From Bryum argenteum (lineage: Eukaryota > Streptophyta > Bryopsida > Bryales > Bryaceae): DNA of 64,000 bases. Below are positions 1 through 64,000 of this stretch, piece after piece. The position numbers and the translations under genes were made by a program. Each line of letters starts with the position of its first letter. The stretch's first letter is position 1. The notes under the pieces were generated by a model. The model did no database searches and was not told where the DNA came from. It was given only the letters and a program-made list of their open reading frames with translations. The stretch is taken from assembly GCA_037043015.1 (NCBI GenBank), contig CM073324.1:24196097-24260096 (forward strand). The letters run 5' to 3'.

Positions 1-3000
1 AAACCATGATGTATTACCAATACTTCAACCATGATAATACCATATTTTTTAATTGGAAGTATAGAGAGGGTGGTGTTGAAATTTAACTGCTTAAGTAGAT
101 TTGGATTTCAATTTTTTTAGATTACATAATGTAAAAATGTTCAAAGATTGTGAACAATTGGGTAATCCTACTTTATTATTTTTTTTATGTTATTTGTTTC
201 AACTTATGTTAAGAAAAAATCTACAAAATCAAGACTTTGCAACCTAATTAAGTTTAGAAATCAATAGACATTGTATTAATTAGCAACCGATAATACTTTG
301 CAAATACTTGTTGAAATGTATGATATTTTAAAATCAAATGTTTCAATCATAGTAAGAAAAGTATCTAAGGAAATCCAAAGTATTTTAAGGCTTTTTATGC
401 TTTCTAAACGAACATTGTTAAAAATAGAAGAAATAGCTTCGGATTCTAGAAATTTGCATCAAATTCTATATATTTTAGAATTAAACATGCGAGTTGCATT
501 TCAACTAAAGCTCTTAGTATAGTGAATTTTAGGTGAGCCGGTGTCGTGGACGGCAACTGAAAGACAAGACACATGACAAAATTGAGGGAAGACCCTAAAT
601 GAAGACCAAGATAAATTAAAAGTGAGAAGATTTCTTACAAAAGACTTAAGATAGTAATTGGAACAAGACAAGAACAAGTAGTATTGATAACAACAAGAAT
701 AGATATAACTGGTGTTAAACAGAGTGAAGAACAACATTCTCCAACTCTCTATATTTACTAGAATAGAGGAAGTTTCCAGATAATATTCTCGCAGCAGTTA
801 TAGGACCTTCCGGAGGTTTTGGCGACTCCCGAAATCTAGGAAGGTGAAGGAAAAGCTTTCTGATTTTATTAACTTTCCGGTGTAAGAGCTTGGAAGTAAC
901 CATAGGATCTTCCGGAAGCCTAAGGGGCTTCCGAAATGTAAAATGGTGCGACGGAAGCTTCTTATATCAAATAAGAACTTCTAACAACTAATGGAAGGTT
1001 GTATAACTTTTTATAAACTTAAACTCACAAACTATACCAAACAAACACAATTTGGAAAGTACTAGCAAAATAAGTGAGTCATGGTAAACTCATGGATGCG
1101 TATTAGACCCGGTATGACACGTCCGTGGGCCGGTAGTATATGTCATTGGGTCTATTTCAAAAATCATAAATCCAGAGAAGAAAAAATAGTGAAATATTTA
1201 AAGATACAAGTTTATTGAACATGTTGTATATTTTATGTGCTTATTTTTTTTATTCAAATGAGAGTAAGTCCGTTTTAAGAGCAATAATTTGGAGTTTTAT
1301 TCAATCAAATACAAAATGGCGATACAAGATGCATTCTGAATGTTAAAAGTGAGGTGAAAGATTCTATAGTAGAAAATCGACATATTATTACATAACATTA
1401 TGGATCGAATAACAACTCATTTTTGCTTTTACAACTTATGGATGATTCATTTCAGATAAATTTGACATGAATTCAACAAGAGCCAAAAGATACTGAAAAT
1501 GAGCTGCAGAAAATATATCTACAACATTTCAGTGATTTCAAGAATGCGGATTTTTTTATGTTATTGGAATTCAATATAATTGAGATGAAAATTATATAAA
1601 AAGAAGTAGTAAGAATAAAATTTAATAAGATTGACACGAGTGTTTTGAACTTGTAAAAATATTTTAGAAATAAGAGGAGATAAAGATGAGAAATATTTTA
1701 GAGATATTTTAGAGATAACAATTTATTAACCAGTAATTAATATAGAAAAAGATAATATTTAAAGCTGCCCAACAAGGCGATCTATTTTTTGAAGCAACGT
1801 ATTAGTTTTAGGGAAGTATTCCAACATTCTTACTTCAGAATTTACATTTTAGCAAAGTAATGCAAAATTTGTTATTGTTACTTGCAGTTGCAAATTATTC
1901 TTCTTTGAGAGAATTGCTAACGCGGATTGAATAACCATAACCAATTCCATTTCATCTTCATAAGATTTGTGAATTTGTTTTTTCTTCCACTCTAATGTTG
2001 ATCATAATAGTAGCACTTACGTACTTCACAACGGACCGGCTTAATATTATCAATGATAAATTGAATCGTAAAATTAACATTCTAAAAATTTATTTATTAA
2101 AATCAAGTTAATAAATTTTTATCATTATATTGCTTGAAACAAATCCAAATTTCTTTTAACATGTTTCACCCATGAATGAAGATTAAATGTTGCAAATATC
2201 ATGCGTCCTTAACGTCGAATTTATATATGCATAATTAATAAATATATTGCTAGTAACTGACTAAATATTATTACATTAGTACTATATATGTCATGCACAA
2301 AAATTTAATAAATTACTTACAAAATAAATTTCAAAAACTTTTTCAACGAGTATCCTAAACTACATGTTAAATATAAGCGAAGAAGAGGGGTTGGTAAATG
2401 TAACATTTATTTGAATAGAGACCATTTTCAAACAAATCCTCTAGAAAACTTTGATAGATACTATGTTATGCTTCATATAAACTTAACAAAACTAAAAATT
2501 GTAAACACGCTTAAAAGCATGAAGACAAAAAAAAAATGTAAAAAAAAAAAAAATTAAAAATATACGTCTGAAAAGTAGAAAATATTATTGAAATGTTAAA
2601 AAAAAAAAAAAATAAAAAAAATCGCAAATGATGATGAAGCATTGCAACTATGACAAAAATACTTTAGGTTCTTATAAAGAGAGAGGAATTTTGGTAATTG
2701 AGCTATGGCGTGCCGCCATATCCGACAGACCTAGAGCATTTCTTTGAGCCGTCAAATTGTGAGGGTTTTTTGGCTGAGAGTTAAGAAAAAAAAAATGACT
2801 ATAGAGCTTCTTATTGGTAGTAAGAACGTTCAATTTGGGGTGGTAGAGAATGAGAAATCTTCTTTCAAAATGAAATGGGTGTATGAAGAGCTTTGTTAGC
2901 CCACTGTATAAAAGTAGATTTTACTCTTTTAGCAGTTTGTTACAGAATTTGAATTCTATGCTTTTAAGATTTTATGGGTTCGTAGTTTGTTAGTAAAAAT

Positions 3001-4100
3001 ATTTTATTAGTATATGATACGTCATATTTCGAGTTAGAGGAGAGAGATACAATTTTCCAAAGTCGAAGTTGACGAAGAATTTTTCCGTTAATAATAGAAA
3101 AAAACTCATAGTTATTCGACAATCGATTTAAAGTCTAAGTGTTATGAGTTTAAGTGTCAAAATATTGTTGTTAAGTGTTTGTGTTATAAATGATTTAGTA
3201 AAAGTTGACTTGAATTTTTGTGTTGTATTTTTTTATTAGTATTCATTATATTTGTATTAAATTGAATTACAATAATTGAAGATGTTCTCTCTGAAAATCA
3301 AATAACAATTTAGAGTAATTAAACAGGTATGATATGTAATAATTAAAAGATGCAACAATTTAATTGAAATTAATTTTTCAGAACTTATTTTTAAATAAAA
3401 ATAAATTTTATAATCTCATTATCTTATAAGAAAGGGGTTCATTATTTGAAAGACATTTCCTCCATACACATTCAATCAAATTCTTACATTGTATAAAATT
3501 ATTGGAATAAGTGCTGATGATGTAAACCAACTTATCATTCTGTACAGTCTGTAAAATGCAAAGTATTATTGAAGCTTAATAAGAGAATCAAGTAACGCCA
3601 AATTTTTAAATAGTTATAAATAAACTTTGATTTATAAATAACTCAAATCATCAACTTATTATTATATTTTAATTTATTTTATGCCTACGTGAAAGATTGA
3701 ATGAAAATTTTACCTGTTGCAGAAAATGCAGTTTATTTATTACTGAACATACTAAATTTTGTTTTATTATTGTAAGTATTTGAGCTTTTTTAAAATGTGG
3801 TCTTATCATGATATAAGAACAAATCTAATGATAAAGAAAATAGGCAATTTCTTTTCACGTTTATTTCTGAATACTTTCAACTTTTTTCTTTTCAATATCA
3901 TTTATATGATTTTTTTGACAATTGTATATTTGGAAATTTAATTCTTAACTGCTCTCTTGAAATTATACAACATTGGATTCAGAATTTCTGTACGATTTAA
4001 ATCGAATTTAGAGGTGAATTTGCACCGACGATACTCTATCACTGAACGGGAGTGTTGGTAAGTAGTAAGTGTCTTATGGCTGAATAGTGATTAACATCGA
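1..4100. other. AT-rich gene-poor DNA
   Basis: I see no convincing gene here. The sequence is strongly AT-rich with many stops in all frames and A-runs around 2527-2620. The only local structure is a pair of diverged direct repeats near 800-965, listed separately. Short open frames at 298-522, 501-737 and 3759-3941 lack any recognisable motif and look like chance. Confidence 0.6.
800..965 (+). repeat. Two diverged direct repeats, spacing about 102 bp
   Basis: Two segments starting at 800 and 902 share an opening (ATAGGAyCTTCCGGArG) and then a looser match that includes CCGAAAT. They could be internal repeats of an old LTR or other transposon, but no coding part of such an element is visible nearby. 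Confidence 0.4.
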
Positions 4101-4115
4101 TAGAGTTTGTCTCAG

Positions 4116-5190
4116 TCAGTGGTTTAGTTTCATGTTCTTGTAAGTATGAACCGAAGCTGCACTTCCTCGGTCAGTGGTGTGCAGGCAGTTGACTCTTATA
4201 TCGGCGAGCACGTTGGCCTCTTCTTTGAAAGCATACGTCTTGTGCACAGTGTTGAAGCTCTGCGAGAAAACAAATATACAAACGGTAATATGATATATTA
4301 GGAAAAAAATAATAAAGCTAATTATCGGATTAACTCCGGGAACTCCTGCTTGTAATTTTCATAAGCCCTAGCCACAGCTACGGTTTTTAGGATTTCATCA
4401 TCGAGATTTATGAATATATCTAGAGCCTGTTCGCACATGAACACTTTATCGTTCAATACATCGAGCGAAGAACAGTGGACAATCGCATTCGGACGCGCAA
4501 CAATGTGCTGAGCTATCTGCTTGTAAGGCAGAAGCTTTTCCAAGCTTCAACCTGGAAAGGGGTTGTAACCGAATCCGCCGTGAGCGTTGGCACCCTCTGA
4601 AATAAAATAATCAATTGAGCATAATTAGAAACTTACTTAGCAAAAAACATGAAGCAAAAAACAAATACTTACTGCAATATGATTAGGAATCACTGAATTT
4701 AGCTACTGCAATACGTGAATTTTGGTTTTCGTTGAAGAACTGAACATCTGAACCTTAATTTTGTCCCTTCTTGCCAATGCTCTTATTAAAAATTTCAGCA
4801 GCTGTAACTTCAATTTCCATTGTCATGGAACCGCGTACTCTAATTTCCATTGTCATGAAACCGCGTAAGACTTCGTGACCACGAAGTGCTAAATCTTGTA
4901 ATTCCGCGATATCTTGCCTATTGTATTTATTAAGCACCCGCCGCGTCTCATTCCGCTCACAATGTCATTAATTCTGCCTATGGTCATACTCCAATTGCCT
5001 CTGATATTCTTCCCTCTTGTTTTGATTCGAGACTCTCCCCGCCAACGCCTCGGCGTTAACCAATGTCACCTCTTGCTGAAGACTAGCAAGTGCCTTTCGA
5101 AGCTTACTTTAGGGAGAACGGTCCGGGGTGAGGTAGATGATAAGTGGAACGCCATCTTTACTCACATACAATACCTGCGAAACTAAATTA
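4116..5190 (-). pseudogene. Unrecognised spliced gene remnant
   Basis: I do not recognise the protein. On the minus strand several open pieces have splice-like edges. A last exon at about 4116-4259 follows a CTCGCAG acceptor and encodes SFNTVHKTYAFKEEANVLAD and more, up to a stop at 4116. A middle exon at about 4322-4597 follows a TTTATTTCAG acceptor and encodes GANAHGGFGYNPFPG, then an in-frame TGA, then KLLPYKQIAQHIVARPNAIV and more. Upstream pieces at about 4755-5180 encode a charged, coiled-coil-like stretch (KLRKALASLQQEVTLVNAEA, later NRQDIAELQDLALRGHEVL), also broken by a stop or frameshift. The codon use looks like coding DNA while the flanks do not. It may be a dead gene or a transposon or viral remnant; no family can be assigned. 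Confidence 0.4.
4812..4871 (-). repeat. 30-bp in-frame tandem duplication
   Basis: Two adjacent 30-bp units (4812-4841 and 4842-4871) differ at a few positions. Within the remnant reading frame they give two ten-residue units, GFMTMEIRVR and GSMTMEIEVT. The multiple-of-three length suggests duplication while the frame still mattered. Confidence 0.6.
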
Positions 5191-7650
5191 TCACAAATCA
5201 TTAGTAATACAAGGAACATAAGTCAAACAAACAGTAAATGAAGAATATAAATCAACAGCAAAAATTAGGAGAAATAAAATCAAATAATCCTTACAACTTT
5301 TTTCTTGTCAGCATCTTTTATATAATTTTTTGACAATTGTAAAGTTGGATATTTAATTCTTAATTGCTCTTTTGGAATTATGCAACATTAGATTTAGAAT
5401 TTCTATACAAATGTTCAGAATAAAAAAGTCAACGAGAAAAAAGAAAACCGACAAATTCATTATTGCTGTAGTGACTCATATTGTTCAGGAATTAAGATAT
5501 AAATTGAAAAATTGAAACAAAAAAGTAATAATGAGCATCAGTACGGTTTTTTGGAGAATAAAACATTAAAGAAAATAAAATGATGAATAACAATTGTATC
5601 AGATGTAACCATTTAAACAGAACTCATAAATCAGAGCTTTTAAAAGTTTATGAATGATGCTGAAGTAATATTAATTTTGAAAAAATAAGCCTTAATAACT
5701 TTATAATATTAATAAAGCATTAAATATTATCATTAATATTAGATGCTATAAAAAATCGAGATAAAATTCCTCATTATAATAATAGAGCATTAAATACTAA
5801 CGCAGTTGATAAGTTGAATGAGTACTTAGTTGAACTGCATCGATCCCGAATCAACACTCTGTCATTAATCCCATAATTTGAACAAATTAACGATCATCAT
5901 TTCTTCATTGCTCTTTAAGAATTATGCATAGGATTCTAGCTCAAATGACCAGAAGAAAAAGACAACAAAGAAAAAGAAAACGTACAAATCCATTATTGTA
6001 GTAAGCGATCCATTCTAGCGTGAGACAATAACTTTAATTAGTTTAAGAAGATAAAAATTAAAAAACTTAAAATATTTCCAATTCCTCTTCAAATGTCTTG
6101 AATAAAAATCGACAAAAAAAAACTTACAAACCCACAAATCCATTGATACTGTGGTGACACATTTTAGTTATTCATTTACAATAATTTTATTAGAGTTCAA
6201 TCTTTTCGAATATTTTCAAAAATATTATATTTTTTTCCTTAACTATTAAATCTAGTGCAATATTCTATTAATATATACTTAAGTTTTTTTATTTATGAGA
6301 ATTTTATTAAAAACGCACATTCTTAGCAAGATATATAATAATATAATAAATTTAAAATTTAAAATGTCAAACACAGATAAAAGAAACAATGTTGTACACA
6401 TACAAAACTACAAGAATATCTTCTTAACTGAGTAGATCTTATTTAAATGATATGACTCTAATATATGACGTGTCGTCGACTTAACTATTGTTATTTTGTT
6501 TTTATGCATTCTATATGTTACTTTATTCCTTCATATTGTCATATGATTTCCTAAACAATCTCTTATCGTTTCAACAACTGCTGCATTATCATATTATTTT
6601 TCGACCATTGAATGGTGTTTGTACATCTTATTTTTTGCAATTGTTTTTTAAATTATCTTATGCATTTTTTAATTTTTCACATTTCAAATTTGAGAATGCC
6701 CATGACTTGACCACGTAGTGAATACACTAGAATCATCATAGACGTTCCTGTCGTTTATAGTTTTCATTCATTTAAAGTTGCCATAACATTTATGTTTTTT
6801 CTTTTTCCGCAACTGATATCTATTTCAATCATTATTCTACATTTCTCACTTAAACTTGTGGTTTCATACGGTAAAAGAATGTCGCTAAAAACAATAGAAA
6901 TATTTGGTACCATATTGCCTAACTTTTAGCATGTTTACACATCCGGTACAGTTACTGCACATGCTGCCGGCGGAAGTTGTTCCGTTTAAACTTCCTGCCG
7001 GCAGGCCTAAAAGCAACTGGGTTATTTCCACCCGAACATTTAAATCCCTCTATACTAAAAATTATATATGGTGTTGAATGACAATTGGTGTAGTTACCAC
7101 CATCATGCTCCAACATTATTTGTCAACTTGTGGAGAATTAGTGTATTTAGAAACCACCATTTCTTAATGGCAACCTCCTTCATTTTTCAATTATTTAATT
7201 CATACTATTGATAAGAAGTTTTAATGGATTTATCAACACGGAGTTCAAAAATGTTCGATACCACAATTTGTATCAAAATTCAAGAAATGTGGATATTACA
7301 ATCCGTAATAAACAACTTCTAAACGAATAGACCTAAAACATTCCTTAATCCAGAATTTCTTTTACAATTTTGGTAAATACAACACTTCATGATTACTATT
7401 TGATTATTTATTTGGTTTAGAGAACATACATATAATATAACTTTTTATATTTTTCAATTTAAATCCTGGTCAGGTCACTGCGAAATAAAACACGATAAAT
7501 AAACCTTCTACTCGTATTTTTTATATTGGAAAGTACGTCTTCAACACAAACATTTCATTAACTTTTCAATATGGTATTGCTTATGATAAGTGTTACAAAA
7601 TTGCAACAATATTGAACCCAAAGAGACGTATGTATGTAGGTGAAATACCG
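5191..7650. other. AT-rich intergenic stretch
   Basis: I see no gene. The sequence is AT-rich with long A and T runs. A 76-codon frame at 6488-6718 is hydrophobic and biased by its base composition, so I do not call it. The one structured spot is the inverted repeat at 6964-7004. Confidence 0.5.
6964..7004. repeat. GC-rich inverted repeat (hairpin)
   Basis: Left arm CTGCCGGCGGAAGTT (6964-6978) pairs with right arm AACTTCCTGCCGGCAG (6990-7004 region) with one extra base on one side and a loop of about 10 nt. It stands out as GC-rich in an AT-rich region about 650 bp upstream of the Harbinger remnant. It could be part of a transposon end or a MITE. Confidence 0.6.
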
Positions 7651-8749
7651 ATCTGAAACACAGTGGGATGACATTTATCAAAGCTGGTTTTTAACTAATC
7701 AACTAGAAATGCTTGAGAAGCGTTATACGAATCACTTTAAGTTGTCACACTCACAATTCAAGAAACAACTGAATATGTAAGTACCTTTTATTCAAGAAAA
7801 AGATACGCGCTGGAGTAATGCAACTTCAGCGAGGAAAGCACTTGCTGTAACCATTCATAGACTTGCTTTTGGTGGAGTTGTTTGAAAAACGGAATCGTTC
7901 TTTGGAGTTGCTGCGGCTACTACGTCCAAGTACACCCGTATGATATGTCAGGTACTAGTGAAATAATTTTATGATGATTATATCAAAATCTCTGAGCCAC
8001 AGTAGCTACATAACATTATGGATGGTTTTGAAAAAATAACAAAGATACCATTTATGTAAGGTGCAATTGACGGCTCTCATATTGTATTGACAAAAAAACT
8101 TGTTTTACGTGAAATTCCCGATGACTACTATATTAAAGATCATTCTCACTCAGTGCTTTTGCAAGAAGTCTGTGATCATAAAAGACGGTTTTTAAATGTT
8201 TGCGTTTATGCCCTAGGCGGTTGTCATGATGCAAGACATTTGAGGATGTCATCCATTTGGCAGAAGATGCAAAATGATAAAATACCGAGCAAACTTCAAT
8301 TTGAACTTGATGATGAAAAAAGAACCATTGTACGGCCCTATCTACTTGGTGATTCTGCATATTTAATTCATGTAGAATTATTAAAGATTTATACGGCTAG
8401 AGGTACGAGCACAAAGGAACGGAATAATTTTGATTCAAGTTAGAGATTGGGACAAGCAAGGATTGAAAATGTATTTGGTATTCTTATGAACAAATGGACA
8501 ACACTTAGGAATTTAAATTATGATTTGAAGTATGTTCCAACTATCATAACAACTTGTTGTATGCTTCACAGTTTTTGTATTAGTACTGGGGACATAGGAA
8601 AAAATAATGATTACGATAAATTACCCAATAGTTTAAAACTAAATAAAGTTGTTGCAACAACAACAAAGGAACCATCAAAAAAGATAGGTAAAATTCAAAG
8701 GAATGCACTTTTCCAACAGTGGACCAAAAAACATTATGTTTTTGAGTAA
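7643..8749 (+). pseudogene. PIF/Harbinger transposase (DDE_Tnp_4), dead copy
   Basis: One reading frame from about 7643 to the stop at 8747-8749 encodes a plant Harbinger-type DDE transposase broken by six in-frame stops, with no frameshift seen. Order of parts: an N-terminal helical region (QWDDIYQSWFLTNQLEMLEK), a region ending in KITKIPFM, then GAIDGSHI with the first catalytic Asp, LLGDSAY with the second Asp (about 8347-8367), and RIENVFGIL with the catalytic Glu (about 8459-8485), followed by a CCMLHSFC stretch. In-frame stops lie near 7778, 7883, 7964, 8005, 8056 and 8441. All three catalytic residues are still present. An intact source element must supply transposition if the ends are still active; I did not find clear terminal repeats or a TTA/TAA target duplication. 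Confidence 0.88.
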
Positions 8750-9357
8750 ATCTCTTGTTGAAGTCTTAATATTTGGATTGAAATAAAAAAAAATTGCGTA
8801 TCAATTCAACCTTTCTATTATTTTATATAAAATTATTAAGGTGGAATCGGAACCTTCTAACCCTTCAGCACCGGTAAGGCTATGACATACACTTGCAATT
8901 ACACTTATATTCCAAATCAATATTCTCAATATTAAAGTGAAAAAACTTAGAAAAAACTCCATATAAATTCAATACACATAAGTTTATTAATCAGATAATA
9001 ATAAATAATAATAAATGCGAACAAAATGCAAAGGAATACTATATACTTTCAGTAATCTTGCCTTGGGTCATTATATGTACCCTTAAATCGTATATGTGCC
9101 TCCACATTATATTGTTCAATGTGGGAGAAAGAGAATAATACTTATTGGAGCTGCTGGAGACTAGAACTTACGACCTGGAGTTTTTTATTGGACTTTTCCT
9201 TAGCCTGTTAGGCCTGCTGCACGTAGGCAGTTGGTCTCATGAGCTCGGCGACCTCCCAGCTACCTCTTTCGGAATTCTGTTTCCAAAATCGGAATACATA
9301 ATTTCAACAACAGCAACAGCATGTGGAAAAAACATATTTGATAATCCAATTACTCAT
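8750..9357. other. No gene seen
   Basis: This is the AT-rich 3' flank of the Harbinger remnant. An open frame at 9145-9429 runs into the start of the epsilon-tubulin exon repeat and has no recognised domain. Nothing else stands out. Confidence 0.4.
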
Positions 9358-9775
9358 CAATATCAAAACTCAAATCTGCTAAATGAATCTTACATAAATT
9401 ATACTTCGACTTATTATTGTGATTTTTAGTAGTAAAAAGAAAACGCCAAGGTAATGTACTGTACATTGTATGTCAACATCACCATGATACTTTTATGAAC
9501 GCAATTCCCGCTAATTTGATAACAAAACCTTTCTACGAAAGAAAAAAATAAATAAGAGAACTTTTGTAACCTATCATGAAATAAAGTAGGTTGTAAGAAG
9601 TACACTTACTACCGAAGGTTTCGAACATGGAAAAATCCATGTATTCGGTACAATGATGCACATACAATTTTCACTTATATAGTTGCTTGAAACTCTCCCT
9701 CGTTCCTACAAATCGACTTCTGCATTGTGCTCAAAATGTCGATGCTTAGTGGAAGAAGAATGTTTCTCTCCTACT
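9358..9775 (-). pseudogene. Stray copy of an epsilon-tubulin exon with intron flanks
   Basis: This stretch matches 17115-17518 in the same orientation along almost its whole length with moderate divergence. The matching part of the real gene contains its next-to-last coding exon (17349-17458). In this copy both splice borders survive: an acceptor ending in GCAG near 9722 and a GTAAGTG donor near 9602-9608. The exon reads [15 protein letters not shown], then a TGA where the real gene has CGA (Arg), then LYVHHCTEYMDFSMF. Only this exon and its flanking intron sequence were found here, so it is a dead DNA-level fragment, not a processed (reverse-transcribed) copy. Confidence 0.85.
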
Positions 9776-9810
9776 TAGATTTATAACCGTATTTACGCCT
9801 TTTTCTACAA

Positions 9811-9856
9811 GAAGAAGGAAGAAGAAGAAGAAAAAAAAAAAAAAAAAAAAAAAAAA
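9811..9856. repeat. GAA tract followed by poly-A run
   Basis: A short GAA-rich tract (9811-9830) runs into an uninterrupted A run of about 26 bases ending at 9856. It lies directly after the epsilon-tubulin exon fragment. A homopolymer of this size is prone to length error and slippage. Confidence 0.9.
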
Positions 9857-11230
9857 CGATATTATTTGATTGAAGAAGTTGTATATACTGTTCGCGAGCG
9901 GCCACGATGTCCTTGTCGACACTCAAGTTCGTTGCTTTGTTTTTTGTCTCCGATAAGGCAACTTCCTCGTAAAGGCATTTTTGTGTCCTAAATCTGACCT
10001 TTTCCAACTTCACAGTTCACACTGATTTCTTTGCGTTGTTATTTATCAAAATGTTCTATACAACTAAAAGGAGCACCATACGTGCAATGGGAAATCTACT
10101 CATATGTTCTTGTAATACTTCCAACGGTGATGAACTCCTTGACGACAACCTCAAATATACCGCCTCGAAATCACTCTCCGACCTTCCATTAAAAATAGCA
10201 AGCCAACCATCTTTTCAATTTGGTTTGGTTTGGTTTGTTTTATTTATTATTTATTATTATTTTAAATCAATTAATTTTTTTTGATAGCACCCATCAACTC
10301 AGATGTTCTACTGTCGAACATTCAAAATCTAATACTAGAAATCATAGCTTATATAATAAATTATTTTATTTAATTTTAATTATATTTGATTTATTACTTT
10401 ATTAATCTTTTGTATCCACAAAGTAATGCGGTTCAACGAAAAAAAAAGAAAAAAAAACAAGAAATAACTAAATATTATGATTGTAGCAATCAAGTGAAGG
10501 TTGATGAGATCTTCTAACCCTGCAGATCATATCTATGGAATGACAATCCATTATTGTCCTCTTGGGCCCGAGAAGAGACTGTATTCCTCGAAGAAACTTT
10601 TACGTCACTCCAACTGGTCATCAACATACTAATTCAATGTTAATCTACCATTAACGGGAATAATTAACGAATTTGGAGATGAGTAGTTTGAAATCTCAAA
10701 AACTTACATCTTTTGAGACCTATTCACGTAACCTAATTGCATTGTGCGTCCACGTTACCACACTCTTCCGTGGCAACGGTAATGTTGGATCGAGATAGTC
10801 GGTAAGGTGTATGTCTATTCTCTCCGAACCCTTGGAATGACATAAAAGAAGATCTGATATTTTATTTTCCATTGCGATACCAACATCCACGTATCTGCGT
10901 ACCTATCATTGTCATGTGATTTAATTTCTGAAGTCATGAAATATAACACTCCCACAATCTTTTGAACCATCTACTCTACTCTTAGAATCCTCAATTAGTG
11001 TACCAATTGTTTTTGCATCAACAATAATCACCTTCACATTCAACCCTCACTACATATTTGTTCTCTCCATACGTTATTATAGTCTAGCTATATTGTTAAC
11101 AGCAAGAGCCGGTGGTAATTGCATGAGTTTTCTTCTAAAAAATAGTCTGTACCGTACCACTCTTGACACTTTTACTTCCTGGAGTTTAGAGTTTAAAAAA
11201 CTTGGAGTTTATACGTGAATATTGAATTAA
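9857..11230. other. No confident gene
   Basis: A minus-strand frame ending near 9771 encodes a charged stretch (LYEEVALSETKNKATNLSVD) that looks more like coding sequence than its surroundings, but it runs into the poly-A tract and cannot be extended upstream past stops near 10020. I do not recognise it. The rest is AT-rich DNA without a clear feature. Confidence 0.4.
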
Positions 11231-11461
11231 ATGTTACATCTACTAAAAATTCTTGACACTTGTATTTATTATACCTCAATGTGTAAGAAGAATGTCCTAC
11301 AGATTTATTAGAAATCGTACATTGGGATGGATGTAAGGCTAATCAAATTGCTTCTGCTCTTAGAACAAAAAATTGTGTAGGTTGTGAGCGATGCCCAACA
11401 GATTTCCTGAGCAGCTTTAGGAGCTGAAACTAGTAGAAAGTATTAGGGTCTAGGATATTAA
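11231..11461 (+). pseudogene. psaC: Plastid psaC copy in nuclear DNA (NUPT)
   Basis: Photosystem I iron-sulfur subunit VII, carried here as a dead nuclear copy of plastid DNA. The whole gene can be followed: an ATG at 11231, [27 protein letters not shown], then [12 protein letters not shown], and a C-terminus GAETSRKY-stop-GLGY with the original stop TAA at 11459-11461. Several of the cysteines that bind the two 4Fe-4S clusters are recognisable. Lesions include a one-base insertion before the first CPTD, missing residues in the second CxxCxxC cluster, a further frame change near FLSSFRS, and an in-frame TAG near the end. The order psaC then ndhD on one strand is that of land-plant plastid genomes, so this is one inserted plastid fragment. 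Confidence 0.88.
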
Positions 11462-11547
11462 AAATAAATAAATATAAGTATTTTTTTGCCCTTGCTCAAC
11501 ATTATGAGTACGAGATGTTTCATTAAACAAAGTTTTAAATTTTTATC

Positions 11548-12300
11548 ATGAAAAATTTACTTTGGCTAACTATGATTGTTCCTTTGACTGTGTCTGCAGG
11601 TTTTAGTGTTCCATTAATTCCTATGAAAGGAGACAATCTTATTCTATGGTACACCTTAGGTGTTTGTTCATTGGAATTTCTTTTAATTATTTATGTATTT
11701 TGGTATCATTTTCACTCTTGTAAACCATTTATTCATTAAAAAAAAGATTAGAATTGGATTAATTTCCTTGATTTTCATTGAAGAGTAGGAAGTGGTGGCT
11801 CTTCAGTTGGACTCATTTTATTAAAGGGATCCATTACTACTTTAGAACTTCAGCTATTAGGCTCGTTACTCGAATTCCTAGTTTATCTTACTTTTCAACG
11901 CTTGCAATGTATAGTAGTCAAGTAGGTTTATTTACTTCTCAAGATAATTTACTTTTCTATTTTATGTGGAAATTGAAATTAATTCTCATTTATTTACTTT
12001 TATGTATATGCGTTTGGGGATAAGGCGGTTTTACGCTGCTATAAAATTTATTTCACATACACCTTGTGGTTCCTGTTTGAAATTAAATAGGAGCGCTAAG
12101 TATGGGATTTTCTGATCTAATCAATTAACTTTAGATTTTCAATCTTTATCCAATAAATCATATCTTAGAAATCCGAAACAATTTTATATTCAAGGTCTTT
12201 TATTGCTTATGTTGTTAAAGTACCAATATTTCCTTGACATGCTTGGTTACCAGACAGTCATGGATAAGCACATTAGAGTACACGTATGGTTTTTCCCTAA
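11548..12300 (+). pseudogene. ndhD: Plastid ndhD 5' part in nuclear DNA (NUPT)
   Basis: This is the N-terminal third of the plastid NDH-complex subunit 4, a proton-pumping membrane subunit. Readable pieces include WYTLGVCSLEFLLIIYVFWY (first membrane helices), [29 protein letters not shown] and [19 protein letters not shown] last recognisable piece (YIQGLLLLMLLKYQYFLDML) corresponds to the family's stretch before the HTWLPD motif, which has decayed. Frameshifts and stops separate the pieces. The copy fades out near 12,300, well short of the full gene (about 500 codons), so the insertion is truncated or decayed at this end. The ATG at 11548 is placed as in plastid ndhD. It cannot encode a working subunit. 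Confidence 0.85.
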
Positions 12301-12909
12301 GGATGAAAGTTTTTCAATTTGGTGGATGAACAATTCTCCTTCCGCCGGCTCCCCTCCCCCTTTCAGAACCTCTCAAGCCAGGAACGCTCTTCCCTATTTC
12401 AAATAGGGTTGTCTATTTTCAAATTCCCACGGCTTTAGGGGTGCAGAAATCTCGTATTAGTCAAAATTCATTTAATTGATACTCTCTTTTGGACCAAAAT
12501 ATATATTCCCTCAAAATCTACTCACTGCCCATTGAAATCTGCTCACGGTATCCACATTCCTTTCACTGGAATGTGGATACCAACAACCAAGGTCTCACTT
12601 TTCAACCATTAGAGCAATTGAGAACATACATAAAATATAGAATTGAAATTCACATGACAATCAATTTAAAACAAAAAACATGATACATTCTGCCACAATC
12701 GGAAAAACTCTAAATGCTCTTGGCTCATCAATCGATTATCGTAGTAGAGAATTTTATGTTACAATAGAATCGAGTTTGTACTCTTTCTCTAGAATGTAAG
12801 TCATTAATACTGCACAATTCAGTACCAAGATGATGGCTACATAAATGTAATGACATTTGTACAAAAAGAATTCTAATTAATCTCTAACACTAATTTATAT
12901 AATAACCAC
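12301..12909. other. Possible organelle-derived flank, no gene
   Basis: Sequence just beyond the ndhD fragment includes a C-rich patch near 12,345-12,370, unlike the local AT-rich DNA, and the perfect hairpin at 12547-12581. It could be more organelle-derived DNA, but I recognise no organelle gene in it. Confidence 0.35.
12547..12581. repeat. Perfect 14-bp hairpin
   Basis: GGTATCCACATTCC (12547-12560), loop TTTCACT, and the exact reverse complement GGAATGTGGATACC (12568-12581). Such stem-loops are common after organelle genes, where they set RNA 3' ends, so this may be plastid-derived. It lies about 250 bp beyond the last recognisable ndhD sequence. Confidence 0.85.
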
Positions 12910-14477
12910 TTAAGCACGCCCCTTGTGCTGGCCACCGACTCCGTAGTTTCCTACCAGCCGATGATGATTGGTCAACTCTTTTCCTGCCACCAGGAAAAAG
13001 GCTGTATGCCTGTGCACATGAACAAAAAAAAAATTAGAACACATCAAGGCTTGTATGTGATTGTAGATTATGAAATGATTTTGAGAAAATGCATCCATTC
13101 TATGCACATTGTAGAATGATGTTCATACTTTCTCACAGTTTGATCGAAAACAAGCTCAGTCTGCAACAAGTTAGACTTGTAAATATGAAAATTTGCTCTA
13201 CTGGGACTTTTTACACTTTTTTGCTGTAATTTGGCATGATCTTCATCAATTCGCTACTCTTCATTGAAATGTTGACTCTATATGATAATTATCACATCTT
13301 ACTCATTTTCTGATAGTTCTCTATTCTTACTAGGCTGCAAAGTTTCAAAGTTCCTGCTCGATGATAGATTGGCAGTACATTGCAACTTTTTGAGAGTAAG
13401 AAGCTTTGACTTTCCATCATATAATTTCTAATTTGAAAGAAAGAGATACAAGCTTTACTTGACTTATTATAGAGAGAGTATTTGACAAACAAGAGCCCCA
13501 CTACTGCAATGAATCTCGAATACTCCCATAGTTATGATTGACGGAAGAAAAGGAGAGGGAGAGACTTATAGAATGCAATCAAGTGAGATTCAATCAAGGA
13601 ATGGAAGTAGGAAGAGTGTAATTATTATGTAAGCAGTGTGTGTGTGAGAGAAGTAATTACTTGAAGAAGTTGAAGAGGCGAGTCTTGGAATCGAAGTCGA
13701 TGTCTTCAGTTTGATCGAGAGCCGACTTCATGTGATACAACCAGCGCGCCGCGGCAGTTTCAGTGACGGGATACGGGCCATGTCTGGCAATAAGCGCCGA
13801 CTGGCCTTTCCGCTGCGCGTACAACGCCGGTCCACCCATCCTCTGAATGAAAAACTCGTACTGGTTCTGGATGGCTTCGTCTTTCGTTGCGTTTGCGAAG
13901 ATGCCCCGGAACCATTGCTGCTCATCACTGTACACACTGCTCCCCCACAATCACACTCATATCAGTACTCTCACTCACACAATCCCTGCACTCACACATA
14001 GTGTAACACTATCACTAGTAGGAGTTGCGTCCTAAAATTTTGACTGAATTGTAAAGGAGCAGAGTGACAAGGATGGGATGCAATAAAAATCATCATCATG
14101 TTCGTGCATGTAGTAGATTTTATGGATATAGAAGAAGGAAGACTACTGGAAGGGTCGCTAGAGTGCCTGCTTAATAGAACATTGTTAGTGTCTAGTACAA
14201 GTACATGATGTTCATCTCTTCAACAAATTCATTATGTTAGTAACTTCTTGAGCATTTTGTGCATGACTGTACAAGTTGGTTCTTGAGATTTTGAGCACGA
14301 TTACCCCTCTGAAACACAAACTGAGAGAAGCAGTACTCACTTGTTATAGAAGTTGGTGGAGAGCTGCACGAAAGTATCGAAACCAAGCCTATCGTACAAG
14401 TTGACATCGTCAATTGCATCCGCATCTTCTTGCCGAACGCCACTCATGCATGACGCTTGCCTCCGTAATGCCTGCAT
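12910..14477 (-). CDS. GLB3: Class 3 plant haemoglobin (truncated, 2-on-2 globin)
   Basis: Three exons, 14341-14477, 13661-13936 and 12910-13009, sum to 513 nt and give 170 residues with consistent phase. The protein is a plant truncated haemoglobin of the TrHb2 (group II) type, a small soluble haem protein thought to handle O2 and NO. Recognisable parts: [20 protein letters not shown], then [35 protein letters not shown], and ARHGPYPVT with the likely proximal haem ligand His98. Trp111 lies in ARWLYHM, the family's conserved G-helix Trp position, and the C-terminal helix is [12 protein letters not shown]. Length fits the family. Introns are GT-AG: donors GTGAGT and GTAATT, acceptors GAGCAG and GCACAG. 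I chose the ATG at 14477 because it gives the usual short N-terminus; the frame stays open further upstream, so a longer start is possible. Confidence 0.93.
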
Positions 14478-16923
14478 TCTTGCAGACGATCTACCCAACC
14501 CTCTAACTTGTCTGATCGAAGTCAAGAAGGCGTCTTTCTGATCCACAAACTCGTTTCCTGCTGGCAGTAGTATCGACCAACTCCAGACAGTCTCTAATAT
14601 ATGGCACCTGATCGATATGGAAAGTGGATTGAGTACGGTACGGAAACTGCCAGTGGAGTTTCGATGCATGGATGAATATAGACATGCAAGGAGCTTGGGA
14701 TGCAATCAGTAGAGTACGAGATTGAGGAATGTTGGGTGTGGTAGACATGTTTATGGATATTCTGACGGGGAGTACGAGACATGGATTCAGTCGCTGACTG
14801 AGAATTGGGTGGCGTGTGTGGAGATGGAGCGAAGGAATCGGGTAGCAGAGCGGTGTCCATGGACCGGCTGCTGTGCGCGGCGTCCGGCATAGGATGTGGC
14901 GGCTCGATCGGTGGCTTAAAAGGAACTTTTCGCGTTGCCAGGGCAGTCCAGGGCTCCCCTTTTTGAGATTTTACCCCCTTTTTCTCCTTGTCGGAGATCA
15001 TTAGGGCTCTCTTCTTCTTCATCGGTTTACATACTTCGGTGCTTTAGGGCATGGCCATTCCACAGTGAATAAGACCAATTCCGTGCGCTTTTGGGACTAT
15101 TGGGAGTTGCAGAGTGAGTTTCACAGTGAGCAAAGGGAAAGATCATGTACTTGAGTAAGGTGAGTACTTCACCCCGAAGAATCCTTGTGTTTTTGAGAGC
15201 TTGAAACCTCAAAAATTGCAATTTTTCTATCCTATGAACTCGAGTGGGTGTGAACTAAATTTCTTTACTTTGCTCTGCAAGATCTTATTCTCCAGCCTAA
15301 TTTTAGTTACTATTTCAAAAAATAACCATTGGATGTTTTTTATGTGCAAGATCATAACACCCAAAGTTTGTGAAAGTTTTTTTAGGCATTGTTGAGGAGA
15401 CATTGTCTCCATGGTGCAAAGGGAGACTTGAAGATTGTAATCCCAAATTTTTCCATCATGTTTTCTTCCATGTAGGTAATCAAGTTGGGTACGCTCAGTT
15501 AGATAATCACTCTGCAATTCAACAAATTTGCAATACATCAAATTTGCCAATAAGGTAATTACTATTATTTAAAAAAGTGAGATTATATAATTCAAAATAT
15601 TCATATCCAACTATAAGTCCATATTAAATAAAGTGGGATGATTTCAAGTAGCAAGGAGTGCTAAAGGATCAAATTGAACGGCTCAAGATACACATGTTAT
15701 GCATACTTGGGAAAATTTACCAATTTGTTTTTATGGTACAATTTATAATGCAGGTACATTTTTCTTTTTCTTCTTTTCATGGTATTCTACTTGCTGATTT
15801 TTGTAATTCCAAAAATTTCCAAATGCTATTGTGTACCTCTAGGTTAGTAGCCCTTAGAGTTGCAAGAGACCCAAATGGGTCAATTTGACCTACTCAAGCT
15901 ACCATTGATTCTATTCTTAGGGTATGAAGTTGAAACATTTTGCAAGATTGTGAAGTTTACCTATATCTTTTCACCAAGTTTACCTAAATCTTTCCACCAA
16001 GATCATTTATGCTTCAAGATTTACATTCTTCACGAGAAATTAACCCTCGAATTCAGGAGTGCAATCATGGCATGTTATAATCTGCTCAAGACCATAGTAT
16101 ATTTTCAGATTTACCCAAAATCTATCAAAATGAACAAATTCCAAACATTCACCAAAAATTGGGTTTCTGAGAGTTATGTTTTTCAAACATGTGAAGAGGG
16201 TTCTGAGGCATAATCTCATGGTTTTTAGTTTCATTAAAAGATTAATCTTCACATTACTTTTTCATTTTGGAAATTACCCCTTTGTATTTTGATTTAAATG
16301 AACCTCCATGTGATAAATCAAGCATTTCTTCAAGTTTTATACTCTCTACTTCTCATAAAAACACAATGACTTGCTAAAAATGGTTGATTTTTGTGATGGT
16401 CTAGATTACTCATTGATAAAATTGTAAATGGTTTGGATGGTTTAAGTTATTCATTGATATCAATTCTTGGTATTGTTATAAGACCGGTGTTTGAACTAAA
16501 TAATGGTGTTCATCTGAGATGGAGGGAGTAGGTGAAAATTGTGTAGAAGTATTCCCAACTCACCTAGGAACAAGATTTTGAAGAGATTCAAATCAACTAT
16601 ACTTCTAAGAATGGTTTTGTTGGGCCTCAAGACACTACTCACCCTTTCTTCAACATGGGAACAATTTTGTTTTCCCTCAAATATCAACAATATGATCTCA
16701 CAAATTGGTGAGAAATTTGAGAATGAGATTTGTTGCACATGAACATGTACAAGTTGGTTATTAAATTATACATCGAAATATATCAAAATGTGAACTCTCA
16801 CAATTCACTGAAAGAGGGTAGCTGAGAGTAAAGCATGCAAATGAAGCTTGAAACTTGAGCCATTATGGGGCCTGTGTCGACTTCGAGCAGTCCACCTTAT
16901 TTTACTTCACAAAGAAGTAACTC
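14478..16923. other. Intergenic region between haemoglobin and epsilon-tubulin
   Basis: This holds the presumed promoter and 5' leader of the haemoglobin gene (14478 to about 15,050) and the 3' flank of epsilon-tubulin. Open frames on both strands (for example 14594-15022, 15227-15550 and 15860-16213) show no family motif and overlap each other, so I do not call them. Confidence 0.5.
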
Positions 16924-19900
16924 CTACTGGAGCTCTGCTGTGACAGGTTGCAACCGCATTAGACGTTCAGGGGCTTTCGTTGCCTCCAAAGTTTCGTACT
17001 CCTCAATAAGATCTTCCAACATATCTATCAACACATGAAGTTCAGAAATTCTGAGCTCAAAAATGTTATCAGAGTCTTTCCAGTATATGATCATTAAATT
17101 GTTACTTCATTCTACAATATAAAACTCGAATCTGCTAAATGAATCACATCTTAAATTCTACTTCGACTTGCTATTGTGATTTCTAGTAGAAAGAAAACAC
17201 TGACGTAATGTAATGTACATTGTATTTCAACGTCACAACGCATTCCCCGCTAGTTTGATAACAAGATCTTTGTACGAAAGTATGAAGTAAATGAGAGAAC
17301 ATTTGTAATCTATCATGATAAAAGGACAATGTAAGAAGCAACACTTACTACTTGCAGTTTCGAACGAGGAAACATCCATGTATTCTGTATAATGATGCAC
17401 ATACACTTTTCGCTTATATAGTTGCTTGAAACTCTCCTTCATTCCTACAAATCGACTTCTGCATTGTGCTCAAAATCTTGATGCTTAGTAGACGAAGAAT
17501 GTTTCTATCCTACTTGGCTTGAGAATCACGATCGTTCACACTTAATTCAGACAGAGGCACCAATTGGCAATTGAATCATTCTGCACACAGAATACCTACA
17601 CAAGCGGATTCTGGTCGCAGAAAACAGACTTACCGTATGCATGTGTTGTTGGCCAAGCAAAGAAGAGAGCAAGGGCTGTGCACTGCGGGTTGACTGCACA
17701 GTCCTACTTTGAAACCTTCCACATTCCAATGCGCCTGTGGTGGAGAATCAGTTTCCGAGAATCACATATTCCAAAGTTTCATAATATTACAAATGGTTAG
17801 CTGACTGGTGGGCTAACCATGGTGAGCCGATTCTTCAGTCGAGCAACATTCTCTTGGAGATCAGAAATGGTGCAGACGTTTCCTCGCATGAGGAGTGCAC
17901 ATGCTAAGTAGGTCGAGCCGGTTGGATTCACTTTCATCAGCTGAGTCTCCCTTGAAAATACCTCTGTGAAGAGCTGTATCACCACAATGCAAAAATTCAA
18001 GGTGAACAAAACATCTTGCAAGGTTGTCATTTTCAGATAAGTTATAGTTTCTGAATGGAAGTATCTTCACAGACCCGATTGATTGCTCGCTGCTGATTTC
18101 CTGTTTGTACACCGCGGAAAAGCAGAATCAGAGACATATAACATTCTTAGAACAAGGGGAGCATATATATGAAATATGTACACAAGCCATTCTTCTCAAA
18201 GCTCAATATTGGATATAAGTTATGACAACTTCTTCAACACCACTCAATCACGGCTCACCAACATTCTGATGATTAAGAATCAGAAGGGATTCTGCGAATG
18301 TTTATTATGTTTGTTACAGTTTGACAACATTCTTCGATTCACATTATTGGATAGGGAATGAGACTGCACCGAATGGAGAAACAGGAGAACAAGGTGACAA
18401 GCTTGACGTAAGGTAATGAAGTCGTGGAAATGGCACCAAGTTCATGGTTATCTCGTTCAGATCAACTGCGTTTTAGCCATAAACAAAAATTCAGATAGCC
18501 ATGGTTTAGTCTTATCTGCTGAAGAGGGTATTAATACATGAATCCGGTTGCAATAATCGGGTTGAAAATCTACTCTGTCACCTGAAGCTAGTACAAGGAA
18601 CATAACCTGATATACCTCTTTTTTCAGTGTTTCCGTTCCTACAGGGTTTATGTCAGCATTACCGTTCAAAGGTCCCTCGAAGCGCATTGAACTGGTCAAA
18701 TGAAGCAGAAGATTTGAAGCGATGCTGTTCATTTCGTCAAATGGTTTTGTCACTTTTGGACTCCATCGTTCGGCAACAGGGTTTACTTTCTTCTTTGCGC
18801 CAGCCGCGTCCTTCTTTCTACACAATTTCAAATAGAGAAGAGTGAAACTTGCACATTTTTGACAAAGATTCTTCCCACAAATTTTGACAGACACTAAAAT
18901 TTCACGTGTTGCAAACTCCTCTATTTAAATGGCTTCACAAGGAAAGCGGTAGGAACCTGATGATGTCAAGCAGGGCCTGGTTTTCAACAGGTAGAACACA
19001 ATCGGCATGTTCAGTCAGTGCAACTGTCGATAGAAGACTGCATACGAAGTAACTGTTAGGGAACAATCACACCATGAAAACAAAGGTAGTGCTGATCTAT
19101 CTTGCACTACATAATATTTGCGGTAGCGAGTCAGATTTTCAATGTATTAGACGTTCAAAACAGGTCAGACATAGTAAGCTAAAAAACCAGACTTGAAGCT
19201 CTACTTTTTCATTTCAAGGTGTCGAAGATAGATGATTCACAACAGATTGATACATCCTCCACAGCAAACATAGGGCATAATCAGTTTAATCAGATGATAG
19301 TGCAAAAGAGGACCTGTTGTAGGGGGAGGTAATGACGTCGTCATCTGCAGACGGGAAAATGCTTTGTGTAAAGCGATAAACCTCAGGGTATGCGTCCTGC
19401 AAAGGTCAAAAATAAACTATGAAGATAGCTTGTACAGAAAAGAATCTCCTCGTACTTAAGTCATGCAACTCTGGCCACGGTCCTTCAAGGTTGCGGCACC
19501 TTAGCTGCGAGCAATTTATGTGACGGCTAAGCCACTGGATCACTCACATGGAGTAACTCCAGAATGTAGCTCCCAACACCAGATCCGGTGCCACCCCCAA
19601 TTGAGTGCATCATCACGAAAGTTTGAAGGGACTCACACGATTCGGCCTGCAAAAGGAACCCATGTTTCAAATCCTTTGCTTTACGAGTAACCCATATTGT
19701 GCCATGCTCCACAATTCTAGCTCAGGCCAGACATTCGCGTAATTTGGAGGGATATATATTTAAATTCAAGAAAGTCTTAAACAACTCTTAAAAGAGAAGA
19801 AATCCATGTACATGGCCGTGGCATGAAAGTGCAAAATGAAGCTACATACCTCGCCCCTAATCTTCTCAAGAATGGCATCTGAGAACTGCGGTCCATACAC

Positions 19901-21076
19901 TTCATGTGCTTGTGCCCTGATGATTCCAAACATTTTCAATTGTCAATTGTGAATTTCTAGGATTTGCTTCACTCACCGAGAAAATGAAAATTACGACTAT
20001 AGCATCTCGAAATGCTGGTATTTTGAGCACTCTAAGTAGCTTCAAACGTCTTAATAGCTTTAAACGTGTTCAAGGCTAATAGAATGACGTGCTTGGGTAT
20101 TACACCAGTTGTTGCCGGACCCAGAGGCGCCTGTAATGTACTGTTTCCTGTCAAACAACTCTGCTAGAGATCCCTGGAGATTCAATGCAAGTGACAATGT
20201 GATTATACATGAGGTTATCTTTTTATGAGTACGTTATTCACGATTCTGAGGTATTGATAGTCGATAGGTGCTTGATAAAATCCCTTATCCATTTATGCTA
20301 CCCTAAACATCACCTTGTGTTGAATATTGTGAGACAAGGTACAAACACTATACTACTTTGATTGCTCTTCTAAAAAGTGGAGTGTATCATTCATGGGTAA
20401 TTTTCTTCGGATAGTTATCGAGCTAAGCTGAATGAGCAAATGGAAGAAAGCTTCTAACACCTTGAGGAGCTGGTTGACGACGCTCTCCTCCATATCTATC
20501 AGCACTGCCCTGGCCTGGAGAGAAAATCACAAACCTTAGAAGCGGAATAGCAGCTCGAATGACTGAAATCAGATTGGATAGCAGAAGGGCTGCCTCACCT
20601 TTAAGAAGTGAATTGGATTGTTGCCATCGCCTACAGATAGCTCCCGAGGTGGCGAGTATCGTCTGTCCACATTATGAAAAAAACTGGACACGAAGAAGCT
20701 GCTGTCAAGATTTGCAAGAATCATCATGGCCGCACTCGATAGAGAATTTGCAGCGTACTAGCGCCTCACCCAGAACGCTCAAAGCATTGGACTCGTAGGC
20801 TCTTGAGCTTACCTGCTTAAAGCGTGATCAAAGACCATGTCAGGGTTACATGACGCGTGCTCCCTCAATGCCATATCCCAGAACCGGCATCCGATCTGCA
20901 CACAGGATTGTTAACGTCTAATGTATCGAATCCTACTCTGACCTAATTCAAATTAGTCTTTTAACACAACGTTTACGTAAATAAAAAATCATACTGCAAA
21001 AGAAAGGAGATCAAATTTGAACACGTACCTGATTTCCACATTGGCCTACTTGCAGCGTAATAATTTCTCGCGGCAT
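16924..21076 (-). CDS. TUBE1: Epsilon-tubulin
   Basis: A tubulin of centrioles and basal bodies, needed for triplet microtubules. Fifteen exons are traced on the minus strand: 21029-21076, 20813-20895, 20599-20683, 20461-20514, 20106-20173, 19850-19916, 19548-19646, 19314-19396, 18957-19037, 18663-18817, about 18383-18465, 17818-17973, 17634-17734, 17349-17458 and 16924-17024. All join in phase except one unresolved junction, giving about 457 residues. Key pieces: QVGQCGNQ and [14 protein letters not shown] (N-terminus), [35 protein letters not shown] (GTP phosphate loop), [70 protein letters not shown] and [15 protein letters not shown]. The family's insertion after RWSPKV is retained. Oddity: the roughly 13-16 residues ending in PPRRLDQ, expected between exons 11 and 12, were not found, and the exon 11 donor is uncertain. 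The 5' part lies inside a duplicated segment. Confidence 0.92.
17115..17518. repeat. Source copy of the exon duplicated at 9358-9775
   Basis: Colinear with 9358-9775 in the same orientation, including intron sequence on both sides of the epsilon-tubulin exon at 17349-17458. This copy keeps the open frame and joins in phase to its neighbours, so it is the functional one. Confidence 0.85.
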
Positions 21077-22666
21077 TTTGACACCACGTACATCAGAGCA
21101 GCTGAGGTAATGGAGGAGAACCCAAAGAAGTTTAAGCGAAAGAGGTAGCTGAACACAGAGTTAAGTGTGATACTCTTCTCTCCCAGCAGGACCGCCCGTA
21201 AGTCTAGAGCTTCAGCCTTAGACTGTGTCCACAATCCTGCAAAGTACCTTACCTCTGCGCCAAGAAGATCAATGAAAGGGCACCAGTTCTCAAGTTCCCA
21301 CCAAGCAATTCTTGGGCTTCCACGACCCCAGCAATCAAGTCATAAGATCAATTTCCACAGAGTTTCTCGTTTCAAAAATTAACAGATTCGATATTCCCAC
21401 AGCAATCAGATATTTAAAGCTCATGACGATGTATCTATTCATCAAACAATTTATTCTCGATTGAAATCTTAATTGGAACCATAGTCTTACATCAATTTTC
21501 CTAAATTTAGGGAGTTAACACTTGAACACACACTTACGATTCTATCACCTGTTGTGCTCTAGAACCCTTCATGAGCTCCAACCAACAATTCTATGATAAT
21601 ACACAGAACATTTTATTAAATATCAGAAGGACCTGGTAGACTATGGGCGCTTGAACAGAAGCATCAGCTTATATATGAGAAAATCAGAGGAATAAGGTAA
21701 GATTTGTGCTAAGCCCGCTGGTTTCATAGTATTCATGAGAACGAACCATGGATATGATTCGTTGATAGTGCCTCAGCGGCGATTTCAAGGGAGTAATGTA
21801 AGGTGCGGCAATCGTGGCAAGGGTTTCGGAAGGATCTTGTTACTCGCTGGCCATTACTTTTTGTTTTCTATAAGTGATGACAAAATGCTGCTGCTAGTCG
21901 AAAGAAGATGCAAAACATTGCCAGGACAAGCATATCAAGAGGGACGCGTCTGCGATCCAATTGCAAGCTTCGATTGAACTGGGAAGAGGTTCATACGAAA
22001 GCATGGCCAGCGTCGTCTAAGCGCTTGCAATCACACTGTGGACAAGCACTTCGATTATTGAGGCAAGCCAAGCTGCGCCCCGAATCCAAGCAAGTTGCCT
22101 TATTAGTGTCACAAAAGAAAGCGATGGAGATTTAAGCATTCAGTACGTACAGTAGAGAGTTCGTCCAGTATACCCAAACAACGGTTTTCAATATCTTCTT
22201 CTTTGGCACCACAAAACCCCTGGTCGAAGTCCAAAGCCAAAAATTATATGGGAACGATAACAGCAGCAATCTGCATAGCAAACGGACAATTACAGTCATC
22301 CAATGAATCCATAAATCCGGAATCAGCTCAATTGTAAGTGCAAGTGGAGTTGTTTAATGGGGTCAGCCGGATGAAGGTTATGATACGTACGGCAACGATC
22401 GATCTAGGTTCGGAATCGTAATAAGAACATGATGTCATCCAGTACCGACTCAGATGATACTCAGATACAGAGTACATCCTGGTATCACTAGAATGGACTT
22501 TTGAAACACGCAATAGCTAGGTTAATAGCGGATAAGATCCACCCACCTGCGGACGTTGACTGATAAGCACAATGAAATTGCCCAAGAAAGTAATTGCTAA
22601 TTGAACTCAAGCAGCACGAACCAGAACCGGACGAAGTGAGCAGCTGATTGAACTACAATTTAAGGC
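20424..22666. repeat. Segmental duplication, copy A
   Basis: Colinear with 25832-27596 in the same orientation, with several indels. From left to right it contains epsilon-tubulin exons 4 to 1 (the functional 5' end of that gene), the intergenic spacer, and a dead copy of the 3' end of the ABCG transporter. The match starts near TAAGCTGAATGA and ends near GATTGAACTrCAATTT. Copy B lacks the part matching about 20,790-21,260. Confidence 0.9.
21840..22666 (-). pseudogene. Duplicated 3' end of the ABCG transporter, dead
   Basis: This matches the last exons of the ABCG gene at 26790-27596. It still shows FLGNFIVLISQRPQV near 22,550 and the C-terminal KVMAS followed by a stop at 21840-21842. The exon that begins IAAVIVPI hits an in-frame TAA immediately, where the functional copy reads IIIGFW. 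There is no nucleotide-binding domain or start. It is a leftover of the tandem duplication, ending at the junction with the GC-rich island. Confidence 0.85.
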
Positions 22667-23181
22667 TACGTTATTCCCCGGCGGGCAGCGGCATGCGCGG
22701 GCAGCAGGGGCGCCACCCCCCCAGGTGGGATTCGCTTCATGCTGCGGGTCGCCCGCCTCGCATGCACACGCCCTGCACGCAACCCCGACGCTTGCCCGCG
22801 AGCAGGCCATGAGATCTCCCCACGCCACTGTCGCCCCTGCCTCTGCCTACCTCGCCGTGAGATCCCCGCCATTGCTGGGCCATCGCAGCCGCTGAGTCAC
22901 CTCCCACTGCGCTCACTATGTAGCTTGCTTGCGTGCGTGCCCAGGCCGGGCGCCCTGTGCTGCAAGTGGTCGCACACCCTCCCTCCCCCCTCTTGCCTCT
23001 CTCCCCCGGTTTTTCACATATTGCCCGAGCAACTCCTGCCATCCCTCGCACTGTTTGTATCTGTCAGCGACTACGATCCCTGCGCTGTCTCGCGGAACTC
23101 CGATCGTGGGTCCGTGTGCAAGTCCTCGAGCTGGGCACGTGCACGTCACAGTATGGGGCAAATTGCCTGGCAGCTTGAGTA
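22667..23181. other. GC- and CpG-rich stretch at the duplication junction
   Basis: Base composition changes sharply at the end of copy A, from AT-rich to clearly GC-rich, and stays so through the neighbouring gene. Overlapping open frames on both strands here are Arg-, Ala- and Pro-rich, as expected from the composition alone, so I do not call a gene. Confidence 0.55.
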
Positions 23182-23676
23182 TCAATTCCCCTGAATAGTG
23201 GCTTTTTTTACGAACTGCTGCAATTCGGCAACCGATTGAACTCCGGGAGCAGGTGAGAGATGGGAAAATGGGGTGGGCGTGAGCTGTTCCTGTAGAGCGA
23301 GATCGTAGTTGCTGCAGAGTTCTTTTACAATCGGAGTCGTGCTATTTGTGTGGCGGTGTCGATGGGCCCCATCGGAATGATCAGATTTGTGCCCGTCGTC
23401 TTGAATTGTAGAAATCGAAGTTGTGGTAGTTGATGTCAACGAAGAGTCCATTTCCTTGCTGCCCAGAAAAAACCTGGACAAGAGACTTCTTCCAGAAGAT
23501 TTGATGTCTGTCGAGTCTGGATCGTAGAAGCAGATGAATTTCACGTTCTGATTAAGTCCTGACAGGTGCGAATTGACAGCTCGGGACCAATCTTGCATGT
23601 TGAGATGGCGTATCTGCAAGCCGCAACCGCTTGTGTAAGATTGCACCTGACGCTTACATATTGCCTCATCAATCAT
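23182..23676 (-). CDS. Hypothetical protein, 164 aa
   Basis: An uninterrupted frame from an ATG at 23676 to a stop at 23182. I do not recognise it. The N-terminal half looks like real protein (LQIRHLNMQDWSRAVNSHLS, then NVKFICFYDPDSTDIKSSGR, then SLLSRFFLGSKEM). The middle is Ser/Thr/His-rich and probably disordered, and the end is helical (QSVAELQQFVKKA). It is divergent from the N-demethylase-like gene, with about 590 bp between the two starts, which could be a shared promoter. It may be one exon of a larger gene or a chance frame in GC-rich DNA. Confidence 0.4.
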   Translation of the reverse strand: MIDEAICKRQVQSYTSGCGLQIRHLNMQDWSRAVNSHLSGLNQNVKFICFYDPDSTDIKSSGRSLLSRFFLGSKEMDSSLTSTTTTSISTIQDDGHKSDHSDGAHRHRHTNSTTPIVKELCSNYDLALQEQLTPTPFSHLSPAPGVQSVAELQQFVKKATIQGN

Positions 23677-23885
23677 TTCCTTACTCGAGTTTCCCTTTCA
23701 ATTTCTTGCTTTTCAACTGTCGCAGCCCAGGCAGCCTCAAGAAGCGGAGATTGCAGTTGTCTAGCGGCTCACTGTCTACGCTGTTCCAATTAACTCTACC
23801 GTCATCCGACGTGGACTAATTATTACCCTCTTGATACGGAACAAGATGGAACGAACTTTCACTAATCAAGCTACTTTGCGTGCAG

Positions 23886-24002
23886 GTGCAGAGAAACGAT
23901 TTGCGCGCCCTGCACATGAGTACGTGGATCAACCGCCCTGCGTCTTTCATCACAGTGGATCGCCACTGCGCAAAATTCGGTGCGGCAGTTCCCAATCACT
24001 GC
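23886..24002 (+). other. Candidate orphan exon, 39 codons
   Basis: A stretch bounded by GCGTGCAG on the left and GTAAGTGG on the right is open in one frame for exactly 39 codons and reads VQRNDLRALHMSTWINRPAS, then FITVDRHCAKFG. The residue mix is protein-like and both splice signals are good. I do not recognise the family. It may be a 5' exon of the downstream gene, part of another gene, or chance. Confidence 0.3.
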
Positions 24003-24265
24003 GTAAGTGGTTTTCTGCGTTTGCGCCCCCATTCGTTTTGTTCAGATGTCATTGCACTTGCAAGACGTGCTTCTCGGTTGAGAGGAGAGTGATTTCTTCT
24101 CGTTTCTGCAACTGATATATCCGGGGATGGGGTTCGTCGCCCATGATGTGTGAACAGACTTCACCAAGCCGACATGGGCGACGACAACGACTGTGCATCG
24201 TCCGAGCAGGGGGCTGTCCGTTCGGATTCAAAAGTTCGATCGGTAAAGGGCACCGCGAATCATGT

Positions 24266-25724
24266 ATGGAAACTAATGTTGCTGCGACTGCCAGTGCTCC
24301 TGTCAGCACTCCCTTCGAAGCACCAGCTCCATCCGCTGAGGCATCCGACAGCGTCAACCTGGGACCTGGTTCGATCTCGCTGCCCTTACCCCTCCCTCCC
24401 GCTATTGTCATTGATCTCTTGCACGCTCAGTTGCCAATCGTCTGTTCTTTTCATATCTAATCGCTCTGATGAGAACAAGCTTGCATCGCGTGGTGCATTT
24501 TATTTTCCAGGAACATTTGAGTACTTGCCGTTGACGGTGCCGTTCCGAATGACAATGGGCACAGAGCCGCTCAACATGAAGGACTGGATTGAGATTGATG
24601 TGTTCTATGACGAAGAAATGGCCCTGCGCAAGGAGATTCTCCAGAACCGGAAGGAAATGTCCATTTTCAGCAGACCCGAGGCTGCGGATGCAAATTGGGA
24701 AGCTCTGGAGCTATTGGCGGAGTTCCTTCCGATGCGGTTTCCAGATCGATTTTGTCAAGACGGCAACACGTTGTGTAACCTCACTACGGGGGAGCGGTTT
24801 AACATCAGTGACAAGTCCCTGAATCCACTCGAAGTGACATCGCGTCTCGTCCAGGTGCGTCCATGTCTATCCATTCGTCGTTCGTGTGTTCTTCCGTCCT
24901 TGCTTGCCCTGGTTGCACTTTCCTTACAAAACCTTCTTTTCGTAAACCTGTGGAGAAATTTTCCCTTCTGAGTTTGAGTTTGAGTTTCATCGCTATTTTG
25001 GATGATTCCTGCATACGATTACGTCACCTGCTTCACTCTCCTCATCAGGAGATTATGTGGCGCATTGCCCAGTTGATTGCCCTATACTAATATGTGTGTG
25101 TTGTTCTCGGTGATGTTGCAGGAGGACGTGTGTGTGCTGATGAAGGTGGAAGGCACCTTTCGCCTAGTTTCGGGCGTAGTGTTGTTTCCGCAACGATGGC
25201 AGTTGCTGGAGAAGATGGGCTTGGACATCGAGGCCATTCACCGGCCAGTGCCTCGCTTTGCAGATGAGCTCGCCAATGCCGTCAATCAGTTCATGACTCG
25301 CTTAAAAGTGGGCAAACCCGTGTGGCGTGCAAATTGGGCCATTGTGGACGACCCCTCGCTTTTCCAACCGTTAAGTGAGGAGGACATCTACGCTGCCCTG
25401 CAAGACCAAGTGACGTCGACGAACAGAAAGCACCACTGGGACGACGTCCATGGCCAGGGATTCAACGTGGGGTCTCGGCTGTTCACCCGGTGCGAGCGGG
25501 AGACGTTGATGCGATTGCCGAAGACGAATGCCGTTCTCTTCACCATTCGGACGTACGTGAGGCCCCTGACAGTGTTCGAATCGCGACCTCTGCTGGCCCA
25601 GCAGCTAGTGCGCGCCCTGGAAACACTACCGGAGTCCATCACCAAGTACAAGACCATGGCCGCGTTCTACGACGTTGCTCTCCGATACCTGCGCCAATGT
25701 GCCAGCCAACCCGCTCAATCTTGA
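24266..25724 (+). CDS. DUF3445 / haem-dependent oxidative N-demethylase alpha-like protein
   Basis: Three exons, 24266-24368, 24511-24854 and 25122-25724, join in phase (GTTCGA and GTGCGT donors, TTCCAG and TTGCAG acceptors) to give 349 residues, a normal length for the family. Family landmarks in order: VPFRMTMGTEPL, DWIEIDVFYDEEMALRKEIL, LLAEFLPMRFPDRF, EDVCVLMKVEGTFRLVSGVV, LFPQRWQLLEKMG with AIHRPVPRF, RANWAIVDDPSLFQP, TRCERETLMRLPKTNAVLFT and IRTYVRPL. Bacterial relatives oxidatively demethylate secondary amines using haem; the substrate here is unknown. The family is best known from bacteria and fungi. The gene is GC-rich, unlike its neighbours, and sits between two copies of a duplicated segment. 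Exon 1 is inferred from phase; the start could lie further upstream. Confidence 0.88.
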
Positions 25725-25754
25725 TCCATCCAACTACCCGCTCCGCCACGTCTC

Positions 25755-25822
25755 GGCGAGTTCAACTCCAATTGCATAACGCATGGACTGCTCTTTCCAT
25801 ATCTCCTCGTTGTCTGCGTATG
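25755..25822 (-). pseudogene. Shard of the ABCG second nucleotide-binding domain
   Basis: About 68 bp match the ABCG gene at 29109-29174 in the same orientation. Read on the minus strand they encode EEIWKEQSMRYAIGVELA, against EEILKEQSLRYAIAVELA in the gene. The shard lies between the stop of the N-demethylase-like gene and the start of duplication copy B. It is separate from the duplicated 3' end. Confidence 0.82.
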
Positions 25823-25831
25823 CTTGTCGTG

Positions 25832-27596
25832 ATAAGCTGAATGAACAGACGGAAGAACGCTTCTACACCTTAGAGGCTGCTTGACGACGCTCGCCTCCAT
25901 ATCTATCAGCACTGCCCTGGCCTGGAGAGAGAATCACTAAGAAGCGGGATAGCAGCTCGAATGACTGAAATCAGCTTGGACAGCAGAAAGGCTGCCTCAC
26001 CTTCAAGAAGTGAATTGGATTGTTGCCATCGCCTTCAGATAGCACACGAAGTGGCGAGTATCGTCTGTCCACATAATTGAAAAGAACTGGACACGAAGAA
26101 GCTGCTGTCAAGATTTGCAAGAATCAAGATGGCCACACTCGTCAGGAACATTAGAGAATTTGCAGCCTACCCAGAACGCTCGGCATTTTTTGCATAGGTG
26201 CTACATTGTATATACAAAACCTCCTGATCAACAGCGAGATCAAATTTCCCACCAAGCAATTCTTGGGCTTTCAAGACTACAGCAATCAGGTCATAAACTC
26301 AAGCTCCAAAGAGTCTTTCGTTCCAGAAATTCACAGTATGATATTCCCAAAGCATTCAGAAATTCAAAAGCTCATGACCATAAAATTGATTTTGTTCATC
26401 AAACAATCTATTTCGATGTAGTCATGATCTCATTGATAGGGACCACAACGTTACATTATTTTCCTACACTTAAATGGGTTCACACTTGACAATACTATCA
26501 CCTCTTGTGCTCTAGGAGCCTTCTAGAGCTCCAACCCACAATTCTATGATAATGTACAGATCAAATACACCCTCTTAGATATCAGACGAACCTGGTAAGC
26601 TACAGGCGCTTGGACAGCAGCATCAGAGGGAAAGGGTGAGATACGTGCCAAGCCCGCTAGATGCATAGTATACATGAGAACAAACCATGACTGTGAGTCG
26701 TTGATTGTACCTCCGCAAAAGCGATGCGGCGATGTCAAGGGTGTACTGTAAGGTAAGGCCACCGGACCAGCTCGTGGCAAGGTTGCTTGCTACTTGCTGG
26801 CCATTACTTTTTGTTTTCTGTAGGTGATGACACATGCCGCTGCTAGTCGAAAGAAGATGCAGAACACGGCCAGGACAAGCATATCAAGAGGGACGCGACT
26901 GTGATCCAAGCTTCGATTGAATTGGAGAGTGGTCCAGACGAAAGCATGGCCAGCGTCGTCTAACCGCTTGCAATCGCACTGTGGACAAGCATTTGGATCA
27001 TTGAGGCAAGCCAAGCTGCGCCCCGAATCCAAGCAAGTTGACTTATTGGTGTCACAGAAGAAAGCGATGGAAGTTAAAGCATTCAGTACGTACTGAAGTG
27101 GGTTCGTCCAGTATACCCAGACGACAGTTTTCAATATCTTCTTCTTTGGCACCACAGAACCCCCGGTCGAAGTCCAAAAGCCAATAATTATGGGGATGAT
27201 GACAGCAGCAATCTGCATAATTAACGTACAATTCAAGCCACCCAATTAAGCCAAAAATCCGGAATCAACAAATTGATGGAGTTATTTAATGGCTGTCTGC
27301 CGATGACGATGGTGATCACTAGCTCATACGGCAACGATCTAGGTAATTCTAAGATGTCATATATACCCAGTACCGACTCTGGTGTTACACGGATAAAGTG
27401 TACATCATGGTATACTCAAATGGACTTTCAAAGTACGCAATGGCGAGGAGAATAGCGGATAAGATTTTCACCCACCTGCGGACGTTGACTGATAACCACA
27501 ATAAAAATGCCCAAGAACGTAATGGCTAGATTAAACTCGAGCAGCACGAACCAAAACCGGAAGAACTGAGCAGCTGATTGAACTGCAATTTGAGCC
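25832..27596. repeat. Segmental duplication, copy B
   Basis: Colinear with 20424-22666. It contains a dead 5' piece of epsilon-tubulin on the left and the functional 3' end of the ABCG transporter on the right. About 470 bp present in copy A, including epsilon-tubulin exons 1 and 2, are missing here near 26,190-26,230. Confidence 0.9.
25840..26190 (-). pseudogene. Epsilon-tubulin 5' fragment, dead
   Basis: Copies of exons 4 and 3 of the gene at 16924-21076. The exon 4 copy still reads [17 protein letters not shown], with substitutions. The exon 3 copy has a one-base length change at its start, so its frame is lost. Exons 1 and 2 and everything downstream of exon 4 are absent. Confidence 0.85.
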
Positions 27597-30500
27597 ATGA
27601 GGCAAAACACAAAACATACAAGCAGAGTCGACAGTGCCATGTATGGTACCTGCCATTGAAAGGGCAAAGTTGGTCACCGAACGAAAGCAGAGGTAGTGCA
27701 TGACACGAAAGAGAAAGAGAGACAAAATTAAACTAGCATGAGAGAAAATTAAACTTGATACTCTACTATGCTTAGTAAGAAGATATACTTCGCGCGCGGT
27801 AGCTAAATGAACCATCAAAATTGGAATTTAGAGAACTCAATCTCATGGACACAAGGTGGTGCAAAACAAGACGTGAACATCAAGTGATTATTGTGCTACT
27901 CAATAGCTGCAAACATACTGTTGCCTGGGTTAATAAAGACCGGATGCTCAGTTGTGGAGACTGGAGATAATACAGAACGGGGTACCTAGAAACATAATAG
28001 CTGGATTCTTGAGATGTACATTACCTCCCCAAAAGTCCAGGCCAAGTTGTGCAACCAGACACTGTACTGCTGTGTCGCTTGATCTCTCTCCATCGTTGCC
28101 AGCATCCTCAGTAATAGAGGCACAACGCTCTGGGCATTGCTTAGAGACAGCAGTGCGCACAGAATGAAGATACTCTGACTTTTGACAGTCATTTTCACCG
28201 TTGTGTGAGGATTGATGTTGAAATAGACAGTGCCCAAAATGAGAGCCAATATAAGAGCGCCTGTTATCCTCCCAAAATTGTAGCTCGTATTTCGCCAGTA
28301 GATTCGCTGCAATTTCAGCAGCACTTCCCAAGCCATCACTGAATACGGAGCACGGTAACCAGATTGCAGCAACACGGGTCCTCTGTGACCTTTAGATCGG
28401 CGAAGATGCTGCAGTTGGATGTGGTTACGAAGAGCTAACTCACTCACTCGATATTCGAAAGCGTAACCCCTGTGTGCCTTTTGTTGAGCGGCGCCATCAC
28501 CAATCACGTCCACGGCGTATGCAACTGGGTTCTTGTTTCGAGGGCAGCGTGGTGTGCCCGGGATAGATTCGAAGTATTTCTGCAAAAATCAGAATTCTAT
28601 CATTTTCCGAATAGTGTCCTTCATGCATTATTTGGTTGATCAATTTCAGCATGGCATCTAACGTGGCGGTCGGAGATATTTTATGAGATATTCATTGCTC
28701 AAGGGATGAGGGAGATCATATACAATGAGAAACTCTGCACCGGTTCCGACTGGACCAAAATAAGCTGTTTCACCACCACTTTTCAAAAGTTGAATGCTGC
28801 TGAAGGTGGTCAGCTCCCGCAGGCTTGGCTGCTGCAAACATGCGATTACTAGCTTCCCAGTGTCGGCTATCAACTGCAAGCATGCACACACATACCTGAG
28901 AAAAAGAATGAACAAGAACCCAAGTGTTCATTATCAGGAGTACTCTAAAACACTTGCTCTACAAAGATCAGGAAAATGGTAGCTGATCTATAAGAATGAA
29001 TAGCGACCGTTTAATATGCATACCTTGAGGCACTCCATAATATGACGAGAAGCATGACTATCAAGTCCTTTCATGGGCTCGTCAAGAAATAAGACACTTG
29101 GATTGCCAGCGAGTTCAACTGCAATAGCATAACGCAGGGACTGCTCTTTCAATATTTCCTCATTGCCTACTGACATGAGTAACATGTTCGAAATATGGCC
29201 AATTTGTACTAGGTTCATCACCTGCAAGCCCCGCACAGTCATCCACTACCATTAATGGCCCGCTGCTGTTGCCTGCAATCGGTTAACAAAGCTAACACGC
29301 CAATAAATGACATTGATACAAGGTTATTATAACCTCTAAGGAATTCAATTTTTATGTGCTGAATCTCAGTCAGAGTTATTAGACCCTTACTTCCTCAACA
29401 AAAACTTTTCGGTCTTTGAATTGTACTTTTTTGCTCAATGACATGGCGGCACTGAACTCTATTCCCTCCCGAACAGTCATATACGGAACATATGCCATAA
29501 TGTCTTCCACGTAACCTTCCACATGTGTGAAAGTCTTCTGAACTCTTTGATAGCCATTCACCAGTATTTGGCCTCCCATACGTGCGGGCGACACCTTCCT
29601 TCCTGAATTATATTAAACTTGTCACTGAGAAAGCTGGCAACAGGCAGGACTATGTCTAAGACAGAGAGATTGATACGTTTCTTCTACTATAGCAAACTAC
29701 GCAGAATTTAAACCTGTAGGAGGAGATGGATATAGAATTTTCACCGCTCCTCTAAAACATCTCAATGTATTACTCGTTAAAGAAATGAAATGGAATGAGT
29801 AATCGGCTCTACTTGCCTGCCAGACAATTTAAAAACGTCGTTTTACCAGCTCCATGACCTCCTAGAATTGCAACCATCTCTCCAGGCTTTCCAAACCCAG
29901 AGACGTAGTTGAGGACAGTTCGAGTTTGACCAACGGCTGGAATCACGACGTCGTAACTGAGCTCATGCCAGGATAATGTGACCGGAATAGAAGCGAGAGA
30001 AAGCTTGATTTCTTTCTGACCCCATTCTTCATCTACACTTTCGAGTTGAGGACTCCGCTTAAGTTTCTTCTGCAGAATCACAATTTCGGAAATGCATGCT
30101 CATTAGTTCCTTCGAGTACATACAATCTAATCAGAGAATAAATTAAACGCAAAAATATTCCGATTGTCCTGTCAACATATCTCATCAAGCTAACATACAC
30201 CGAAGAAGTTTGAGTACCACCTCTACATATGGAGAGAGAGTTTGAGGAGGGTGTCGCTTCTTAGCCAGAGCGCAATAAGCTCCGATGTTTAAGAGCACGA
30301 TCCAACCCAATAACACAGCAACAGCAACAGCTATCCAGCCGTAGCTTGTGTAGAACTGTCCTCGGGCTAAATAGGCATGGCCTACTGTGTTTGTTGCTCT
30401 GCCAACGCACTGAGGTAGACTTGCAAGGTTTGTCACTTGCCCACATAACCTGCTGTAGCCTTCTGAATTGAATTCGTTAATAACCAAAGCCGTGGTGGCC

Positions 30501-33500
30501 CATTGTAGGGGATCAATGTAGTATGCCCAGAGCCAGTAATGAGGAACTGCGAACCGAGGGACTAGAAACCCGGCAAAAATAATGAATATGGCTATGACGA
30601 CAGCTGCAACATCACGGCAAACAGTTCATCAAATTCAGATCACCGAAGACTTCAGGTGATGATTTAGTTTTCTAGAAATAAACTCCCATGTCACTGAAAT
30701 TCTGGCCTGTAAGATTACATGCCAGAAAAACTACGAAGCTCCACAGGTAATCTGCTTATTCCTAAGAAAGAAAGGAAAAAGTGCAGAATTGAAGAGAACG
30801 GTATCATCCATAATACGCAATCACTCCAAGATATCATGCAAAAAAGGACGTACCAATCAAAGCGTTTGCTGTATCGCGGTCCGGAGCAAAGTATGCAATA
30901 AATCGAACTAAGGACGCTCCCAAGAGAGCAGTCAGAATCATGATCACATAAAAAACCCAGAAGTGCCAACTTCCATCTTTGATGCTTAGACCAGTCATAA
31001 AATATAATACAACCGTCCACAAGGTTGCCTGACATGAACATGAAGCTGCTGTTATAGTTTCTCTCAAAATTATGGATTTCATCAACTCAGAAAAAGTAAA
31101 ATAGTCAAAGCAATAAGAATTGAAAGTAACAGGAAGATGGAGAAAGTCAACTGCAACAAGCTTCACCTCTATTAGAGAAACAGGTAGGGATCCTAGTATT
31201 TTGGATATTAAGAATGACTGTGGGCGATAGAAATGAGCTCCTTGCTGCTTGTAGTAGGTCGCTCGCTCCTCTAGAAGGCCTGGAAGCTGCCCCAAGTTGA
31301 CAAGGGTCATGTTCAACACAGAGATGAAAAAAACACCTCGCTTTAAATTCATGACAAGCTGGTCAGGATCATCCTTCACTCGGAAAAACACAACTCCGGT
31401 GTACACGCTCATTATCAGAACCTGCCACCAAAGTAGGAAACCTCCGTAAGAGTTGAAATCTTGCTATGCTCAAAGTTGAAGAAGTAAGAAAGAATAGAGC
31501 AACCATATGATAGAACTTGTTCTGGTGTTCTTCAATACTATCGTCAGTCAGTAATGCGTATGTGCAGCTACAGCGTGATGCTCATGCCACTGTATGAGCA
31601 GAAAAGATGTCACAGTATACCACAGTACACGATATACAAAAAAGGAATGGACAGAAGCCTCTTGTGCTTAGAAATTGCTGTGGACAGAAAATACCTGTGC
31701 AAATCGTAGTTGAAGGCCGAGTTTGTTACGTCGTATTATTTTTATCTCCCTGTTGAGAAGAACCTTTGTTTCTGGTATGAAGTTCAAGACGTACCCTTTC
31801 GAGAATTGTGTGCGAGAAGCCCCCGTTAACTGATTTGATCAAATTGCTGAGGATGTTAGTTTATTGCAGTAGATGTACATCCTTGAAGGTAACAATTAGA
31901 CGCATAATTATGTATGCATAAAGTATTTCTTATGGATCTGGGATTTACATTCATCTGCCCTTTGTCTACCAGTAGTGCAAAAATTCACATGAATAGTTTT
32001 ATGAATATGAATAGACGTCAAACCTCCACAGGATCGAAATGTCTCTCCAGCTGCAAACGGACGGGCTCTGTAACCTCGTCGATAGTCTCACTGAGTCTGC
32101 TTTTCAAAGGATAATTACCGTGACGGGTGTTCGTCTTCAAATACTTGAGTTGTCCACCAGCGCCTCCAACGGCAACAACTTCGTCTCCGCAAGAGATAGA
32201 GGATGTGTGATCCATACACATCTCCGCGAGAGATCCTACTTTCTCAACGACCAATGCACGCGGAGTAGAAGACGCATGAGTCGAACTGTTGACATTTCCC
32301 AATCGAGTTTCCGAGAAATCGAGTCCTAATGGCTTGCGACCCTGCATATTCGATTTTGGACAACACAGAAAGGTTCAAAGTGATGTTGGCTGTCTCCAAC
32401 TGCCTCGAATTAGCGAGCTGATCGATATTGTGATGAAACACAACCTATTGGACATCATAGACGGGTGAGATAGTAGTAGACACTCACGCTGAAATTTGTA
32501 AGCAGAGTAGCACAAGCACAAACATCTAGTATTTACCTGTACCCAAATTTGCTCCCGCGTAAGATCCGCATTGTCAACGACTCGGCGGATGTCCCTAAAT
32601 GTTTGGGACAAGAGGAAACTGGCTATAAAATCTTCTCGCTCTAATTTCGGGTATCCCGGTTGTAGATATCGGACACCTCCAGGAGTGGTTACATCTGATA
32701 AGAATTCACTTGTGCTGAAATGTCTCGGCTTCACATACCTGACACATAGAAGAGATGTATAGTAGAGGAGACAAGTACAAAAAAGGCATCCGAGAAGTAA
32801 GGAATACCAAAAGGGTTCGCTTACAGAACTCATCACGCAGTTGATAATCAGCTTACCCAAGGCTCTCAAAGTACGGTAGTACGTCCTGTCGAGGTCCCTG
32901 GAACATGACTTGGCCGCCATTCAGAAGTATTATGCGATCAAAGAGGTTAAAGGTCTCTTCAGAAGGGTGCAGAATAGACGCCAGCACAGTGCATTGGCGA
33001 ACTCTTGCGAACATGCGTAAACTAGTCACCATGTCGAAAGTCAGAGAGTCCACCGCTGTTCATAGTTAAGCCAAAAAACGAGGCAAATCAGTGTTGTCAC
33101 CAGTTGGTCGCCTGCTTAACTAGATCATGCAGTTCAGAATAGATGTGAAACTGCAGCTTCATAATTCATTCTTTAAACAACGCTAAAAGGCAACGTTATG
33201 AACAAACCTCCACCAGCATTTAATTGATCAAAAATGTAGACCGCATAGGTCCCAGCAAGCATTTCGGCAGTTGTAAGACGATGGCGCTGAAATTCCGTCA
33301 GATCGGCAACAGATCTATCGGTTATACGCTTCATACCTAACATGCTTAAATTCAATTCCAGCTTGGGGTCCTGTCCATGCTTCAGAGCTTCACCCATGAT
33401 CTCTCTAAGCTCCTCATTGAAATATTCAGGTCTGAAGGCTTGAGTACAATCTCGTGCAAACTCAAGAGTCTCACGGACAGTGAGAGAAGGAAGATGAACG

Positions 33501-35637
33501 TCCGTAGAGGATATATGAGCTGTGAAGCGTTGGTGTTTCAAAGCATGAACATCATTCCCGTTGTAGGTCACCGAGCCTGAAAGCAAGCTTCCCGGACTCG
33601 TTGGACGACCTCCAACTACGTTAAGAAAAGCGCGCTTTCCTGATCCTGGAGGGCCTGATTCACATCGTACAAGAAGTGATGTTAAATATCAGAAATTTTA
33701 CAATGACCAGACAGACTCAACCTGCAGAACTCCACGGCTGAGAAACCTAGCAAACACTTATATCTGTGCTCTTTTGATCAGATTATACGACAAGCTTCAT
33801 CCATGCCCGTTGCGACCAAAACGACCAAAAGGGCGACTAGGGGCGAAACATGAAGCCAGAATCCTCTAATCAAGGCGTTGAATCGTATATTGGAATATCA
33901 TTCCGGTGTTCAAAATTTCTCTAAATGAATTAGCTTTCTCGCCAATTATCACGCGGGGCCGTGAGAAGCCGACAACTGAATGTGTTCCTCCAATTATCAG
34001 AGTGTAGCATACGTACCAACAACAAGTGTGAGAGTACCAGGCATAAGATACCCAGTCACATCCCTCAACAACGTCATATGCTCCACGGCAGGTCGCTTGA
34101 AAAGACCTTCAAGCAAGCCTTTGACCTGTACACAAGTGCATGAGGACACTCTACTAACACAATACATCTGAAAATAGTGGCATATCTGCATTGAGAGAGC
34201 TCAAGACAGATGAATTTCCTCATGTTCCGCAGAGAATGCACTAACTGAAAGATGAGTTACCTTTGTAAACATAGTCTCGTAGCCCTTTTCAACCTTAATA
34301 TCCATGGAATAGGTCAAGCCTTTGAATTTCACAACCTATACAAAAAGGATTAACCTGGTAAGGAACTGTTAAGAGCTAAAAACTACCAGTCAGATCCTCA
34401 ATGAAGAATATCTTAGTATGAAGTGACTTGGAAACCTGGCGAGGTACTTGAGGTATATGTGGTTGAACGGACAGAAGATACTTCAGTAGCCCTTCTTTCA
34501 GCAGTAAGTCCATGCCTTTCAGTTCTTCGCTTTCAATAAGTTTCTCTTCATTCTGAAGTCCAGCTAGCACACTTGTGATATTCTCAGCCTCTTCCACATG
34601 CCCATGTTTGAGCAGAGCTTGGTGGTACAAACTCACTAAATGAATAAGGGAAGCCTGAGGAGCTTCTGCCAAAGTCGCATAAAGATCACGAGGCAAGGAT
34701 CTCTCTTCTTGTCTCGTCTGTATATCAGTTCCATCCGTATAGCTTTCTGGAGAATCATATCCAGGAGTTGCTTCTCTAAATCTCCCGTTTCCTTCATACA
34801 AGCCTTCACCGAAAGAGGCCTCTGATTCATAAACGCGACCTTCAGATCCATCACCACCTTAATTATAATGCATCACAACTATTGATCAATCAGACCAAAG
34901 CAAGCCAAAGAAGTGTGCTAGACCACTAGTAATATGTCAAGCGAAGAGCCTATAAGGAGGTAAAACTGATCACTAGCTAAGACCAATGCAAAATTGAATA
35001 TTGATGCATGTGTGAAAGTCAATGATGATGTGGTAAGAGTTTGACCTTAATGCGAGCAGCTCAATGTGAATGTACTCTTATCTATTATTAAGCCGGAAAA
35101 CGCAAAAAATAATGAGATAATACTACCTGCACTATACCGACGTCTTGCCACCCGGGAATATTCTTGACTCCCGCCATCACTGTTGAGCGAATGTCTCGCT
35201 GGCCGCTGTATCACGGCTCCGCTCAGAGGAGTTTGCTCGAGCCATAAATTGCACTTTGATGCCGAAATGCTAGAGCACTTCTTCAGTGTTTGAAGACTCG
35301 AGGCACGATCTTGCCATTCACCCAACCCCTCCTGAAGCAGGTCTGTAGGGTTAAATGGCAGATTTCCAGCATCAACAGCTTCATCACAAGGCATGGTTGG
35401 GCCTGGCAAAGGTTGAATTTGTGCTGAACCGATGGATGATCCTCTCCGAAGAAGTAAACCTGACTCCCTGGAGACAGATGATCGTCGTTCCGAGGGCGCT
35501 CTGGCAAAATTGGCACTAACACCTCCTGACGCTCGCCTCTCATTCGTGCTTAAAATATCCAAGCTTGGTTGCGAGGATTGTACATCATGACCACCTCCAT
35601 GTTCAGCGATCCCTTCATGACCCTCAATCTCCGCCAT
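26790..35637 (-). CDS. Full-size ABCG (PDR-type) ABC transporter
   Basis: A multi-exon gene encoding a full-size half-and-half ABCG transporter (NBD-TMD-NBD-TMD) of the plasma-membrane drug and metabolite export family. The ATG at 35637 opens a long Ser-rich N-terminus (exon 1 ends at 35127). NBD1 at about 34,330-32,600 has GPPGSGKR as Walker A, DLTEFQRHRLTTAEMLAG as signature region and VYIFDQLNAGG as Walker B. TMD1 is at about 31,800-30,200. NBD2 at about 30,080-28,700 has GGHGAGKTT (Walker A), GYVEDIMAYVP (Q-loop), a degenerate signature and VLFLDEPMKGLD (Walker B). TMD2 is at about 28,585-26,790 and ends in KVMASK. Several catalytic motifs differ from consensus in both halves. PDR hallmarks such as YFESIPGTPRCP are present. 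I placed exon borders only roughly, and one junction near 34,330-34,387 does not join in phase with the sites I chose. The 3' end is duplicated at 21840-22666. Confidence 0.88.
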
Positions 35638-38600
35638 GATGTCGTATTCTCCGCATCGAGAATATATGCGTCACACTTTTAATACCACCCTGTTTCAAGC
35701 TTTGGAACATCACCAACTCAGTCGAACGTTTTCCGACACAAAATTTATGTACACAAATTTCTGATTCAATAGCCACAACAACACGAACCACAAAATTCTA
35801 AGTAGATTTTTTCTCACTAAAGTTCAGAACTACAAGGGGACTTGTTTGACCTTATGTTTTCCCGACAGAGGTATCGCCTCTTCCGACAACCGAAACAGAA
35901 ACAAAGAACGGCGTAAGTCTATATTTCATGACTCAGAAATTCACATCATTCATTTGCATAACATCACAGTACATCTCAATATCTGCCAAGTATATACGCG
36001 AAAAGAATAATGGCACAGGCAGGTCCGACGCAAGGTCAACCAGACCAGCTTGAATGCGTGGCCATACTCCCTCACAGCTCCATACGCAAGCCCAAAATGT
36101 GCCAGTTCTGAACCAATACTAACAGATTCCCACAGTTTACCCTTTGTTGGTCTGCCAACGATAAAAAAATTCGTAAAATCTCGAAACCTCTGCATTTGTA
36201 AAAACTACAACTGGACCTCCCCACGCCTAACAACAGTTTCCTCCGCCTCCGCATACAATCACTGAATGCAAGTAAAAAATTTAGACCAGTACTGCTCTTT
36301 ACTAATTTTTATAATCGAGTGAAGACAGAGCTTTAAGGAAATTGCAGATCTATGCTTTCCTCGATGGAGCTGCGACAAGAAAGTCATTATGAGGAAGCAA
36401 TCATTTTAGTGACGGTGACCTTGAAGCCACGAACCGAAAATGCGCCGCGGTCATGCTCAATCAACAAATTACGTTACTGTAGTCGCACACAAACCTTGAT
36501 GCACACGTGGACGATAATTAACATGATACTGACAGAATCGTCGCCATGTCAAACGCGTACTCTTACCGTAAAACCTCCGATTCTGGCGCAGACTCTCAGC
36601 CAAGCACCATACTCTCTTACAACAACTCACGAAGAAGCGGGAAAATCTAAAAAACACTGTATTACAAATTTACAATCAAGAAAGCGATCACAAAATGCAC
36701 GGCGCAAAGGTCTCGCCAAAGTGAAAACGTGAATTCTCCTTGAAATCAACACAACCTACGGAAACGCATGCTAAAGCACATGAACAATCCATACCTGTAT
36801 TGTAACGCATTGATAATTGGATCAGAAAACCGAAAACATCACAGCCTCCTCGTCATCAGACTCTTCAACTCTCTTCAAACTAGTGCGTTTCAAACCTTAC
36901 TACTTCGCTTCGCCATTGACTACTCACACTACTCACACGCCAAAAAAACTAACGGCACAATTGCATCGCAGCGAATTGCAGCAACTCCGTTAATGATCAC
37001 ATTACATTCAGGCGATGATAATTACATTCCGCGATAGTTACGTCAAACTACTACATTCTGTCTCAGCTAGCTTCCTGAGTGCAACAAGAATGAATCGATC
37101 GGTTGTACCTTGTAAGAGAATAGCGTTCGATCTCCTTCTCCCAGCCTTCTAAGCCAGATTGTGAGAGTGAGAATTGCAAAGGATCCGGTGCTGGTGAGGA
37201 GAGAAAGGAAGTGAGATGCTGGTTTTATACACAACCAGGTGGCGAATGCTTTAAAGTTTAAACTGCAGTGGAGGTCCAGAGCGATGGCTGACTGCAGCAA
37301 CGAAAAGTAACGGAGGGCGCGGCTGCGGCCGGCTATGTGGCTCTGGCTGTGGCTGGGACAAAGTAATGCGGGCTGCGGCTGCGGCCGGCAATATGGCTCT
37401 GGCTGTGGCTGGGACAAAGTAATGAGGGCCGCGGCTGCGGTCGGCCATGGGGCCCAGCGGCCATGGCTGGGAGAGAAGAATCATCCTCCGCAACTTCGCG
37501 TCACCGTCAGCGTCCATGTTTACGGTCTACTCCACCGGTGACCGGCATTTGCTAGCCGTCGCTTCCGGACACTTCACCGCTCATGTACCGTTCAATTTTT
37601 GTTCGTGGGCCCCAATGTTATTTTACAGATATTTGGGGTTTATAAGATTTGCTTAGGCTCCCCTATGTGTCTATGGAGTGGCTTGTTGGAGTAAAATGGC
37701 TTCGAAGAATATATCTTGATAAAAATACTTTGCCTCGAATTTGGACAAAACAAACAATGGGTTACAAAAGTATAGTATACTACTTGGGTTTCATACCTAT
37801 ATTAAAAACCTAAATCTTCAAGATAAGTCCCTAATAAGTCATGCTTGTTTTTTGATGATAGTAAGTTAAAAATCTATTTTTTCAAAATAGAGTAACATAG
37901 GTTACATTGTGGAATGATGCGTTTAGATATTGTATGTATGAAGCTCAACCCTCTAAGTTCTTTTCAAAATATTTCTTGTGTTGATTTTTTCATTTATCAA
38001 GAAAAAATATAGATGAAAAATAAATACCTGAAAATTCCCAAATGTTGCAATTCAAATATCTTGGATGAAAGGCTAGAACATCTTGGTTGCCTTGTATCAT
38101 AGTGATCAATGCATTATTCAAGAATGTAGCTACCATTGTCAACTCAACATTTTTCAACTCTCATTCTCAAGCTTTCCTCCATGCTAAGGATATGATGGGT
38201 CATTGCTAGAGCAATCTATGAAAATGGGGATCAAAACCTTGAAATTGAAAATCATTTACGTGTATCTCTAATTTACAAATTGATGATAAACAAACATGAC
38301 TTCATTTTCCTTTTCTAAAAAAAATGTATTTCCATAGTTATCCATATAAAAAGTTTGAAATATCCTCCTCAACCACCAATGAATTCCATAGTAAATGACA
38401 AGTGACAAATTACTCTTGTGTTCCTAAAGCATGAGAGAGTGACTACACTTGATGATGTTCATGAGCAGCATCAATCAATTGACTCACGCCAAAATTGTTT
38501 GATTTCTGCTAGTAAACTTCTTTCAAGCTTTCAAACAAAGAAAAGTTGACATTTCAAGAGAAACCAATCCACAATGTACCAAATTCCACCATCATTAACT

Positions 38601-39464
38601 CTTACTCTTTTACAGACCTTGGGGTGAGCCTTATCCTTGACATTCAAAAGTACAAACTGAACATACTGTGTACGGAAATGGACACAATGATATCAGTCTC
38701 CATTCAAACTTTATATGACAGGGAAGGCAAACCTCCAGATACATGTGAAGGCTATCTGAACCACGTTTCCTTGATACACTAGAAGATATTTGACTTTCAG
38801 ATGTTCAGTTTTTGAAGACTCTTCATCATGCCTTGAAACTGGGAACACATCAAAGTGCGTGGAGTTGAAGATGTGTACCATAATTGCTCAAGCATGACAG
38901 ACATGATAAGCCCTTGAAGGTGATATACTTCTTAAGAATTACTGCAGAGAATTTCCAGCAATCAACCTTCAGTTCTGTAAATAAGCATTCAAAGTTTTAC
39001 TTCATGAAACTTCTTGACTGCAATAAGATGAAAATGGTATGACAAAGCATCGGTGCAAGAAAGAGTGACTCTGTGCATATGATCTTCTGATAAAGTTCGG
39101 CATATGTATTCTTATCTTGTCAACAATGCTTCTTAAAATTGTTCTGTGCAGACATGAACTCGTATCGTATATTCAGATTACTCAGAAAGTTTGGCATCTC
39201 CTGATAGCTGAACATGCATTACAACTTGAATAGTCTCCAAGATAATAGCAAAATTGAGAATGATATGAAACTGTATCCAAGTATTTACAATTGTTAATCC
39301 AGTTACCAAAAGTTAGTTAATCTGTGTACTTCTCTCTCTACTGTAATAAAACATCAATACCAAGGTGCCCATGATACTCTATTAAAAAGGGCCATATACT
39401 ATATACGAATTTGCATGCTGAGGATTACAAAACAAAATTATCCTCATCATAAAATGCTCACATT
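35638..39464. other. Intergenic region upstream of ABCG and downstream of CHX
   Basis: The 5' flank of the ABCG gene includes a GC-rich tandem repeat near 37,325-37,450. Frames at 36352-36732 and 38546-38782 have no recognised domain. From about 37,650 the DNA becomes AT-rich, with no gene seen. Confidence 0.5.
37325..37450. repeat. 56-bp GC-rich tandem repeat, just over two copies
   Basis: Units beginning GCGGCCGGC at 37325 and 37381, and a partial third at about 37437, share GGCTCTGGCTGTGGCTGGGA and a GACAAAGTAATG tail. It lies about 1.7-1.8 kb upstream of the ABCG start. The long open frames across it follow from the repeat and its composition. Confidence 0.8.
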
Positions 39465-42400
39465 CTACTTGAACCTGCTACTTTCACTATTGTCATCGGA
39501 AGTTGTAGAAGCATCCACATCACTAGGAGCTGAAGAATCTGAAGAGCCACGCTCATATTCTTCCGCAACAGGACGCGAGAAATCATCGTTTTGGGGGGAC
39601 GGCTTGTATTGTTGCACCACAAGCAAGGATGTTTGCGTGTTTTTGGACACTAGAAAGTTACCCAAGTGTCCGAGACCATGATCCTCAAGTGTACAAGAAA
39701 ACGCACTTCGCTCTACGAGTAGACTTTGCATCCCGGTGATTATCAAACCATTTGGATGTATGGTATTGACAATGTCAAGTATAGACATCTCAAGATTCTT
39801 TGCTTCGATCACTTTGAGTGTCATGTTACAAACTTCATCTTTCTTGAAGTTTATTGTTGTTGCTGCGGCTAGGGATTCCATATCCATGTTTCTTTCCTTT
39901 TGAAACACGATATTGTCCACAAATACATGAACTTCTGAGCCGTCCGCATTTACCATGTCCACCTTCTCATTGGCGTCGTGTGTCTTCGTCCATGGTGCTA
40001 GAAAGAAATCACCGAGACATTGCAAAGCACTCCTTGGTCGCGATTTTGTTTCTACATGTGATGTTACTAGCATGTTGTGGTCAGTAGTAACGAATTGGAT
40101 CACTGTAAGCTTGACATCAACACCACGCTGCAACATACGGCATGCGAGTATCAATGCTTCTCGGTCATCGGGGCCTCCGAAGAAAAACACATAGATGTGT
40201 TGATTTGTATCACGGAGACTAGTTTTTGGTCCGTTATCAACCAAGACTCCCACTGAGCAAGGAGGGTCTTGTAATACCTTCAGATTCACCTCTTTTAGCC
40301 CCCCCACACTTTTGTTAACAAAGTTCTCTTGATGCATGTGAAATGGGAGTAGTAAAAAATTCACTCTGTTGGAGCATGCACTGTTACGAATATCGATGTG
40401 CATGCTGTCGAAAGCACTAATGGCGACATCAACCTTGACTTTTTCTTGCCGTAGCTCCGCATATATCTGAAAATTACAACTTCTATTGCTTCAGGCTCCC
40501 AAACTAGATGATGATTTTATTCTTGTTATAAGATTGAACACAAGCTAACGGTTCTTCAATATATCAGATGCTAGATTAACGGAGATTCTTTTTCTGTATG
40601 ATTGAATAAGAAGTGGTAAGATGCATTACCTTGTCCATAGAGTCATCGTGGCTCTCGTGCCTTGAAAGTACAGCATGTTGTATTGACGAAAAACGATCCG
40701 AGCATTCCATCAAGTGAAGTACATGCGCTTGCAACTTGTCATCTTTTCCTCTCAAAATCTCCATCATATTTCTCATACTACGTATGTGTGATGAGCCGAT
40801 GGGGCAAAACAGCACACTTAGATCGTCCTTGCCATCACCAATGCTTCGTCGTTTGTAAGGTGGGAGATCTCTAGCTTCTTTGTAGAGCCACATCACTATG
40901 GGAGTTGTCATAAAGGTCGTCATGATGGCCATGATCACCATTATTGCAAATGTTTGTTCACTCAAAACCTGCGTACACAATAAGACTTAAGAATTCAGTC
41001 CACACCCATGTTCCTCTGCTTTGTTTTAGATTACTACAGTGTAATTGGCAAACGAAGGAATAAAATCTTACCCCTTTTGAGAGGCCAATGTTGAGAACGA
41101 TTAATTCAACAAGACCTTTGGTATTCATGAGGAAGCCAAGGGCAAGAGCCTTGCGATTTTTAACACCCCAAGATTTAGCCACAATGAAAGTTGCCGACAC
41201 TTTCCCGATGCATGCTGTTGCTAGTACCATGAAAAGGATCAACACTGCAATCAAAAACACAAGGTTAGGCAAATGAAGTATGAGAGTAGTGCACCCACAA
41301 GACTATCATTTTATGCTTCATGTGAAGAATCTCGAAGTTTTAAATCTGCTTCCTTTATATAACGCATATGGACAAAGAGACTGAGATGTCTATGATTACC
41401 TGCAGTTCCACTGTCGATGGAGGAAAATTTCGTTTTCAAACCAGATGCAGCAAAGTAGAGCGGCAAGAACAAGACAGTAACGTAGTCTTCGACCTTCTCT
41501 ATCAATGACGCTGCAACACAGACAGAAAACCACCTGTTGCTGTGCAATTCCTCTTATTATCACATACTGATACTTCAAAACCTGCAGATAATGGCTTGAA
41601 GACGAGACTCTAGCAGATTGACTTACTTGCATATCGAGTGTCTTTGGGAATTATGAGTCCACAAATAAAAGCTCCAAAAATGACATGAATGCCAATCATG
41701 TCGGTGAGAAACGCCGAGCCGAGAACGAGCAAGAGTGTAAGTGCAATAACAGGCTCTGAAGTGGGAATGTCCCTGTTGCGGTGTGCAAGAAAGTGCATTA
41801 CTGGGGAGACGACGAGGAACATGAAGGCCACGAAGGCGGTGCCGAGAAGGAGCACCCATACGGCCACTAGTGGACTCGAGCCCGAGTTTGTTATGGCCAC
41901 TGCCAATGCTAGAAGCACCCAGGCTACCACGTCGTTCAGTGCCGCTGCAGACATGGCTATTTGCCCAACCTGCACACATCTCGCTCTGTTAAAGTGACAA
42001 TAATCCACACTTTTAAGACGGTTAGAATTCAATCAAAAGAGAGAGTGGTACTACAAGAAAGCAATGTGCGTCGAGGTGGGTCACCAAAATGGTACTTTTG
42101 GTATGTCAGAATGGCACTTGGAATATTTCCAGGTAGTAAGTTCATAGAATGTGTGAGATTTGTGATGTTAGAGGTTGGTGTTGGAGTAGTTGCAGTTTAC
42201 CTCAGTGTTGAGGAGCTTGCATTCTGTGAGAATGCGGGCGAGAACAGGAAAGGCAGTAATGGAAAGCGCCACGCCGATAAACAGAGCGAACGCTCCGAAA
42301 CTGGAAGATGAAGGTTCGAGAACGTTGTGTATGATGTAGGCTAATATTGCTCCCATTCCAAACGGGAGCGTTATGCCTGCCGCTGCTAACCATACCATCT

Positions 42401-43061
42401 TCACTCCCGACCTGACATAAATTCATTCTCTCAGGTTAGCCACTCTTCTGTTAGTAGCATTGATGCTCATCTCGATTCTTATTCTCTATTGCAGAGAAAG
42501 CTGCAATGAAACGACAGAAGGAGAGGTTTTGTTTTAGTTACTTGCGAATCTGGTTGATATCCAATTCCAATCCCACCAGGAAGAGGAAGAAGATGAGACC
42601 GAATTCCGAAACAGTCTCCAGCACTGTCATCGAGCTCTCTGGAAATATGTTCGCAGTGAAGCCTGGAATGTTTCCGAAAGCTGTCGGTCCCAATAGTATA
42701 CCTCCCAAGATTTCTGCATACACAACGAGATTCAGAATTACCGTATCGAGACAAGCTTTTTGAATTTGATAAAAAATAAATTCCTTTGACTGTCATTGCC
42801 ATCTCTCATTCTGGTCCACGTTGATGGTACGTCTACAATGTCTAATAGAAAGAAAGGAAAGCAGCCATAGCTAAGGAGCTTACCAGCAACAACACGTGGT
42901 TGCTTGAAAGGACGCATCAGGAGTGCGAGAGAGCGCGACAACAAGATGATGATCCCCACTTGAAGAATGAGGAGCAGAAGAGAGTGGTGAATGGGATTGT
43001 CGCCTGCCACCAGGCCGCTTGAAGTTACCGAAACATCCTCAGTTGCACTATCTGAAGCCAT
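39465..43061 (-). CDS. CHX-type cation/proton antiporter (CPA2 family)
   Basis: Eight exons on the minus strand, roughly 42884-43061, 42542-42713, 42201-42411, 41627-41969, 41400-41510, 41073-41244, about 40632-40968 and 39465-40467, give about 840 residues, the usual size. The N-terminal half is an Na+/H+-exchanger domain with about 12 membrane helices: LGGILLGPTAFG, FLFLVGLELD, SITAFPVLARIL, AALNDVVAWVLLALAVA (with the family's Asn-Asp pair in the ion path), FGAFICGLIIP and MNTKGLVELIVLNIGLSKG. The C-terminal half is cytosolic and regulatory, with universal-stress-like folds (SVLFCPIG, FFFGGPDDREALILACRM) and an acidic Ser-rich tail. Plant CHX proteins move K+ or Na+ against H+ across endomembranes or the plasma membrane; the exact ion cannot be read from sequence. 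I chose the ATG at 43061 because the codon at 43070 is GTG. Confidence 0.93.
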
Positions 43062-43190
43062 TGTTGACACTGGTTCAAGTCTCTCGATTCGGAAGGCACT
43101 CTCCTCAGCCTGGTGATCCTACACTAACCTTCCATTCTAGCCACAACTACGAAGAAGTCCATGAAGCTCTCAAACTGTGGTTGGGCTAAG

Positions 43191-43278
43191 ATGTAGTATC
43201 GGCGACCTTCCATGTATTATTTCGTGCAGAATGTAGCAAGCGGGTACATTTGCCGAGGTGAGGTCGCCGATACTACAT
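43191..43278. repeat. Perfect 18-bp inverted repeat with 52-nt loop
   Basis: ATGTAGTATCGGCGACCT (43191-43208) and its exact reverse complement (43261-43278) flank a 52-base loop that does not pair well. It lies 130-217 bp upstream of the CHX start codon, so it falls in the leader or proximal promoter. It could be an RNA stem-loop, a MITE remnant or a small-RNA precursor. Confidence 0.85.
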
Positions 43279-43639
43279 GTGTCCCCTGTGGTTGAGAGTC
43301 CAAGAGAATTTCAACCAATTCGACGATCGATCCTCGTGACTGCTACTACGCCAGGACTGCTCTGACAAGTGTAATCACAATCATGTCTGTTATATGATTG
43401 CGCTCAAATCTCTTGGTTAGGAACTCACCTAGCTACATGTGCGACCCTCTGACGTACTATACGCTCAATAAGTCAAGACAGTGGACGTACTAGTACAAAT
43501 TTCGTCGATCAAACGAATGGTCTGTATGATTCAAAGCTCTTATAGAATCTAGCTTCACAACAGAGTTACCCACTGTCACGGAAGAATCTCAGACTACGAG
43601 ATTGTAACTTCAGGCAGTCCTTGATAGATTGATTCAATC

Positions 43640-44060
43640 CTCGTAATAACTGCTCTTCTAACCTTCTGCACTGATCGGCCCTACAGTCGAAACGCCGTGT
43701 AAGTAATCATCACCTCGACCTATGAAAAAGCTACAGAGATTGATGGATACTGTGGGCTCAAAGTGTCTGTCCTTATTACCAAGATACTACTGCAGTAAGT
43801 CGCACGAATCGAGACCTGCCATGTGGATCTCAAGGAAGAAAAGAGAGATGGAATCAGCAGACCTTGTCTTGCCTCACCACTAAAGTTGAAAAGAATGGCA
43901 GATCCTAATCCTGACCTTCACCTACTTCAAGCATCTCAAGTCCTTGGTACGTTGGTTCATACTCGTAATAACTGCACTTATAACCTGATCGGCCCTACAC
44001 AGATTGATAAAAACATCTGTGTGCTCAGTCCTACACGGATAATAACTGCATTGATCAGAG
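43640..44060. repeat. Diverged local repeat, two to three copies
   Basis: CTCGTAATAACTGC followed within 30 bp by TGATCGGCCCTACA occurs at about 43,640-43,685 and again at about 43,962-44,000. A weaker third form (GGATAATAACTGCATTGATC) is near 44,038. Their origin is unknown. Confidence 0.55.
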
Positions 44061-45589
44061 CTTCCACTTTCGGGGTAAGTAAGATTAAGAGATACGGGAC
44101 AGAGAGTTGGTGGCAGTCTCGGTCGAAGAGTACTTCGGTCTTCAGTCAACTAAAGGAATGGTGCACTGCGCATCGATCAATGCTTTAGAACGACAGAGTC
44201 TGGTACTTGAAAATGGACTCATAATGTGTTTTCTTGTGGACGATCTTTGTTTTATACGATTCACCGAACGTATGTAAGTTATGTGGTGCACGAGAGATCA
44301 ATCTCTTCATGGTTCACAATTGCTCAGGTGTGCTTTTCCGCTCTTGGAACGCCACGTTTCCGCCTGTCCTGCACGATGAAACCGACCGTTTGCTTTTCTA
44401 GTGTGTACCATACTCCCTTTTGCTACGACTACATGAAATCAAGCTTTTGCTGCCCTTTGAGCATCGATGAACAATATTAAGGCTTTTGTAATCTTTTGCC
44501 CAGGGTTACACAATCTGCTTCCACTGACTCTGAGCGTTTTTTAACATAAGTCAAAGAAAGTTAGAGCTCATCTTTGTTGTTTAGGACAAGTCATTTGAAT
44601 GTCGCATTATATTCTTGGGTATCTAAGAAGATTATGTGGGAATAGTACATAAAGTGCACTGACTTCAGAGTAGTCCAGACCAACGAGAGCGGGCTACTTA
44701 CGGTTACAGCAAGCTTAGAACTCTTGGATTACATAAACAGTACTCGTACTAGACAGTATTATTGATGCTTAGCCTACATCTATCGACTAGAATTGAAAGT
44801 ACCTTCCGTTTGTAAAGTCAGGTCTATCTTACCGTGGTAGAATGCACAGAGTATGACTATGTCAAACACTTTGTATATCTTGGTTTTTTTAGTTTTTTTG
44901 AAAGTGATCGAAGTATCTTCGAACAACACGTACGTTTTCAGGTTGAATATGATATCTGGTTTAATAGATTTTGTTTCTTGTTAGCTTTTGAATGTGGTTC
45001 AATGTGCTAGAGTTGCTTGTCAGTGAAGTGAACATGGCTGTTTGCGGATGGGAGAATTCGTTTGCTGCTTGGTTATGGTCAAATCTTTGGAGTTAAAGAA
45101 TGCTCATTGTATAAGTACTATGGATGGACTTTCAGTTTGTGCCTTTTTTTATACAGTTTCTTAAAAGTATGATTATATTGTATTAGAATAATGAATATGG
45201 TCATGCTCTCATTGATTGCACCCCTTGTGTAATATCATAGCTCTGGAGTGCGATATGTGGACATTGTACAATCAGAGCTCACTCTAATCCTAATTCTTGA
45301 CATACACCTCAAATGTGAAATCATGAAACATAATGAAAAAGAGGGTTTGAGTGTAAGGTAGTGTGCTCAAAATTCGAACAGCACCCGACGGAGATCAGTC
45401 ACTAGCTTCATCCAAGCAAAGATACATCTTAGCTTCCATTGCCAATTCTAGATATACCAATGGTGTACATTTGAGAGGTGTACATATGAGACTAGACGAT
45501 TTTTGGTACTTCTCATTGAACTAGCTTCTTAAACTCATGGGAATATCAAAATCCATGATTTCAATTGATCCAAATTCATGAAAAAAAAT

Positions 45590-46023
45590 CGCCCTTTCTT
45601 CAACTATGCAAATGCAGGGGTAAACACCACCCATTTGAAGGAGTTGCAAATATGGGGGAGAGAATACACTCCCAAATTTGTAAGTTTCTCAAGTGTGTAA
45701 AACTCCCAAAAGAGTTTGGCCACTTCTTCAACTTACTACATTTTCAGAAGTCCCATTTCCCTACTACAACCAAATTCTCAAGCCCATCTGAACACTCCTC
45801 TAATGCCTCACACTCCCACATTTCCACGATCTTCAAGCATACTAACATTCCAAAGGTATTTAGCCCCTTCTTCTACTTTCTGCATTTTGAGAAGTCCAAT
45901 TCCTCTACCGCAACCAAATCCTCAAGCCCATCTCGAAACTCCTCTAACACCTCACACTCCCACATTTGCAAGTTCCTCAACCGTGCTAATCTCCCAAATG
46001 GATTTGGCCCCTTCCTCAACTTT
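45590..46023 (-). pseudogene. Decayed LRR tail beyond the frameshift
   Basis: The 144-bp LRR repeat continues past the current stop of the kinase-NB-LRR gene. At about 46,030 the usual GACTTCTCAAAATG has become AACTTTTTCAAAATG, one base longer, which brings an immediate TAG into frame. Two to three more repeat units follow downstream, recognisable (for example GLENLV-like and EECEALEE-like codons) but with several stops. They show that the array once extended to about 45,600. Confidence 0.8.
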
Positions 46024-49000
46024 CTACATTTTGAAAAAGTTCAATTCCTCTAATGCAACCAAATTCTCAAGCCCATCTGGAAACTCCTCTAACGCCTCAC
46101 AATCCCACATTTGCAAGTTCTTCAAGCACGTCAAAGTTCTCAAGGTATTTGGCCCCTTCTTCAACTTTCTACATTTTGAGAAGTCCAATTCCTCTAATGC
46201 AACCAAATTCTCAAGCCCATCTGGAAACTCCTCTAACGCCTCACACTCCCACATTTGCAAGTTCTTCAACCGTGTTAATCTCCCAAATGAATTTGGCCCC
46301 TTCTTCAACTTTCTACATTTTGAGAAGTCCAATTCCTCTAATGCAACCAAATTCTCAAGCCCATCTGGAAACTTCTCTAACGCCTCACACTCCCACATTT
46401 GCAAGTTCTTCAACCGTGTTAATCTCCCAAATGAATTTGGCCCCTTCTTCAACTTTCTACATTTAGAGAAGCTCAATTCCTCTAGTACAACCAAATTCTC
46501 AAGCCCGACTGGAAACTCTTCTAACGCCTCACACTCCTCCATTTGCAAAATCTTCAAGCGTGTTAATTTCTCAAATGTACTTGGCCCCTTCTTCAACTTT
46601 CTACATTGTGAAAAGCTCAATTCCTCTAGTGCAACCAAATTCTCAAGCCCATTTGGGAACTCCTCTAACGCCTCACACTCCTCCATTTGCAATTTCTTCA
46701 AACACGTCAAAGTTCTCAAGGTATTTGGCCCCTTCTTCAACTTTCTACATTTTGAGAAGGTCAATTCCTCTAGTGCAACCAAATTCTCAAGTCCATCAGG
46801 AAAATCCTCTAACGCCTCACACTCCTCCATTTGCAAAATCTCCAAGCGTGTTAATTTCCCAAATGTACTTGGCCCCTTCTTCAACATTCTACATTTTGCA
46901 AAGCTCAATTCCTCTAGTACAACCAAATTCTCAAGCCCATCGGGAAACTCCTCTAACGCCTCACACTCCCACATTCGCAGAATCTTCAACTCTCTCAATT
47001 TCCCAAATGTACTTGGCCCCTTCTTCAACTTTCTACATTTTGCGAACACCAAATTCTCAAGTGCAACCAAATTCTCAAGCCCATCGGGAAACTCCTCTAA
47101 CGCCTCACACTCCCACATTCGCAAAATCTTCAACTCTGTCAATTTCCCAAATGTACTTGGCCCCTTCTTCAACTTTCTGCATTTTGAGAAGTCCAATTTC
47201 TCTAATGCAACCAAATTGTCAAGTCCATCGGGAAACTCCTCTAACGCCTCACACTCCCACATTTGCAAAATCTTCAAGCGTGTTAATTTCCCAAATGTAC
47301 GTGGCCCCTTCTTCAACTTTCTACATTTTGAGAAGGCCAATTCCTCTAGTGCAACCAAATTCTCAAGCCCATCGGGAAACTCCTCTAACGCCTCACACTC
47401 CTCCATTTGCAAAATCTCCAAGCGTGTTAATTTCCCAAATGTACATGGCCCCTTCTTCAACTTTCTACATTTTAAGAAGCTCAATTCCTCTAATGCAACC
47501 AAATTCTCAAGCCCGTCAGGAAACTCCTCTAACGCCTCACACTCCCGCATTCGCAAAATCTTCAAGCGTGTTAATTTCCCAAATGTACGTGGCCCCTTCT
47601 TCAACTTTCTACATTTCGAGAAGCTCAAATCCTCTAATGCAACCAAATTGTCAAGTCCATCGGGAAACTCTTCTAATGCCTCACACTCCCACATTTGCAA
47701 GTTCTTCAAGCACGTCAAAGTTCTCAAGGTATTTGGCCCCTTCTTCAACTTTCTACATTTTAAGAAGCTCAATTCCTCTAATGCAACCAAATTCTCAAGC
47801 CCGTCAGGAAACTCCTCTAACGCCTCACACTCCCGCATTCGCAAAATCTTCAAGCGTGTTAATTTCCCAAATGTACGTGGCCCATTCTTCAACTTTCTAC
47901 ATTTCGAGAAGCTCAATTCCTCTAATGCAACCAAATTGTCAAGTCCATCGGGAAACTCTTCTAATGCCTCACACTCCCACATTTGCAAGTTCTTCAAGCA
48001 CGTCAAAGTTCTCAAGGTATTTGGCCCCTTCTTCAACTTTCTACATTTTGAGAAGCTCAATTCCTCTAGTGCAACCAAGTTCTCAATCTCATCTGGAAAC
48101 TCCTCTAAAGTGCCACATTGTAAAATATGCAATGTTTTCAAGGAAGTTAAAGTTGAGATATTGTTAGATGTTCTCGAGAAGGTATCATATCTGACTAATT
48201 TTATCATTTGATGATTGGTAAGCTTGTTGGCTTGTAGGGAGACTTTACATAGTCTTGAACATCTTATAAGCTCCAATCTCATCAAATTTGTAAAGTTGAA
48301 GAGGTTGATTTCACTAAGATTGCAATTCATCAATTGCAAACTTGAAAGTCGTTTCAGTTGAGGTAATAAGTCTGGAATCTCTTGAAATAAATTGCAATTG
48401 TCCAAGTGTAGTATGCGTACTTGAGGTAGGAATTTATTCTGGAAATTGCGCCAAAACATTTGGGCTGGAATTGAGTTCTTAATTGCATCATCCATTTTGA
48501 TGATCAAACATCTCAAAGAAGGAGTTTGTGAAAGAAGTTCTAAAATAATGTTGAGATCCTTTGATAAATGAAATACTAGTATTCGAAGATGGTTGTAAAC
48601 CAAACTTGTCATTCTTTTGTTATGGCTCTCGTAATTTCCAAACCTTGAAAGAGATAAGCCTTGAATCTTTTGTACGTCCTGTAAATCCCAAAATAGAAAA
48701 TTAATAATTCATCAAAGTAATAAAAAAATTCCAATAGGCCAAGTGATACATACTCAAAGCATACTTATAACAACAAAAAGTAAGGTTAAACTTGCCTGAC
48801 AATTACATTCATCAAATGTAGCCATATGTAGATTTCGATAGTGAGATTGTTGCTCATGCGCAATCCTACGACCCATGTCGCGTAGGTGGTCGTGTATGCT
48901 TATGTATCCATACTTATCAATTTTCAATAGTGATCTATCCTTGAGATGATAAAGAGAATGTTTAGACATTGAAACATCTTCATTAGCAAGGAGAGATACT

Positions 49001-51650
49001 TCATCTTCATGTATATGTGATGGATAAGAATCCTTACAGAAAAAACATGAGACATCCAAAAACATGTTCATTTCCTCATAAGGGAGATCATTGAAGCTAA
49101 TTTGTAGTATGTTCCACAATTTTTCTTCCGTCACAACATCCTTACTTCCTTGCATCAATCTAAATATGGTTTGCTCCCATTTTCTCAACCGCAATTCTCC
49201 ACGTAATTGAGAGCCAATAACTTGCAAACTCAATGGAAGCCCATTACAAGTGCTTACAATCTTCTCAACTATGCTCTTTAAATATGTTGGTAACTGTTGA
49301 TTCTTTCTCAAAGCATGCATAGAAAATAGCTCCAATGATTGATTGGTGTCAAGAAGCTTAAGATCATATTTACCCTCCTCTCGTATATATCCCTTTAAAG
49401 ACTTCCAAGTGCGACTTGTTGCAATAATTCTATTACCACTTGATTTTTCAAACAAATCAACTTCCAATAGAGCATTTAGTTGCAACTTCGTCCCAACATC
49501 ATCCAAAACAACAAGAGTTCTCTTTGTTGTACAAACACGTCGTAAAATGTCACAACTTTCTTCCAAAGAGTGCACTTCCGGTTGTAGGTTTGTGTTATCA
49601 TTCTCCGCTTTCAATATAAATCTACAACTTCCGTGCTTAAAATCATCTATATAGCAAGTTGCTTCAAACTTGTGACCAATATGGTTACTTAAAGCCTTAG
49701 CCAATGTTGACTTTCCAATTCCACCCATTCCAATGATACCCAAAGCACCAACATCTTGTAATACGCCTTCAAGCATGATAATTTTGTACTCCAAACCAAC
49801 CAATATTTTGGAAGCAGAAATTCCATCATAAACCTACATAGTTTCACAAGCCCACCAAATAAGTTCTACAATATGTAATTCAAATAAGGATATTTCAACT
49901 TAGTAAAAATTGAAGGCATACTATACAATGATTTACCATACAAAACTTTACATACCTTAACAACATTTGCAATTGATGAAGAACCTCGAAGCATTGCCTC
50001 TTTCATTGTTGTTAATATTTGAAATATTTCATAGAATGAAGGCCTCTTATTTGGATCATTTGACCAACAACTCTTAATCAATAAGGTCAATTCAGGTGAA
50101 CAATCCCGTCCCAAATCTGGCCTCCTACCGGCATCTATTTCTTTACGATATCCACGTAATCCCAAATCTCCACCAAAAGGCTTTGTCATTGATAAAATCT
50201 CAGTGCATATCATGCTGAAACTAAAAACATCAGCTTTAAAAGCATTCAATTTTTTAGTTTGATCATTGACAAAAACTTCTGGTGCCATAAATCCAGGTGT
50301 CCCCGCATTATCATTAGGAACATCCACTTGAGAAGTATCCCTCCTTTTCACTTCGGACTGGCCAAAATCAAGCAGTTTCACATGAACATATTCCAAGTCA
50401 ACCTCCTTCGGGAAGATTGGGTTTACAACAATATTCTCCAATTTTAAGTCTCGATGTGCTATCATCATGTCATGCATGTAACACATTCCACTTGCAATTT
50501 GTAGTATAATATCTAATTTTACTTCTTGAGGAAGATTCCTTTTCTCCTCCCTATATTTCTTCAACATTTTGGACAATGTCATTTGCCCTTGTTCCATGAC
50601 AATCATGAACTTCTTCCCTTCGTCGGAATAACCACAATAGTAAAGCTTGATTATATTTGGATGACACAACCCTTCCATAGTGCGAGCTTCTTTAAAAATC
50701 AAATTTTTTGCATCTTTAGAGGAAGCTTCCAAGGGGATAGAAAAAAACTTTGTAACACAATTCATACCCAACCATTTGCTTTCATACACGTTGGTGAGAG
50801 GATGTAATGGACAAAGTGGAGCTTGCAGATCAGGACGAGGATAATCATCAGGAATAAGTGAGATGTTCATTTCACTTCCAAAAGACTTTCTAAGCTCAGT
50901 TATCCGTCTCTCCATGTAATCTGCAAGAACCTCTTCATTGTAACTTACTGAGTCAATCCGTGGTTCAGTAAATAGAACCATATCAAAAGAGCCTCCTTGT
51001 GAATCTTTCACTTCTCTTAGTTGCTTTTTCTTACAAACAACCATTTCTTGCAAGGACAATAAGTCTCCATCTACGTCATCAATGGAAGATGGGTAAAAAG
51101 TGATCAAATTTCTAATCTCCACTATATCTTCATTTCGGTTGGGATGTTGTTGTTGCATTCTATCACACACAATTTTGAACCAAGAGTCCATATACATAAG
51201 TTCTCGAAAAGCTTCTCTATTATTGTATTGCAATATTGCAATGGGAAGCCAATTTTCCTTGCAGCACTCTGAAATCAAGACTTTTGCATTGAATGTGATT
51301 CGGTACAAATCTTTTTGAACTTCAACCGACATATTTTCATGCACATCATCTTCCACACGCGAGATAGTTTTCAACCCTTCAAGGTTATCCACCAAGTTTC
51401 GACATTGCTTCTCATTCAACATTCCCTTTGTCAATAATGCACGAGCCTCTTCAATATTATCCAACGATAGTTGCCAATAGTTCACCCTCTTGTGAACAAG
51501 CCCAAAACCTCGATTGGTAAAAAGCTTAAAAATATTCGTTAGGACATGAATGATGAGCTCGAGGAAAGTTTGCCAAATCCCCATTTTGAGATGTAGGAGA
51601 TTGGAGTTTTCAAAGTTCCTAACAACCACAAGCCACACGATAGCCAACAT
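46024..51650 (-). CDS. Protein kinase - NB-ARC - LRR immune receptor
   Basis: Three exons, 49956-51650, 48796-49833 and 46024-48678, join in phase to about 1,795 residues. Exon 1 has a short hydrophobic N-terminus (LAIVWLVVV), a helical region and a kinase domain: Lys301 in CVTKF, HRDLKLEN (399), LDFGQ (428) and FMAPEV (456). The canonical Gly-rich loop is not obvious. Exon 2 is the NB-ARC switch: GMGGIGKST (P-loop), TLVVLDDV (kinase 2), RIIATSR, CNGLPLSL (GLPL) and SIHDHLRDM in place of MHD. Exon 3 is the LRR region, 14 near-identical 48-residue double repeats after a few diverged ones. Kinase-NB-LRR proteins are a moss class of intracellular immune receptors. Intron 2 has a GC donor (CAG|GCAAGT). 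The codon at 51665 is TTG, so I start at the ATG at 51650. The C-terminus is set by a frameshift, so it may be shorter than in its ancestor. Confidence 0.92.
46040..48110 (-). repeat. 144-bp LRR-coding tandem array, about 14 units
   Basis: Each unit encodes two LRRs (48 residues) with the pattern NLVALEELSFSKCRKLKKGP, a variable TFGKLTRLKIL or TLRTLTCLKNL part, then ECEALEEFPDGL. Units alternate between a few variants. A two-unit block at about 47,471-47,758 is nearly identical to the next at 47,759-48,046, which points to recent unequal exchange or conversion. Confidence 0.93.
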
Positions 51651-51665
51651 GAGTCCGCATATCAA

Positions 51666-54600
51666 AACAATTTAATTTATTGCACCATTACATGCATTCT
51701 TAAAAATCAACCACTTAAAAAATATCGAAGAGCTAGAGCAATTTCAATAACTAACAGAACTCACACTTAATAAATGAGCCACACTCACACTACAAGAGTC
51801 GTAATTTTGGCTTACAATCAAGAAACATTTCTCTATCGTACTAATAGCATCTCTTTGAACAGTCTCTCGCATGGATGTAGAATTCATCTTTACTTACTAT
51901 GTTCAAATATACACCTCACTCACATTCTTTTCACAAATTCATTATAATATTAGTCACATTCTTCAATGTCAAAAAATGACCATAGAACTGTAACACTTGA
52001 CAATTCCATAGTTTCCGAGTTGTAATGCTTGCTTTTCAACACCTCAAATTGCTCTATAAAATGCATACTAGTAGGCAAACCTTCACTTTGCCTTTCTTCA
52101 AATTGGAAGAATGTGGGTGGTCATTGTTAAGCTGAACATTTCTCAAATGGCAAAAGATAAAACAAATCTTCTCAATTTATCCCTAATTGCCCGCTCAACA
52201 ACTTCATAGTCCCTCCCATATTTTATGGAGTTGTTAACTTCCAGAAAAACAAAAGCGAAGAAAATTGTTGTCTAGATGGTTCAGTTCCAAACCCAATTTG
52301 TAGCAGCTCATTACGTATCATAGATTGTCCACCCGAATCTTTCATGAACAACTAAGGAACGGTTTTCATAATGATGGGAAAGTTCCTATTTCAAGGAATT
52401 TACGGTCTATCAATTCGTTTAATTATGACAACTTTCAATTTCATCATATGTTTCAGAGTTTATGCCACTCATATCAAACACTCAATTCTAAAAACATCAA
52501 GTGCGATTACTGATCCTTTATGCAGATTCACTCTCTTGAATTGACTGCATACTAGATAGTTATTATCTCAAGGAATTTAATATTTTAAGGAAATAATGCA
52601 TAATGATCTTATTTAAGCATTTAAGTCTTCATGTTATTACTCAGAAGAAGCTTCATGAGAGATAGCAGTTACACGATTTTCAGCAAATGTAGATTTCTCT
52701 TCAAACTGCTTGGACCTTTGGGGTGCAACACAGTTCTTATATTCGATGTGTTTCGTGAACTGTGACATAAGTATCTCCTGATCTCATGAAAATGAACATG
52801 GATCAGAGAAGCGTACAAAGAATGGGTGAATCTTCCGACTTGCGACACACAAGAAAACGACCAGATGAAACAACTCTCTCAAAACAGACTTCTCCGACAA
52901 AGAATAGGAAAGTATAAACTCCTGCTTGAGCACGAGGAAGCAGTGAGTCTGCATCGCAATAGAATCTGTCAACGCACAGACCCTCGCAGACTACACAGGC
53001 TCCGTCTTAAAGCAAGTCCGATACCGGCCACAGCACTAGTTCTAGAGAACCCAGCCTCCGGATGAGCATGTAGGGAAGAGAGAGGCAGAGGCAAACATAC
53101 CTGATCGGGAGTGATAAGAAACGAATCAGAAAGAAAGCAGCTATAAAAGCCGATAATATGAACCAGTAGCAAAAGAGCGACTCCAAGAGACAGGAACACA
53201 AAGGCAGGAGACACGAGCGTAAGCGATGGCGATGAAGGCAGGAGCATGAGCGATTGCAGCAACAAAAGGGTGAGCAAAAGCACGAAAGAGACGCTCCTCG
53301 GCTGTCTTATAGGAGTGAGTCGGGCTGCAAAAGACTACTGTTCATTCATACTGTACTTCCGTTATTCTATACGGTATGTATGTATGTACATAAATAATTG
53401 GAGTGGAAGTGCTCACGATCTGCACGCAATCTTGGAGATAAGATCGTGCCAGGCCATTTTCTTCATTGAAAACTCGCAAGTTGCTCTTGCTCTGTGCAAT
53501 TACTTGACTTTATCTGTGGAGCGCTTCATGGCGCGGCCTTCTGTCGGAGTTCTGCTTTGTCGAGGAGTTGGAATCTGTGTGAGCAGACTTCGAGGAAGAA
53601 AGTCTTTCTGCCATGGCTTTCAGGTGGTAGGTAGGATAAAAAAGATTGATTCCTTGTGAGTGGACGTGGAGATAGAGGTTTTGTGGTTTGGTGTAAAAGT
53701 TTAAAAAATTGTAAAAGTTTACAATTGGCATATTAGAAAAAATCAAAGACGTAGTATTTAGAATTTGGTCAATGTCGAAAAGAGCCCAAAACGGGTCGTT
53801 TGGGGTCTGGTCAGCATTGTAATTACTATATTCAACTCGCATGAAATTGAAACCTCTTGTAGGTTGTAGATTATTTTCATACCTTTCTGAAAAGTCAATT
53901 CATGCTTCAAAATTACTGATACTTCAGGAAATACTCACTGACAAAGTTTGAAAACAATATTTGAAATTTGCCTAAAACTGTCCAAACTGTGGTATATGCT
54001 TGTTTGTCCTCAAAATTTGTCCAAAATAAACAAGGTCGTAGGAACTTCAAAAATTCACCAAAATTTGAGATTTTACTTTCTTTTCAAGTTTTTTTTTTTT
54101 TGTGCTTGGAAATAAGTTTAAGGAAAAAAAAAAAAAAAAAATCAAAAGTATATCCCTTGCAGGAAAATGGAAGCCATATCTTTCTTACATCTTGGATGGA
54201 TTTAAGGTTTCTATCATGCGCTATTAAAATGGGAATCCACCCCAAGAAACAAAGTTAAAATCCAAGGGAAGATGAAGAAGAAAAGCCCCCCAACAACTGT
54301 TTATTTTTTCGATTTTTTTTAGTATAGAAACATCATTGCAAACCCAATACCTATAAATATTCAAATCAAAAATCTTCCAACTAAAAAGTTATTGGAACTC
54401 ATCTTAAGAGCATAATTATGGACTCAAAATTCATAAAAAACTATATCTGGGTTTACATGATTGATTCTCTATGCTAAAACATGCCTAATGTTTGAAAACC
54501 CCAAAACAAGATTTGCCTTCACTAAAATGCATGGTTGCTATAAATTCATACTTTCTTGTATGAGTATGCAATTTTCACCACAAAAATCAGACTTGATTTG

Positions 54601-57480
54601 GAACCTAATCCAAAAAATTATTTAATTCAAAACGGTCTCTACATGAAGAAGTTATGGCTCTCCAGAGTTGGTGGTTGTCATCCAAAATGTAGTTTTTTGA
54701 AGCTCTATATGGATAGGTGTTGATTTCTAAATTATATTAATATTTGTCAAATTTCTTAAAATGTAAACAATATATTTTGTAATGAAATTATCTCCTCTAG
54801 ATCCTTCATGCAAAATTGCCTAAATTTTCAAAAAAGAGTTTTCTTCTACTTAGGCGCTAAATAACTTAATCTAAGCATTATTTAGAAGGTTTGATCATAG
54901 GATCTGAAAGTAAACTTGACAATTCACTCACACGCTAAATTTGAACCCTAAGTTCTTTCTTATTTGTGAGATCATAATGGTCATAGTTGGCTAAATTTTT
55001 ACCCTCGAGAAATTTCAAAAAACCATTTTAGCTTTCATGAATACTTAAGGGTTATAATAAGAGACTAAACCTTTTTAAATAGAAATCACACTTTTAGATA
55101 CCAGTGATTGAAAAATGATTGAAAATCTTTAGTATATGACAAGGTAGAAAAAGGCCACCAATTTCTCAAGAAGAATACAACAAGTTTCCCCTAAAAGTAG
55201 GTATTAAAACACCAATAAGCAAACCTTGCCCCCGTTTGTATCTGAAAGATTAATGTAAACAATCTATAATTCCAAACAAGACTTTCTAGATTGAATGTGG
55301 TTCCCAACCTACCAAACTATCATAAATTATAAAACTATCAACTTAACCCCTAACTTTCCTTAAAAACCAAAACGGTCTTTTGATGTTTTGGGTAGCCTTA
55401 GTTTCTTAGTAAAAATGAATATTTTTGAGATATTTTTTGGAATTGTGTGAGTTACATTGCAAAGTAGGTGTGGCAAAAATTGCAAAGTCAAATTCCAATT
55501 TTTGAGTCTTCTAGGGCGATCCTTGGGTTGTGAGCCGAGATGGGGTAGCTCAAATAAGTAACTTTTTTGAATTTTTTTTTTGAAACATGTTCTTTACTAA
55601 ATCACTACTCAAATTTCAAAGTGACTCAAGTCAAAAAGTTTACCAATTTTACAAGGGCAGCCTTCAAAAATTTCAAAACCAATCTTCGCAATGCCCAAAA
55701 AAACTTGGGAGACAAACTTTGAATGTTATAATCTCTCAAATGGTAAACATCCAACGGTAAATTTTTTGAACAGTAATCAAGCATATTCTTAGGTACAAGA
55801 TCTTACGGTTGGAAGTCTTAAAAAAGGAGAAGAAATTGGTCCACACCCCCACGAGTGCTTAGAGGTGGAGAATCGCAGTTTTGAGTTTTCAAGCTCCCAA
55901 AAAACACCAAGGAAATTTAGGGGTTAATACAACTTCTCCACATATAGAATCAATCATACAATGGTTGATTGAACATCTAGGAGTTGGGTTACAACTATAT
56001 TTACACCAAACAACATGGCAATGTCAAGAATGTGACGACCAACAACCTAAATTTATACCAATATGAGGTAAAGCAACAAACAAACCTTAACTTATGTAAC
56101 AAAATATTTGGTCACTAATGGCTACTGGTCACTACTTGTTCACCCTGAGAGGAGGTAATAGTCCTACATCATTGTTGTTATGTCATGTGGGCATATCATC
56201 AAGGGCAGGTCGAACAAGCATTTATTCACACCAACCCTACAAGGGTTTGATGTTCTTAATTAACAGGAGTTAATACACTTTGTTCCAAGAAGATATACGT
56301 ACCTTTCGTGCATTACCACATCTTGAATTGACGCAAAAAATCAAAGTAATTTAATTTATTTAATTTATTTTTTATTTCTGCACACGGAGCATGAAGCTCG
56401 TGTAATGTTTTAAAATATAAATAAAATTATCATACAAAGACCGCTTCCTGGCTGTGCTTAAGGAAAAAATCAAGGCGGACATCCCCATGCAGAGGATGGA
56501 GTTGGGAGTGGATTGATTCAAGTGCCTTGATTTTATTCAAACAATGGTAGAAAATGTTGACTATTGGGACCACAACATGTGAACACCATGTGACCTTGTC
56601 CCTCAACAATAGACCTGTCTGTCAGTCAGTCAATACATGTGCTCTACTTTGCTGAATGGCAGGCCCATTTGCTACCACCAATTTTTGTACAGTACTGTGA
56701 TGGAGGGGAATACAGTAAGGTAGAATGCTGAAAATTTCCACAATCAACTAACTCTGGTCATGTTTGTATTTCTCTCAAGTTCATTCATGATGCCCAAGTG
56801 CACTATTCATAATGCCCAAGTCCAAAAATGCTGTGATCCATTTGGGCTGCCCGTTTCAGACCCATGGGCATTTAGGGTTAAACGAACACAAAAAAAAGGA
56901 CAGTGAAGAGCACAAGGAAGTGAAGTTGAAGACCGCAAAGCCCAGAAAAGCTACTTCATCTCTGCATTGCAGCATCTGGCGATATTTCTTCTTCTGTCTC
57001 ATCCAAGCAGGTCTCTAAGAAGCGCATTGGGGAGTGCTACTTTTGACAAAATCCTAGCTCTTCTCTCACCGAAAAGTATCATTCAAGTTTGTTATTCGTT
57101 ATTGTGTGGAGAGCGAGGAGAGATCCAGGTCGATTGTGAAAGACATACTTGAACAAGCATGTGAAAGAGAAGATTATCAAGTTGCATGCTTACAGGACGC
57201 TATTATGTTCGGGTTTTTATCGATGTTTGTAGGATTGTGACTGTGTTGTGTTGCTTGCTGGTGCAGCTTGTTTTGATACAACTCAGCCGGATTTATATGA
57301 ATGTGTTGCCATAATTGAGCAAGTCATCCTTAGTTTCTGTTTCCGAGTGTTGATCGAATGCGAGATCCAGGCTCCAGCTTTTAACACCAGCGCCAGCAAG
57401 GGGGAGAATTGGACGGAATCAGGTGGAGGATGTTGAGCAAGCAACAGATTCTTCTCACCACAGGTGCAAATCTTTTGCGT
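51666..57480. other. AT-rich region, no recognised gene
   Basis: 51,666 to about 52,700 is the presumed promoter side of the immune receptor gene. A minus-strand frame at 52969-53283 is very hydrophobic (Leu/Ser-rich) and could be a signal or membrane exon ending at a GTATGT donor, but its first codon is GTG and no partner exon is clear. From 53,900 to 56,400 the DNA is AT-rich with long A and T runs (for example 54,093-54,140). Plus-strand frames at 56812-57018 and 57248-57436 have no motif. Confidence 0.5.
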
Positions 57481-57482
57481 CT

Positions 57483-57498
57483 TTAGGGTTTAGGGTAT
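57483..57498 (+). repeat. Short telomere-type repeat (TTTAGGG)2
   Basis: Two head-to-tail plant telomere units at an internal position. Such boxes are common in plant promoters and introns and at repaired breaks. They are too short to imply a former telomere. Confidence 0.75.
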
Positions 57499-57899
57499 TC
57501 TTTCACCCCAAGTTTTTCGAAGTGACCTAAAAATGAGACTTGTTAAGAATGAAATACATTTGCCTCATGACTTTGAATTCATTCATCTTCACTTCTCTCG
57601 TAATTCTTTCTTCTGGAGGAGATCGAAGTGATTTCATGTTTTTATTGACTAATTGAGCCTTATACATGTTTGAGATTTCTTGAAAAATTAGTTTTACCTG
57701 TATTTTAGGGTATGAGTCACAATGGACACTATTGCAAAGTGTGAATATTCACGAGAATCACCACCACATCATTTCTGTAGGTGAGTTTTTGGTGAAATTT
57801 CGTATTGGAAATTATTACTTTGTAGAAAGTTTAACTTGAGTACGTATTTTTAGTGAGGCTTGTGGCATACCAAACTAAATCTTTATATAGGTCTCCACC

Positions 57900-58190
57900 G
57901 TTAAGTATTACTCCCAGTGTCCCAATCCGTGTCACAAACTTTGTAGTGTATTTGGATATTCATGGGTGTTATGTTATGTGGATGGAAAATCTCATGAAGA
58001 GCTTTGCAACAATATATGATTTGATAGTGTTTGCTCTAGTTTTCGATACGTTTTGGCATGCGAAAGATTATGCATAACTTGGTCGATTAGAGATTCCCTT
58101 GCCCAAAGGTTGGTTTATGTCAATGAGAGGTGGAAGAGATGTTGCTTAAGTAATAAAACATGTTTTTTCACCAACGAGCAATGGCAAGTG
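57900..58190 (+). repeat. Dispersed repeat family, copy 1
   Basis: Similar to 61270-61787 in the same orientation: GTCCCAA...ACAAACTT, then TATATGATTTGATAG, TTTGCTC, GACATGC-like and CGAAAGATT, ending TTTTTTCACCAACGAGCA. It carries an open frame (GCYVMWMENLMKSFATIYDL and more) with no family I recognise. It is probably a transposon remnant. Confidence 0.6.
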
Positions 58191-61100
58191 ATGTGAAATC
58201 AAAGTTTGAGTAATGAGCTCATGTCATGTCATGATGGTTGTTGGTTGGCATTGAGAGTTCATTTTTGCTTTTTCAAATTGTGAATGATGAGCATAGACAT
58301 AGAGACATAGAACTTGTAGAGTTGTACTATAATGAGGTGATCAAAGGACTTCATAGATTGTAGTGAGGTGATGAAAGGTAGTGATTGTTGTATTTGAGCT
58401 TGTGTTGAACTGATCAAACATTTTGGGACATAGGAGATCATTGGCTCCAAAACTTATCACTCTTTTGTGTAGAAATTAAGATGGTTCAGTAATTTTATTT
58501 GTAAGTCAAAAGATGGTGATTCAAATTATGAGATTACTGGTTTTAAGTTTATGAATGGGGTTAAGAATGTGTTTGATATATTGTAGTAATATGAAAGGTA
58601 GAAGTGTGACATGAAGGAGATATACCCAAAGTTCAACTACGGTTTATAAGCCCGTTTATTGTTGAAGCACAATCAACCTTTTCCAAGGTTGGCACACTTA
58701 CTTTTCAACTCTACCTATTTTCATTGGATGTTTTATTGTTCTCGGAACTAGATGAACATTACAATCTCTCCAATCTCAGTCATGTTTAGAGTAGGTTAAA
58801 ATTTTCATGTTTGAACCAATCTTATGTTTTTTTTGTATTCAAAAACTGAGTTTTCAATTGAAACAAGTAATCAAGAATGATTTTTTCTTTTAGTTAAAGA
58901 GTAAATAAATTGCATTCATAACATGAATGACAAATGAAGTATTCACATACTTAAGTTATTAGTTATCAATTGCACTAGGAATATATATGTGAACGATCTT
59001 CAATACTCAAAAAGCATATATTATAAATTCTAAATGTAGAATATGTGAATATAGATACTTGTTTACATCATTTTAGTTGTATATAGAGTCATTGATACAA
59101 ATCATAGTAATTTTGTAAGCACATTTTTTTTTTTTTTTGAATCCTTGTTCAAACCAAGGTATGGTATGTAAGAACAAAACAAGTCTTTACTCCTATGAGT
59201 TCCAACAAGAACAACTTGAGTTCTCAAAGGTGAGCTTAAAATTGGTGGTATAGTAGCAATTGTGTAATTGGTCAAGAGGTTGTTTGTCATCAATGCAAAT
59301 TTGATATCTATGGCTTTTACAAAGCATCAACCTACACTGTGGTTGGTGAGTTGGTGGATGGCATGTGATGAGACATGAGGGAGAAACTTGTGAGCAAGTG
59401 ATGAGGTTTGAACCTCAAACCACCTAAGGTCCTTTTTTGCTTTAGGGAGTGAGGGTAGGAGATTTTTCTAAAACCGCAATAAGATAGTTGGTCTTATATC
59501 ATATTGAATACATACAGAAGTTGATAAGATTTAAATTTATGGTTCTCCTAGTGGAGTTTTGAGAATTTATGACACTAAGCTTGAGAGTATAGGGGCAAAT
59601 ATTTATCACCTTTCTTGTGCTTGAACGATATAAGTTGAGTTACCATTCATGCTTAAATATAGGTAATGAAAAAGGGATAATAAGTACATTCAATTTGAAT
59701 ATTGACAATTGAGTGATGAAATGTTATGATTGATCAAATATATACTACAATGACATTGATTCATGTACGAGAACCAAATTTTGAATATATAGGTTATAAT
59801 ATGACTACTTATTGACAAGATGTGATCATGCACATGTTAAAGATGTAATGGGTACAATAAGTAATTATGCACACACTGAAAACTCAAAAATATTTCAAGG
59901 TTTAAACATATTTGTATATGTACCTCATATTATAGCATTCATTTGGAAAATTGATTTTTCTAATGGGTAGGATGACTTCTCGATTGTCTCTTAGAACCAA
60001 TATGGTGAAGAAGATTGTGACGTAACCAAATTGACGATATTCAGTACGCAACGCAATATTTTCTTACTATATACTTATATAAAAAAAACAAATACAATTC
60101 TTCTGGATATTTATGAAGTTTGAATATTTTTTCGAAGTTACATAGTCCCGTGAAATTAAAATCAAGAAGAAAACCTATCCGCCTACTAACATTAAGGAAA
60201 TCCTCCAAAGATAAATCAAGGCTCACATAGAGCACCATAATGTATCAAATGCAATCTTGTCTAATTACTTGAATCCTTCTTTATTTTCAAGACAGAAGTA
60301 AAATCATGTCTTGAGTGACTTCGAAGTAAAATATCTAATCAATTCCATTTCATAATCTTTAAGGATTAACCCTATCATCTCGTAGCATTTTAACTCTCTA
60401 GATATAACGGTAATGGAAAATGTCAATTCCCGCCTGAGAACTTCACAAGGAATTCCACTAGATGTGTTCTCACACAACAAGGAGTTCCACTAGATGTGTT
60501 CTTACACAACAAGGAATTCTACTAGATGTGTTTTACACAACAGGAATTTCACTAGATGAGTTATTGATAGAATTTTTACTAAAGTGTGGTTGACTCTACA
60601 TGCATGGAGAATTTTGATGAAGCACATGTTTGTATCATAGAAGCTTACCATGTTCCAATCCAAATTTTTGTAGAATTTTTATATGTTGTGTTGGTTGGGA
60701 ATGAAATTGAGATCTATAGTGATTTTTTGTGTAAAGTACAGAAGTTATCAAAGGTAGAAGTGCAATATGAAATAAATTTACATAAACCATGATTTATGGC
60801 ACATACATACTTGAACATGATCAATTTTATTCCGAGGTTTACATATTTTCAAATGTATGTATTCATATTTAAGAAAAGAATATCATCGATTTTGTAATTT
60901 CTCAAATCAAATGCACGGTTGTTGAAACGATTTAGATTTCGGTTATTTTCGCAAAAGTATGTTGTGATCTATTCTTACACATGATGTTTTTGTATTTGAA
61001 GTTAAGAAGTGAATTGGAATAAATTATCAATAGATCTTTTTTAGCTTTGACCTCTGACTTTATACGTGAGCATTGAATTTTTAACTTCATATGAACTTAC

Positions 61101-61269
61101 ATACTTGACCACATGATTTTAGTTTCCATTTATATTCAAGTTAACCCCTAACTTTTCTTAAACCCCAGGACAAGTTTTGGACAAGTTTTGGCTCTTTCTC
61201 CTGGTGACATGTTAAATTCTTGAAGGTAAATTCTGTTCTTTAACGCCTTATATGGCAATTTGAAGCACT
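58191..61269. other. AT-rich DNA without recognised gene
   Basis: I see no gene. A small tandem repeat lies at 60446-60560. Open frames at 60041-60238 and 60586-60792 have no motif. Confidence 0.5.
60446..60560. repeat. Tandem repeat of about 33 bp, four copies
   Basis: Four units of AAGGAATTCCACTAGATGTG plus a TTCTCACACAAC-type tail, with small differences in length and sequence between units. Confidence 0.8.
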
Positions 61270-61787
61270 TGTAGTGTAGTCCCTTTGTCCCAAAATGTTT
61301 AATTGGTATTACAAACTTCATGGGATTAAGGTCAATCTTGGTAATTAAAAACATTGATTTAGCTAAATGGATAGCTCTTGATATAGCTAGATGGATAGCT
61401 CTTGATATAGCTAGATGGATAGCTCTTGATATAGCTAGATGGATAGCTCTTGATATAGCTAGATGGATAGCTCTTGATATAGCTAGATGGATAGCTCTTG
61501 ATATAGCTAGATGGATAGCTCTTGATATAGCTAGATGATAGCTCTTGATATAGCTAGATGGATAGCTCTTTATATAGCTAGACGGATAGTTCTTGATTTA
61601 GATAGATGAATAGCTTTTGCGATGATATATAATTTGATAAATTTGCTCCAGTAATCATAGATTTTTGACATGCCAAAGATTGGGCAAAAAACTTGATTGA
61701 TCAAGAATCTCTTGCTGAGAGTGCAATGAGTGCAAAAGTTCCTCGAAGTGTAGAAGGTCAAAACATATCATTTTTCACCAAGGAGCA
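61270..61787 (+). repeat. Dispersed repeat family, copy 2, truncating a gene
   Basis: The counterpart of 57900-58190, expanded internally by the 24-bp minisatellite. Its right end (TTTTTCACCAAGGAGCA at about 61,787) abuts the broken 3' end of the TPR-type pseudogene, so it marks the breakpoint of that gene. Confidence 0.6.
61355..61615 (+). repeat. 24-bp minisatellite, about 10 copies
   Basis: Unit GATGGATAGCTCTTGATATAGCTA, nearly perfect in the middle and decaying at both ends. One unit near 61,536 is a base short. Being 24 bp long it gives an open frame repeating WIALDIAR, but this is an effect of the repeat, not evidence of a gene. Confidence 0.95.
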
Positions 61788-63799
61788 CCTCAATGGCCCT
61801 ACCCTTTGAGTGTCGAGTGTCGTTTAAGTTGGTCAATGTGGTGGCCAGTCTTAGAGGTGTCTTCACTATCAATGGACTTTCTTCATCTGGAGCAGAACAA
61901 AGTAACGTTGGCCAACGTCTTTCACCGAAAAGAGGATTCAAACCTACAAAAAATATCCCAGAGACTTTTCCGACACTGTTCAAATAGAGCGGGAGCGCCT
62001 CCCCATATTTGCACATGCTTCCAATGTGCTTTAGTACCATGTCCATAAGTGGTTGCTTTGAATCGATTCCAACCAGCTCCATCAATTCCGCGGCCTGTAC
62101 GCGCACGGATTTCAGATCTCTGAGCTCAAAAACTGATAGAAGATTATGAACGAGCTTCGGAGAGTGAACGAACCTGCTGTAACAAAAAAAATGTCTCCTC
62201 AAACTAGCGCGTAGTTGAGCCAAAATGTCCAGCATGACTATTTGCTCCTTAGATTCAAACCCAGATTCACGCTGCTCCACAACAAGCTCATAATTGGATT
62301 CTATAAAACTCGCGGGCTGTATCCTCGTCTCCTTCTTCTATAAGCTCAAGCACTTGCCCGTAAAAGCTGTTGTAACTGTCCCTCCAAGTCAGGGGCTACG
62401 TCCAGCTACTTCCCTAATGCTCTAAGAATCCCTGCAAATATGGAGGCTGGTCAACACTCTAACCTCAATCGAGTTTACTGCTTTCAAATCATGGGACCCA
62501 AATATACAAACCAGAGCATTACCCCATTTCTTGCATAATCTGCTGTGCCTATTTACTGTCTTGCGTAGCCATGGCCATGGCGAAACGATTAAATTGATCT
62601 TCAAGCATGCGATCACCTATTTCATCATCGTAATCCCCGAAAGGTTCCACCTTATCGTTTTCTGCGGTTCCAGGTTTCCCTTCAGCACCTCTGCAAGGAC
62701 ACAAAATTAAGCTCAATTCATCACTTGGTTATTGGCAACTGCGAATAAAAAAGGACTTTGAATGAACACTTGTCCCAACTACACCATTTCAGCAGGCGAG
62801 ACTCACAGGCTACAATTTCCGCTTCCAAAATGCTCAAACGAGCCACAATAACTCTCCATCATTGAGGCCGATTCACTAATTGTATATATACTGTGTATAC
62901 ACTGTTGTTCAACCTTATATTTATGTTTTCAGGAACTAATACAGTCAAAGTCGTATGAAACTACATTATCTTGTCCTTACATCAGTTCTATGACTGCAGG
63001 AGGTAACCATTGCTTATCGAGGAACGAAGCAGCGCTCTATTCTTCGCTTCAGGTTTCCGAATGTCTACAGGCCCAGAAGCACACATTATTATTGATGATC
63101 AGGGTCAGTGTTGAGATAGCAAAGAAAACGCGACATGCACGTATACATTAAATCAACATCCTTTCCTCAAGCATTTATACCTATTGCTTCTGGAACTGCA
63201 GCCTTCTGGCAGAACTGTGAAGAAGCTTAATGATGTCTGACATGGAGATCTTTGCAAAGTATCTGAGTCTTGGGCTCCAACAAGTCCCTGAAAACACTTG
63301 CAAAGACTCGAGGGAGAGCTACTTCTTGAAAAACAAACTTGATGCCTGCAGGAAGATGGAATTTGAGCGACTACACCAGGCTCCCCCACGCCATGCCGCA
63401 TTCGCTGGGCAGTGACCTCCCTGCAAAGCAACAGTACACGCAGTCCTCGATTAAGCTCAATCCGATGCAAGAGAACACATCGGTGCTTCAAATATCATAA
63501 ACCCTAAACCCTAGCAGAGAGCCCTCTGTTGCACCATAACTGGTACAATTGGTTCTATACATACAATCAAATCTTCTCGTATCTACCTTAGCATCCTCCC
63601 AAGAGCGCTGAACTAATTTCATAAGAAATTTCCACAGCTTTCAAAATTGGATAAGGAAAATCTAACATAACCTCGGGGACAAAGAAGACCAATTCTGCTA
63701 CCGTTGAGCGAGACAATACAAACAGTCAAGTGACAATAATTTAATAGAAATTTACCAGGCGATAGAGACAGAAACCGACACTACAAGTGCCTTCGCCAT
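61788..63799 (-). pseudogene. Broken TPR-repeat (kinesin-light-chain-like) protein gene
   Basis: The 5' exons look intact and join in phase: 63756-63799 (MAKALVVSVSVSIA, a possible organelle-targeting start), 63181-63420, 62807-62875 and 62557-62690 (GDYDDEIGDRMLEDQFNRFA). The next exon from 62431 has a TAG after ILRALGK and at least two frame changes. It continues with YGQVLELIEEGDEDTARE, ESNYELVVEQRESG, MLDILAQL and TPR-like helices (VLKHIGSMCKYGEALPLYLN), then after another frame change TPLRLATTLTNLND. The fragment stops at about 61,788 where a dispersed repeat begins, so the 3' end is lost. The TPR assignment rests on helix pattern and the MLDILAQL and EALPLYLNSV motifs; the exact family is not certain. 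A real gene with sequencing errors cannot explain the missing 3' end. Confidence 0.7.
63496..63513. promoter_or_regulatory. Telo-box pair (AAACCCTA)
   Basis: Two telo-box motifs in the minus-strand leader or first intron of the broken TPR gene, with a further AAACCCTAAA near 63,980. Telo-boxes are typical near the starts of plant genes for growth and translation. Confidence 0.5.
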
Positions 63800-64000
63800 T
63801 GCAAAGTCATGGACCGCCCTGCGTCAAACGCTTCGAATTTCCACCCCTGCCATCTCCTTCGATCCCACGCTTGTCCCCTCCCTCGTTTCCAATTAATTCC
63901 ACGACAATCGGACGAATCTCCTTCACTAGAGTATTTTCTCGTAACTCACGGAAACTGCAAAACCTCAATGCGGAGTCTTAAACCCTAAAGCTTGAAATTC

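What the first reader, a model, noticed from the sequence alone, without database searches (positions are those of the whole stretch)
20424..27596. Tandem duplication with an unrelated GC-rich gene at its junction
Copy A (20424-22666) and copy B (25832-27596) are colinear and in the same orientation. Their layout, functional epsilon-tubulin plus dead ABCG 3' end, then dead epsilon-tubulin 5' end plus functional ABCG, is exactly what a tandem duplication with one breakpoint in each gene would leave. Between the copies, where they should touch, lie 3.1 kb of GC-rich DNA with a DUF3445-type gene. Insertion of foreign DNA at the moment of duplication, or a later insertion at the junction, are both possible.
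Basis: partly seen in the sequence, partly recalled or inferred. Interest (0 to 1): 0.75.

Follow-up and report, generated by a model that had tools for sequence, protein, structure and literature searches.

The report
Copied gene beside tandem-duplication joint
A plant-like genome holds two copies of one enzyme gene, each lying between the halves of a different small tandem duplication, which suggests that the gene was copied into new places by the same DNA-copying accidents that duplicated its surroundings.

Summary
The tandem duplication is real (78-86% identity, colinear; one apparently live and one dead partner per gene). Three corrections. (1) The point where the copies touch survives at about 25810-25815: ABCG sequence (25756-25815, 88% identical to 29109-29168) runs into epsilon-tubulin sequence. 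The GC-rich block lies just beside it, inside copy A, in place of about 1.5 kb of ABCG. (2) The block (22670-25741, a three-exon HODM/DUF3445 gene, PF11927) is not foreign: it is a colinear, intron-containing relative of a block on contig C5. (3) The C5 block also lies between the halves of an unrelated tandem duplication with the same logic: DDI1 plus a Lon 5' piece, HODM gene, DDI1 fragment plus Lon. Indel densities at the three duplications agree; substitution ages agree only if dead copies evolve about 2.4 times faster, as one dead HODM copy does. I favour template switching during repair (layout of a "cycle of templated insertions") that duplicated the host segment and pasted in the gene together. 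Donor, direction and simultaneity are unproven; no other moss genome was held to test the ancestral order.

The parts
20401..22664 (.). Copy A of the tandem duplication (genes on the minus strand): 5' part of the apparently live epsilon-tubulin gene and the dead 3' end of ABCG
21836..22353 (-). Dead last-exon region of ABCG in copy A (two in-frame stops, frame change)
22665..22669 (.). About 5 bp of unassigned sequence between copy A and the block
22670..25741 (+). GC-rich HODM/DUF3445 block shared with C5:13133890-13136696
24266..24368 (+). HODM gene exon 1 (my model; start ATG shared with C5)
24511..24854 (+). HODM gene exon 2
25122..25724 (+). HODM gene exon 3 with stop codon
25742..25755 (.). 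About 14 bp of unassigned sequence between the block and the ABCG piece
25756..25815 (-). 60-bp ABCG piece, 88% identical to 29109-29168; end of copy A if the duplicated unit reached 29168, or a short extra templated piece
25810..27594 (.). Copy B: dead epsilon-tubulin fragment and the 3' end of the apparently live ABCG gene
29109..29168 (-). ABCG exon stretch whose copy lies at the joint

Best explanation
Repair-linked copying with template switching duplicated the host segment and, in the same episode, pasted in a 3-kb copy of the HODM/DUF3445 gene from another locus. In steps: (1) synthesis running through epsilon-tubulin and ABCG broke off in ABCG at the position equal to 27594; (2) it resumed on an HODM-gene template elsewhere and copied about 3.07 kb, introns included, to 17 bp past the stop codon; (3) it returned to ABCG for 60 bp (29109-29168); (4) it re-entered the host locus upstream, in epsilon-tubulin near 20401, and re-copied the segment. 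This leaves the observed order. An event of the same kind made the C5 locus, where the re-copied host segment is DDI1-Lon. Shown here: the anatomy of both loci, the joints, the copy relationships and purifying selection between the two HODM genes. Inferred: that copying and duplication happened together, the order of steps, template switching as the mechanism, and the donor.
For: The block is colinear with C5 along its length, introns included. The C5 copy has the same layout around unrelated genes: 13130194-13133558 repeats as 13136701-13142308 (six pieces, 68-81%), the right copy starting about 5 bp after the strictly shared block ends; DDI1, Lon. C5 was found by following the block, so it is an independent replicate. 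In 167 kb of held sequence (5 stretches) only 2 other direct-repeat pairs of 250 bp or more with 0.5-10 kb spacers were seen outside tandem arrays, so both intact HODM copies lying at such a place is unlikely by chance. Gap openings per 100 bp agree: block 1.57; C4 A/B 1.56 and 1.30; C5 left/right 1.53 and 1.48. The dead C3 copy has 56 private noncoding differences against 23 in C5 (1041 columns), about 2.4 times; applied to block K 0.145 this predicts about 0.25 for live/dead pairs, against 0.255-0.278 at C5 (introns and Lon 5' pieces) and 0.292-0.349 at C4. The 60-bp ABCG piece is what a short extra switch would leave.
Against: Uncorrected, the block (K2P 0.145, 95% 0.111-0.183) looks younger than both duplications (C4 A/B downstream 0.292, 0.216-0.374; C5 introns 0.255, 0.182-0.328), and the correction rests on one dead copy. 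Stretches of the duplications with coding or UTR sequence give lower values (0.098 tubulin part, 0.143 DDI1 3' part). Both blocks end at the same base, 17 bp past the stop codon, which random switching does not predict. C5 has about 330 bp of unique sequence between the Lon break and the shared block. No clear microhomology; fillers of about 5 and 14 bp. The two other HODM relatives are not seen between tandem copies: the C3 copy (53 kb examined, truncated and split by an insert) and the old C3 paralogue (10 kb).
Confidence: 0.5

Rival explanations
1. Two steps: an ordinary tandem duplication of about 20401-29168 came first; later a break in the redundant, dead ABCG of copy A was patched with a copy of the HODM block, deleting about 1.5 kb.
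For: The ABCG/epsilon-tubulin joint is direct and free of the block; the copy-A counterpart of 27595-29108 is missing, without trace in the block; raw substitution distances make the block younger than the duplication; a dead copy tolerates insertion.
Against: The insertion would have to end about 60 bp from the joint here and about 5 bp from the joint at C5; indel densities of block and duplications agree.
Confidence: 0.25
2. Circular intermediate: an extrachromosomal circle carrying the HODM block joined to a piece of the host locus integrated by homologous recombination with that piece, leaving the block between two direct host copies (cattle Cs6-like; mechanism recalled).
For: Gives the same layout in one step.
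Against: It needs a chimeric circle first; C4 and C5 blocks are in the same linear order, not permuted, and carry none of each other's flanks. [quoted passage not shown]
Confidence: 0.15
3. A mobile unit with fixed ends inserts and causes kb-long target duplication.
For: Both blocks share both ends of the common part (right end 17 bp past the stop codon; left GTTATTCCCC) and lie between host copies.
Against: No inverted repeat of 25 bp or more in 18000-30000, no short target duplication seen by eye, introns present, no transposase seen in the block; C5 has 330 bp more on the left; the C3 copy has other ends; I know of no element with kb-long target duplications (recalled).
Confidence: 0.05

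Closest known systems
Cycles of templated insertions (human cancer genomes, PMC7025897; passages read)
   Same: Copied segments from elsewhere are inserted and the path returns to the host chromosome, re-replicating a host segment, so that the insert lies between two direct copies of it.
   Different: Described as somatic cancer events; here in an assembled plant-like genome, old (roughly 15-35% noncoding divergence), a few kb in size, with a gene under purifying selection, and seen at two loci for one gene.
Cattle Cs29/Cs6 serial translocation (Durkin et al. 2012: title seen in the reference list of PMC12235870, whose passages were read; circular mechanism recalled)
   Same: Duplicated host segment with DNA of another chromosome beside it.
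   Different: About 500 kb in cattle; no permuted order or carried-over flank seen here.
Gene movement by break repair and patch-mediated tandem duplications in grasses (Wicker et al. 2010; Vaughn and Bennetzen 2014: titles seen in reference lists; not held; content recalled)
   Same: DNA-level copying of genes with introns into breaks; insertions linked to tandem duplications.
   Different: As recalled, the rice duplications are short; here duplications of about 2.3-3.8 kb enclose an unlinked gene.
HODM_asu-like / DUF3445 family (PF11927; PDB 5lte)
   Same: The inserted gene matches the profile and a solved haem-dependent oxidative N-demethylase (E 1.5e-27).
   Different: Eukaryotic gene with two introns; function untested.

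Membership tests
Cycle of templated insertions | A host segment is present twice in direct orientation | tested here: met
   C4 and C5
Cycle of templated insertions | Between the copies lies a copy of a segment found at another locus | tested here: met
   C4 block matches C5 along its length; direction of copying not established
Cycle of templated insertions | Insertion and host duplication arise in one event | tested here: inconclusive
   Indel densities agree; raw substitution distances differ and agree only after a correction from one dead copy
Cycle of templated insertions | Joints with microhomology or short fillers (recalled feature) | tested here: inconclusive
   Fillers of about 5 and 14 bp; ABCG/tubulin joint without filler; no clear microhomology
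Circular-intermediate insertion (cattle Cs type) | Permuted order or carried-over flank of the source (recalled feature) | tested here: not met
   C4 and C5 blocks in the same order; flanks unrelated
DNA transposon | Terminal inverted repeats and short target duplication | tested here: inconclusive
   No inverted repeat of 25 bp or more in 18000-30000; shorter repeats not searched, ends only read by eye
Retrocopy | Introns absent | tested here: not met
   Both introns are present in C4 and C5 by my gene model
HODM_asu-like (PF11927) | Profile match above the curated cut-off | tested here: met
   250.7 bits against 25
HODM_asu-like (PF11927) | Haem binding and oxidative N-demethylation | not testable with these tools
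   No biochemistry

The most novel reading that the evidence does not exclude
In this plant lineage kb-scale tandem duplication and gene transposition are one process: a break-repair pathway repeatedly pastes a defined 3-kb HODM gene unit into host genes while duplicating the host segment, so that one live copy of each broken gene survives. Gene dispersal would then carry its own backup copy of what it breaks.
Probability: 0.15. Interest if true: 0.75.

Novelty: new variant of a known kind. Interest (0 to 1): 0.52.

Why it matters
If insertion and duplication are coupled, a gene can land inside other genes without destroying them, because the same event leaves one uninterrupted copy of each. 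That would be a route for dispersing genes in plants that needs no transposon, and it can be looked for genome-wide: unlinked gene copies lying between direct repeats of their host site. Two unrelated loci carrying the same gene in the same layout make this directly testable in related mosses.

Tried and rejected
Assembly artefact: rejected, since copies at 78-86% identity are far too diverged. Foreign block: not supported, since it has a colinear relative on C5 and further relatives on C3. A scan of prokaryote genomes with the 349-aa protein gave 11 pattern matches, none a relative by tblastn; that says nothing about older origin. Retrocopy: rejected (introns). HODM gene as an original neighbour of DDI1 or epsilon-tubulin: would need larger duplications plus deletions at both loci; not testable without outgroups. 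Hidden ABCG remnants in the block: none found by blastn. The 330-bp C5 stretch: no other place found in the genome search (whose counts are lower bounds) or in the window and 30 kb of C5. A base-rate control from random regions was planned but not possible (below); the 167 kb were held because they lie near these loci, so that control is only a rough guide. Literature: nine searches; among the rows listed I saw no report of this layout in a plant, but listings were capped, most subscription papers are not held, and two key papers were not held.

Full report
Setting. The window is C4:24196097-24260096 of an unnamed 258.8-Mb genome in 25 contigs. No relatives of this genome are held, so all comparisons are within it.

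Self-comparison of the 64-kb window finds 20401-20758 = 25810-26170 (86%) and 21292-22664 = 26243-27594 (78%) in direct order. Copy B lacks the counterpart of A 20759-21291. ABCG in copy A has two in-frame stops and a frame change in its last exon. ABC2_membrane matches support ABCG.

The joint. The same search found 25756-25815 = 29109-29168 (88% over 60 bp, E 2.7e-14). The piece is open in the ABCG frame and runs into epsilon-tubulin sequence that begins at about 25810. That is what the joint of a tandem duplication reaching from 20401 to 29168 should look like.

The block. 22670-25741 carries a three-exon gene for a 349-aa HODM-like protein. It is colinear with C5:13133887-13136699, at 80% in the 5' piece and 91% in the 3' piece. 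The coding parts of C4 and C5 are constrained: dN 0.029-0.032, dS 0.158-0.190, 23 of 167 four-fold sites different. A third, partial copy on C3 (14816755-14818237 plus 14793804-14793881) is split by an insert of about 22.8 kb, lacks the rest of the gene and has other ends; a fourth relative on C3 (5635153-5636821) is old (71%). The block is thus a relative of DNA present elsewhere in the genome, not foreign DNA that came with the duplication.

The second locus. Around the C5 copy, 13130194-13133558 repeats in direct order as 13136701-13142308 in six aligned pieces at 68-81%. The left copy holds the 3' half of an uninterrupted DDI1 gene and a 5' piece of a Lon protease gene; the right copy holds a DDI1 fragment with a frame change and continues into Lon. 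The strictly shared HODM block ends at 13136696 and the DDI1 fragment starts at about 13136701. On the left, about 330 bp of unique sequence, GC 46%, separate the Lon break from the shared block. Beyond the block, C4 and C5 share only repeat-like matches more than 10 kb from the C5 block (window 54338-54702). So the same gene lies at or beside the joints of two unrelated tandem duplications. The two other relatives show no flanking tandem copies, but one is truncated at both ends and the other is ancient.

Timing. Noncoding or mostly noncoding K2P: block C4/C5 0.145 (0.111-0.183), its short introns 0.150 and 0.331 with wide intervals; C4 A/B 0.292 (0.216-0.374) downstream of ABCG, 0.349 (0.237-0.495) in an ABCG intron, 0.220 (0.182-0.266) over the whole ABCG part; C5 left/right 0.255 (0.182-0.328) in DDI1 introns and 0.262-0.278 in two Lon 5' pieces. 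Stretches with coding or UTR sequence are lower: tubulin part 0.098, ABCG last-exon region 0.127, DDI1 3' part 0.143, DDI1 first piece with exons 0.167. Four-fold differences: HODM 23 of 167, ABCG last exon 11 of 55. Taken bare, the block is younger than the duplications. But the tandem pairs are live/dead pairs, and the dead C3 HODM copy shows 56 private noncoding differences against 23 in C5 (1041 columns; 75 against 28 with coding columns). With that factor a live/dead pair of the block's age should show about 0.25, which lies inside the C5 and C4 intervals just given for noncoding stretches. Gap openings per 100 aligned bases are 1.57 (block), 1.56 and 1.30 (C4), 1.53 and 1.48 (C5). The ages are compatible with one episode; they do not prove it.

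Mechanism. A copied distant segment between two direct copies of a host segment is the layout that PMC7025897 calls a cycle of templated insertions, in which the string returns to the host chromosome and re-replicates a segment of it (passages). The 60-bp ABCG piece fits an extra short switch. A circular intermediate integrating by homologous recombination would give the same layout; I see no mark that favours it, and in Physcomitrella the published passages found integration products with linearised but not with circular plasmids (PMC5675891). A later insertion beside an existing joint is the main rival and must explain the same near-coincidence twice.

What is not explained. The shared parts of the two blocks end at the same base, 17 bp past the stop codon. 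If one locus was the donor for the other, copying must have stopped at the donor's own joint; if a lost third locus was the donor, it must have had a boundary there. This keeps the mobile-unit reading from being dismissed.

Verdict. A real, old, complex tandem duplication with a copied gene: a known layout of rearrangement in an unusual setting, raised in interest by its recurrence at a second, independent locus.

Noticed in passing
window 45666-48108: 17 copies of a 144-bp unit (87% match) with strong GC skew; the minus-strand frame 46024-48708 is open for 894 aa that read like leucine-rich repeats of a plant resistance-type gene (by eye).
   Followed up: partly
C3:14793881-14816755 (L022 4882 to L021 4256): An insert of about 22.8 kb splits exon 2 of the C3 HODM copy; near its ends lie inverted repeats (48 bp, 85%) and a 9-10 bp direct repeat flanks it, like a large DNA transposon.
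   Followed up: partly
window about 24975-25094 (HODM intron 2): About 120 bp found at places on C9, C7, C2, C3 and C5 and apparently absent from the shorter C5 HODM intron; looks like a small dispersed repeat.
   Followed up: no
C5:13141240-13144962 and C5:13201801-13205499: The Lon 5' region of the right copy is found again about 60 kb away at 94% identity.
   Followed up: no
window 9358-9776 and 17115-17515: A further direct repeat pair, 421 columns, 82%, about 7.3 kb apart.
   Followed up: no
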